This document shows positions 1 to 64,000 of a DNA stretch of 64,000 nucleotides, one piece after another; within the stretch, counting starts at the first letter, position 1; each line of letters starts with the position of its first letter. The translations under genes were made by a program, and so were the position numbers. The stretch is from positions 7,562,916 through 7,626,915 of the forward strand of contig OY811981.1 in NCBI GenBank assembly GCA_963681505.1, read 5' to 3'. Under the pieces are notes generated by a model. That model was given only the letters and a program-made list of their open reading frames with translations, was not told the DNA's origin and did not search any database. Source of the DNA: Eunapius fragilis (taxonomy: Eukaryota; Porifera; Demospongiae; Spongillida; Spongillidae).

Positions 1-728
1 TGTTCCTCCCCAATGTGGGGAAATTTGTACTTGATGTGCCCTGATATTACAAATAGTAACAATATGTCTTATTCTATCAATAGAATGAATCTTACTTTGA
101 ATTCCACTAATGATGTTGGGATTGAGGAGCTGTCGGGATGGTGCTGGTGTGCAATTGCTGCTGGCCATCTCTTGCTCCGTGAAAAAGACACACATCAATG
201 CAAGTGCCAGTTTGGCTGGATTGTCCGACACCACCTCAGCAGCAAGGACCTTCTTTGCATCACCTCCTGGTACCCACACCTTCTTGCCATTAGGATCCCC
301 CAGCCAGCATCCTACATGTGAAACAATAAAAACTTTAAACAACCTGCACATTCCAGTGTGATTGATGTGCATAACCGTTGATCCTACTCTTAGATGCATG
401 GACAGAGTCTATAAAAATAAATAAAACAAATACAAAAGTAGCACACGTAACACTAAATAAACAATGTGTACCTGATCCACATTGTGATGATGATTCAGCG
501 AATGAATCTGTTGATTCCACCTGAGCTCTGCTGATTCGTAGTAAGTAGGTAACCTGACTCTGCAGACATGACACTTGTGCCTTGAGCTGCATGATGTCAA
601 CCTAGATGTATGCAGATACACCTTACTACACAATGTACAATAACACATCAATCATGCATGCAGCATACCTTCATTTCATCCAAAATCAATGCTGATGATT
701 TCTGAAACACTTAACGTGAGTAAATATT

Positions 729-781
<53 letters not shown>

Positions 782-2650
782 CACAAGTACCTTGACCGGA
801 GTTCCTGTATGTCCTTTCAGACCAGTCTGGTGACCCGCAAGAACTTCCACCAAAAACTGGCCATTCTGGGGAGCCCAATACACTGTCCTATATGTATATG
901 ATGAAAGCTTAGTTACATACATTTGAAGATTAATGAGGACCCACATTGTCAGACCAAGACCTCTTCTTTTGCACAGTTCTCTCCTGCATGGAAAGTATTT
1001 TTATATGGTTGTGTGAAGAAGAATGTTTTACAAGTAAACTTTGATTACCAAATCACTGCCTTCATTGTATACCGATGTTGCTGATTCATCCTACATGTAT
1101 ATGGATGGAATAGAGCATAAAACATGGAATACAAAATCATAGCCAATCACTTGTTGAGAAAGTTGATTTAAAACCTGTGCACTTTTTTTCATTGCTTCAT
1201 CCAATCGCGACCTTTTTCGTTTAGCATCCTGTTACAAAAATACTATCCAGATGATTGCATGAAAATCATTACAACTTACTGCTGTGCGTTGAGCCAGACA
1301 GTTTGTTGCTTGACTCACTAAATGAAAGGAATTACACTCAGGGAATAATTTAACCGGTATCGAATCGCATTTTGCGATGTCATTTTGACTAGATGCGAAG
1401 CAACTTTAAAAGTTTGTCGCAGAAAACTGCGATGCGAAGTTTGAATGTTTCAAACATGTACTATAGCTTGCAGACAGCAAATACATGCCACGCGAAGCGT
1501 CTAATATAATATCTATGTGCACGAAGCGAGAAACGATCGATAAGGAGAGCGAACATGTACGATACATGTAATTATTCATTGGTGTGATTGTTTACTCGCG
1601 TGATCACGCAAATGACTGCACAAGTCTAAAGGTGGTCTAAAGTTGTAGTTCCAGGAACAATTTATTTATGCCTTTAATAGGCGTATATAATAGTTTTTAT
1701 GTGTATCTATATACATCTACCATTCATTGTGAACATTCATTGCAATAACATGTACTGCACATTTATGTCATGAATTCTAAATGATCTAAAATTTTATGCT
1801 ACATCACTGCCTACATGTACAGTACTTGAATAGTTAGTATCACACATCTCCACCCCGAAAAAAAAATAGCTATACAACTGAAACAGTTGCTAATCAACTT
1901 AGACTTTGAATAGCAAAATTGCTATGCAATTTTTACAAAGTAAATTATTCCCTGACACTCCTGAACAATATGATACATTTTAAAAGACCAATCAATTACA
2001 ACAAAAAAATTTTTGTACCCAACGCGTTGTTATAATTTATATAAGGCGGTTTTATTTTGCTCACGTGGTACAAATCTACATTTATAGGTCCGTACGTATT
2101 GACATAAATTACGTAACTAAATACAAGACACGCGTGACGTGATGTGATACCTTTACTAGTACTGGTCATGGTTTCCGATCCCTTTTGCTTCACTTGAGAG
2201 TGCTCTTCCTCCTTCTCACTGCCTTCAGAATCCACTTCTGTACATTTGTGCATGCGCGTTATACGCTAGCTATGATCGCACATGTTTCTGGCTTACGGTT
2301 ATCTTCTGCCATTTCCGCCAGTTTGGCTTCCATCTTTTCGCGCCCACCTGTAAAAATTGTCTCTTTAAATCGACAGAGATACACAACCAGCTAGATGCCT
2401 TACCAAGTGCCAAGATCGTTGCTTTGTAAACTTTCCCGTCTGTCCACTTCACTTCGCATACGTCGTTTACTTTCAGGTTGCTTTGGTTCACAATTTTCTT
2501 GGTTGGTACTACGCTAGGGCTTCCATCTTCAAATGTAATGCAAACGTGGGTAGGTGCTGATTGAAGAAGACAAGTGACAACGATGAGTGACATTAACACG
2601 TACGAGGATTACTTACGACCCCAATTCGCACTCAGCAGCCGGAGTGTCAT
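1..2650 (-). CDS. BEND5-like BEN-domain protein, gene A (C-terminus beyond window)
   Basis: Not in one frame; assembled from exons with GT..AG borders. First four exons, in phase: 2650-2617 (start MTLRLLSANWG), 2556-2404 (Tudor-like module with VCEVKWTDGKVYKATILALG), 2347-2297 (short coiled coil EKMEAKLAEMAEDN), 2237-2151 (Ser/Glu-rich). A basic coiled-coil exon with KRKRSR, a likely nuclear signal, lies near 1228-1157. An exon ending at 472 feeds in phase into 311-96, which carries the BEN core (ALMCVFFTEQEMASSN, then LLNPNIISGIQ), and into 40-1 (RHIKYKFPHIGEE), where the window ends. BEN domains are sequence-specific DNA-binding or chromatin modules, so a nuclear DNA-binding role is expected. 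The gene is head to head with the transposase starting at 2740, 89 bp away. Exons between 2151 and 1228 and some coil exons were not resolved. The other possible start is the ATG at 2593, but the 2650 start uses a perfect GTAAGT donor and keeps phase. Confidence 0.8.
735..776. repeat. (TA)n microsatellite
   Basis: About 21 uninterrupted TA dinucleotides in an intron of BEN gene A. The short ORFs with YIYIYI runs on both strands come from this tract and are not genes. Confidence 0.95.
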
Positions 2651-2739
2651 CGCACAACACACACACGCGGTGGTATTCCGAATACTATTGGTTACATCCG
2701 ATTTGCAATAATCACGTGCTATAATTGTCACAAGCAAAA
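2651..2739. promoter_or_regulatory. Divergent promoter between BEN gene A and TNP2 transposase 1
   Basis: This 89-bp gap separates two start codons facing opposite ways, so it must hold both core promoters or 5' leaders. It contains an ATTGG (inverted CCAAT) box near 2689 and an E-box in AATCACGTGCTATAATTG at about 2710-2727. The gap between the equivalent genes at 27941-28185 also contains CACGTGCTA. Promoter function is inferred from position. Confidence 0.5.
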
Positions 2740-5700
2740 ATGAAACGAAGACAATGTTACATTCCAAAGCGAACTAAAACACTCTACAGGAAGATGATGT
2801 GGGGTGGAAAATACGGTACAGTAAATGATATCAGAGGGGAATGCTCAGCTGCAAGTATGGCGAGTTCGCATCAACAATGGACTTTTGAGCGCTCTATTGG
2901 TGAAATGATTGCGTGCCCCTGTAGTGAAGATCTAGAGGAAGATAGCTTCTTAAAGAAAAGACAAGAGCAGCCGCAGGAGGACGACAGCCAAAGCTCAATG
3001 ACGGAATCGGAATCTGAATTTCAATTTAGTGATCAAGACAAGGACAATATGGTGCCTGAAAACGACAGAATAGATGCGTCCAAGGATTGTAGCGAAGAGG
3101 AAGGTAGTTACATGCACTTAATGAGAAGACAGGAACAGACACTAGATGACGACGACCAAAGCTCTATAACGGACTCTGAATCCGAATTTCAATTTAGTGA
3201 AGACAAAGGGGACAATAATGTGCCTGATTCACAGTGTGATAGACCACTGTACCCTGGTACGAATTTGACTATTTATGAATACCATGTAAAAGTATTTCAG
3301 TTTGCTTTAAAGCACAATTTAACAAAGCATGCATATGGAGACCTGTTAAATCTTATTCAAAGTGTTTTACCCTCATCTAACTCAGCCATTACTTCTTTAT
3401 TCAAAGCAAATTCATTATTTAGCAACATTATAGATCCTAACAAAGTCATTCATCATCATAAATATTGCTCATTTTGCCATCATTTGATGATGAAGACGGA
3501 TGATGTGAATGGTAAATGCCCAAATGGTTGTGATGACACAATTGAAGAATTTATGATATGTGATATTGAAATCCAGATGAAATCTTTAATGTCAGGTTAG
3601 TATTATTTTGCTAACATAATAATTGATTGTTACATATTGCTACAATCAAATCGTAGATCCATTTGTATGGAACAGTCTTCAATCACGCTTTAAGAATGAT
3701 GCAAAACTGTCCGATATATTTGGTGGCACTGAGTACAGGAAGTTGATGGAACCTGAACAGTTTTTATCCAAATCGGAGAATATCACCTTTTGCTTGAATA
3801 CTGATGGTGTAGCAGTGTTTAAGTCATCAACTACACAAATTTGGCCTATTTGGCTTCAGATTAATGAACTTCCTCCCAAAATGAGGTATTATTATTATGA
3901 TATTGTTATTTTCAAATCAGCTGATTATTAAATTTTATACATGAATGTTCTCCAAGAAATATTTGATACTAGCAGGTATATGGTTCTCTAAGGATAAGCC
4001 TACAATGGAATCATACATGCACCCTTTAGTAGAAAAAGTGAATGAGTTAGGTATGTTAAATTTGAATTTGTGTTTTTATTCACCAATTTTTCATTTCACA
4101 GGAGTAGATGTTGATACACCTATTGGTAAAAGAAAAGCTCATGCTGCAATAATAGTATGCTCAACAGATCGGCCTGCTTGTGCCTTAGTAGCAAATAATA
4201 TGCAATACAATGGACACTTTGGCTGCACCACTTGTGATAGTTATGGCACCTCAGTTGGTCGCACAGTTTACTGGCCATATGATGATGCATCAAATCTTCG
4301 AACACATCAGTCCATCCTTTCATCTGCCTTAGAAGCTGTACAATGTAGAAAGCCAGTAAGTTCAAACATTGAAATTTTACTACCGATGAGCACAATTTTA
4401 TATCACGTGATCACTATCAGGTGCAAGGAATCAAGGGAGTTCCTATTCTATCTTTGCATCCACCATTTAATCTTGTCAAAGGCATGGCTGTGGATGATCT
4501 ACACTGTGTTGATCTTGGTGTTGTTAAGACTTTGTGTACACATTGGTTTTCTGCAGACAAAAGAGGACAACCATATAGCATTTATGAAAAGGTTATATTA
4601 TTTATGCACATATTATGTGTATGTATATTACATTTCTGTCTACAATAGATTGACCAATGTAATGAGAATCTTCTTAAAATTAAAGTGCCAAATGCAATTA
4701 GAAGGCGTCCTCGCTCTTTGCATTTATTAAAGAAATGGAAAGGTAAGATCCTAATATATCATTAGATGGAGAATTTCTAATGTCCATTTTGATAGGTTCA
4801 GAATTCCGATCATGGTTACTCTATTATTCCATTCCAATATTAAAAGATGTACTACCAGCTCAGTATTTTGATCATTACCTATTGCTAGTAGTCAGTATGT
4901 ACATACTGCGTGGCAATTGTATTACTGAATTTGAGCTGGAGCTTTCAGAGGCTTGCCTAAATCGTTTTTATGTGCAATTTACGGACCTTTATGGTAAACA
5001 ACCTTATATATGCTTTAATTACAAAGTGGATCTCATATTTTTTTATTTGCACAGGAATAACTTCTACCACAATGAATGTTCATCTATTAACCCACTTGCC
5101 ATTTTATGTGAGAGCATGGGGCCCATTGTGGACTACATCATGCTATTGTTTTGAAAGTGCAAATGGTACATTAAGAAAATTCTTCCATGGCACAAGAAAC
5201 ATGTCAAAGCAGGTAACAGTTGAAACCAATATAATCTCAGTACACTTATGCACAATGATATGAATTATCAGTGCATATAATGCTATTCTTTGGAATGCAG
5301 ATTCTGTACTCATTTTCCATGTTTCAATTTCTTTCTCACCTGAAACCAAGTGCAAATAGTGCAAGAAGGTAAGTACAGCCCTACATACTTGTATGAAATA
5401 ACACTTCTTAACATGCCTTATGATTGTTAGTTTGATTGATACAAAAGAAACTGCAGTAACATTGGGTGCAGCACAACAATATACATCACAGGCTGAATTG
5501 GAAGCGATGCATATCAATATAAATGGCCTTACTTTACAGTCATGTGAATATGAGATATATTTGAGAGTGTCATGTAGAAATGAAGTATATCACAGCACTT
5601 CATATACAAGGGCATCAATGCAAAACAGTTACACTGTGATGTACCACAGTGAAGACAGTTGTCAGTTTGGAGAGATTAATTATTTTCTTACAATACGTCA

Positions 5701-7162
5701 CCAGACATTTGGTGAAATCATTAATGCAATCATTACTCCATTTGACACTTCAACAGCTGTTTCACGAGGCACATTTGAATCTGTGCAGAAGTATATTAAT
5801 TCAAAACTAAAGCTCATTCTTCGACATCAAAGCACGAAAATTAGTGTTGATGTTTCTCGTATAATCTGCAAGTGTATTTCTATCAAAATTGGAGAAGATG
5901 AATACTTGGCACCAGTGTTGCCGCGGCCAGCCTTGGCCGTCCGGCAGCCGCCAAAATTAGCCAAATTTTGTGCTGACCGCCATCGGCCGCGGGCCGTCAA
6001 TGTGCCTGGCCGTCTGAGCCGTCAGAGTACGGTGACCGTCAGAATTTTACGGCTGACCGTAAAAAATATTATCCGGTCACTGACGGTCATTTAGCTACTG
6101 CAACCCATGACGTAAAAGATAGCTGTACCGAATTCTAAAAAGCTGAAATTGGATAAACCACCAGATAGCTGTGTGAAAAGTGCATACCATCCATCCGGTC
6201 CGCAAAAGTTTCTTAAAAGTTTCTAAACACAAAGTTGTGGAAACACTTCAAGTTGGCTCGGGCGGCCCAGTTCAACGAATGGAGTTTGTGCGCTCTCTGT
6301 GAACAAGAGAAAAAGAATTACATGGATATCCAGAGTTGATGGTTCTACTTCAAAGATGAGGAAGATGAACGCAAGTTGTATGTATGCCTGGGGACCAGTC
6401 AATATATTCCCAGACTAAGGCTGCTTCGTATTTGTGAATATCGTTCCTCCACTTTTTACTCCAGAGATCTGAAGGAATGCATGCCTAACGGCAGAATCCA
6501 CCAGTTGGCGATAGCAACGATGGCACTAAAGTATTTAGCTGTTCCAGCATCAAGTGCACCTTCTGAACTAGTTTTTTTTTTTCACAATTGATGCTAATCC
6601 TTGACAGAAAGAGGTGGAGAATTGATGCAGACAGAAAGGATTTTGCTTTTACGCTGAAACAAGAACCTTAACTTCAGTGCCTAGTTTCCATCTCGCCTCC
6701 TTAATTCTCATATATATATATATTTATTTATCCGTTAAATCTATTGCATCTCCGAGTCAAGGAATTAGTATAAAGATAAAGCTGCATCATATCTATACAC
6801 ATACCGATGTGCAAATTGCAACGAGCATGCAGTGCATGCATGCGGAGTTATATACGGTGCCAATACAGTAATACACGCATGCAAGTTTGACTTTGACCGA
6901 CTAAGACCGTCTGCCGTGACCGCTAAGCATGAACTGGCGGTTTTTGACGGTCCAAAACTGACCGTGACCGTGCCGGATAAGTTTCAAACGGCCTGCCCGT
7001 GATCGTGACCGTATGGACTGGTCACGGCTATCTCTAGCCGTCGACCGTGACCGCCAGAGTCTATTCCGGTCAACTGGCCGTCCGTGACTTCCTCCAATCG
7101 GTCAACCGCGGCAACACTGCTTGGCACTTTTTGCCAACAATTTTTGTGACATTGTTAATTAA
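2740..7162 (+). pseudogene. TNP2-type (EnSpm/CACTA) transposase 1, split by a hAT-like insertion
   Basis: Ten exons: 2740-3595, 3657-3885, 3947-4050, 4102-4355, 4421-4591, 4649-4742, 4796-4993, 5055-5212, 5301-5368, and 5431-5912 continued at 7128-7162. They join in one frame of 883 codons once the 1.2 kb insert at 5913-7119 is set aside. N-terminus: basic, then acidic with a duplicated SESEFQFS block, then a zinc ribbon (YCSFC, CPNGC). The core has TNP2 family blocks: LNTDGVAVFKSS (probable first catalytic Asp), LILAGIWFSKDKPTM, MQYNGHFGCTTC, MAVDDLHCVDLGVVK and RAWGPLWTTSCYCFE. TNP2 proteins cut and rejoin transposon ends. Two defects: the last exon is broken by the insertion, so the frame now stops at 6094, and the exon 3 acceptor is not AG (3945-3946 reads AT). 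Probably inactive. It differs from transposase 2 in exon number and sequence, so it is an older relative, not a copy. Confidence 0.85.
5913..7119. mobile_element. hAT-like non-autonomous element, 8-bp target duplication
   Basis: A 1207-bp insert with inverted ends CAGTGTTGCCGCGG and CCGCGGCAACACTG, flanked by the exact 8-bp duplication CTTGGCAC (5905-5912 and 7120-7127). CAGTG-type ends with 8-bp duplications are typical of hAT transposons. The subterminal ~200 bp on each side are GC-rich with many short GACCGT/ACGGTC motifs; the middle is AT-rich and has no transposase-like frame. It sits inside the last exon of transposase 1; removing insert plus one duplication restores the original frame and stop. 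Confidence 0.9.
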
Positions 7163-8082
7163 TTATTCTTTGAAGTATATTAACAAATTTGCATAAGATG
7201 AATACATGTACTGTATGTGATGACATGTAGGTGCACGCGCGAAGGTCTACAGTACTTGTGTGGATGTCAGTTGTACCGACTTATTTTAGACCCTCCTTAA
7301 TTATAACTTTAGACCCTCCTTAATTATATGGTGCAGGTAAAAAATTCGTGCCGTATTTACTGCTTCTATCGCATGTTGCTACTTCCACGTCCAGGCCCCG
7401 AAATCCTAGCTCCCGCCCTGCGGGTGCGAATAAATACCAGAGTCATTCCGAAATGCCTGTCAGTCTGTCAATTGGTATACTGTATGGAAACAATTGAGCT
7501 TTACATTAAAGACAATCAACCGCGTACTTCTAGGACGTTATTCTAAGAACCTGTAATTCATTCCAGTTGTATGCGGGCGTATAGGCCTATTAAAACCGCC
7601 CTCTCGTCGCGCCGAGTAACAGTATTATGTAACATCGACGGTACGTAGCTATCAAGTGTAAGCGTTGTCACAGCCCAGATGTGAAATAATACACTGCTGT
7701 CTTCGCACCGCATCATTTGTACCTGCTTTAACAAACCTGGGGTGCCGATCTTATAATCATCTACGACAGGTCCCCAGACCATTTAACGTGTATTAACGCA
7801 TAAACACGCATAAATACACGTTGTAACGCGTTATAACGCCAAAAATTCCACCCGGGTAAGCACTTTGCTTGCAAACTGATGGTTTTGCATGTACAATTTT
7901 CCTTAGGGTGGAAGTGATCAGATTTATACTGACCAAAAGAACTTTCAATATACATACGCATATATATATATAATTATATGGGACAGTTTCCGCGAAAACT
8001 TCCTATGTTTTATAACATTATAAAACTATAGTGTTATAACGTTTGAATCGCTATATCTTCCGAACGCTAAAGGCTATCGACA
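7163..8082. other. Non-coding stretch with direct repeat and hairpin
   Basis: No gene recognised. It should contain the right end of the first TNP2/BEN element, but no clear terminus was found. Visible structure: two copies of TTTAGACCCTCCTTAATTAT near 7285-7329; a hairpin at about 7786-7823 with arms AACGTGTATT and AATACACGTT; and a ~100-bp segment at 7860-7962 that recurs at 32948-33036. Confidence 0.6.
7860..7962 (+). repeat. ~95-bp direct repeat, copy 1
   Basis: Contains TGTACAATTTTCCTTAGGGT followed by GGAAGTGATCAGATTTATA. A second copy in the same orientation lies at 32948-33036. Each copy lies just to the left of one arm of the 3.8 kb inverted duplication, although the arms are in opposite orientation. 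Confidence 0.8.
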
Positions 8083-9313
8083 TGAGAAAAAAAGTAATAT
8101 GGTTGACTGTTATTTTCAAAACAAACAACAAATGCATTTTTGTAAATATGAGGAAGAGATAACCTACCAATGATTTTTTTAAAAACAAAATATTTATTAT
8201 TAGGCTGGTTATCATTATATTATTATCACATATACATGTACACATATAATAACATCAGCTACAAACAGACATATGACAAATTAATTAGATGGGGGCATTA
8301 ACTGGGTTAGGATGGATGTGGCATCTGTCCTAAGTTAAGGTGGCTATAAATCTCATCCAAGGTTACAATGCATTTTAATATATAAATGTATTTTTAATGT
8401 TTTTATGCTACTGCTACACTACTTAACTACCATATCAGTCCAAGACACAAACAAGGGCATCTACATGTAACTATACAAGCAACATAATAATAGAGTAGAT
8501 CCTATTAAGTCCCATGTACATGTACATGCAGGTCATACAGACCAATGCCTCATTAGTTTTACTCCAGATAAAAAATAATCAACCTCCCTACATGTGCATG
8601 CACAAGTACTATACTGTGAAATTCAACCTTTTTTATTTGATTGGTGCTTTGATGCCTATATATTATTATTAACATTAGTAATTATTCTGTATATGGGAAT
8701 TGGATTAAAAGGTACCATTTTATAAATTTATGAAATGATCAGTGACAGTATTTCATCCATATCTAAACTTCTGAACTGATATTCATCACATCATGCCACA
8801 ACATTTCTCTATGATAAAATATATTCAGTGTCCGACAAGTCATGGGGTTCAAGCAACACATATCTTTTTGGCTGCAGCATTGCTTGAAATGTTTTGTATA
8901 CATACATGTACAGTTAGCTACAATGTGTTCAAATTATATGTATTATGCACTACAGAGATAAAAGGTCATTCCAATATTGTCAAGCTAGATACCTCATGAT
9001 ATATCCTTTGGTTAAAAGATTCGGACTGCATCATATTGCTTGCTTTAAAATGGGCTTTATTTTAAAATATATATTCATACCAATTTTATTGCTCAATTAA
9101 CACTTATGATATAATCTGTGCACCCACCTCACATACATGGCTTACATGCAAATCATGAAACACAGAACCACACAGTTTACTGTACCACATAAAAATATCC
9201 TTGTCATTACATGTAACATAAAAACAATCTGATTTGTGCACAAATTTCATGTACATGTACATGTATTGCCATAAGTATGTTTCATTTATACAATAAATAC
9301 ATTATACTTGTAC

Positions 9314-11870
9314 CTCCAAATATCAATGCTCTTGTCACTGTTTGCCACACTGTCCAGCTTTTCTAACAACATTAGACATCCCTTGTCAATTTGGGTAGCC
9401 ATCTATGCATTAAAACATCACACACACACAAAAATCATTAATTCAATTTATCATCTGCCATTAAATTTAAATTCATTCTGTGCTAACTTCCAATCCAAAT
9501 ATAATCCACAATCAAACACATAGAGTTGTTCAGTCATAAGCATAGCCATAACACTCTGCCCCACCCCCCAATCCCATTAAATGTCTAAGCATTAATACCA
9601 CACATTGCAAACTGTCCAATACTGAGGAGGCCCCCTCCATAACTGCCAAAATTAATCTCTCTCAAATATATTGCATCATTAACTGACCAGGTCAGAATGC
9701 AGACATTAAGTTGCATTATTAGAACACATAGATTTATTGTGACATACATAATGCATTAAATTAATATTTTTTTCTGTCTATCAATGCTCACTGCACAAAA
9801 ACCAAATGCCAAACATAGTATATAATCCTGTTCACAAAGCAGTGTAATTTTTACCCTGTTAAACCCGCAGACTAAAAGTGGCCTAGCTCTTCGTAGATTA
9901 AACTTCCAGGCATCCATGTCCTGTAAAATCTGTTTGGGTCACTCACTAGGAAGGCCTTTTGCTTCCAATCTGACAGAGAACTCGAGACGAATTTAAATAT
10001 AAACATACTCTAGAAAGTCCAGGTACAGCCTTCTAAGAATGTTATTGTTTGTAGCCATTGCTATAATGGCATCATTTTATGCCACTAAATCACATGAACC
10101 GATTTATGCCAATATGAATTCACAATCAAACACTTGAAAGTTGTGAATGATGCTAGCAGTTATTGAAGAGTCAATAAGAAGAAAGGAAATGGAAAAGTGA
10201 AGGCAAACGCGTAGATACATGTAACTGTGCTCTAATGTAAATACATTCAGTCAATTTGCAAATGGCTTTAGGCATTGACATGACCAAATGACCTGTACAT
10301 AAGAGTCTCAAAAACTTTCTCTATCAGTCATTAATTTCCAATGCGTAAGAACTTAAAAGTAATGCTCAAACATGTAGCTTTCAGAAAACACACCCATCTA
10401 CATGTTTGAGTATTACATTAGTCCTTACGCGTTGGAAATCAGGTGTGTGGTTTATACATAACTGGCAATTGAAGTTTCATCTAATTCATTTGGTAATCAT
10501 CTCTGATCCTCAATAATCATAATTTGTATTATTGGCATTATTGTTGTCAACATGTAGTACAAGAAATATGCAATTCTATATGGATTTTACAGATGTCTGT
10601 GATAAAATTGATTTAGCTACCAAGCTGTTGCAATTGTTTTTATTCTTCAGCACCATCCTTATGTAATTACTACTGAATGGTCCTTAAATAAGAACAATTG
10701 GAGATTAAACCTTATTGTAGGATTATAATAGTGGGGGGGAAAAGGTTTCCTCAAAAGACTAGAATCCATTCCACTTATATGCGTTCATACTGGTTTATAT
10801 GGTAGAGAAAGACATACAGTATGCCTGAAATGTATGCAAAAGATACATACAAGTTTCATCTTCATTGTGGAGAATGTTGGGGACACCACATGACGTGAAG
10901 TTTACCAGACATCACCTTTGGCCATCAGAAGGGATGGTGGCAAACCAGTGCTCCTAGATGAATCATTGTTTCCACCAACCCCCTGCAGGAAAAATAATTG
11001 ATATGTACATAGGAACATGTATAATTATGTATATAAACCACTATGCACCTTATGCATCAATTCCTTTATCAAGTTAGAGCATCTCCGGATAATACATTGC
11101 TTAAGCGCAATTTTTAGATAACAGAAGTGTGCATGTGCATGTATATATTGATTATATGATTTATTTCTGTCATACAATCACTCCCACCACCAATACACAG
11201 AAATTGAAAATGGTTTGTGGAAAATGTAGGCACAAAATAGGGCAAAAAAAGTTATAGACACCATCCTAAAAATTCTTCAAATCAAGGGCCAGGTCACCCC
11301 CCCCCCCCCCCCCCCCCCTGCCTTCGAACACGCCCATTTTAGACCACGTCCCCTAAAATCATTACGTAATCGACAATTGACCACACCTACAATGAAAAAA
11401 ATGATACGGATACTACAAATTGCCGCATTGCCAAGTAGGCTTCGTTGCAGATTGCTGTTGTAGATGTTGTCACTTGTGACTATACATTAATTGGTATAAG
11501 ACATTTACACATGCACATGTACATGTACATACATACATACATGTACACAATGATAAAATTATAAACACACAAGATTGATTTTGTTGAGTAATTGTCCCAT
11601 TTAAATGTACAATTGTTACATGTACAATACATGTCAAAATTGCACATCCTTACACATATGTTAATGAAATGCAGTCACCAATATTGATAGTATCATTCTC
11701 CTCCTCATTTGTAAATGTGCACAAATCAAATCAAATCAAGTCAAAACATAATTCTCTTCTAAACAACATTTACCTGTCGATCTGTAAAACAATCAAACTG
11801 CTTCACCATCACTTGCTTGAGGAGTTCTGGGTCAGATAACACAATAACTGGGGTAGCACCAATGTAGTAT
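9314..11870 (-). pseudogene. Cytochrome P450 (CYP3-like) fragment, inactivated inverted copy
   Basis: Three exons on the minus strand match the right-hand copy: 11870-11774 (YYIGATPVIVLSDPELLKQV), 10982-10851 (MAKGDVW..TSRHV) and 9402-9314 (MATQIDKGCLMLLEKLDSVA). In the second exon the codon after the conserved Trp of the helix-C WxxxR motif is TAA at 10904-10902, where the other copy has AGA (Arg). The fourth exon of the right copy has no counterpart because the duplication ends first. No N-terminal membrane anchor and no heme-binding Cys region are present. It cannot encode a working P450. Confidence 0.85.
11225..11485 (-). mobile_element. Fragment related to the CGAG(G)n TIR element, in P450 intron
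   Basis: Matches the terminal ~240 bp of the element at 14245-15194, including the block with AGGTGTGGTCAATTGTC, a long homopolymer C run (about 11299-11318) and the end GGCAAAAAAAGTTATAGACA. The mirror copy is at 33493-33735, so this fragment was in place before the inverted duplication. Confidence 0.75.
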
Positions 11871-11947
11871 CTGCCATTTAGAGCAATTAAGAATTATTAG
11901 TAATTCATAGCTACATGTATATAAATGTGTCACCTCACACATCACAC

Positions 11948-12155
11948 CACTCCCTCCCACATCACACCAATCACCTCCCCCACTATTATACACACATGAC
12001 TGAGGCTCTTGTATAAGGATTTTTTTCTACCTTTCCTATTTTTATTTGCAGTTATGTTAGTTAGCCAAAATTCATTGCTTCATGTAGTTACCATATATAA
12101 GGTTTGACAAACATGTAATGTAACATGATGTTTGCATGTATGAGTATTTATATCA
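11948..12155 (+). repeat. Direct repeat flanking the minisatellite, copy 1 (empty site)
   Basis: The segment from CATGACTGAGGCTCTTGTAT through ATGTTTGCATGTATGAGTAT recurs at 14163-14244 plus 15203-15317. Here ACCTTTCC is present once and uninterrupted (about 12030-12037); in the second copy it is duplicated around a 950-bp insert. The repeat also includes the edge of the CACCACTCACCTCACA array, so the array seems to have grown between the two copies. Confidence 0.85.
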
Positions 12156-12159
12156 CCTC

Positions 12160-14190
12160 CCTCCTCACACCACTCCCTTCCACATTACACCTCACACATC
12201 ACACCACTCACCTCACATGTCACACCACTTACCTCCCTCATCACACCACTCACATTACACATCACACCACTCACCTCCCTCATCACACCATTCACCTCTC
12301 ACATCACACAACTCCTCACCTCACACATCACACAACTCACCTCACACATCACACCACTCACCTCCCTCATCACACCACTCACCTCCCTCATCACACCACT
12401 CACCTCCCTCATCACACCACTCACATTACACATCACACCATTCACCTCTCACATCACACAACTCCTCACCTCACACACCACACCACTCACCTCACACACC
12501 ACACCACTCACCTCACACATCACACCACTCACCTCCCTCATCACACCACTCACCTCCCTCATCACACCACTCACCTCCCTCATCACACCACTCACCTCCC
12601 TCATCACACCACTCACATTACACATCACACCATTCACCTCTCACATCACACAACTCCTCACCTCACACACCACACCACTCACCTCACACATCACACCACT
12701 CACACATCACACCACTCACCTCACACATCACACCACTCACCTCACACACCACACCACTCACCTCGCACATCACACCACTCACCTCACACATCACACCACT
12801 CACCTCCCTCATTACACCACTCACCTCACATGTCACACCACTCCTAACCTCACACACCACACCACTCACCTCACATACCACACCACTCACCTCACACATC
12901 ACACCACTCACCTCCCTCATCACACCACTCACCTCACATGTCACACCACTCCTAACCTCACACACCACACCACTCACCTCCCTCATCACACCACTCACCT
13001 CCCTCATCACACCACTCACATTACACATCACACCATTCACCTCACACATCACACCACTCACCTCACACATCACACCACTCACCTCACACATCACACCACT
13101 CACCTCACACACCACACCACTCACCTCACACATCACACCATTCACCTCACACATCACACCACTCACCTCACACATCACACCACTCACCTCACACATCACA
13201 CCACTCACCTCACACACCACACCACTCACCTCCCTCATCACACCACTCACCTCACACATCACACCACTCACCTCACACACCACACCACTCACCTCCCTCA
13301 TCACACCACTCACCTCACACATCACACCACTCACCTCACACACCACACCACTCACCTCCCTCATCACACCACTCACCTCACACACCACACCACTCACCTC
13401 GCACATCACACCACTCACCTCACACATCACACCACTCACCTCCCTCATTACACCACTCACCTCACATGTCACACCACTCCTAACCTCACACACCACACCA
13501 CTCACCTCACATACCACACCACTCACCTCACACATCACACCACTCCTCACCTCACACATCACACCACTCACCTCACACATCACACCACTCACCTCACACA
13601 TCACACCACTCCTCACCTCGCACATCACACCACTCACCTCACACATCACACCACACACCTCCCTCATCACACCACTCACCTCCCTCATCACACCACTCAC
13701 CTCTCACATCACACCACTCACCTCACCCATCACACCACTCACCTCTCACATCACACCACTCACCTCTCACACCACTCACCTCACACATCACACCACTCCT
13801 CACCTCACACACCACACCACTCACCTCTCACATCACACCACTCACCTCTCACATCACACCACTCACCTCACACACCACACCACTCACCTCGCACATCTCA
13901 CCACTCACCTCACACACCACACCACTCACCTCCCTCATCACACCACTCACCTCCCTCATCACACCACTCACCTCACACACCACACCACTCACCTCACACA
14001 TCACACCACTCACCTCACACATCACACCACTCACCTCACACATCACACCACTTACCTCACACCACACCACTCACCTCGCACATCACATCACTCACCTCGC
14101 ACATCACATCACTCACCTCACACATCACACCACTCCTCACCTCACACACCATACCACTCACCTCACACATCACACCAATCACCTCCCCCA
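12160..14190 (+). repeat. 20-21 bp minisatellite (CACCACTCACCTCACACATCA type)
   Basis: About 2 kb of tandem units of 18-21 bp, variants of CACACCACTCACCTCACACA with CCTC and ACATTACACATC alternatives and some higher-order pattern of about 150-200 bp. Strongly strand-asymmetric (almost no G on the plus strand). It opens long meaningless frames on both strands (THHTTHL.., SGVMCEV..). Confidence 0.97.
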
Positions 14191-14244
14191 CTATTATACA
14201 CACATGACTGAGGCTCTTGTATAAGGATTTCTTTCTACCTTTCC

Positions 14245-15194
14245 CGAGGGGGGGGCAAAAAACAAAGTGGAAGACACCACCCCCCAACTTTGAAGAGCTC
14301 ATTGAGAGCATCACGAATATGCTATTCTTTTATTCAGGGGGGTCTAGGAGAAAAAGTTATGAGGTATCAAAGTTGGGGGGGGGTCTTGGCCAAAAAAATT
14401 AAAAAAAATCATCACTTTTCTTAATTTTTTTTTTTGGAACTTTAGCTCGCACTACAGCAACATAATGATGGAATCATATTGTTTGTAGTGTTCATGGGTG
14501 TCCAATTCGTGCAAAGATAGGGCTTAACTGCCTATCTAGTGTGATTGTAAGCTATTTCATTGTGGAAAGCATATTATCACGTGACTGAGACACAATTCGT
14601 GGGCGTGGCCTTCATACCAATTCACTAACCAATAGTGCAACAATTGAAGCGTCGCAAAGCAATGTAAAGATAAAAACTATACTAACGCTACTAAGTAAGC
14701 CACGGATACACCTGGTACTAAGTAACATGCATGAGGTCACGCCTCACGCGAGCATGCCCCGCCTGCTATTGTTTAAACGAGTACTTTACCAAACCATGAA
14801 CGATAATGCGTGCCGTTCTTCAAAATCTTGTTGGAGTATCGCAAACCTTAATTGATGGGCAGGGATGTAATATTCGATAGGCCTACAGCCTGTGCATTAC
14901 GTCATGTCATGAGAGACTGAGTATCACGAAATTCTATGGTACAAGTGAAACAGCGTCTCCAGCTGCAAGCGACGAAGTGACAACACCTACAACAGCAATC
15001 TGCAACGAAGCCTGCTTTCAATTTGTAATGTTATCTTAACTGTAGGTGTGGTCAATTGTCAATTACGTAATTATTTTAAGGGCGTGGTCGAAAAATGGGC
15101 GTGGTCGAAGGCGGAGGGGGGGGGGGGTTGACCTGGCCCTTGGTTTTAAGAATTTTTGGGATGGTGTCTATAACTTTTTTTTTGCCCCCCCTCG
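14245..15194. mobile_element. Non-autonomous TIR element, 8-bp target duplication
   Basis: A 950-bp element with inverted ends CGAGGGGGGGGCAAAAAA (left) and the complement of CGAGGGGGGGCAAAAAAAAA (right); similarity continues imperfectly through AGACACCA. It is flanked by ACCTTTCC at 14237-14244 and 15195-15202. The unoccupied site is present at 12030-12037 within the duplicated flank. An 8-bp duplication fits hAT-type transposition; the G-run terminus is unusual. No transposase frame inside. Confidence 0.9.
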
Positions 15195-16030
15195 ACCTTT
15201 CCTATTTTTATTTGCAGTTATGTTAGTTAGCCAAAATTCATTGCTTCATGTAGTTACCATATAAGGTTTGACAAACATGTAATCTAACATGATGTTTGCA
15301 TGTATGAGTATTTATGTGACAGCTGGAAGCACTGCAGACACATAAAAAGGCGTGGATTGGTGTTTTGTGTTCTCATGAGTTCATACACCCAAGGATTATC
15401 AGGAGGACATTGCAGGAATATAGCACATATCTCCTCATTCTTCAACACTGCAACAATTTTAAAAAAACTTTTACACATAATTGCTCTTAGCTATACATGT
15501 GTGTTCTGGTTTGTAGTTTGTTTTTGTCCTTATATATATATATTATATAATATTTATATCATCTAGAAGAGTGGCTTTATAAATAGAGCCTATACATACA
15601 TTACCACTATATGGGAACTGTCAGCAACTTTGAAATGGACAAGTGGATGGCTGTTTCTATCTAGTTCTTTCACTGGTTATAGGGCACCTCTCTGTGTTAA
15701 CCAAATTACACACATGGATGACATAATCAAATCAATGTTTTAGACAATTGTTTATTTTTTGTCATTGTGTCTATTACAGTCCAACTGCCATGAGCTGGGT
15801 TATATAGTATTGCCACAGAAGTGACGGGGAGGTGGAGAAGTGTGGAAGTCATTGACACATTCCTTGCTTCTATCAGATGGTGATTAAGCATCAGATGCAT
15901 CATGCATGGAGACCAAGCTGCTGGTATAAACATATAGATTGTACAATCCCCTCTCCACAACTGACATTACAATGTGCATGTATGGCTCCAAAAAAATTCA
16001 AACTTATACAGGACACATACATGTATGCAC

Positions 16031-17756
16031 TTATTTGGTACGGTTAATCCTTCTATTCGATTCATCTATTGCTTTTATGCAACCTATCCACACTTGTTCC
16101 ATTTTTTCACCAACTTCACAGGGGTACATGTACATTGTGGCCTCTTTCACTGACTGCATTCGCACTTCGTCTAGCTTCTTCTTTTTGTTTTTACCATTGA
16201 CATTTGAGGTCTTTCTCTCCTCCTCTGTGAATAGGCTTCTTACCAAGTTTGCTGAGAAGTTCACCCTTGAACAACTTTTTGATTTGATAGCGGCTAAAAA
16301 TCCAGCTGAGCAAGTCACTGTTATGCCAGCATCTGGACTGCTACTTGTAGTAGGCCTGCTCTCGTGTTGGTCAGGTATACATGGTATGGATGAGATCACA
16401 GGTGTGCTTATATCTACTTGCAATGTCTGCTGAAATTCCGGCATTGTCGCAGTTTCAAGAGTAGATTGCTCTGACAATGGTGATGACTGGGATTGATCGT
16501 AATTGGATTGTGGATTTAAAAAAAATGATGGCTGTTATTAAGGGGTGGAAATAAGTATAAAATGTGCTCAAGCATAACAGTGATAATACCTCAAAAACTG
16601 GATCAAGCAGTACGTCCACACTCTTCTTCACATCTGCAACCATTAACTTCGTTTCTGACAGCTTCCCATTCAACTCCAGCGCACTTTGTTTTGAAGCTTC
16701 ACTTTCAACTTTAAGGTTACTCACAGAAGAAAGAACCTATATACATGCATTGGGCACCACATGTATTAAAATTATACGTCTATACAGTGTAACTCACCAT
16801 TGATTTCATTTCAGATTGCATCCTCTCTAATTGTAATACACTCTTTTTTACAGATTCTAGTTCATTTTGAAGAGTACGTATATCCTGCAAGATTTACATG
16901 TCAGTATTAATTACGGCCACACTGATCAATTTGGTGTGAAAAATGCAATTTGACTTCAGTTGCACTGATACACAAACCGGTATACTGGTGTCACATTGTG
17001 TAGTTTCGTCTTCCTGTCCAGGTGTAGCCTGAATGTTATCCTGCAGATGTATAGGCCTCGTAATCATGTATATGATTGCCGCGGTATTTGAATGCATGCG
17101 GCAAAAATAACACCTGTAGTGCTATACATGTAAGCTTACCTTCACTACAGGAGACCCAACGCATTTGATGACAAACGGTTCCGAGCGAGCTTGCTTCCTT
17201 TTTATAGTTGGTGTTTTCAGCTGCGTTTTTCGTTGACGTGGCTTCTTGGATGGTACCTTGTACGAATTACTAATAATAGTTACTCTCTCCACGATATACA
17301 TGTATTGTACATACATGTTGAGGGGTGGTATTTTTCGGTAATATTTCCGAGGCCTTGCAATTGGCAGTCTCTACTGCTGTCGCCTGGTCCCCATCTGTAT
17401 CCGATTCAACGGCTTTTTTCTCTGCCAATATCATGCTAGCTTCGTCTCCTGTTCGAATTCAACAAAACATGCATATTGACACAACTATTTCCGTGCAGTT
17501 TACCGATGGCAATCAATATAGCTGGATATGACTTTCTCTTTGTCCATTGAACGGAACATTCAGTCCCAACGACGAGATTGCCAGAAACTTTGAAGATAGG
17601 GACAACACAATACGCATCGTTCTCATTATAAAATGACACGAGTGCGTGCATGGCTTCACTGGCTTGCGTGCCAACGACAATGTCTGCATTGAGGAAGGAA
17701 AGAAATAAAAACAATATGTAAATGCCCATTTAGATCTAACTACCAGTTGCTGCCAT
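16031..17756 (-). CDS. BEND5-like BEN-domain protein, gene B (complete, stand-alone)
   Basis: Eight exons in phase: 17756-17744, 17683-17504, 17448-17315, 17256-17140, 17040-16978, 16884-16798, 16736-16590 and 16486-16031, giving 398 codons plus stop. Start MAAT, then a Tudor-like module (residues ~10-65: HALVSFYNENDAYCVVP .. CSVQWTKRKSYPAILIAIG), a basic stretch (KKPRQRKTQ, TIKRKQAR) likely to be a nuclear signal, coiled-coil exons (DIRTLQNELESVKKSVLQLE; KLSETKLMVADVKKSVDVLL), and a C-terminal BEN domain (~residues 300-395: NLVRSLFTEEERKTSNV .. KLDEVRMQSVKEATMYMYP). This order resembles vertebrate BEND5. A nuclear DNA-binding role is expected. Unlike genes A and C there is no TNP2 gene upstream: 17757-19700 shows no transposase blocks. 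It could be a host gene or a transposon BEN gene that lost its partner. All splice sites are canonical and no stop interrupts it, so it may be functional. Confidence 0.85.
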
Positions 17757-20200
17757 ATTTCAAAAGAGCTGCCCAGCTTTGTCCCACAAGGCGATATTGC
17801 AATGCACGTGCAAATGCTAAAGATGGCTATTATATAAGCATGTATAATAATGATAAATTCTTTTTTTTTTTTTATATCAATAGACTCTATACTTGCGAAT
17901 AATGTTCATTGAATTGGTATTGTGCAACGCACACCGTTGAATATAATAAATAATCAATTGCGTATGTATATACTAGTACAATACAATTGCAAGAGAAAGA
18001 GACTCAGGGAAATGTATTCAGAATGTTTTAACATTGAGCTCGCGCGATTGATCGAGTGTACATTGTATATATAATGTCCTATACTGCACCCTTACATGTA
18101 CACACATATATAATTATAATATATGGATGTGTTTCAACAACGCTGTATTGTTAATTATATAAGCGCGTCGAATGAAGTATTGATTCTATAAATGATTTTA
18201 AAATCCTTTGTAGTGTGATTGAAAATTCAAATTGTGTTCCATTATAACTATCATCCTTAGTATATATATATATATATAATTTATGTCGGCAAAGTGCATT
18301 ATGTAGGATATAGGGGTACTAAGTAGACTATAGCTATTTGTTTCATTTCTCCTATACTGTAACGCGTTATTAATCTGTCAAAGTACATGTATGTATCGTT
18401 AGCACTGATTTTGTGTACATTTATATGATTGTGAACTTGCATGTTATATATAGTCTGCTATAACTGAATCAAGTTTATAATGCTAAATAGACTGATTATT
18501 TAATAGGATCAGTAACTAATCAACTGCATGTTTTTTACTTCTACATGTATATGTAAGTAATGTATGATATCGGTTTGCTGGTGTGTCATTTATCACTCCA
18601 GGATAGGGTAGATCTAAAAATTGTATGAAATTCTTTCCATTGCAACACATGGTATAATCCTCTCAGTTGTTACAATGTCAAATCATTTGCAGCTCTTACA
18701 GGCTAGGCTGGTGGCATTGCTTAGATTATTACTCACATGCATTTCATATTAGTTTACAAACCCTTGCAAATATTAAATTGAATCCTTACATTCCTTCAAT
18801 ATGATGTATTAAATGTGCAGCATTATTGTTATTTATTTTTTGCATTGTCTTCTACATGTAATGTAATTGTGTATGTACTCTTGAGTTTTTAATAATATGA
18901 ATGCATAATACCATACTTATACACATGAGCACACATAGCTAGCCTATAGTTAATGCAAAACACATCTGGTGAGGATGGCAGTGGCATTGGCCCTCACTAG
19001 ATGGAGGTTGACTCTGACATATATGTCTGCAAGTACAGTCAACTTGGGTCTGCATGACTGCATGTAATAGTGGCGTGCCGTGTTGCCAGCACTGTTCTGA
19101 CCAACACTAGTACACATGTACATGGATTGAGCTTGAGTAGTGAGGTATAAAGATGGAGGGGCAGAAAGGGGGTGGGGGTGGGGCACACTTTTTTTTTTTT
19201 GGGTTACTGCATGTGTATATCAAAGTGATAAGATAATATGTATCAGTTTTATTGTCCGAGCTTCCATTTTGTCAGAAAAATGTAAAAGTTTTTGAGTTTT
19301 ATAGTCTCATTCCAGATCAGAATAGGAACCTTTCTCATGAATGTGCTCATAGAATCCAGATATCTTCCATTTATGGCTTGTTGACATGTCTGGACATAGG
19401 TTTGCAGCTGCTTGCATCTTAAGGTCTGACCTTGAGGTTACCGAAAGCATGAATATGATTAGGTATGTGTGCGTGTGTAATGTACATGGTAACTGTTATG
19501 AGAGATTGAAATAGCCATAGGATGGAACAGGAATAAACTACGCATATACGTTGGATTGTTATGTCTTTTTAGATATCTCTTCTAAGCCACACTTCACGCT
19601 GCTAAGAAGATCCAAGGTCTGCATAAGATATTCTGATACTCCCTACGACTTAAAAACACCCCCTCCACATAAATAAGTGTCCATATAGACTGCATGTGTG
19701 AGTCCGTTTCTGCGTTCAATCCGTGGATCCCTCTCTCCCCCATCCATACCCTTCCACCAAGAGAATCACACGAATTATCTCAAGTTCTGGCTGGGAAAGG
19801 GTCCCAACAGGGGCAAGCTAACAGCGTTCTTCATACGCCATGGCTGGGTTAATGTGCACTGTACATCTTATACCATTAATAGCATGTTGCTGGTGCCATG
19901 CATGTCAACAGCCCAGTAATATGTGTGCAATAAAATATTTTATAAGCCTTGAAATTGATTCATTAAAAAAGTACTACAAGAATGCAGAACATATGTTTAA
20001 AATCAGTTTTACATGTAGTTTGGAAGTCTTGATCCCTTCATCCTTACACACATTCAGATCCAACCTGTCATGATGATTGACCAAAGCACTTGTTGCACAC
20101 AATCACATACACAAGTACACATCACACATAACACAATAAGTGCACATTTCGACTGAGGCACAAGCATCATAGTAGTAGGTAAGGAGAGGTATAGGGTGTA
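17757..20200. other. Non-coding, no gene recognised
   Basis: AT-rich sequence with a poly-T run near 17860, a TA run near 18260-18276, a T run near 19190 and many TACATGTA-like palindromes. The E-box CACGTG at about 17805, 50 bp upstream of BEN gene B, may belong to its promoter. Short frames here show no family features. Confidence 0.6.
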
Positions 20201-20214
20201 GTGGTAGGTAGAAG

Positions 20215-20460
20215 GGTAATAGTACATGTAGGTAGGGGAAGGGAGAGAGGGGAAGGGGAAGGGAGAGAGGGGAAGGGGAAGGGAGAGAGGGGAAGGGGAA
20301 GGGAGAGAGGGGAAGGGGAAGGGAGAGAGGGGAAGGGGAAGGGAGAGAGGGGAAGGGGAAGGGAGAGAGGGGAAGGGGAAGGGAGAGAGGGGAAGGGGAA
20401 GGGAGAGAGGGGAAGGGGAAGGGAGAGAGGGGAAGGGGAAGGGAGAGAGGGGAAGGGGAA
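20215..20460 (+). repeat. 20-bp tandem repeat GGGAGAGAGGGGAAGGGGAA
   Basis: About 12 nearly perfect copies of the 20-bp purine unit. Pure R/Y strand asymmetry; the matching frames ([24 protein letters not shown]) are artefacts. Confidence 0.97.
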
Positions 20461-22590
20461 GAGAGGGAGGGAGGGGGAGGGAAGGGGAGGGGAAGGGAGG
20501 GGAGGGGAGGGGAAGAGAGGGGAGGGGAGGGGAAGGGAAGGGAGCAAGGGGGAGGGAGGTATGAGGGAGAAGGAAGTAAGGGAGGGGAGGAGAAGAAAAG
20601 GTGGGGAAGGAAAGAAGGGTGGAAGGAGGATACAGAGGGAGCGTAGGGAGGAAGGGATAGGGAGAGGGGAGGGGAGGGAAGGGAGGGGAGGGGAGGGGAA
20701 GGGAGGGGAGGGGAGGGGAGAGGAGGGGAGGGGAGGGGAAGGGAGGGGTGGGGAGGGGAAGAGAGGGGGAGGGGAGGGGAAGGGGTATATGTGTATACTT
20801 TTACACACATGCTGGCTGGTTTATTACCATGCTATGACCTCACATAAGAAAATAAATTATACACCAAATCGATTTCATCACTAGGATGGATTTGGGAAGG
20901 GAGAAGAGAGAAAGGACGGAGAAGGGAGTAGGGAGGAGAGAAGGGAAAGGGAGGGGAGGAGAAAAGGGGGGGAGGGGAGGGAGGGAGGGGGAGGGGAGGG
21001 AGGGGGAGGGAGGGGAGGGAGGGAGGGAGGGAGGGGAGGGGAGGGAGGGAGGGAGGGGAGGGAGGGAGGGGGAGGGGAGGGAGGGGGATGGGAGGGAGGG
21101 AGGGGGAGGAGGGAGGTAGCTGGTTTACTATCACGCTACAACCTCACATAATAAAATTATACACCAAATCTACATGTAGTACTACTAGGGATTTTATCAC
21201 TAGCGATGGATTTGGGAAGGGATGAGGAGGTAGAAGAGAGAAAGGAGGGAGAAGGGAGAAGGGAAGGGATAAGAGAGGGGTGTAGGGAAAGGGAGGGGAG
21301 AAGGGAGGAGGAGGTAGAAGAGAGAAGGGAGGGGAGAAGGAAAAGGGAGGGGAGAAGAGGAGGAGGGAGAAGGGGATGGGGAGGAGAGAGAAGGGAAGGG
21401 ATAAGGGAGGGGAAAGAGAGGGAAGAAGGGAGGGGAGAAGAGAGATGGGAGAAAGGGAGAGAGGAGAGGCGAAGGGAGGGAGTAGGGAGGGGATAAGAGA
21501 GGGGAGGGGAGGGGAAGGGAAGCGAGGGGAAGGGGAATGGAGGGAGGTATGAGGGAAAGGAAGTAAGGAAGAGAGGGGGAGGGGAGGGGAAGAGAGGAGG
21601 GGAAGGGGTATACGTGTATACTTTTACACACATGCTGGCTGCTTTATTACCATGCTATGACCTCACATAATAACATTATACACCAAATCTACATGTAGTA
21701 CTACTAGGGATTTCATCACTAGTGATGGATTTGGGAAGGGACGAGGAGGTAGAAGAGAGAAAGGGAGGGGAGGAGGGAGAAGGGAGGTGGGAGAAGGGGA
21801 GGAGGGAGAAGGGAGGAGGGAGAAGGGGAGGAGGGAGAAGGGAGGAGGGAGAAGGGAGGAGGGAGAAGGGAGGAGGGAGGAGGGAGAAGGGGAGGAGGGA
21901 GAAGGGGAGGAGGGAGAAGGGGAGGAGGGAGAAGGGGAGGAGGGAGAAGGGGAGGAGGGAGAAGGGGAGGAGGTAGAAGAGAGAAAGGAGGGGAAAAGGG
22001 AGGGGAGGAGGGAGAAGGGGAGGAGGGAGAAGGGGAGGAGGGAGAAGGGGAGGAGGGAGAAGGGGAGGAGGGAGAAGGGACGAGGGAAAAGGGGAGGAGG
22101 GAGAAGGGGAGGAGGGAGATGGGGAGGAGGGAGAAGGGGAGGAGGGAGAAGGGGAGGAGGTAGAAGAGAGAAAGGAGGGGAAAAGGGAGGGGAGGAGGGA
22201 GAAGGGGAGAAGGGGAGGAGGGATAAGGGGAGGAGGGAGAAGGGGAGGAGGGAGAAGGGGAGGAGGGGAGGAGGGAGAAGGGGAGGAGGGATAGGGGAGA
22301 AGGGGAGAAGGGAGGAGGGAGAAGGGGAGGAGGGAAAAGGGGAGGAGGGAAAAGGGGAGGAGGGAGAAGGGGAGGAGGGAGAAGGGGAGGAGGGAGAAGG
22401 GCGATGGGGAGGAGAGAGAAGGGAAGGATAAGGAAGGGGAAAAGGAGGGGGAAAGAGGGAAGAAGGGAGGGAGAAGGGAGATGGGAGAAAGGGAGACAGG
22501 AGAGGTGAAGGGAGGGAGAAGGGTGGGGAGAAGGAAGAGAGAAGGGATAAGGGAGGGGAGAAGAGAGGGGAGGGGAGGGAGAGGATTTCA
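20461..22590 (+). repeat. Purine-rich (GGGAGA/GGAGGA) array with higher-order spacer
   Basis: About 2.1 kb of A/G-only blocks built from GGGAGAAGGGGAGGA-like units. Three copies of a ~110-bp non-purine spacer (ACACATGCTGGCTG.. through GGATTTGGGAAGGGA) at about 20790-20900, 21112-21222 and 21615-21737 show a higher-order repeat. Candidate for triplex or G-quadruplex formation. No gene. Confidence 0.95.
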
Positions 22591-22936
22591 AAGTGATAAG
22601 GGGAAGGAAGGGTGGAATAATTGATATTCAAATAGAAGCTCACCTTAAATTTTCCTCTATTCAAAGATCCAATGATAGAGTCTGAATTACAATGGAAAGT
22701 ATGCTTAATATCACACCCCTCCCACCTACATGTACACACATTTACATACAGGTACCACATCTACCTATACACTACGCACTTCCACCTGTACACCAGTACC
22801 ATCCCACCTACACATTGGTTAAACAACACCACTCCTACCTTTTATAAATAGTTTCTTATTAGAGCATACATGTATGTAAATACCAACTGCCACCTTTGCA
22901 GACATATATACAACCCCAGTGAAAAATTCTTACGTA

Positions 22937-23135
22937 TCTTGGCCAGGATCCTGGCCAAGATTGCAAGATTTATCCAAGATGCAACCCAAGATACCAAGGT
23001 GTAACTCAGGATAGCCAAGATGCCAAGCCGCAACCCAAGATGGCAAGATACAAACCAAGATGAGTAGGCCAAGATGGCAAGATATAATCAAGTAGCCAAG
23101 ATGTCAAGATGCAATCTATGATGTCAAGATGATAA
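22937..23135. promoter_or_regulatory. Left subterminal repeats (CCAAGAT clusters)
   Basis: About a dozen CCAAGAT or CAAGATG motifs, first as near-palindromes (CTTGGCCAGGATCCTGGCCAAG) and then as single motifs spaced about 15-20 bp. They match the motif type at the right end of the same element. Likely binding sites for an element-encoded protein; inferred. Confidence 0.6.
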
Positions 23136-23321
23136 ATATATAATAAGATAGCTCAGTATTGTATCCATTTTAATAAACAGCATATGTAAATATGATTTTC
23201 ATAGCAAGATGTGCATAAATTATTGTTAGGTATATGCTAATGATAGATAATATTAATGTTCATCAGCACATATATATTACAACTGAAAATGACATTTTGC
23301 ACACAATACATGTGTAAGATA

Positions 23322-26300
23322 TTAATGATGTTCATATGTATTGGGCTGAAATATAATTACATCAGTAGGTGAGTATTTGATAGGTACATGAACACATTTT
23401 CTTAAAATTGAAATAACTGGAACAGCCAGAACATTATTTGTGAGTGATATTTTCTTAACTACAACAAAATACGAATTCAGTTGCATATTTCTGAAGGACT
23501 TGAGGTCATGTATTGTTGGTGACACATTGTCCAGGATTCCTTGAGATACCCGTTCGTAAACATCAATTATTGCTATATGATCTGCATTCTTCAATACACA
23601 AAATTTTCTTATTGAACCCAACATCAATGTGTCATGATACATGAATTCACAAACCGAACTGTCACGTGCCAATTTGGTCTTTTTAGCTTGATATGCAGTT
23701 CCATTTATCATATATGATAAATAAGTAGGTAGAACCTTGTCAGAAACCCTGTAATCTGAATTGGATAAAATATTTGCTTCATCTGTTAAAAGCTGTGTGT
23801 TTCTGCACTTTCCCAGGGGTCCATTATTGATATTTACACTTTGATAAAAAAATGCAACAGTACGTGCACTTTCCACAGGTAATGCATTTATGTGAGCTGT
23901 CATTGAGTAGTTCATTGTGATGCCACGAATCAAGCTGGGTATAAAATTCCTACACCCATGCCTATGTTGCTTTATGTACCCATTCATATTTTCAAAACCA
24001 AAGCAGGAGTATGCCCACAGAGGTCCTAACATTTGCACAAATCTGGAAAGATGAACAACACTGTGCAAGTTTGGTGACAGCATCTCTTCAGGATACAGTT
24101 GTGGCACAAGATTGTAAAATAGTACCAACATTTCATCAGCAGCTCTGATGTCTTCAGAAGTTATACGTGTTCCAAGTAAAATGTGCATAGCCGTAACTAA
24201 TAGAGCAAAGTGGTGAACATAGTCAGGAGGCAAAATTTTGGTAAGAATTGGAAGGCTATAATACAACAACCAAACTTTATACTCTGATGCCTTCCAATAG
24301 GCTTGAGCTGTTCCAGTTTCTCTCGGGGATCGCCTAAACTCGTGTGGTGGTTTAATTCTAAGCAGATACTTGTTTATGATGTTGACTACTTTTCCAAGAT
24401 AGAATCTAAGTTCAGCATACTTTGGATTGATCCAACAACATAAAAATGCTTTCACCACACCTTCTAGAATAGCATGCATATAGTCAATAGGTATATGGTA
24501 TATTGAAATGAAAGGTGCCAATAGAGATATTCCTTTTACTCCAAACACAGGCCTTCCCAACATAATTGCTTTTTGCGCCCACACAGCTATTTCAAAAGGT
24601 GTGCGAATTTTGTGTGGTTCAATTGGAAGGTAGAGGTGTCGGTGACACTTATGTATACCCCTGTCTGTACAATAAGGACATCCATAATAACCGTTGTATT
24701 GTGTTATATTTAATGCTGTCACTTTAGCTGGAAAATCAAAAACTCCTGCTATAAGTTTAGCTTTTACAACCTTTGTGCCATCAGGGGTTGATATTTCTAT
24801 ACCCTTTGTTTCAAGCTGTTGTATTTTTGAAAGTGTTGGTGGAAGAAGGATATCCATCGGTGGTTTGCATGGTCCAAGCCATAAAGCACCTACCATAGTA
24901 TTTTCTGCATTCATTCGAGTTAATGGTGGAAGTGATGTTGTGATGAGAAGCAAAGGCCAAAGGGTCATACCTGACGAAAGTATTGGTGAAAGACAATGCA
25001 TTAATTATTATGATGAACAGCAAACCCTTCATACTGATTTGTGATCATAAATTAAATCTTAATGTGTGTGTGTAGATGTATAGAATGAGGAACCTTTGTT
25101 GAAAAATTAAATTGTGCCAAGTTTATATTATTTCAACATATCTACTTACCCTTGTACAAATGAACACTAACCTGATGACTTGAAAACAGGAACTCCATCG
25201 CAACACATAATGAGTCCTGTATGCTCTGGCACTGAAAGAAACTGCCCTTCTTTCCGAAGTGCTGCTGCAATACTTCCATCCGAAATGTCACCAATGATGC
25301 CTTCATTAGTATTGTGAGTTTTATAGAAGTACTGAGATATTTCATTCCACTTTTCTGCATGAAATTAAACACACTGCCAAGTATTTTAAAACTTACATGC
25401 TTGCTTACCTGAATAAATTATTCTCAAATGCCTTTCAAACGGAAGAACTGCAAAGTAACATGTCTGTGCTTTGTTAACCCTACAATGCTGCTCTGAACAC
25501 TTATTTAAACCTTCCAAATTTTGCATACATAGTGAACAATACTTCTGGATGGTATAATCATATTCACACATGAATTGCTTCCATACCTGGTAAGGTGTTT
25601 TTGCACATTGATTGATATCTGAACAGTGGATTGATACCAATTCTAACAATTTACTGGTAGCACATTTGCTTAAGTGGTTTGTAACTGAAAAATAGTTGCA
25701 TGCTAGCCAGCTAGCTTCCTTACTAAGTGGTGCACCTAAATATAGGGCACTTCCACTTATACTACTTCTGCAGACATCATCTTCCATAATCTCAAACTGT
25801 TCATTGTCACTGTCATCACTATCATCCTCTATGCCCTTCCTCTGTTCACCTACATCATCACTGTCACCCTCTATACCATTTCTCTGTTCATTATCACTGA
25901 CATCATCATCTTCTATGCTACCCTCACTTACATCATTACTATCTCCTTCTACACCCTTGCTCTGTTCATTATCACTGACATCATCATCATCCTCTGTGCT
26001 GTCTTCGTTCTGTTCATTGTGACCAACATCATTACTATCACCCTCAACACCCTCATCATCACCATCATCCTCTATGCACTTACTCTGTTCATTGTCACTG
26101 ACATAATAACTATTATTGCTCTGTTCACTGACATCATCACTATTACCTTTATCTTTACTGGTGAAATGTTCACTATCATTGCTGCCCCCTTGACCATCTC
26201 CATTATCGTTATAGTATTCACCTTCCTGTTTGTCCCCATATCCAAGTCTGCTATTTTCAATGCAGCCTGCAATACTTGAAGAAGCCGTACTTTCCATTAA

Positions 26301-27940
26301 AGATTCATCATGACCTTCCAAATCTGGAATGAATGAAAGCTAATGAACACATAAAAAATGACTATAAGTAACAATTTAAATAAAAGCCATGGCACAGAGG
26401 AAGGTGAAAATGCATTCCTCCCAGCTCCATGTAGAGATATCATCAACAACATTTGTAGATGCAATATGGGAGCACACAAAGCGTGCACAACATAACTATA
26501 TTTGGTGGGCATACTTACATGCTGCTCCTCTTACGGTTGATAAACTACTTGCATCCACATTTGCATGCAGCTCTGAAAAATAGATATCAGTTCATAATCA
26601 ATGTTAGATTACATACTAAAACAAGCATACTAGTCTTAGCATTCCACCAACGAAGTGTTCGTCCTGGAACAGGGACTTTTGGGTCATGGCAATACTTCCT
26701 CCGAACACCTTTGCTTGCTACAGTGCAGCACATGAATGGGTATGCTCATACCATGCACATTGATACACATGCAGTTAAATATGCATGGGAGAAAATAGAA
26801 AAAGTATCATTTGATTAATAACGTACCCTCATGCTCTTGGATATACATCGGAATAGGAATGCTGGGATTCCAAAGGTATTCTCGATACCTCTTTCGAACA
26901 GGCACACCATCTATATGTAAGTAAGTTGAGTTGCAATGCAAAGGTATACACAACATAAAAAGGTTCCCAAGATCAATGAAAACATTATTAACTGTATAAA
27001 CTTTAAGTTTAATTGCTACGAAATATTGTACTTATGTGTGAAGAGAAAAGACCAAAAATGAACTGGAAGCCAAGAATATTATATGATTAATTATATAGGG
27101 GAAGTGACAACTTAACACATTTAATTTGTTCGCACTGATTGTCCAGGTGCTAAATTACGCAGGCCCATAGGCAGCATTAGAAAAGTGGTTAGGTTGGTAA
27201 TAGGACTGAAAGAAATAGCAGCTAGGGGGGCTGGGGGAGTGCTGTAAGCACCCCCAGCGAGGTCTGGGGCGGAACCTCAGAAGCTAACGCATTTCCGCGA
27301 ATCTGAGAGGCAGTTTTGGCAGCAAAATTGCTATGTAGCAATGAAATCTTCCCCTGCATGATGTAATGAATCAAAGACCCGAACAACACTCTACCTCTAT
27401 ATATATATATTGATGTTTACTAAATAATACACAAAACGCTCATTTAGGGAAGTTGTACTTAATGAGGTGATTAGGGTTTTCTCCAACATCTAAAAGAATC
27501 TCAGATGACGATTGAAAGTTATAGCGTCGATTGAACAGTCATCCATGAGGCGCTCACATTGACTACAATACTGAATACTAAAATCTATAACGATATAAAT
27601 GTGACTGGTTTTTAAAATTAGAAACAAAAAATAGCAGCGGATTGCAATTTCATATACATGTAGCTATTCAATGGCCAGATCTAGAACTAAACAACCATGA
27701 AAACTGTTTAGCTGGTAACCTGTGAATATAATTATTATATAATTATCCATACCGTGACCGGGTATAGTATACACACAATTGTATATCGTTTTCAGCCGTT
27801 TCTGTCGGGGTGGACCTTATATTAAGCTTAGCTTGGGCAAAAAGTGGTCAGGCTATAGCCCGAATGCCTGACCGGCTGCCACGGCCTGTTACGTACGATA
27901 ACACATCACCTTCACTTTCATCTGCTGCAGCCGGATCCAT
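23322..27940 (-). CDS. TNP2-type (EnSpm/CACTA) transposase 2, intact
   Basis: Six exons in phase: 27940-27910 (MDPAAADESE), 26910-26827, 26572-26519, 26323-25409, 25354-25172 and 24970-23322, giving 971 codons plus stop. Domains in order: basic N-terminus (VRKRYREYLWNP); long acidic low-complexity region with ~20-residue repeats containing SDNEQ and EGDSND; zinc ribbon (YCSLC .. CSEQHC); TNP2 core with CCDGVPVFKSS (probable first catalytic Asp), ALWLGPCKPPMDILL, TQYNGYYGCPYC, HAILEGVVKAF and MLGPLWAYSCFGFENMNG; then a C-terminal tail. It would cleave and join the ends of its element in the nucleus. It is divergent to BEN gene C with starts 245 bp apart, inside the same terminal repeats. No stop, frameshift or bad splice site was found, so the copy may be young or active. 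Intron 1 (about 1 kb, 27909-26911) holds no gene. Confidence 0.9.
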
Positions 27941-28185
27941 GAACAAGTAGGTATGCCGATCAGAATGCAGTGGAATCCTCAGGCGCTGTTACTTTTGATG
28001 GGCCGTAAAATAATATATTTAGAGCACACACCTTAATTTAATTACTGTAGCGTCACGTGCTAAAAGAGTTGGTCTCTTTTGTTCAACGGCGGGCCACTTT
28101 GTTTTCAGACGGGGCGGGCGCACTCTTCAATTTACGTGCTTTCTAGCGTGCACGTGCTATTGCAGGAGAACTTTGCGCACTGGCT
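27941..28185. promoter_or_regulatory. Divergent promoter between TNP2 transposase 2 and BEN gene C
   Basis: The 245 bp between two opposite start codons contain CACGTGCTA twice (about 28055 and 28151); the same motif lies in the gap of the first pair (2651-2739). Bidirectional promoter function is inferred from gene orientation. Confidence 0.5.
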
Positions 28186-30337
28186 ATGCCTCCTAAGAGA
28201 CCAGCGCGATTACCGAAAAGGTACGACGACCTTGTTAGCACCCATGTGGAAGAAGCCACAAAGAGTGAGTTCCGGCAGCTTACAAAAATGTGGCAATGTG
28301 ATGCATATATGAGGCATGGTTTTTGTAGTTTAACCAAAAATTAAAAAAAAAACTGCCTGCATGGGATTCATGCATGCATGTGTAGCGCGGGAATAGCGTA
28401 AAAGCCATATATATATATATATATATATACGATTTAGTTCTATGGCCAGTTTTGTATACACTTGTCTATTTTCGACACAGCGCTAGCATTTGCCATTGTC
28501 GCGGGGGGCCGGTGTTTGGGAAGGATGATAGACTAGAAACTCTTACCTGTGGGTGAGAGTGCGTCCTCTGAAGACTTATAAACAGTGGTAGGCGTTATTT
28601 ACGTACGCTGAACTACCTTTTCAGAGTGGTGCAATGTGTTGTGCATTGAAGATAATCGAACGTACAGATGCCTGTCGAGTACGCTATCTATTGAAGATAA
28701 AGGGGTTGTTGAAGAAGACGATCTGATACCAGGAGCAGAGATGGTGTGGAAAAACAAAGGGAAACTGTATACAGTAGTTCTACAGGAGGTGGATGGTAAG
28801 CATATGGACTAATTTCTTGCACTGACCTGTACAGGTAACCGTTTAAAAGAATTTTCAAGCATGAAAAAAAAAGCCTTATTATAATTTTTATCGGTAACAC
28901 AAAATCAATTTTTGCAATTACTGCATGCATTAAGTTGTCCTAGATTTGTCCAGGTTGATTACAAAAAAATTTGGTGGCTGTGATTGTAAAGATTTTTGGG
29001 ACCTTTTTATGTGGATCAATGCTGCGATATCATACCTATATATGAAATTATGAATCATTTTGAAATTGGATATTCTGAATACATGTTCCCTAATAAATGG
29101 TTCACATATATATATACAATATATGTTTGCATGGTATAATGCCTTCTTATCCAAAAGGGAAGCCTAAGCCTGCTAATAAGCATTTGTTTAGTGAAGATTC
29201 TGATTCAGCAGAGGAACATGCTAAGGAAAAGGTACTCATTATGCAATTAAATTTATTTTTCATAATGTGGTGATGTTTATTTTCTTTTTCTTGTAGACAT
29301 CACAGCCACAAGCAGAAATTCATAGTCAGCAGGTAAGGAGACACATGTAGTATTTTTAATCTGATATTTTTAAAATCTGTGTTCAGAGATCAGTTGATCA
29401 AGATCAGAGCACCTTAGCAGCTACTAAATGTGATGTAAGATAAATTAAATCACATTTTTGGTAATCCACATGTGAATCATGACATTGACAATGACTGGCG
29501 GTTAGAGCAAACAATGGGAAAACATAACCAGCTGTCTGAAGGTGAGTATTTTGCTTAATTTAATTTCATTCATAAATGTTTTTCCACAGCAAAGTATTGA
29601 TGTACTCAATACAACTGTAGTGGCATTGAATAGTTCCGTGCTCACATTGATCACTATTATGGGAAGGACAGACCGTGACCATCATCAATTGATGGAAAAA
29701 GTCAGTGACGGTGGCGTCCCAAATACAGAAGAAGCAGGCAAAGTTGCTATTGCAGATGTGAAAAGGCCCCAGATAACATCACCACCACCTGAAAGTGAAG
29801 AGAAATTTATAATGGTATTATCTGTTTCTATAATTTTTGAGACATAACTTAATAAATGTTTATTTCAATTTTAGGAAAATGGTGTTGATATAAGAAACAT
29901 CAAGGCTCATGACATATTCAAATATGCACTAGTCCTAATGGATGCTCTCTTCACAGAAGAAGATATGTCAACTTCATGCTTTTTTCAGTCAGAGAGGGGA
30001 ACAGCAAGTGACAAACCCCCGTTAGAACCTTCAAAAGTGAAACTCCTTGAAGGTAAATTAAATGTTTTTTTTTTACTACCACCGTTTCTGTTGTGCTAAT
30101 TTCATTGCTGTACACCTTTTAAATACAAGTGGTGATATGATGATGCAATTGATTTATATATGTACAGAATGTCTGTATAGGAGGTATGGAAAGAATGCAG
30201 TTGAAGAGAACCTTAATGCCATAAGACAGAGGTGCAACCAAAAGTGCCGAGATAAAAAAAAAGAAAAAGAAAAAGAAAGCAAAAGGCATTTGTTGACGAA
30301 GGGAGGTAGTGGTACTTCCTCACAAACCATGTCCTAA
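28186..30337 (+). CDS. BEND5-like BEN-domain protein, gene C (transposon-borne, intact)
   Basis: Nine exons in phase: 28186-28264, 28625-28795, 29158-29231, 29297-29332, 29387-29434, 29506-29541, 29590-29814, 29875-30052 and 30168-30337, 338 codons plus stop. Start MPPKRPARLPKRY (basic). Tudor-like module at ~residues 28-85 (VLCIEDNRTYRCLSS .. GAEMVWKNKGKLYTVVLQE), Ser/Glu/Gln-rich linker, a coil-like segment (SIDVLNTTVVALNSSVLTLI), then the BEN domain at ~225-320 (YALVLMDALFTEEDMSTSCF, LEPSKVKLLEECLYRRYG, LNAIRQRCNQKCRDKKKE) and a Lys/Glu-rich tail. Exon 6 is the least certain. Lies within the EnSpm-like element 22915-30865 and shares a divergent promoter with its transposase. Predicted to bind DNA, possibly the subterminal repeats; no direct evidence. 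Confidence 0.88.
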
Positions 30338-30385
30338 CTTGCTACCCAGCAACTCTGTTTACTCTGCAGCTCATCAAACTGTTTA

Positions 30386-30545
30386 CCCAGCAGCTCATCA
30401 ACTGTTTAGCCAGCTCATCAACTGTTTAGCCAGCTCATCAACTGTTTACCCTGCAGCTCATCAACTGTTTAGCCAGCTCATCAACTGTTTAGCCAGCTCA
30501 TCAACTGTTTACCAGGTCATCAAGTGTTACCCATGTTTATCCAGC
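30386..30545 (+). repeat. 20-bp minisatellite CAGCTCATCAACTGTTTAGC
   Basis: About eight copies of a 20-bp unit with small variations, just after the BEN gene C stop codon; probably in its 3' untranslated region. Confidence 0.95.
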
Positions 30546-30649
30546 TCATACACTGTACATGTATATCATTTTGATTGTAGCTATATAAATGTAAACGTTA
30601 TATGCATGTACTTGAAGGCAAGAATGCACTGCAAGATGAAACCAGGATT

Positions 30650-30860
30650 GAAGCCAAGAATCTTGGCCAAGAGACAAGGATTTTCCGGCAAAGATCTGGG
30701 CAGGATCTTGGGCCTCTTGGCCAAGGTTAACCCCCCCAAGACCCCAGGATCTTGGCCAAGAGAGTGCCCCCAAGATCCCAAGATCTTGGAGCCTCTTGGC
30801 CAAGATTGCTGGCCCAAGATCCCAAGATTACGACGCAAGATCTTGGCCAAGATGTTTCCG
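30650..30860. promoter_or_regulatory. Right subterminal repeats (ATCTTGGCCAAGA clusters)
   Basis: At least ten motifs of ATCTTGG or CCAAGAT, several as full palindromes CTTGGCCAAG. They mirror the cluster at 22937-23135 and end at the right terminus (30865). Confidence 0.65.
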
Positions 30861-31017
30861 CTGGGAACGGTAAAAAAGCTATAGTGCAAACTGTTACAGT
30901 AAAGATAAATAACACCGCTACATCATAGCAATCAATACAGAGAACGATACGATTACAGCCAGGTGCGCGTTTATTTAAATTAACCCACTTCATGTACCAC
31001 AAAAAGTAGTTAATACC

Positions 31018-32172
31018 ATAGATATTAGAGTAGAAGGATTGGAAACGGAGCACGTGAGCCATAGAGCCCTGTACATTGCAAAGCGCGGACTCCGCGATGC
31101 TGCTAATTAGATGCATTGACGCCTCGCCCCTCTTGAGGAGAAAGTAAGTTGAAAGCTTAGTAAAATCTGACTGAAGAAAACGATAGCACAAAATGCGTAC
31201 ATTCGGGCAAACTTGTCGCCATGTTTATAGCCCTTTTAGAACCCGAGATACAGAATTTGGCGGGCTTACAGCTTTTTTAACAACTAACCGATACAACTCC
31301 CCTAAACTTCCCTTTATTTATAAATAAGTAGCATGACCAGATGCAGCACAAAGTTTTACGTACGGTGAGGTGTGTTGGAGGCGTTTAGGTTGGAGGGTTT
31401 TAGAGAAACTCCACATTTTACGTTTTTGACATCGCCATGAACTAACCGATGAAACTACCCAGGCAAAACTTTTATCTCATATCCAGTACTTGTTTCAGAT
31501 AGCTACATCAATTCTACATACGGTAGTACCATTTGCTACGTAACTATGCTCTGCTTTTGTCGTAAAAAAAAAAAAAGCGGGTGATCCATTTTTCTGTTGT
31601 ATAAATGGCCTAACATCTGTACCATAGATTATTTAGACATCAGGACCGCCCTCATGTTTTCCAAAGCCCTCCGAGGCCTTCACTGGTCTTTTAGGCGTCT
31701 TTAACGTTTTGTCATGGGGTTGGCCATCAATGTCATAGTCAAGAAGCTGGATTCCAGGAATGAAGCAGATCGCTGTAACGTCTACTTTACCGGACTGGGT
31801 CATGCAGTTACGTTTTTATTTGCGTGCTTTTTTCCTTTTATGCTCGTGATGTCCAGCAACACTTTTTTTTTGTTTGCATGGAGAAATTCTGAGGGCTCTT
31901 TGTAAGGTTTGGGTAGGTGTGATTGGCATGTGTCGTTGACGACTACTACATCGTTCACAAGCTCGTGCTCTGATCTTTTTAGTTCTGAAAGATATGAAGG
32001 GCTAGCGCATTTGGTAACTAAGTTTTGGTTAGGCTCCGTTGTCATCGGTTCCAGAAGCTCTTGCCTTCATTTCAAATATGGTAAGCGGTCTGAGTACGAG
32101 GAGCATCGAGGAGTCGACGCGTGAAGCAGTGTTAATTGGGTCCGTTTCCAATCCTTCTACTCTAATATCTAT
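31018..32172. mobile_element. Mutator-like non-autonomous element, 9-bp target duplication
   Basis: A 1155-bp element with 32-bp inverted ends starting ATAGATATTAGAGTAGAAGG and continuing ATTGGAAACGGA, flanked by GTTAATACC at 31009-31017 and 32173-32181. A 9-bp duplication with TIRs fits the Mutator superfamily. No transposase blocks were seen in its frames; the 63-residue frame at 31714 is not recognised. Confidence 0.85.
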
Positions 32173-32947
32173 GTTAATACCAAGTAGTGTGAACAATGAA
32201 GTTACGAACTAACCTGTTAGTCTCGTCAGAGAGAATAGGCCAATATTATGTCTGGTAATGTCCTCCAAGTGAGCGTTATGGTTTCGTCCCGTATATACCG
32301 GTAGTATGTTTCACGAGTAAACAAACGGACCGGTTTGCACCTTCAGGAAGCCAAACTCTCGCTATTTCATCGTTGCACTGCGCTGGCTATATTGAACAGT
32401 AGCAAACATATCAATTGCACTAGTACATACACGTACACTGCTGTCTAGTCTCGTACTCAGACCTATTATAAAACACACAATAGCCGTGTGGTCTGGGTAC
32501 GAGATTAAGTAACCAACTAAATTGTAAATATAAAGAAGTTCCATAAACGAAACGCGAGTAAGTACTCGCGAGGCAACTATAATATCCTGCGAGTACAAAA
32601 TGCTCGCGAGTGTGCGAGTGCGAGTGATCCATTTGCTGTTGCGAGTACTTTCGAGGGCACGCGAGTGTTCTCTCGCGAGGAGTGCATTTTGGCATGCGAG
32701 CGTCTCGCGTGTGTCGCGCGAGCGTCTCGCGAGGTTTGTTACCTTTCTCGTGAGCGGTACTGTACATGTACGTATGTACATGTACATGTGCATTTGTAAA
32801 TGTCTTATACCAATTAATGGATAGTCACAGCTGTACATGTTTTCATTTTCACATTTTTAATAACTAATTTACAATAAAACAAAAGTGGCAATGCTATTTA
32901 CCTTTAGATAGGTAATAGGTTAAACCATTCTACTTCCATGTAGCCTA
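32173..32947. repeat. CpG-rich GCGAG repeat region with small hairpin
   Basis: Contains a 56-bp hairpin at 32449-32504 (arms TCTCGTACTCAGACC and GGTCTGGGTACGAGA), probably a tiny TIR element, and at about 32535-32745 a dense run of GCGAGT/CTCGCG motifs much richer in CpG than its neighbours. No gene recognised. Confidence 0.7.
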
Positions 32948-33036
32948 AGCCCTTTGCTTGAGAACTGATGGTTTGCATGTACAATTTTCCTTAGGGTGGA
33001 AGTGATCAGATTTATACCAGAAGAACTTTCAATATA
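32948..33036 (+). repeat. ~95-bp direct repeat, copy 2
   Basis: Same orientation as 7860-7962, with an identical core TGTACAATTTTCCTTAGGGT and small indels. Directly abuts the start of the right inverted arm. Confidence 0.8.
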
Positions 33037-36000
33037 CGTAACACATTTATATACATGTAGCTATGAATTACTAATAATTCTTAATTACTCTAAATGGCAG
33101 ATACTACATTGGTGCTACCCCAGTTATTGTGTTATCTGACCCAGAACTCCTGAAGCAAGTGATGGTGAAGCAGTTTGATTGTTTTACAGATCGACAGGTA
33201 AATGTTGTTTAGAAGAGAATTATGTTTTGACTTGATTTGATTTGATTTGTGCACATTTACAAATGAGGAGGAGAATGATACTATCAATATTGGTGACTGC
33301 ATTTCATTAACGTATGTGTAAGGATGTGCAATTTTGACATGTATTGTACATGTAACAATTGTACATTTAAATGGGACAATTACTCAACAAAATCAATCTT
33401 GTGTGTTTATAATTTTATCATTGTGTACATGTATGTATGTATGTACATGTACATGTGCATGTGTAAATGTCTTATACCAATTAATGTATAGTCACAAGTG
33501 ACAACATCTACAACAGCAATCTGCAACGAAGCCTACTTGGCAATGCGGCAATTTGTAGTATCCGTATCATTTTTTTCATTGTAGGTGTGGTCAATTGTCG
33601 ATTACGTAATGATTTTAGGGGACGTGGTCTAAAATGGGCGTGTTCGAAGGCAGGGGGGGGGGGGGGGGGGGGGTGACCTGGCCCTTGATTTGAAGAATTT
33701 TTAGGATGGTGTCTATAACTTTTTTTGCCCTATTTTGTGCCTACATTTTCCACAAACCATTTTCAATTTCTGTGTATTGGTGGTGGGAGTGATTGTATGA
33801 CAGAAATAAATCATATAATCAATATATACATGCACATGCACACTTCTGTTATCTAAAAATTGCGCTTAAGCAATGTATCATCCGGAGATGCTCTAACTTG
33901 AAAAGGAATTGATGCATAAGGTGCATAGTGGTTTATATACATAATTATACATGTTCCTATGTACATATCAATTATTTTTCCTGCAGGGGGTTGGTGGAAA
34001 CAATGATTCATCTAGGAGCACTGGTTTGCCACCATCCCTTCTGATGGCCAAAGGTGATGTCTGGAGAACTTCACGTCATGTGGTGTCCCCAACATTCTCC
34101 ACAATGAAGATGAAACTTGTATGTATCTTTTGCATACATTTCAGGCATACTGTATGTCTTTCTCTACCATATAAACCAGTATGAATGCATATAAGTGGAA
34201 TGGATTCTAGTCTTTTGAGGAAACCTTTTTCCCCCCACTATTATAATCCTACAATAAGGTTTAATCTCCAATTGTTCTTATTTAAGGACCATTCAGTAGT
34301 AATTACATAAGGATGATGCTGAAGAATAAAAACAATTGCAACAGCTTGGTAGCTAAATCAATTTTATCACAGACATCTGTAAAATCCATATAGAATTGCA
34401 TATTTCTTGTACTACATGTTGACAACAATAATGCCAATAATACAAATTATGATTATTGAGGATCAGAGATGATTACCAAATGAATTAGATGAAACTTCAA
34501 TTGCCAGTTATGTATAAACCACACACCTGATTTCCAACGCGTAAGGACTAAAGTAATACTCAAACATGTAGATGGGTGTGTTTTCTGAAAGCTACATGTT
34601 TGAGCATTACTTTTAAGTTCTTACGCATTGGAAATTAATGACTGATAGAGAAAGTTTTTGAGACTCTTATGTACAGGTCATTTGGTCATGTCAATGCCTA
34701 AAGCCATTTGCAAATTGACTGAATGTATTTACATTAGAGCACAGTTACATGTATCTACGCGTTTGCCTTCACTTTTCCATTTCCTTTCTTCTTATTGACT
34801 CTTCAATAACTGCTAGCATCATTCACAACTTTCAAGTGTTTGATTGTGAATTCATATTGGCATAAATCGGTTCATGTGATTTTGTGGCATACAATAATGC
34901 CAATACAGCAATGGCTACAAACAATAACATTCTTAGAAGGCTGTTTATATTTAAATTCATCTCGAGTTCTCTGTCAGATTGGAAGCAAAAGGCCTTCCTA
35001 GTGAGTGACCCAAACAGATTTTACAGGACATGGATGCCTGGAAGTTTAATCTACGAAGAGCTAGGCCACTTTTAGTCTGCGGGTTTAACAGGGTAAAAAT
35101 TACACTGCTTTGTGAACAGGATTATATACTATGTTTGGCATTTGGTTTTTGTGCAGTGAGCATTGATAGACAGAAAAAAATATTAATTTAATGCATTATG
35201 TATGTCACAATAAATCTATGTGTTCTAATAATGCAACTTAATGTCTGCATTCTGACCAGGTCAGTTAATGATGCAATATATTTGAGAGAGATTAGTTTTG
35301 GCAGTTATGGAGGGGGCCTCCTCAGTATTGGACAGTTTGCAATGTGTGGTATTAATGCTTAGACATTTAATGGGATTGGGGGGTGGGGCAGAGTGTTATG
35401 GCTATGCTTATGACTGAACAACTCTATGTGTTTGATTGTGGATTATATTTGGATTGGAAGTTAGCACAGAATGAATTTAAATTTAATGGCAGATGATAAA
35501 TTGAATTAATGATTTTTGTGTGTGTGTGATGTTTTAATGCATAGATGGCTACCCAAATTGACAAGGGATGTCTAATGTTGTTAGAAAAGCTGGACAGTGT
35601 GGCAAACAGTGACAAGAGCATTGATATTTGGAGGTACAAGTATAATGTATTTATTGTATAAATGAAACATACTTATGGCAATACATGTACATGTACATGA
35701 AATTTGTGCACAAATCAGATTGTTTTTATGTTACATGTAATGACAAGGATATTTTTATGTGGTACAGTAAACTGTGTGGTTCTGTGTTTCATGATTTGCA
35801 TGTAAGCCATGTATGTGAGGTGGGTGCACAGATTATATCATAAGTGTTAATTGAGCAATAAAATTGGTATGAATATATATTTTAAAATAAAGCCCATTTT
35901 AAAGCAAGCAATATGATGCAGTCCGAATCTTTTAACCAAAGGATATATCATGAGGTATCTAGCTTGACAATATTGGAATGACCTTTTATCTCTGTAGTGC

Positions 36001-36875
36001 ATAATACATATAATTTGAACACATTGTAGCTAACTGTACATGTATGTATACAAAACATTTCAAGCAATGCTGCAGCCAAAAAGATATGTGTTGCTTGAAC
36101 CCCATGACTTGTCGGACACTGAATATATTTTATCATAGAGAAATGTTGTGGCATGATGTGATGAATATCAGTTCAGAAGTTTAGATATGGATGAAATACT
36201 GTCACTGATCATTTCATAAATTTATAAAATGGTACCTTTTAATCCAATTCCCATATACAGAATAATTACTAATGTTAATAATAATATATAGGCATCAAAG
36301 CACCAATCAAATAAAAAAGGTTGAATTTCACAGTATAGTACTTGTGCATGCACATGTAGGGAGGTTGATTATTTTTTATCTGGAGTAAAACTAATGAGGC
36401 ATTGGTCTGTATGACCTGCATGTACATGTACATGGGACTTAATAGGATCTACTCTATTATTATGTTGCTTGTATAGTTACATGTAGATGCCCTTGTTTGT
36501 GTCTTGGACTGATATGGTAGTTAAGTAGTGTAGCAGTAGCATAAAAACATTAAAAATACATTTATATATTAAAATGCATTGTAACCTTGGATGAGATTTA
36601 TAGCCACCTTAACTTAGGACAGATGCCACATCCATCCTAACCCAGTTAATGCCCCCATCTAATTAATTTGTCATATGTCTGTTTGTAGCTGATGTTATTA
36701 TATGTGTACATGTATATGTGATAATAATATAATGATAACCAGCCTAAAATATATAATAATAAATATTTTGTTTTTAAAAAAATCATTGGTAGGTTATCTC
36801 TTCCTCATATTTACAAAAATGCATTTGTTGTTTGTTTTGAAAATAACAGTCAACCATATTACGTTTTCTCTCATG
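33037..36875 (+). repeat. Right arm of a 3.8 kb inverted duplication
   Basis: Reverse complement of 8083-11930. The arm ends at about 36875, between P450 exons 3 and 4; exon 4 at 36987 has no counterpart on the left. This copy retains Arg (AGA) where the left copy has a stop, so it is closer to the ancestral state. Confidence 0.95.
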
Positions 36876-37141
36876 CAGTCAGCTTTGTTATGCAGGACAA
36901 TTTTTATACTGCATTTTGGGTTTAAAAGTGTGCACATGTGTATAAGTACCTACATGTATCAATATCACATTGTAAATCGTATTCAGGACATATAGCCTGT
37001 TCACAATGGAAGTAATCTTGGCAGTGGCATTTGACAGAGAAGTGGATCTTCAGAGAAGCAAAGATGACCAATTAACACAGGCTGCTGCATACATTTTTAA
37101 GTTCGGGCATAATAACAATCCCTTTTTGTTAGTGATGCAAA
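33101..37141 (+). CDS. Cytochrome P450 (CYP3/thromboxane-synthase-like), partial
   Basis: Four exons with canonical splice sites: 33101-33197 (YYIGATPVIVLSDPELLKQV, the beta-1/helix-B region), 33987-34118 (LLMAKGDVWRTSRHVVSPTF, the helix-C WxxxR motif whose Arg contacts a heme propionate), 35545-35633 (MATQIDKGCLMLLEKLDSVA) and 36987-37141 (YSLFTMEVILAVAFDREVDL). Together about 157 residues, or a third of a normal ~500-residue P450. The N-terminal membrane anchor, helix I, the ExxR motif and the heme-Cys loop are not found on either side within the window, so this is a gene fragment, or a gene with distant exons displaced by repeats. As a family, microsomal P450s oxidise small lipophilic molecules. 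Confidence 0.75.
33493..33735 (+). mobile_element. Fragment related to the CGAG(G)n TIR element, in P450 intron
   Basis: Mirror of 11225-11485: same block with a ~22-bp G homopolymer at about 33652-33673, and end AACTTTTTTTGCCC. It lies in the intron between P450 exons 1 and 2 of this copy. Confidence 0.75.
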
Positions 37142-37900
37142 GTGAGTTGCAAGAATTTGTTATTGGATACATGTGGATGTACATGTATCTTTGTACACAA
37201 GTATGTTATTGAATTTTCAGCCTGATTTATAATGTGGTTGACTCAATTTAAATCTATTAAGCTGATTTAAAGTCGGATGACCAGATCCAAAATTTTTGAC
37301 CTGAAATTTGACATAAAAAAATAATAATTAAACAACTACATTACATGTAGACTGACCATAAATAAAAAAGATAGTTTCCTATTGTCAGATGTACAGGGAA
37401 GTGAGTTAATGCATCTGGTTATAGATTCAGCTATGCTGGGGGATGTGCCAGGAGGCATTTTAAGGCATGTGAACTTGTTGGCCTGTCAGTTAATTGGGGT
37501 GATGGAATGGCACCACCAGCTGCAAGCTTTACAATCTCACATAAAGCAAGCCATTATGATTCACATTGCAGGCAGTTCCAATATAATCCAGCTAACCACA
37601 TAAACGATTTGCTTACTAGGTTGATTAAAATCCATGGGCATTGATAAATAAATATTACATGTACAAACCTCAAAGCCGGTTCCATATACGCTTGCTATAG
37701 AGGGTTTAACTTGTACGTTAACATTTCACAAGTCGCTACTCTAATAATGAAGCTTTATCTTTTCCTGCCTACCCTATGATTCAAATTAAGTAAACTAGAT
37801 TTGAAGTTTGTAGTAAATTCTCATTGGGTCCCAACCATATAGATATGTCTTTCGTAAGTTTTCATTCACAGTTCGCTTACACACTGTAAAGTATGTTAAT
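37142..37900. other. No gene recognised
   Basis: After the last P450 exon the frame at 37382-37603 (SAMLGDVPGGILRHVNLLAC) is open but matches no P450 region or family that I know. The rest is AT-rich. Confidence 0.5.
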
Positions 37901-38550
37901 AGTCTTCAATCTAACATAACAGTGCAGGGGTATAGTTGGTTGTCTTCAGTCTAACATAACAGTGCAGGGGTATAGTTGGTAGTCTTCAATCTAACATAAC
38001 AGTGCAGGGGTATAGTTGGTAGTCTTCAATCTATCATAGCAGTGCAGGGGTATAGTTGGTAGTCTTCAATCTATCATAACAGTGCAGGGGTATAGTTGAT
38101 AGTCTTCAATCTAACATAACAGTGCAGGGGTATAGTTGATAGTCTTCAGTCTAACATAACAGTGCAGGGGTATAGTTGGTAGTCTTCAATCTAACATAGC
38201 AGTGCAGGGGTATAGTTGGTAGTCTTCAATCTATCATAACAGTGCAGGGGTATAGTTGATAGTCTTCAATCTAACATAACAGTGCAGGGGTATAGTTGGT
38301 TGTTATCAGTCTAACATAACAGTGCAGGGGTATAGTTGGTAGTCTTCAATCTAACATAGCAGTGCAGGGGTATAGTTTTTAGTCTTCAATCTATCATAAC
38401 AGTGCAGGGGTATAGTTGGTAGTCTTCAGTCTAACATAACAGTGCAGAGGTATAGTTGGTAGTCTTCAATCTAACATAACAGTGCAGGGGTATAGTTGGT
38501 AGTCTTCAGTCTAACATAACAGTGCAGGGGTATAGTTGGTAGTCTTCAAT
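37901..38550 (+). repeat. 40-bp minisatellite, about 16 copies
   Basis: Unit AGTCTTCAATCTAACATAAC followed by AGTGCAGGGGTATAGTTGGT. Variants (CAGT for CAAT, CTATC for CTAAC, TGAT for TGGT) recur in a pattern that suggests duplication of multi-unit blocks. Ends about 40 bp before the start codon of the ankyrin gene. Confidence 0.97.
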
Positions 38551-38590
38551 ATAAAAGTGCAATGTTCTACTATACAGTACCTCTAGAAAA

Positions 38591-39428
38591 ATGGATGAGG
38601 AAGGGGAGGAGGAAGAGGAAGATAGGGACAACATGGGTAAGGATGAGGAAGAGCAGGGAGATGGGGACAATATGGGAATGAAGGAGGAGAAAGTGGAAGA
38701 TAAGGTAAGGGTTTCGGCACTTTATTTGTAATGTTATTGTGGTTAACCAGTTTGTCTCACCACAGCTGTTCACTGCCTGTAGAAAGGGCAGAGTAGAGGA
38801 TGTTGTAAGACTGTTATCCTCAGGTGTGGGTGCTAATGTAACTGATGAGGTGAGTAAAGTATGTGTACAAGTGTGGGTGCAATATGCATGCATGGATACA
38901 GGTAACCATATACATATACTTTTTTCTTGCAGTGGAGAGACACTCCACTTCACATTGCATGCCTACTTGGCCACTCTGCTCTAGTGCAGACTCTGTTAGA
39001 GTCAGGAGCAAATCACAGCATACAGAATAAGGTACTGTAATGGACTATCCTGTTATGTCTTTTGTCACAAGCACATGGCATGTGGTTGCATCTCAGTTAC
39101 TGGTGGTTGATCCTAAATGTATCGATACATCATCCAGATGATTGTTTGCTGTTAGTCTAGTTAACTCTGCTCATAACTAAGAGTAGCAACAGTTGATGAT
39201 AGAAGTTGACAAGGGTAAATATTGCCAGGTGTGCAAAGTGCAGGAAAGAGCTTTGCATACTGTTTATTGATAGTGGCTAGTTTGATCACTTGGTGTAATG
39301 TGTTTGTATGGATCAACATCCCCATCTAGTTTGGACATACACCTCTTCATTCCGCTTGCCTTACTGATAAGCATGAAGCTGCTCAGATACTTGTGAATGG
39401 TGGAGCTGATATCAATGCACAGACCAAG
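38591..39428 (+). CDS. Ankyrin-repeat protein, 5' exons
   Basis: Four exons, all phase 0: 38591-38704 (ATG; acidic, MDEEGEEEEEDRDNMG), 38766-38849 (LFTACRKGRVEDVVRLLSSG), 38933-39031 (WRDTPLHIACLLGHSALVQT) and 39330-39428 (GHTPLHSACLTDKHEAAQIL). The last two are exactly 99 bp, one 33-residue ankyrin repeat each, with the TPLHxAC signature. Ankyrin stacks bind other proteins; the partner is unknown. No stop codon is reached: after 39428 come only introns and the ~400-bp satellite, and no later exon was found, so the gene is either truncated by satellite growth or continues far away. The start is supported by an ATG soon after the minisatellite and a good GTAAGG donor. Confidence 0.8.
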
Positions 39429-39589
39429 GTATGTGTAAGCATTACATATGTGCATTGCTACTGGTGGCTTAGGGGAGGGAGTTAGGGTGACTACAGGAGG
39501 GGTATTTTGGGGGATGGGATAGTGGAATGAGGTTTGAATAATATTGTATTGATACTTCAGTGATGAATATGGATTGACATTTGTTCTTT

Positions 39590-40335
39590 ATATTTCAATC
39601 ACCATGATGGTGGATGTGTGTATTGCTGAACCAAATCAATCCTGGTATTGGACTTGACCAATTTGGGAATATTCATGTTCTCTGCCATGATGTAGCCTGT
39701 AAGTTTGTGGTTTATGGTTTCCGTACATTCTGACACATATTTTATCGTGCATATACTTTGGTCTATGAGTGAAAGATTGTTGTGGCTATTTATGATTTCA
39801 GTGTGTATTTGAGATGTAGGGAGGAATAGGCAGTGTTTAATGCAGCACTGTGGCTGTGCATGTCATGTAGGCAGAGCTTACACCGTCCAGTACACTTGAG
39901 GGTAGTGAAAGGATAGTTTATTTTCGTTGAGGTAGTTTCGTTTAATTATATGGTAACATTTTTACCACAGCTCTTTCGAAAGTATATGTGCATAAATGTG
40001 AATTTTCATTGTCATATTACAATCGTGGTATGTTTTCGAATGGAAATCATCTTGGGCAATGGACATGACTGTGACAATATCTGCTTTTAATATTTTCTAC
40101 CATGTTGTAGCACGTACGTTTGATGACTATTGTAGCTCAGTGTATCAAACCTTGCATGCAATATGATAGAAATGGTTTTGTGCATGCTGATTAATAGGTT
40201 TATGGTTGTAGAGAGTTGTGGCAATTAATTAATTTGAGGCCAATGTACATGCACTGTACTGGATTTATGGATACCGTTTGACATGGTGATGATGTGCGAG
40301 GTGTTATTATCAGTGGGTGCACAATGTGATTAAGT
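39590..40335 (+). repeat. ~400-bp satellite, first (diverged) units
   Basis: A diverged unit from about 39590 and a good one from about 39952, with the landmarks TGAATTTTCATTGTCATA, TTGCATGCAATATGATAGAA, TTTATGGTTGTAG and GGGTGCACAATGTGATTAAG. The unit is cut at 40335 by an insertion and resumes at 42655. Confidence 0.9.
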
Positions 40336-40659
40336 GTTTTGTTTAGGGAGCAAACAATGTTTAATGTTTTGATGAAGGCAAATGGGGTGTGCACTTCCCC
40401 CTCCCCTGCTTAGATGGGGTGTGAGAAGCATATAAGGTATTGAAAGGGGGCTTTGTAAAAGGTAAGCCTGCATCTCTGTCTGCAACTCTCCCCTCTAAAC
40501 AAACTAGATTGTTCCTTGGTCTGGTTCCAGGTATTGTATTGCTATATATAAATGGTGTTCTTGTTCTTGGGAAAGCAACCATTCAGTCTCATAGCCAGCC
40601 TATCGAAGACCTGAACTTTTTGCTGAACTTTTTCTTTTGGCTAAAATTGTCCTCTAGAA

Positions 40660-42590
40660 TGAAAATGGTTTTGTGCCTCACTTGCGAGGTCCCCCACCTT
40701 CGGCTCTGCAATGTCCACCTATCAATTTCAGGCAACAAATTGACCCTTGTGGAGCGCCTGCATCAATACGAGGTCAGGCTCTGGCCAGGTTCATCTGGCT
40801 TCATCAAGGTGCAGCCTGTTATGCTGCCTACTGCTGCATCGCACGATTCCAGCGAGAGCTTGGAGACACCTTTGTCGGGCGAAGAAGACCCCTCGTCTTC
40901 AGCTGCCGTCAGAACAGGTTTGGTCCCTGTCCCCTCGACACTCGGCGGTTCATACAAGCTGCTTGAGCCATGTGATATGGCGGTTGACCTGAGCTCATCT
41001 CAAGCCCTCCATCCTGATGCAAGTGTTCTTGAGACCCTCTCCCAATGGTTGCGTCTAGGGCGTGGTCGCAGTGGTATGTATCATGGTCTCGCCTGCAGCT
41101 GACAGACCCTGTGCAATGCCAAAGGCAAATCCAAGGCGGTTGATCCCAAGTCGTCCACAGCTAGCCACCCGCTCGCTCAGGCACACAGCCCCATAACCAT
41201 CATTTCCCCCCACTCCTCCACCAGCAGTTCCTCCACCAGCAGCTCCTTCTCCTCCAGCAGTTCCTCCTCCACCATTAGCTCCTCCACCAGCAGTTCCTCC
41301 TCCACCATTAGCTCCTCCTCCTCCAGCAGTTCCTCCTCCACCATTAGCTCCTCCTCCACCAGCAGTTCCTCCTCCACCATTAGCTCCTCCTCATCCAGCA
41401 GTTCCTCCTCCACCATTAGCTCCTCCTCATCCAGCAGTTCCTCCTCCACCATTAGCTCCTCCTCCACCAGCAGTTCCTCCTCCACCATTAGCTCCTCCTC
41501 CTCCAGCAGTTCCTCCTCCACCATTAGCTCCTCCTCCTCCAGCAGTTCCTCCTCCACCATTAGCTCCTCCTCCACCAGCAGTTCCTCCTCCACCATTAGC
41601 TCCTCCTCCTCCAGCAGTTCCTCCTCCACCATTAGCTCCTCCTCCTCCAGCAGTTCCTCCTCCACCATTAGCTCCTCCTCCACCAGCAGTTCCTCCTCCA
41701 CCATTAGCTCCTCCTCCTCCAGCAGTTCCTCCTCCACCATTAGCTCCTCCTCCACCAGCAGTTCCTCCTCCACCATTAGCTCCTCCTCCACCAGCAGTTC
41801 CTCCTCCACCATTAGCTCCTCCTCCTCCAGCAGTTCCTCCTCCACCATTAGCTCCTCCTCCACCAGCAGTTCCTCCTCCACCATTAGTTCCTCCTCCTCC
41901 AGCAGTTCCTCCTCCACCAGCAGTTCCTCCTCCTCCAGCAGTGACTCCTCCTCCTACAGCAGACTCCTCCTCCTACAGCAGACTCCTCCTCCTACAGCAG
42001 ACTCCTTGTCCTCCAGCAGCCACTTACGCAGCCAGCAGAGGAGGCGATGTCATTCAAAGAAGCATCATCGGGGTCACAGCCCACTTGGGGCCCATTTCAC
42101 TACTTTCACCAACGCTCCATCCAGGAAGGAAGCGCTGAGGATACACAATAGTAAATATGTTGCCTTTGACAGCCTTCTACCCCCCTCCCCCCCCCCCCCC
42201 CAGACGATGATTTGTTGCCAGCTGTGATTGGCAAGGGCAAACCAGACTCTTAACAGCCAACACCTTGTCTCCGACCTACTGAGCTGGTTGGAGGCTTGGA
42301 ATATATTTGTGGCCATCAGGGTCCAGGCATTGCCAGACACTGCACTGGTCATTTCAATATCAGACCACCATTTGCCAGCTTCCACACACACTTAACCCCT
42401 TGCATGCTAATTGTACCTACCACCTGGAACCACACTTAACTCTGACCAATCACGTCCAACCCATGGTGTGGCACATCTAAGGCAAACCGCGCTACCTTGG
42501 TCCCAGACTTGGCCTGGTGGGCGCACCCTGTCACCAGGTTACTGCCTGACCCTTTTTGGGCAAATTGTTATCGGATGCATGACAGGGATC
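40660..42590 (+). pseudogene. Decayed gag-like retroelement ORF (SAP-like, Pro-rich, SWLEAWNIF block)
   Basis: Not a single frame. In order: a SAP-like helix-loop-helix (HLRLCNVHLSISGNKLTLVE, ~40690-40770; SAP modules bind DNA), a Ser/Thr-rich stretch, a proline-rich linker enlarged into a 36-bp tandem array (PPPPLAPPPPAV units), an Arg/Ser/His-rich piece (QQRRRCHSKKHHRGHSP, ~42033), KYVAFDSLLPP (~42155), LLPAVIGKGK (~42212) and DLLSWLEAWNIFVAIRVQAL (~42274). Frame changes and stops (for example TAA after ASTHT) separate these. I recognise the block order from repeated gag-like ORFs of marine invertebrate genomes, but the exact element class is uncertain. Confidence 0.55.
41205..41945 (+). 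repeat. 36-bp tandem array (Pro-rich coding on plus strand)
   Basis: About 20 copies of a 36-bp unit, CCTCCTCCACCATTAGCT plus CCTCCTCCTCCAGCAGTT, with CCA/CCT and CAT variants. The plus strand reads PPPPLAPPPPAV per unit; the minus strand reads EEELMVEEELLV, which is judged a shadow. Confidence 0.95.
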
Positions 42591-42654
42591 AGATGGGAGA
42601 CACATAAGTTAGATATACATTTATGCATTAGCACAGAAGGCGCATTCATACAGC

Positions 42655-45600
42655 ATTAAGTAGCTAATTAGAAAGTAAATGTGCATAAAATGTGCATTAA
42701 TGTGAATTTTCATTGTCATATCGCCATGATGCTGTGTTTCTACTATGGTCTGGTATGTATGTTAATGGATTATTCAGTATTGTGTATCAAGCCTTGCATG
42801 CAGTATGACAAAAATGATTTTGTGCATGCTGATTAGTAGGGTTATGGTTGTAGAAAGTTATGGCAATAAATGAATTTGAGGCCAATGAATGAGATGGTTT
42901 ATCTTCATCGATGTACTGTGTTAAAACTATACCTTGACATTGTGTTATAGGATTTGGTAGAGGTGTTATCATCAATAGGTGCACAATGTGATTAAGTAGC
43001 TCAATGTGCGTAAATGTAAATTTTCATTGTCATATTGCCACGATGCTGTGTTTCTGAACAAAATTCATCTCGGATGATGGACCTGACTGACAACTTTACT
43101 ACAATGGTCTAGGTGGTAAGTTTGAGCTTTTAGTGCATGCAATATGATAGAAATGATTTTGTGCATGTTGATTAGTAGGTTTAAAAAGTTGTGGCAATAA
43201 ATGAATTTGAGGCCAGTGAATGAGATAGATTATTTTCATCGATGTATTGTGTTCAAACTATACCCTGACATAGTGTAATGGTGTTGGATTTATGGATACC
43301 GTTTGACATGGTGATGATGTGGGTGTGCACAATGTGATTAAGTAGCTAATTTGAAAGTATATGTGCGTAAATGTGAATTTTCATTGTCATATTGCCATGA
43401 TGCTGTGTTTCTAAACGGAATTCCTCTTGGACGATGGACCTCACTGACAATTTTTCTACCATGCTGTAGGAAGTAAGTTTGTGGATAATACAGTTTAGTG
43501 TATCAAGCCTTGCATGCAATATGATAGAAATGCATTCTGATTAGTAGGTGTATGGTTGTAGAAAGTTGTGGCAATAAATGAATTTGAGGAGATAGTTTAT
43601 TTTCATCGATGTACTGTGTTCAAGCTGTATTCAAACTGTACCCTGACATTGTGTAATGGTATTGGATTAATGGATACCATTTTACATGGTGATGATGTGG
43701 GTGGAGGTGTTATTATCAGTGGGTGTACAATGTGATAAAGTTGCTAATATGAAAGTATATGTGCGTAAATGTGAATTTTCATTGTCATTGCCACAATGAT
43801 TATGAACGGAAATCATTTTTGACGATGGCCCTAACTGACAAATTTTCTACCGTGCTATAGCGCGTAAGTTTAATGACTATTGAGTTTAGTGTATCAAGAC
43901 ATGCATGCAATATGACAGAGATGATTTTGTGCATGCTGATTAGTAGGTTTATGGTTGTAGAAAGTTGTGGCATGAATAAATTTGAGGCCAATGAATGAGA
44001 TAGATGATTTTCATCGATGTACTGTGTTCAAACTATACCATGACATTGTGTAATGGTATAGGATTTATAGATACCATTTGACATTGGGATCATGTGGGTG
44101 GTGGAGTTATTATCAGTGGGTGCACAATGTGATTGAGTAGTTAATATGAAAGTATATGTGTGTAAATGTGAATTTTCATTGTCATATTGCCACGATGCTA
44201 TGATTTTAAACGGAATTCATCTTGGATGATGGACCTGACTGACAATCTATGTGTGATGGTTTAGTCTGTAAGTTTGTTGTTCATTCAGCTTAGTGTATCA
44301 AGCCTTGCATGCAATATGATAGAAATGATTTTGCGCATGCTGATTAGTAGGTTTATGGTTGTAGAAAGTTGTGTCAATGATTGAATTTGAGGGCAATGAA
44401 TGAGATAGTTTATTTTCATTGATGTACTGTGTTCAAACTATACCCTGACATTGTGTAATAGTATTGGAATCATGGATACTGTTTGACATGGTGATGATGT
44501 GGGTGGCGGTGTTATTATCAGTGGGTGCACAATGTGATTAAGTAGCTAATTTGAAAGTATATGTGCGTAAATGTGAATTTTCATTGTCATTTTGCTACGA
44601 TGCTATGTTTCTGAATGGAATTCATCTTTGGCGATGGACCTGACTGACAGTTTTTCAACTATCCTTTAGGCCATAAGTTTGATGACCATCAAACCTTGCG
44701 TGCAATATTGCAGAAATGATTTTATGCATGCTGATTAGTAGGGTTATGGTTGTAGAAAGTTGTGGCAATAAATGAATTTGAGGAGATAGTTTATTTTCAT
44801 CGATGTACTGTGTTCAAGCTGTATTCAAACTGTACCCTGACATTGTGTAATGGTATTGGATTATTGGATACCATTTTACATGGTGATGATGTGGGTGGAG
44901 GTGTTATTATCAGTTGGTGCACAATGTGATTAAGTAGTTAATATGAAAGTGTATGTGCATAAATGTGAATTTTCATTGTCATATTGCCACGATGCTGTGT
45001 TTCTAAACGGAATTCATCTTGGATGTGATGGACCTGACTGACAATTTTTCTACCTTGCTGTAGGAAGTAAGTTTGTGGATAATTCAGTTAAGTGTATCAA
45101 GCCTGGCATGCAATATGGTAGAAATGATTTTGTGCATGCTGATTAGTAGGTTTATGGTTGTAGAAAGTTGTGGCTAATGGATGATATGGTTTATTTTCAC
45201 AGATGTACTGTGTTCAAACTGTGTTCAAACTATACTTTGACATTGTGTTATAGGATTTGGTGGAGGTGTTATCATCAATAGGTGCACAATGTGATTAAGT
45301 AGCTAATTTGAAAGTATATGTGCGCAAATGTAAATTTTCATTGTCATTGCCACGATGCTATGTTTGGATTATGGTTCTGAATGGAACTGATCTTGGACGA
45401 TGGACCTGACTGACACCTTTACTACAATGGTCTAGGTGGTAAGTGTGAGGATTACGCAGCTTTTAGTATCACTTCTGGCATGCAATATGATAGAAATGAT
45501 TTTGCGCATGCTGATTAATAGGTTTATGGTTGTAGAAAGTTGTGGCCAATGAATGATATGGTTTATTTTCACAGATGTACTGTGTTCAAACTGTGTTCAA

Positions 45601-48067
45601 ACTATACTTTGACATTGTGCTATAGGATTTGGTGGAGGTGTTATCATCAATAGGTGCACAATGTGATTAAGTAGCTAATTTGAAAGTATATGTGCGCAAA
45701 TGTAAATTTTCATTGTCATTGCCACGATGCTATGTTTGGATTATGGTTCTGAATGGAACTGATCTTGGACGATGGACCTGACTGACACCTTTACTACAAT
45801 GGTCTAGGTGGTAAGTGTGAGGATTACGCAGCTTTTAGTATCACTTCTGGCATGCAATATGATAGAAATGATTTTGCGCATGCTGATTAGTAGGTATATG
45901 GTTGTAGAAAGTTGTGGCAGTGAATGAATTTGAGGCCAGTGAATGAGATAGATTATTATTTTCATCGATGTATTGTGTTCAAACTATACCCTGACATAGT
46001 GTAATGGTGTTGGATTTATGGATACCGTTTGACATGGTGATGATGTGGGTGTGCACAATGTGATTAAGTAGCTAATTTGAAAGTATATGTGCGTAAATGT
46101 AAATTTTCATTGTCATTGCCACGATGCTGTGGTTCTGAATGGAATTGATCTTGGACGATGGACCTCACTGACAATTTTTCTACCATGCTGTAGGAAGTAA
46201 GTTTATGGATAATACAGTTTAGTGTATCAAGCCTTGCATGCAATATGATAGAAATGCATTCTGATTAGTAGATGTATGGTTGTAGAAAGTTGTGGCAATA
46301 AATGAATTTGAGGAGATAGTTTATTTTCATCGATGTACTGTGTTCAAGCTGTATTCAAACTGTACCCTGACATTGTGTAATGGTATTGGATTAATGGATA
46401 CCATTTTACATGGTGATGATGTGGGTGGAGGTGTTATTATCAGTGGGTGTACAATGTGATAAAGTTGCTAATATGAAAGTATATGTGCGTAAATGTGAAT
46501 TTTCATTGTCATTGCCACAATGATTATGAACGGAAATCATTTTTGACGATGGCCCTAACTGACAAATTTTCTACCGTGCTATAGCGCGTAAGTTTAATGA
46601 CTATTGAGTTTAGTGTATCAAGACATGCATGCAATATGACAGAGATGATTTTGTGCATGCTGATTAGTAGGTTTATGGTTGTAGAAAGTTGTGGCAATGA
46701 ATAAATTTGAGGCCAATGAATGAGATAGATGATTTTCATCGATGTACTGTGTTCAAACTATACCATGACATTGTGTAATGGTATAGGATTTATGGATACC
46801 ATTTGATATTGGGATCATGTGGGTGGAGGTGTTATTATCAGTGGGTGTACAATGTGATAAAGTTGCTAATATGAAAGTATATGTGCGTAAATGTGAATTT
46901 TCATTGTCATTGCCACAATGATTATGAACGGAAATCATTTTTGACGATGGCCCTAACTGACAAATTTTCTACCGTGCTATAGCGCGTAAGTTTAATGACT
47001 ATTGAGTTTAGTGTATCAAGACATGCATGCAATATGACAGAGATGATTTTGTGCATGCTGATTAGTAGGTTTATGGTTGTAGAAAGTTGAGGCAATGAAT
47101 GAATTTGAGGCCAGTGAATGAGATAGTTTATTTTCATTGATGTACTGTGTTCAAACTATACCCTGACATTGTGTAATAGTATTGGAATCATGGATACTGT
47201 TTGACATGGTGATGATGTGGGTGGCGGTGTTATTATCAGTGGGTGCACAATGTGATTACGTAGCTAATTTGAAAAGAATTGTGCGTAAATGTGAATTTTC
47301 ATTGTCATTTTGCTACGATGCTATGTTTCTGAATGGAATTCATCTTTGGCGATGGACCTGACTGACAATTTTTCAACTATCCTTTAGGCCATAAGTTTGA
47401 TGACCATTGAGCTTAGTGTATCAAACCTTGCGTGCAATATTGCAGAAATGATTTTATGCATGCTGATTAGTAGGGTTATGGTTGTAGAATGTTGTGGCAA
47501 TAAATGAATTTGAGGAGATAGTTTATTTTCATCGATGTACTGTGTTCAAACCGTATTCAAACTGTACCCAGACATTGTGTAATGAATGGTATTGGATTAA
47601 TGGATACCATTTTACATGGTGATGAAGTGGGTGGAGGTGTTATTATCAGTTGGTGCACAATGTGATTAAGTAGTTAATATGAAAGTGTATGTGCATAAAT
47701 GTGAATTTTCATTGTCATATTGCCACGATGCTGTGTTTCTAAACGGAATTCATCTTGGATGTGATGGACCTGACTGACAATTTTTCTACCTTGCTGTAGG
47801 AAGTAAGTTTGTGGATAATTCAGTTAAGTGTATCAAGCCTGGCATGCAATATGGTAGAAATGATTTTGTGCATGCTGATTAGTAGGTTTATGGTTGTAGA
47901 AAGTTGTGGCAATAATTGAATTTGAGGCCAATGAATGAGATAGTTTATTTTCATCAATGTACTGTGTTCAAACTATACCTTGACGTGGTATTGGAATTTT
48001 GGATACCGTTTGGCATGGTGATGATGTGGGTGGAGGTGTTATTATCAGTGGGTGCACAATGTGATGA
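42655..48067 (+). repeat. ~400-bp satellite, main block (~13-14 units)
   Basis: Tandem units of roughly 390-405 bp. Some adjacent units are near-identical, for example 45200-45500 versus 45550-45850, and 43780-44000 versus 46510-46740 and 46910-47140, showing duplication of multi-unit blocks. Every unit has a pyrimidine-rich stretch ending TAG, followed within a few bases by GTAAGT or ATAAGT. Small frames repeated here (for example with STTINLLISMHKIISVILHA) come from the unit and are not genes. The block ends at 48067 where the next element is inserted. Confidence 0.95.
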
Positions 48068-51000
48068 GGGTCATTCCATGGCCCGTCAGCCTCAAATTGG
48101 ACAGCACCCCTCAGATTTGTGTGTAATTGATTATATTCGTTTGATCTAATATGGTTGGGTAATTCCATATATATGTTTGCCACCCTTTTAGCATCTTAGT
48201 CTAGTTTGGACATGCTACTTTCCCTATGTGCTCTCCCCATAGGAACATGCAAAATAACGGTACATTTGTATACCTATAGTGTACAGTTTTTAAAATGCAA
48301 GGAATTAAAATTTTCATTTTCTTCGTGACCTCGCTCATTTCGGTTTAGCATAACTGTAGCCTGCAACATTGTCGTCACATCAATTTGTACTAAAACATTG
48401 ACAATAAAGAGGAGAACACAAAAACGCAAGGGGACATACATGTGTGCCATGGGATACAATATTTCTTTATAGACCCTTTTTACACATCAGGCCCTCAACT
48501 AATTCATAGATAAACAACTTAACTTGCCAAAAGTAATTTGGGTTGGCTTGTGTACACAGCCAATAAGTACCTGAGGAACAGTATGATCATGGCACACATG
48601 TGTGTCACGTTGCTAATCTGAGGAACAGTATGATCATGGCACACATGTGTCATGTTGCTAATCTGAGGAACAGAATGATCATGGCACACGTGTGTCACGT
48701 TACTAATCTGTGTCACATTGCTAATCTGAGGAACAGTATGATCATGGCATACATGTGTGTCACGTTACTAATCTGAGGAACAGTATGATCATGGCATACA
48801 TGTGTGTCACTGCTAATCTGAGGAACAGTATGATCATGGCATACATGTGTGTCACGTTGCTAATCTGAGGAACAGTATGATCATGGCATACATGTGTGTC
48901 ACTGCTAATCTGAGGAACAGTATGATCTTGGCATGCATGTGTGGTGCCCTCTTGCTAATCTGAGGAACAGTATGATCTTGGCATACATGTGTGTCACGTT
49001 GCTAATCTGAGGAACAGTATGATCATGGCATACATGTGTGTCACTGCTAATTTGAGGAACAGTATGATCATGGCATACATGTGTGTCACTGCTAATCTGA
49101 GGAACAGTATGATCATGGCATACATGTGTGTCACGTTGCTAATCTGAGGAACAGTATGATCATGGCATACATGTGTGCCACTGCTAATCTGAGGAACAGT
49201 ATGATCTTGGCATACATGTGTGGTGCCCTCTTGCTAATCTGAGGAACAGTATGATCTTGGCATACATGTGTGTCACGTTGCTAATCTGAGGAACAGTATG
49301 ATCATGGCATACATGTGTGTCACTGCTAATTTGAGGAACAGTATGATCATGGCATACATGTGTGTCACGTTGCTAATCTGAGGAACAGTATGATCATGGC
49401 ATACATGTGTGTCACTGCTAATCTGAGTAACAGTATGATCTTGGCATAGATGTGTGGTGCCCTCTTGCTAATCTGAGGAACAGTATGATCATGGCATACA
49501 TGTGTGTCACGTTGCTAATCTGAGGAACAGTATGATCATGGCATACATGTGTGTCACTGCTAATCTGAGGAACAGTATGATCTTGGCATAAGTGTGTGTC
49601 ACATAACTGTAGAATTTAATTGCTGTACCATTTGCAAAATTTAACGTTTAGCAAATTACACAAGAAGTGAATATATGATAGAAATTCATCCATAACATAG
49701 TGGATCTTAGTTTTGTATCGAAAACTTGCAGACAGGACAGAACCATTTCTCTTCTCTTTGATTCCATGCACTCTTAGGTTGCAGATACTCACACCTCCCC
49801 ATGATACCATTCATGACAGGTGCTGCAACATATCATGGTAATTTCAGAAAGCTTTGGTAACCTGCAAGTGCAGTAAACTTTAACCATTTACCTGGAATTG
49901 AGTTTGAATCCTTGACGTCGTTTCAGTTAAACACAGGAAAACACGTCAACTCCTCTGCATCTATGTTAGGGATCATACATTCACTTCTAGTGTAATTTGC
50001 TAAACTTTAGATTTTGAAAATGGTACAGCAATGAAATTGTTATGTGACACACATGTATACCATGATCATACTGTTCAGCCACGTGACACACATGTATGCC
50101 ATGATCATACTGTTCCTCAGATTAGCAACGTGACACACATGTATGCCATGATCATATTGTTCTTCAGATTAGCAACTTGACACACATGTATGCCATGATC
50201 ATACTGTTCCTCAGATTAGCAACGTGACACACAGGTGTGCCATGATCATACTGTTCCTCAGATTAGCAACATGACACACATGTATGCCATGATCATACTG
50301 TTCCTCAGATTAGCAACGTGACACACATGTATGCCATGATCATACTGTTCTTCAGATACTTATTGGCTGTGTACACAAGCCAACCCAAACGACTTTTAGC
50401 AAGTTAAGTTGTTTATCTATGAATGTGTATCTTCACATTTTTAGTTGAGGACCTGATGTGTAAAAAGGGTCTATAAGAAATATTGTATCCCATGGCACAC
50501 ATGTATGTCCCCTTGCAAATATACAATAGTATCACATGGCATACATGGTTGTGTGTCAAAGTTAAGATACTACATAATACTTGCTTTAGCTGCATGCCCA
50601 AAGTGATGTATGTGTATCTAATGAGGAGTTAAAAGGAGGCAGGAGGAGGGTAGGAGGGGAGAGGGAGGAAGGAGGAGGAGGAGGGATAAGGAGGGAGCAG
50701 GTGGCAGGAGGAGGGGAGGAGGGAACGCATACAAATTTAATCAGCTCCATTCTATGTGGTTCATACTGGGTTATTTGAGTAGGCTAAAAAAAAAACTGCA
50801 TAGACGTTCCACATTTGTATGCGGAACGGAACGGAATGTTCCGCAAAAGTTCCATTATGTTCCTCATATTAGTAAGACCCATTTTGTTCTTATCCGGGTA
50901 AGAACAAAATGGTGGTGGAAAGTAGTGAGGAGGGCTGGGAGAAAAGTAGCAAAGAGGGCCTGAAGAGAAGTAGCGAAAGGGGCGTGGTGAGAAGTAGCGA

Positions 51001-51938
51001 GGGGGGCGTAAGTTTCGAAAAGAAGGAACGTCTGAAAAGTCAATTGTTCCACGACGCGCTGTATGTGGAAGAGCGGCAGGGGGCGCTCGTGCTGCTGGCA
51101 TAACTGGGGCCAAGGGAATGGGTGCTTCACGATCAGCTGCTGTATCAGGTACAGGTGGATCATCAGCTGCTGGATTTGGTATGACGCCGGCTATGGGTGG
51201 TTCAGCCGCCAGAGATTCATTGATTGTGTGTTGTTTTTTACTTCCAACGAAAAGAAACGTTGAGCATTAACCACTTATGACGAACACGCTTACGATCCCA
51301 TAGTATACTTATTACATTCCAATAAATGCACAATTTCAATTTACCAAAAATAATTTTTTAATTACCAACACCATTTGTAATTGTTGTTATAGCTGAGGAC
51401 AGTATATGTAATACTCTTGAGACGTATCTAAAAAACACTTACTTATAATTAGTGCTAAAATCAACCATGAAGAAATTGAAAATGGCGCCTTTCCATTTAA
51501 CCTTCTGTGGTTCCCAGAAATAGGCGATACTCAAACTTTTTTTTTTGTTGTAAAAATGTAAGAATAATGAACAGCTTCCGTTTAGGCAAAAGTATCACCC
51601 TGCAAGTGACCTAAATATTGAAAACTGTGCTGTATAAACATTTATTCTTTAACCCTTTCGTCTCTTCCATAAAAACATATTATAGTTGGGTTGAACACTA
51701 AGAGAGCATCACTGTGATGCCAAAAATAGCCATACACGTTCTGTGAGTAGGGGGTTATGACTCTTCAAAGTAGAAAACATTCATTATTCATGATGGTGTT
51801 ATATCGTAAACCATTAGTGTTATTAAAATATTTATAGCGTTAAAGTAACATCCCTATTAGGTCAAACAAATATGATCAATTACACACAAATCTGAGGGGT
51901 GCTGTCCAATTTAAGGCTGACGGGCCATGGAATGACCC
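48068..51938. mobile_element. 3.9 kb TIR element with 4-bp target duplication, superfamily unassigned
   Basis: Inverted ends of about 79 bp, starting GGGTCATTCCATGGCCCGTC and continuing AGCCTCAAATTGGACAGCAC, with only a few mismatches between ends. Flanks ATGA at 48064-48067 and 51939-51942 interrupt the satellite, which continues with AGTAGCTAATTTGAAAG. The interior holds a 2.1 kb palindrome (48427-50517), a GGAGGA-rich tract (~50630-50730) and no recognisable transposase. Confidence 0.85.
48427..50517. repeat. Foldback palindrome with unequal internal tandem arrays
   Basis: The left outer arm (GCAAGGGGACATACATGTGT .. GGCTTGTGTACACAGCCAAT) is the inverse of the right outer arm (~50350-50517). 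Inside are inverted arrays of a 45-50 bp unit CTGAGGAACAGTATGATCAT: about 22 copies on the left (48570-49610) and about 7 on the right (50040-50355). Inner arms at 49610-49690 and 49960-50035 also pair; the loop is about 270 bp. Resembles foldback-type elements. No gene. Confidence 0.9.
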
Positions 51939-52516
51939 ATGAAGTAGCTAATTTGAAAGTAAATGTGCGTAAATGTGAATTTTCATTGTCATTTTGCCAC
52001 GATGCTATGTTTCTGAATGGCATTCAAATTAGACGATGGACCTGACTGACAATTTTACTACTATGCTTTAGGCCATAAATTTAATCACTATTGAGTTTAG
52101 TGTATCAAGACATGCATGCAATATGACAGAAATGATATTGGGCATGCTGATTAGAGGTTTATGGTTGTAGAAAGTTGTGGCAATGAATGAATTTGAGGCC
52201 AATGAATGAGATAGTTTATTTTCATGCATGTACTGTGTTCAAGCAGCTATACCCTGACATTGTGTAATGGTATTGGATTTATGAATACCGTTTGACATGG
52301 TGATGATATGGATGGAGTTGTTATTATCTGTGGGTGCACAATGTGATTAAGTAGCTAATTTGAAAGTATATGTGTGTAAATGTGAGTTTTCAATGTCATA
52401 TTGCCACAATGCTGGGATTCTGAACGGAAATCATTTTTGACGACGGCGCTAACTGACATTTTTTCTACCATGGTATAGCGCATCAGTTTAATGACTATTG
52501 AGTTTAGTGTATCAAG
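51939..52516 (+). repeat. ~400-bp satellite, 1.4 units between insertions
   Basis: Continues the unit interrupted at 48067, and is cut again at 52516 within GTGTATCAAG. Confidence 0.9.
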
Positions 52517-52976
52517 CACGGGTGTTTCGGAATGGACATTTACGGATATTTAGATGTCCAATAGCCCATTTCGTAAAAATGATTTTGCTAGCTCATTAAC
52601 GCACTAACATATTCAAGGCCGGTTTTTGCTACGACCCAGTATCACTACGCCTCTCCCATTGATAACTCCATGCATAGTAATAGTATAAGCACAAACCCAA
52701 ATCAACTGCTCACATGTTTATCGCATTTCAACATACGGCGCAACGTTTCTAGTAATCACGTGCTCCTTAATTCGTTACGAGTGCATCTTTTGGTGGACTA
52801 TTTGTGAGGCTCTCGAACTTTCAGGTGAGTTGTGACGATAAAATACAGAATCTAGGGGCATTGTAAAACAATCCAAGCTGGGTCACGTCTCGAGACGCGA
52901 CGTCTAAGGCATATAAAATCGCTGTTGAAATCTATGAATAATTATCAACATCTTGATTATTATAGATGCTTTGCGA

Positions 52977-53894
52977 TGGAGTTCCATTGCAGTCTGCTTA
53001 CAAAACATTGCAGGGTGTGCGGTGGGAGATTGGTGGTGGCAAATAAATCAAAAAGACACCCGATCTTACAAAAAAGAGCTTAACTAGCATTTGGTATTGA
53101 TATGATCATTGATCATGTCATCTTCATTCTGCAAACCATGTATGGAGAGGGTGTTAAGAGGCAGAAAAAGCTAGTACCATTCAGATGGTCATGCCCTACA
53201 AGTGGAAAGTCCACATGTGTGAAGTGAGTGAAGAGCAAATTATAACTGAATTTAATTACATGAGTTTGCCAGCATGTTGAGGTGCTTGTGAAAGGTGGCA
53301 TCAAAAAAAAAAGTGACAAAACATACAGCCAAACATCAAGTGAATCACTGCAGTCATTAGTTGCAAAATTGCACCAACAATTTCAAATAACTATCTGAAG
53401 TGCCCACTCGGCCATTGTGCAGACCAGTAGAGCTGCCATGCCGAAGTCATGTCTGTGCAGGATGTATAATAACATGCCTGACATTGTCAGCAAAGAACAC
53501 ATGTCCCTGTTGTTATGACAACTCACCTTTAACTGCTTCCAGCATAAATGCAGCTCCTGACGTGTTCTTGTCCCTCCTAAGTGATGTACTGCTTCTATGC
53601 AACTCCTGTAAACAGATCAAACATTTCAGCAGGAGTGTACCTCTCACATGTTTGCAACACTTTATCTCCTCCATGTGAAATGGATACTGAGGTACAAGTC
53701 GGCATCTGTAATTAAAGAATGCTGTCTGAAAGCCCACAGCCAAATGTTTTGCAGATTCCAACTAGAGTAAATCCAATTAAAAAGTTTGAAGTCTTCAGGA
53801 ACTGTCAGAACAAACCACAATTGAAGCACAGCAAGCAGTAAGTTGTAAACTATTGAAAAGATCACCAAAGAAGGCTTTAAATTGCATGATGGTC
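52977..53894 (+). pseudogene. RAG1 N-terminal-like zinc-finger/RING protein, decayed
   Basis: Fragments in changing frames, in RAG1 N-terminal order. From ATG 52977: FHCSLLTKHCRVCGGRLVV (like the RAG1 CRICG site), a TAA at 53082-53084, then AFGIDMIIDH; shifted frame SSFCKPCMERVLRGRK (53117-53170; RAG1 has HPTEFCHDCW here); back to LVPFRWSCPTSGKSTCVK (53171-53225, the W..C..C site). Then a RING-like segment, PVELPCRSHVCAGCIITCL followed by AKNTCPCC (53424-53520), and FLSLLSDVLLLCNSCKQIKH. A last block, ELSEQTTIEAQQAV and KLLKRSPKK (~53790-53872), is similar to the segment after the RING in related invertebrate ORFs. At least one stop and two frameshifts; no RAG1 recombinase core follows. RAG1's N-terminal region is an E3 ligase and zinc dimerisation module. 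Confidence 0.65.
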
Positions 53895-54029
53895 CGTTTG
53901 TGAAAAGTCATTATGTAACACTTCAGAACATTGGGGTGGAGCCCCAGCAATACTTTGGGTGCAACCCCATTCACAAGACATGAAGGTCAGACAATTGTAT
54001 TGAAAAGATACTTTATTAAGATCAAACTA

Positions 54030-54280
54030 CCGTATACTATTTCCTTGATTACAAGTTGCGCCTTCTATTCAGGACACAACTGTACCTGCATTTAAAAATT
54101 TACCAGTACTTTAAATTGCTACAGTTGTGTAGTAGTGTTTGCACACCTTTCACTCTGCTCATGTTCCGATTGGCTCTTGACTCTGGTCTGTTCATCCAAC
54201 TGTAGCAAGTCAAAGTAGCAGTTAAAATTTTTAATGCGGGTACAATTATGTAGCCACAACTTGTAATCAAGGAAATACGG
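54030..54280. mobile_element. Tc1/mariner-like MITE, TA target
   Basis: A 251-bp element with inverted ends CCGTATACTATTTCCTTGAT and CCGTATTTCCTTGATTACAA, flanked by TA at 54028-54029 and 54281-54282. No coding content. Nested in the RAG-type element. Confidence 0.85.
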
Positions 54281-54674
54281 TAATGGTTATCATTATATAG
54301 CTACTAACCTGGAAGTCTTGTGGTTGTCTATAAAAAATGTGGCCCACCCAAAACCTGTTCTCCTTATGGTTGCAGACAAATTTGAAGGGACATTTGCTAG
54401 ACTTGGAGCATGCCACTCCATCTATGACCAATGTTTTGTAACAGATGAGAAATGTTGAGAGTTAGGTAATAGCAACATGACGTCACAGTGGATGAGTATT
54501 ATTTTTCACATGAAGCTATGGTTCCCTTTATGAACCAATTTCCCCAATGAACCAAAATGCACCTATTAGAGGAGCACACAGTTGAGTGGGTGAGAGGATA
54601 CAACTTTTTGGATTTGGCGTGCTGGGTGAGCAAGGTGCTGAATTGATTCACCCATCGATTCAATGCACTTTGTG

Positions 54675-54708
<34 letters not shown>
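54675..54708. repeat. (CA)n microsatellite
   Basis: About 17 CA dinucleotides. Confidence 0.95.
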
Positions 54709-54714
<6 letters not shown>

Positions 54715-54720
54715 CAGTAT

Positions 54721-55443
54721 TCACCTTTTAGACATAATAATAGCATTAAATAGGTTGCCATGAGACCAGGATGGACAAAATATACTTAGCAATTCAAATC
54801 TAGCCTATATGAACACTCCTTACATGCAGTTCAATCAGAAACAAAGAAAAGACGCTACAGTGCATCGTAAAGATCACTTCATAAGTATTGCTCCTGACTC
54901 AATCCATGCTCAGCCACCCACAAAGACAGCAAAACGTACGCCAAAACACACTGCTGCTTCATAGTATAGTGGATTTATATTCACGTACACAAAACACAAC
55001 ACGCGCGTTCCCTATTCCACTTGACGATGTTTGCACGTTACTTTTGAAGCATATAAGTCGCGTCTCAGAAAAAGAGTAACATAAAACGAAAGCTCTATCT
55101 ATGTACAATACCTTTGTAAAAGTCGTTTCTCAACTGGAAGTTCGCACGTTCCGGACTAGCTAGTTTTGAAAATCTACCTCCGCGTAAGTAGGCCGCTTTT
55201 GAATGACACTTCTCCAGACCGAAACCATCTTTGATGCCCAAACATACCTCATTCAGTAGAGCACAGGGTCGTCTTCAACAATACTTCGTCTAAAGGGTCA
55301 TCATGTGTTCTGTTCAGTAACTGTACAACGAATTCCAACGGGTACAAATCATTACAACCGTTGCTAGGTGAGGTAATCGCCATTTCAAAAATTTGGGGCG
55401 TAGGACTTTTTGTCCATCAATTCAATGGATCGTAACACCCGTG
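54721..55443. other. Non-coding right part of the RAG-type element
   Basis: No recombinase blocks, RING or other family features were seen in any frame between the CA repeat and the right terminus; the short frames at 54888 and elsewhere are not recognised. Confidence 0.5.
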
Positions 55444-55491
55444 CAAGCCATGCATGCAATATGACAGAAATGATTTTGTGCATGCTGTTTA

Positions 55492-57878
55492 CGCTGCACA
55501 AACAAAAGAGTGAACTTCACTCACCCGCCCGAGTGATCGCTGTGTTGGATATAGCACTCGCTCCAGCCAGTGATTGCCACCCGTCATTACTGCGAGTGAT
55601 ATTCACGCGTTAAAATGGGTGAAATTCACCAATAATAATAACTCCCGTTCAAGAGTGAGGTCATGTGCTAAAGCAGATGGAGTTCACTCGTATTTTTTGC
55701 GATTGTTGTGAGCATTTATATGAGTGTTATTCACTGTTAATTGTCAGACTATAGGCACGTGATATAAAGAGTCGGTCATAAATATTATCTCATCCATTTG
55801 CATGAACTAACAAAAGCACATCAGTACATCAGTGTAACTGTCCGTTCTCAACGCTGCTTGTCAGTAAGTCCACCAGAAGATAGGGCTGCATGCTGGTATG
55901 GAGAGATGAAAAAGTTATTCATACACTGATCATAACTACAAACCTTAGTAGTTAGTTTTCTTCAGCCAATCAGCACGTATTTCTCAACTGCCTCAGTGGT
56001 CCATATACAACCCTGTGCCGAATAACCAAACCATTACCACCACACATGTTCACATACCTCGCAATTTCACTCCAACGTCATTTGGAAAGCTGCACGACAA
56101 ATTGCCACTCTGGACATTTGCAAATAAACATCATTATTAACTCAACTCACATTCAAGTCAGAAAACCAACACCAAGTGGTGCGTAAGTGGGATGTTTGGA
56201 AATTCAAAGGAGTTAGCCTGTGTGAATTCCAAAAAAGATATGCTGTTATTGTTTCAACTCACATAGCCACACTCTTCCAAGTCACAAATGACAACACCGA
56301 GTGCAATGTCACTGGTATTTGTTTGGGTGTTTGGAAAGGAGTTAGCCTGTGTGAATTCCACAAAAGAAATGCTGTTATTGATTCAACTCACGTAGCACGT
56401 GCATCCAAGTCACAAGACTAAAACACAAGTGCAATGTCACAGGTGTATTTGGATATCTAAAGGAGCTAGCCTGTGTGAATGCACAAAAGAAATGCCTTTA
56501 TCAAGTCAATTCACATAGCCACACCAGAGATATACCTGTGACCAAATGCATGAAGTCACAAGACTAACTCAAAGACAACATCATCTCACTGGGGATCTCA
56601 CATTCATATTCTCGCCTTGGGACACACATACCCTGTCTTTCTGCATGGATCGCTTCCATCTCGATCCTTTCACCAATTCTTTACCCCCCTATATCCTCTA
56701 TTCTCTCTCATCCACACTGTGCTTTGTTGGGTGACCCTGATGCGCTCTAATATGAGATACAAGATGAACGAATACAAAACCTATACATGTGGCAAGCGAA
56801 CTACTAGTACACATAACTAAACTGAATAGAAGGTCGACATAATCACTTGCTTACCGATTCTACACAGAGAGCCGCGTGATAAATCGGCAGCTGCTACCCT
56901 CAAATCGGTTAAACAGCTCCGCGTGCCTAGAAACTCCGACAACTTTCACCGTGTCTAGAAGCTTACGACAGCTTTCTTCATATGTAAAGATGGCATGCTT
57001 GGCGATGAGTTTTCATACTTGCTCGACAGCCACGCGCCCACCATTTTAAAAATAAACATTAATATTAGGCATTCCAACAATAATCATAGTTACAAAATGA
57101 CATTACAGTGTGTCTCAGGGAATTTTAAAGGTCCCAAGCCTGGAAAGGTAGTCAGTCCTCTTCACCAAGTACTGCAGAACACCCTCCAAATCACTAGGGG
57201 TTATGTGGAAGTTAAGTTTGTCTTCAAAGAAGGAACTTGACCAGACAACCTCTACATCTCATTAATAATTCATTGGGTGTGCCAGGGGGGAAATGGAATT
57301 TTAAAGGTCCCTAGCCTGGAAAGGTAGTCAGTTCTCTTCACCAAGTACCTCAGAACACCCTCCAAATCACTAGGGGTGATGTGGAAGTTAGGTTTGTCTT
57401 CAAGACCAGACAACCTCCAGATCTCATTAATAAATCAAATTCATAGTGCATCAGGGGGGAAATGGAATTTTAAAGGTCCCAATTAGTTGTTATATTAGTT
57501 ACGTAGGTAATGAAAAAAGAATGTCTTGTACTGATCGTGTTAGGTATATAATCAATATTGAATAAACTAACTGATTTTTGTATTGGATAATTATTACGGT
57601 ATGCTAAGGAATTTTGAATGAACTAACCGATTTTTAAAATCCATAGTGTATATTAGTTACGGTATGCTAATGAATATCAAATGAACTAACCAGTTTTACT
57701 TTTCAGTCATCAATTGGATATATACATATACGGTACGAGTGCAAACCACTTAAATTTGGTCACTCGTAATTTGCTCGAGTGTTTGATATTACAATAAGTG
57801 CCTTTCACTCGTTTTAGCCATCACTCGCTAGGCGTCCGAGTGACAAAGAGTGAACTTCAGTCTTTTGTTTTTGCAGTG
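55492..57878. mobile_element. CACTG-ended non-autonomous element (EnSpm/CACTA-like)
   Basis: Inverted ends CGCTGCACAAACAAAAGAGT (left) and CACTGCAAAAACAAAAGACT (right) continuing through GAACTTCACTC. Subterminal regions are full of GAGTGA/TTCACTC motifs (55510-55740 and 57740-57860), the usual CACTA arrangement. Both flanks show TA next to the end, but the satellite target is too altered for a firm duplication. Interior: three copies of a ~125-bp unit with GTTAGCCTGTGTGAATTCC (56208-56500) and three of a ~170-bp unit with GGAATTTTAAAGGTCCC (57118-57480). No transposase seen. Confidence 0.75.
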
Positions 57879-59492
57879 TATGAGGGTTATGGTTGTAGAA
57901 AGTTGTGGCAATGAATGAATTTGAAGCCAATGAATGAGATAGTTTATTTTCATTGATGTACTGTGTTCAAGCTATACCCTGACATTGTGTAATGGTATTG
58001 GATTTATGGATACCGTTTGACATGGTGATGATAAGGGTAGAGGTGTTATTATCAGTTGGTGGACAATGTGATTAAGTAAAGTAGCTATTTTGAAAGTATA
58101 TGTACGTAAATGTGAATTTTCATTGTCATATTGCCACAATGCTGTGATTATGAACGGAAATCATTTTTGACGATGGCCCTAACTGACAATGTTTCTACCA
58201 TGCTAAGCATGTAAGTTTAATGACTGTTGAGTTTAGTGTATCAAGCCTTGCATGCAATATGACAGAAATGATATTGCGCATGCTGATTAGTAGGTATATG
58301 GTTGTAGAAAGTTGTAGCAATGAATGAATATGAGGCCAATGAATGAGATTTTCATTTTCATTGATGTACTGTGTTCAAACTATGCCCTGACATTAATACC
58401 GTTTGACATGGTGATGATGTGGGTGGAGGTGTTGTTATCAGTGGGTGCACAATGTGACTAAGTAGCTTATTTGAAAGTATATGTGCGTAAATGTGAATTT
58501 TCATTATCATATTGCCACGATGTTGTGTTTCTAAACGGATTTCATCTTGGATGATGGACCCAACTGACAATTATTCATCTTGTACCATGGAATTGACTGA
58601 CAATCTTTGTATGATGGTTTAGTATGTAAGTTTGTTGTTTATTCAGCTTAGCATATCAAGCCCACCATGCATTATGACAGAAATGATTTTGTGCATGCTG
58701 ATTAGTAGGTTTATGGTTGTAGAAATTTGTGGCAATGAATGAGATAGTTTATTTTCATTGATGTACTGTGTTCAAAGTATAAGATTGTGTAATGGTTTTG
58801 GATTTATGGATACCGATTGACATGGTGATGATGTGGGTGGGGGTGTTATTATCAGTGGGTGCACAATGTGATGAAGTGCTAATTTGAAAATAAATGTGCG
58901 TAAATTTTCATTGTCATTTTGCCACGATGCTGTGTTTCTGAATGGAATCCAACTTGGATGATGAACCTGTCTGACAATTTTTCTACTGTGCTGTAGGATG
59001 TAAGTTTGTGGATAATTGAGTTTAGTGTATAAAGCCTTGCATGCAATACGATAGAAATGATTTTGTGCATGCAGATTAGTAGGTTTATGGTTGTAGAAAG
59101 TTGTGGCAATGAATGAATTTGGGGCCAATGAATGAGATAGATTATTTAAATCGATGTACTGTGTTCAAACTATACCCTGACATTGTGCAAGTGCATTGAA
59201 TTTATGGATACTGTTTGAAATGGTGATGATGTGGGTAGAGGCATTATCAGTGGGTGCACAATGTGATTCAAGTAGCTAATTTGAAAGTATATTTGCGTCA
59301 ATGTGAATTTTTATTGTCATATTGCCACGATGCTGTGTTTCTGACCAAAATTCATCTTGGACGATGGACTGACTGACAATTTTTCTGCTATGCTTTAGGC
59401 TGTAAGTTTAAGGACTATTGAGCTTCGTGTATCAAACCTAGCATGCAATATGACAGAAATGATTTTCTGCATGCTGATTAGTAGGTTTATGG
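57879..59492 (+). repeat. ~400-bp satellite, last block (~4 units)
   Basis: Resumes within TTATGGTTGTAGAAAG; a 44-bp remnant also remains at 55448-55491 between the two preceding insertions. The last unit is cut after GTAGGTTTATGG at 59492 by a CGAGGGGG run. Confidence 0.92.
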
Positions 59493-60060
59493 CGAGGGGG
59501 GGGGGGCAAGAAGGATTTTTTAAACACCCATCGTCAGATTTCTTAAAAGAGTACCCACCACCTAACGCCCCTTTCTCACCCATGCGTACCCACAATTAAC
59601 CCACGTTACAATGAATATATAATGCCTTATCATAACATTAGCTTCACTCTGCTCCAACATAGACGGGGGAGGGAGGGGGGGGGGGGGGGGGGTTGGTAAC
59701 AGGCGCAGCATCATCTCTCAACCTGGTGAGGTCTATCTTTAGCCTCTTCTCCTACTCCTCAGCTGTATACTCGTTGCCCAGTACTGGACCACAAGAAGCA
59801 TATCCATATGGTGCAAAGCGTTCACAGTCCAGAGCCCTCATGCAGCTCCGATTGCTCAAAGATGAAAAGAAGCTGCTTCTGCTGCTGCAATTTGTGTGCT
59901 TCAAATGCCCAGTTTTGGACAAAGGGTGAAGGCACATCTGGCAAATAGCCCCGACAGAACACGGCTTAGGCAACCTTTGGTTCTGCTCCGCTAACTAGGA
60001 ACGGATTCCTCGCAAGCAACGGCAACGGGTTCATTGCAAGCAACGTAAACGGGTTAGCAG
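59493..60060. other. Unresolved segment beginning with CGAG(G)n
   Basis: Starts CGAGGGGGGGGGGGCAAG, very like the terminus of the element at 14245-15194, but no matching right end was found. A second G run lies near 59672-59691. The minus-strand frame 59973-59752 (HPLSKTGHLKHTNCSS .. GYASCGPVLGNEYTAEE) continues in frame past a TAG stop into EKRLKIDLTRLRDDAAPVTN, so it looks like an eroded coding fragment of unknown family. Confidence 0.45.
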
Positions 60061-60065
60061 CATTT

Positions 60066-60570
60066 GTATGGAACGCCGTTTGTTGCAAAAATCGCACACG
60101 CGCTAGGTCGCTGTTATCAGTAGTGAATCTCATTACAATAGCCTGTGAATCTACTTACTCTTCCACCTGTGACTAGCGTTGAGAAAGGCGTTTGGAATCT
60201 TTAGCTTGCGTTGGGCACTCTTCACCAGCGCGTGGCAATCATTCGCTAGCGTTAGGCAGTAGCTCCATAGCGCTAGGAATCGTTGGTTAGCGCTGCGCAT
60301 GACTAGCGCTGCGGATTGTATGGAACGCCGTTTGTTGCAAAAATCGCACACGCGCTAGGTCGCTGTTATCAGTAGTGAATCTCATTACAATAGCCTGTGA
60401 ATCTACTTACTCGTCCACCTGTGACTAGCGTTGAGAAAGGCTTTCGCTAGCGTTTGGAATCTCTAGCTTGCGTTGGGCACTCTTCACCAGCGCGGGGCAA
60501 TCATTCGCTAGCGTTAGGCAGTTCCTCGATAGCGCTAGGAATCGTTGGTTAGCGCTGCGCGTGACTAGCG
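60066..60570. repeat. Two tandem copies of a 252-bp unit
   Basis: Copies start at 60066 and 60318 with GTATGGAACGCCGTTTGTTG; both contain many GCTAGCG/CGCTAGC motifs. The second copy leads directly into the next GC-rich array. Confidence 0.9.
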
Positions 60571-60584
60571 CTGCGGATTGGCCC

Positions 60585-60795
60585 GCGCTGCGGTTTTGGC
60601 TCGCGCTGCGGTTTTAGCTCGCGCTGCGGTTTTAGCTCGCGCTGCGGTTTTAGCTCGCGCTGCGGTTTTAGCTCGCGCTGCGGTTTTGGCCCGCGCTGCG
60701 GTTTTGGCTCGCGCTGCGGTTTAGCTCGCGCTGCGGTTTTAGCTCGCGCTGCGGTTTTGCTCGCGCTGCGGTTTTGGCTCGTGCTGCGGTAGTGA
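60585..60795. repeat. 18-19 bp GC-rich tandem array (GCTCGCGCTGCGGTTTTA)
   Basis: About eleven copies of CTCGCGCTGCGGTTTTAG with TTGG variants, CpG-rich. The minus-strand KPQREL frame is an artefact of the unit. Confidence 0.95.
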
Positions 60796-60799
60796 ACTC

Positions 60800-63342
60800 G
60801 CAAGTGTGATCTTACACTTGCATGGATCTGGTACGAGATTAGCTTAATTGCTTTTTTAAAAAATAACTTACATAAGTTTTGTCGTGTGTTGAAGTGCATC
60901 GAATAGTGTTTTGTTAGCATCGGAGCTAGGGTGCCCCCTCCCCCCCCCTCCCGCTCCCCCCCACTTTATGATTTCTGTGTCTCAGCTACTCAGTCATGAG
61001 AGGTCCTGATAAAGTTTAATAATATAAGAGATGCTGGCAAGGGTTACATGTGCGTGGGTCCATATGGTTCAGGATTTGTATTCGACAATAGGGTAGTGCA
61101 TGTTTTAACCTTTCGTGGTAAGAACCAGGTAGTACCTGCATGAATTTTAGTGCGGATTTCCTACGAAACAATGGATGACTGTTAACCTCGAAGTAAAATC
61201 TACATACGCACCTGACTTGCATGGTCATTATTGATTAACCTGCTTGACCCAGAAGTCAACTCTAAAGTATCTACACAAACCAAAAAAATGTTTCCCAAAT
61301 AAAGGGCCATTACAACTAGGCCATTCCCAAGGATGCAGTGGTGCCACTGGCATGAAATTTCAGGATTTCACTGTTCTTTCACTTCACATACCACTATCAC
61401 ACACCATATATGTCTATCTGTCCAATTTAGGATCTTGGATATCTAACAACTCAAAAGGTGTCAGTAGCACTTCCAGGTACACATGCACGCATGAGTATAG
61501 ACGAATAAAAGCATGCACATTGTCTTGTTCTTTTCCTGGTTTGCATTATATTGTGCAGAATACTGAGCACTCATAGGATAAACTTGAACTGTATACCACT
61601 CTATAGATAGAAGTATCAATGGCTTATGATCAGACTGAAATTGTGAAGTGTCATTAAAGTATTGATATTATGTAGTGACTGGGGTCAAGAGAGCCAAAAG
61701 ACCCAGCAGAAATCCTATAATGATAATAATAATAATAATAATTAAAAGTACTCCTCACAGCTCTATATGGGAGGCTGCACTTGACCCTTTTTATGGTAAA
61801 TGCCAGGGCAATCAAACATTCCAGGATCAATAGCAGTTAATAGTGCATTTTGTGTGTTCTTTATTAATTGCCAAATTTAGAAAAATAAAAATAATGAAAG
61901 ACCTTTCTTATTCTGAATACCGCTAAACTTAATGTAATAAATAAGTAATACTACTCAAATACTCAATGCACTGCATGCTTCAAAAGAACTGTATGTTAAT
62001 ATTCATTATAACTTGTAATGCTTCGATCCAACACAGCAAGATATGACAATGGTTGTATGTTCATACATAACCATATAGACGTTTAGCGCTCAACATGCAC
62101 CATAACTCTCTAACTCCAGTGGAATATTCCATTCACCACAGTACTCAGGGCTCATGGCCACTTCCACAATAGTTCCAGAATTGGGGGAGATGTAATGGCA
62201 GCTGAGATGCCATTGTCACAATTGGTGACTGCAATAGAAACATACCTATAGTTATACACCATTATATCTGGGATTAGCTCTGAGAGATTTAACCTGCCAT
62301 ATAGAGAGCAGTCGTAGCCTGTACCTTGGAACAGTGGGTTCTGATAGTAAGGTGTGAAGCAAGCTGAGAAAGATTGCACTGGGTTTCAGGACCTACTGCC
62401 AAAGGCACCCCAAGCTCAGAGCACTTGTGTCATTGCTGGCATCAGTGTTTTCTATTTTCTGCTGTCGGAGCTGTTGACTCACTTGTGACACTGGCTTCAT
62501 TTAAAGTAATTGGATAGCAGTGATGTACTGTTCTTTCCAAAAACCCAATTAGGAACCAGTACATCAGCCAGCCGCATGCGCCAGGCACAAGCACAGGAAT
62601 ACACATACTATCATACTATTTTCACAGTAACTGAGTGAGCCTATGTTCTACTACCAAATGGGAATTTGTGGAAACCTGGAGCTTTTGATCTCGCTCACTG
62701 CTTACCAAAGCACCCTCAATGAAGTATGTATGGCAGTGGGATCATCTGCCAGGTTTCTGAACAAAGGAAGCATGCTTCCAATGAATTTAAGTGCTAGAGC
62801 TAGGTTGAGCATTATTCCTACTGGGCGGGAGCTGAAGCCCAGTTACATCTTTCAGGCCTTGCCTCTTGTCTGACACAATTGCTGCCAAAATCATCCCACC
62901 TCAACACTGTATGGTAGGCTCAACTTGGTTCTTGTCAGAGCAAATGCAAGGACACTGATATGGCATCAGCCTTGACATCCCAGTTTAACTATATGATGAC
63001 ATCCAGCAGTCTGGGCATGGTCCTTGTGATTAGTAATAGCATGCATGTACGTGCTAGAAGAAGCCATCATTGCAGATTGCAGTAATTTTTGGAGATCTGT
63101 ATGGCAGGCTCAGCATCATACTTATGCAAGAAAATAACCTTACAAGACCCTTGCAAGCCACAGGCATGCAGACTGTCGATCTGATGTATTTATGAAATAC
63201 ATGTACAGCATAATGCAACCTTTTTTTATTTTTATTTTTTATTTTTTAGAAGATGAATGCTATTAAGAACACAAACTATTTTTAAAATACACAAATGCAA
63301 CAATAACCAAACACAAGTCACAAAACAACGTACAAACTCAAA
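60800..63342. other. Non-coding, no gene recognised
   Basis: A C-rich run near 60932-60963, (AAT)n near 61725, and an A/T homopolymer region near 63220-63260. Frames at 61244-61576, 62379-62152 and 62643-62873 show no domain I can name. The phrase GGCAGGCTCA/GGGAGGCTGCA recurs near 61770, 62913 and 63103, suggesting an old dispersed repeat. Confidence 0.5.
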
Positions 63343-64000
63343 TGTATTCCTGTGCGAGAATCATTGCTTCGTGTAAATGCTACAAATGTGCAATCACGTG
63401 CTATGACTACTGTAGTTCGAAGAACCTACAATGTACCGTCTTCCAATGCCTTGTGGCATATAGATGGTCTCCACTGTCTGATACGATGGAGAATTGTCAT
63501 TCATGGAGGTATTGATGGCCACTAAAGACTTATAGTCTATCTAGGTGCATCTGACAACAATAAAAGTAGCACTGTACTGGATTTGTTTTTGAAAGCTACT
63601 GAACAATATAGTTGGCCATCACGAGTTAGAGCAGATTATGGAGGAGAGAATATAGAAGTGGCTAGACATATGATAAATGCCAGAGGGTTAGGGCGACAGA
63701 GTTTCATGGCGGGATCTAGTGTGCATAACCAACGGATTGAGAGGCTGTGGAGAGACACATTTCGATGTGTGTGCCATTTGTATTACTCGCTGTTTTATGA
63801 AATGGAAGTGTGCAACTTACTGTGCCCTGAAAATGAAACTCAACTCTTTTGCCTTCACTATGTATACATTCCTCGCATTAACCTTCAACTGAAGAGATTT
63901 CAACACAGTTGGAACAATCATCCACTGCGAACGAAACATGGGATGAGCCCTGCTGAGATGTGTACTAATGGATTGGCAACAGCTGATTTTGCTACGCTAA
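63343..64000 (+). pseudogene. Integrase-core (rve, DDE) transposase fragment, one stop codon
   Basis: One reading frame from about 63343 to the window end, broken by a single TAA at 63523-63525. Blocks: IPVRESLLRVN, RRTYNVPSSNALWHIDGLH (first Asp), RWRIVIHGGIDG, stop, [40 protein letters not shown] (second Asp), [17 protein letters not shown] (catalytic Glu), [14 protein letters not shown] and [16 protein letters not shown]. This is the catalytic core of an rve-type integrase of the kind seen in animal DNA transposons (IS3EU-like or Ginger-like groups are possible). It lies downstream of poly-A/T-rich sequence and continues beyond the window. The DDE residues are present; the stop suggests loss of function unless it is a sequencing error. 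Confidence 0.85.

Follow-up and report, generated by a model that had tools for sequence, protein, structure and literature searches.

A TNP2 transposase and a BEN-domain protein encoded divergently in a CCC-type transposon of the sponge Eunapius fragilis

A 64,000-nucleotide stretch of the genome of the sponge Eunapius fragilis (GCA_963681505.1, contig OY811981.1, positions 7,562,916 to 7,626,915; the whole stretch analyzed here is called the window) contains two divergent genes, one for a TNP2-type transposase and one for a protein with a BEN domain. The locus raises the question of whether the two genes belong to one mobile unit and, if they do, what a BEN protein contributes to it. The original prediction, made from the letters of the window, was an intact two-gene transposon in which the BEN protein has a role like that of TNPA in plant En/Spm. 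Our preferred reading, to which we assign a probability of roughly 0.65, is an autonomous CCC-type animal CACTA/EnSpm (TRC) transposon with its own BEN protein as an end-binding, regulatory counterpart of TNPA.

The two-gene element extends from position 22915 to 30865 (7,951 bp). It starts with CCCAG (22915..22919, plus strand), ends with CTGGG (30861..30865, plus strand), and is flanked by an AAC target-site duplication (22912..22914 and 30866..30868). Searches of the genome assembly (219 Mb; 24 contigs) used two pieces of the element, its left 501 bp and its right 366 bp, and both were found repeated elsewhere. Among the 17 regions fetched, 11 (the window copy included) hold full-length copies, spanning bases 1 to 7951 of the element, and the remaining six are truncated, broken, or distant. 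The full-length copies are 7.9 to 9.0 kb in size, and all of them share the left terminus, with CCCAGTGAAAAATT at the start and CTGGG at the end. Perfect 3-bp duplications flank 10 of the 11; the eleventh (L022) has an overlapping TGTG in their place. Outside gaps, the window copy is 98.5 to 99.8% identical to the ten others. Both frames are open under our gene models in three copies, one of which is that of the window, and at least one gene is broken in the other eight. We also joined the flanks of nine insertions and searched the genome for the corresponding empty sites, scoring the best 40 of 1,493 candidates. Related empty sites were found for five of the nine (L019, L020, L021, L023, and L024), the best match for each being 95 to 99% identical across the junction and gap-free or nearly so. 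The other four joined sites had no junction-spanning match among the 40 candidates scored (one query was shortened), and they carry little weight, since just 40 of 1,493 candidates were scored. Judged from these sequences, the element is a cut-and-paste transposon that has been mobile in the recent past. The AAC flanks, the CCCAG termini, and the intact two-gene structure of the original prediction are all upheld by the window sequence and the multiple copies, and the searches for further copies and for empty sites that it had proposed both gave positive results.

The transposase gene lies on the minus strand and comprises six exons (2916 nt; 971 amino acids), i.e., exon 1 with the ATG (27910..27940), exon 2 (26827..26910), exon 3 (26519..26572), exon 4 with acidic repeats and a Cys-rich part (25409..26323), exon 5 (25172..25354), and exon 6 with the stop codon (23322..24970). 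The 12 introns of the two genes in the window copy all have GT-AG splice sites. The whole protein matched Pfam Transposase_21 (tnp2; E = 1.4e-12; 47.7 bits versus a cutoff of 28.6), in agreement with the TNP2 transposase that had been predicted. Three residues fit a DDE triad, namely the D in CCDGV, the D in PIDYMHA, and the E in GFENMNG. A 20-protein alignment, the first sequence of which starts after the first D, shows no variation at the second D or at the E. At least 111 related proteins were found in the protein database (the best 7,998 candidates were scored), and the named relatives among the matches listed are from Amphiura, Clytia, Nothobranchius, Ixodes, Acanthochromis, Toxotes, and Branchiostoma. 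A phmmer search of the transposase against the PDB returned nothing beyond weak kinase matches. A second transposase gene within the window is interrupted by a nested insertion.

The BEN gene lies on the plus strand, divergent from the transposase gene. The stretch between the two start codons (27941..28185) is presumably a two-way promoter, for which it is a candidate. Our model has eight exons (981 nt; 326 amino acids), i.e., exon 1 with the ATG (28186..28264), exon 2 with a conserved N-terminal domain (28625..28795), exon 3 (29158..29231), exon 4 (29297..29332), exon 5 (29387..29434), exon 6 (29590..29814), exon 7 with the first part of the BEN domain (29875..30052), and exon 8 with the end of the BEN domain and the stop codon (30168..30337). 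The coding lengths originally given were 2916 and 1017 nt; the former is exact for the transposase gene, while the latter exceeds our BEN gene model by 36 nt.

Against the Pfam BEN cutoff of 23.2 bits, the proteins of two further families of the genome (families B and C, described below) scored 30.1 and 28.5 bits. The protein of the window family (family A) scored 23.1 bits, i.e., 0.1 under the cutoff, and a relative from the freshwater sponge Ephydatia muelleri scored 15.9 bits; both of these values count against our preferred reading. A six-sequence BEN profile matched the crystal structures of BANP (E = 4.7e-4) and BEND6 (E = 0.042) among solved structures. For the E. muelleri relative, the structure model has a mean pLDDT of 58, with ten-residue means of 56 to 87 in the BEN part, and the first 16 of its 32 Foldseek matches are BEN domains (best match, E = 0.012 and probability 1.00; none at or below 0.001). 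The original prediction described the protein as BEND5-like and as a BEN/Tudor-like partner. The best-matching solved BEN domains in the profile and Foldseek searches are those of BANP, followed by BEND6 or Insv; no BEND5 structure was among the matches of either search. The N-terminal region of the family A protein had no Pfam match, a phmmer search of the protein against the PDB gave no match, and an NCBIfam search gave no real match. On the Pfam scores of families B and C, the BANP profile match, and the predicted fold, we conclude that the second protein is the carrier of a true BEN domain, as had been claimed.

Subterminal repeats at both ends, another feature of the original prediction, are present. 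The left array (22936..23130) holds 14 of the 15 occurrences of ATCTTG/CAAGAT in the left 300 bp, with one more at 23205, and the right array (30632..30853) holds 13 occurrences, several of them as TCTTGGCCAAGA. Family A has 28 copies of this motif within its outer 700 bp versus 4 within the inner 7,251 bp, and Markov-resampled ends contained a mean of 0.66 and a maximum of 4 occurrences (200 resamplings). The outer inverted repeat is short, i.e., 5 bp are perfect and 13 of the first 20 positions match. The other families have end repeats as well: AAGATCTT occurs 11 times at the ends of family B and 7 times at those of family C, with none inside, and the end repeats are AAGTCTTG in family E and CATGCATG in family F. 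Ten-base palindromes outnumber the resampled maximum in family A (8 versus 5), family B (8 versus 6), family C (8 versus 5), and family F (9 versus 7). The idea that palindromes characterize all families fails in family E (2 versus a resampled maximum of 4), which counts against our preferred reading. The BEN domain of BANP is described as preferring TCTCG (PMC10206803), and crystals of it were made with palindromic DNA (PMC11472053). TCTCG and the TCTTG found at the ends of the element differ by one base, and the latter may be taken as a candidate recognition sequence of the element's BEN protein.

The borders of families B, C, E, and F were set by alignment of two copies per family. Family B has two identical 6,737-bp copies on different contigs, both with 2-bp duplications; family C has copies of 7,178 and 7,481 bp, both with 3-bp duplications; family E has copies of 4,722 and 5,723 bp with CCCTAG ends, one with a 2-bp duplication and the other with none; and family F has two identical 6,233-bp copies, both with 2-bp duplications. 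Across the five bounded families, the ends are CCCAG, CCCTAG, or CCCAAG, with a CCC core at both ends, and in each of the four further families, the BEN gene is divergent to the transposase gene and both lie within these ends. The family A transposase is 34 to 54% identical to those of the four others, and the five families, compared pairwise, share 30 to 54% identity in the transposase and 28 to 55% in the BEN domain. Borders that exclude the BEN gene had been named as evidence that would overturn the original prediction; it survives this test, because all 11 full-length copies (some with broken frames) and the four further families have the BEN gene within their borders.

The same arrangement is frequent genome-wide. 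A divergent BEN match within 12 kb was found at 50 of 84 transposase loci (chance expectation, approximately 0.0034 per locus), and a BEN match in a nondivergent arrangement was found at four. These tallies rest on the best 103 of 568 transposase candidates and on the best 123 of 228 and 150 of 178 BEN candidates, and each locus was counted once, with its additional exons omitted; one omitted transposase match (C8:9212150-9212395) may be a separate BEN-less locus, which would make the count 50 of 85. The family A BEN query alone gave 41 of 84, and the pairing counts are floors, since family E copies were counted as lacking BEN when the first query was used. The 34 of 84 loci with no divergent BEN match within 12 kb count against our preferred reading. 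So does a distant TNP2 family (L043/L044; 30% identical; a 1002-codon open frame), in which all BEN matches were at E = 0.64 or weaker and the opposite strand carries a different open frame with a DUF4616 match. Since this family is without a detectable BEN gene, the BEN partner marks one branch and not all TNP2 elements. The transposase and BEN trees share a deep split (families A, B, and C versus E and F) and conflict within A to C, a conflict that speaks against full co-evolution of the two genes and may reflect either the exchange of modules among families or the limited signal of approximately 90 residues. The correlation between transposase and BEN distances (r = 0.43) was reached by 20 of 120 relabelings, which also counts against our preferred reading.

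These data bear on three other readings of the gene pair. Nested insertions do occur here (one splits the window's second transposase gene), and the two genes of the pair could in principle be unrelated neighbors brought together in that way or by chance. We give this reading practically no credence: both genes lie inside all 11 full-length copies, the empty sites lack both together, and the pairing is far above the chance level, so that the copy and empty-site data refute it. A further reading, likewise improbable, takes the BEN gene for a passenger without a function in transposition, acquired from the host by one element. BEN domains are frequent in animal host proteins, and the BEN frame is early-broken or shifted in four of the 11 copies, the transposase being broken in others; against this stand the divergent pair in five families at the divergences given above and its occurrence at 50 of 84 loci. 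A passenger gene would not stay in frame across such divergence, and the reading is largely refuted, as it would require a separate capture in every family.

A serious but doubtful alternative is that the BEN protein is dispensable for cutting and synapsis and has been retained as a regulator (i.e., a repressor, an insulator, or an antisilencing factor) acting at its own promoter and the ends. Known BEN proteins are described mostly as chromatin and transcription regulators, TNPA also regulates its own promoter (PMC1636069), and the two genes of the element use one short divergent start region. The repeats, by contrast, crowd both extreme ends in the proportions reported above for family A, and a regulator of the promoter alone would need no array at both ends. 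We retain the end-binding, regulatory partner as the preferred reading. Since related elements in the genome retain the same pair, the BEN protein probably belongs to the functional transposition apparatus.

Outside E. fragilis, the searches with the BEN protein found relatives solely as E. muelleri entries among the matches listed (5 in one search and 10 in a second, for which the best 7,993 candidates were scored; the Em prefix was read as E. muelleri, and four entries name the species). Two of the E. muelleri proteins (P0119 and P0120) have a middle part in common with a third, P0002, in which a BEN domain is present. They lack the BEN domain themselves, start with MSSSKRP, somewhat like the BEN proteins of the families, and contain LGQDLGQDT-type repeats, as expected of translated CCAAGATCTTGG arrays. 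Both reach AQEFFAG, where P0120 ends and P0119 continues. Since CAAGAATTTTTTGCTGGG, preceded by one further codon, would be translated as AQEFFAG, the part that they share appears, as read from protein letters alone, to end at a CTGGG terminus. Scans of viral contigs with two alignments (A4 and A1) and of genome contigs with A4 gave no confirmed relatives.

Maize En/Spm makes 3-bp duplications, as family A does, and we know of no BEN domain in TNPA. En/Spm requires both TNPD and TNPA, the latter of which binds its subterminal repeats (PMC2613891, PMC1636069). Our elements resemble it in combining a TNP2-type transposase with a presumed DNA-binding second protein, short ends, and subterminal arrays, the repeat arrays being limited to the subterminal regions as in En/Spm-like elements. 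They differ in having CCCAG instead of CACTA ends and separate divergent genes instead of splice forms of one unit (PMC2613891, PMC1636069). The CCCAG/CTGGG ends place them outside the strict plant CACTA definition (terminal CACTA or CACTG), whereas Transposase_21, a CCC core at the ends, and 2- or 3-bp duplications are the features of animal TRC elements. The TRC elements described by DeMarco et al. in 2006 (SmTRC1 and elements of Aedes and Tribolium) have CCC ends, i.e., CCCAGTCAAC in Aedes and CCCTAGTAGC in Tribolium, carry a Transposase_21 transposase, and, like families B and F, make 2-bp duplications (PMC1636069). A second, unrelated protein, not a transposase, was proposed for them in a TNPA-like role (PMC1636069). 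Unlike these elements, family A makes 3-bp duplications, and the second proteins of SmTRC1 are made by alternative splicing and had no detectable relatives, whereas the BEN protein comes from its own divergent gene (PMC1636069). By transposase, ends, and duplications, our elements fit the animal TRC group, to which they supply a recognizable candidate for the second protein.

Other systems share single features with these elements. In Tn3-family transposons, the DBD1 domain of TnpA has a BEN-like fold with a DNA-binding surface and is the key determinant of transposon-end recognition (PMC9579193); that domain is part of a bacterial transposase, whereas ours lies in a protein distinct from the transposase of a eukaryotic CACTA-type element, and the two resemble each other in fold only. 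The BEN domains of BANP and BEND6 (PDB 8yzt, 7yuk, and 7yul) share the BEN fold predicted for the element protein; those two proteins are host chromatin factors, whereas the present gene lies inside a transposon and encodes another conserved domain at its N terminus. Fungal TET/JBP-bearing EnSpm and Plavaka elements likewise combine CACTA-related transposases with an additional gene and 2- to 3-bp duplications, but that gene encodes a dioxygenase, the ends are CAC, CATCA, or TGT (PMC12730594), and the word BEN is absent from the text on these elements. Among the matches listed in searches of the open-access literature, we found no description of a BEN gene in a CACTA element; the mention of BEN in PMC5704228 sits within its reference list, and zebrafish DUF4806 has been termed a BEN subtype (PMC11075544). 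The superfamily is already known, and the BEN-domain partner is the new part as far as the searched literature shows.

Under the preferred reading, the TNP2 protein would cut and join the CCCAG ends, generating 3-bp duplications (2-bp duplications in some families). The BEN protein, the element's own partner and a putative functional counterpart of maize TNPA, would most likely recognize the TCTTG half-sites that crowd both ends, coat these ends, and gather them for the transposase, and it would probably regulate the transcription of the element. We infer that it may bind the repeats and be needed for transposition as well as for regulation. A broader scenario, possible but tentative, is that these elements form a distinct animal CACTA branch with a BEN end-binding subunit, in which the BEN domain of each family changes with its own repeats (TCTTG-type in families A, B, C, and E; CATGCATG in family F). 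With the BEN-like specificity domain of the bacterial Tn3 transposase as a parallel, gene exchange between elements and hosts, in either direction, could then be among the origins of BEN chromatin factors in animals.

The finding suggests what the second protein of animal CACTA elements may be, makes the role of that protein directly testable, and would add a TNPA-like partner based on an animal chromatin domain. With their near-identical copies, these families may also allow the recognition of DNA by BEN domains to be read against known repeat arrays.

Besides the TNP2/BEN element at 22915-30865, the window holds a second divergent pair. One member is a more distant TNP2 gene (2740-5912, plus strand), which matches the transposase of family A in tblastn with an E value of 5e-19; the other is a BEN-like gene that is cut by the left edge of the window (1-2650, minus strand; a weak match, with an E value of 0.003). 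Since this TNP2 gene is absent from the matches listed in the genome-wide transposase search, the family counts are incomplete. The end of the same gene is interrupted by an insertion at 5913-7119 (5905-7127 overall) with the ends CAGTGTTGCCGCGG and an 8-bp duplication (i.e., CTTGGCAC), a pattern that appears hAT-like.

Directly to the left of the 22915-30865 element lies a long GA-rich low-complexity stretch (20200-22600), from which long artificial open frames arise. Within the element, tandem repeats of approximately 20 bp (AACTGTTTAGCCAGCTCATC; 30336-30540) separate the BEN gene from the right end, and gaps in the comparison of element copies suggest that the repeat number varies from copy to copy.

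A copy of the related family B (region L034 of the same genome) is located within a tandem array, and the flanking sequence shows that adjacent units retain the site GATCCTCTTGGCCC uninterrupted. In the distant TNP2 family represented by regions L043 (491-4853) and L044, the second open frame matches DUF4616, not BEN; other TNP2 branches may have different partner proteins.
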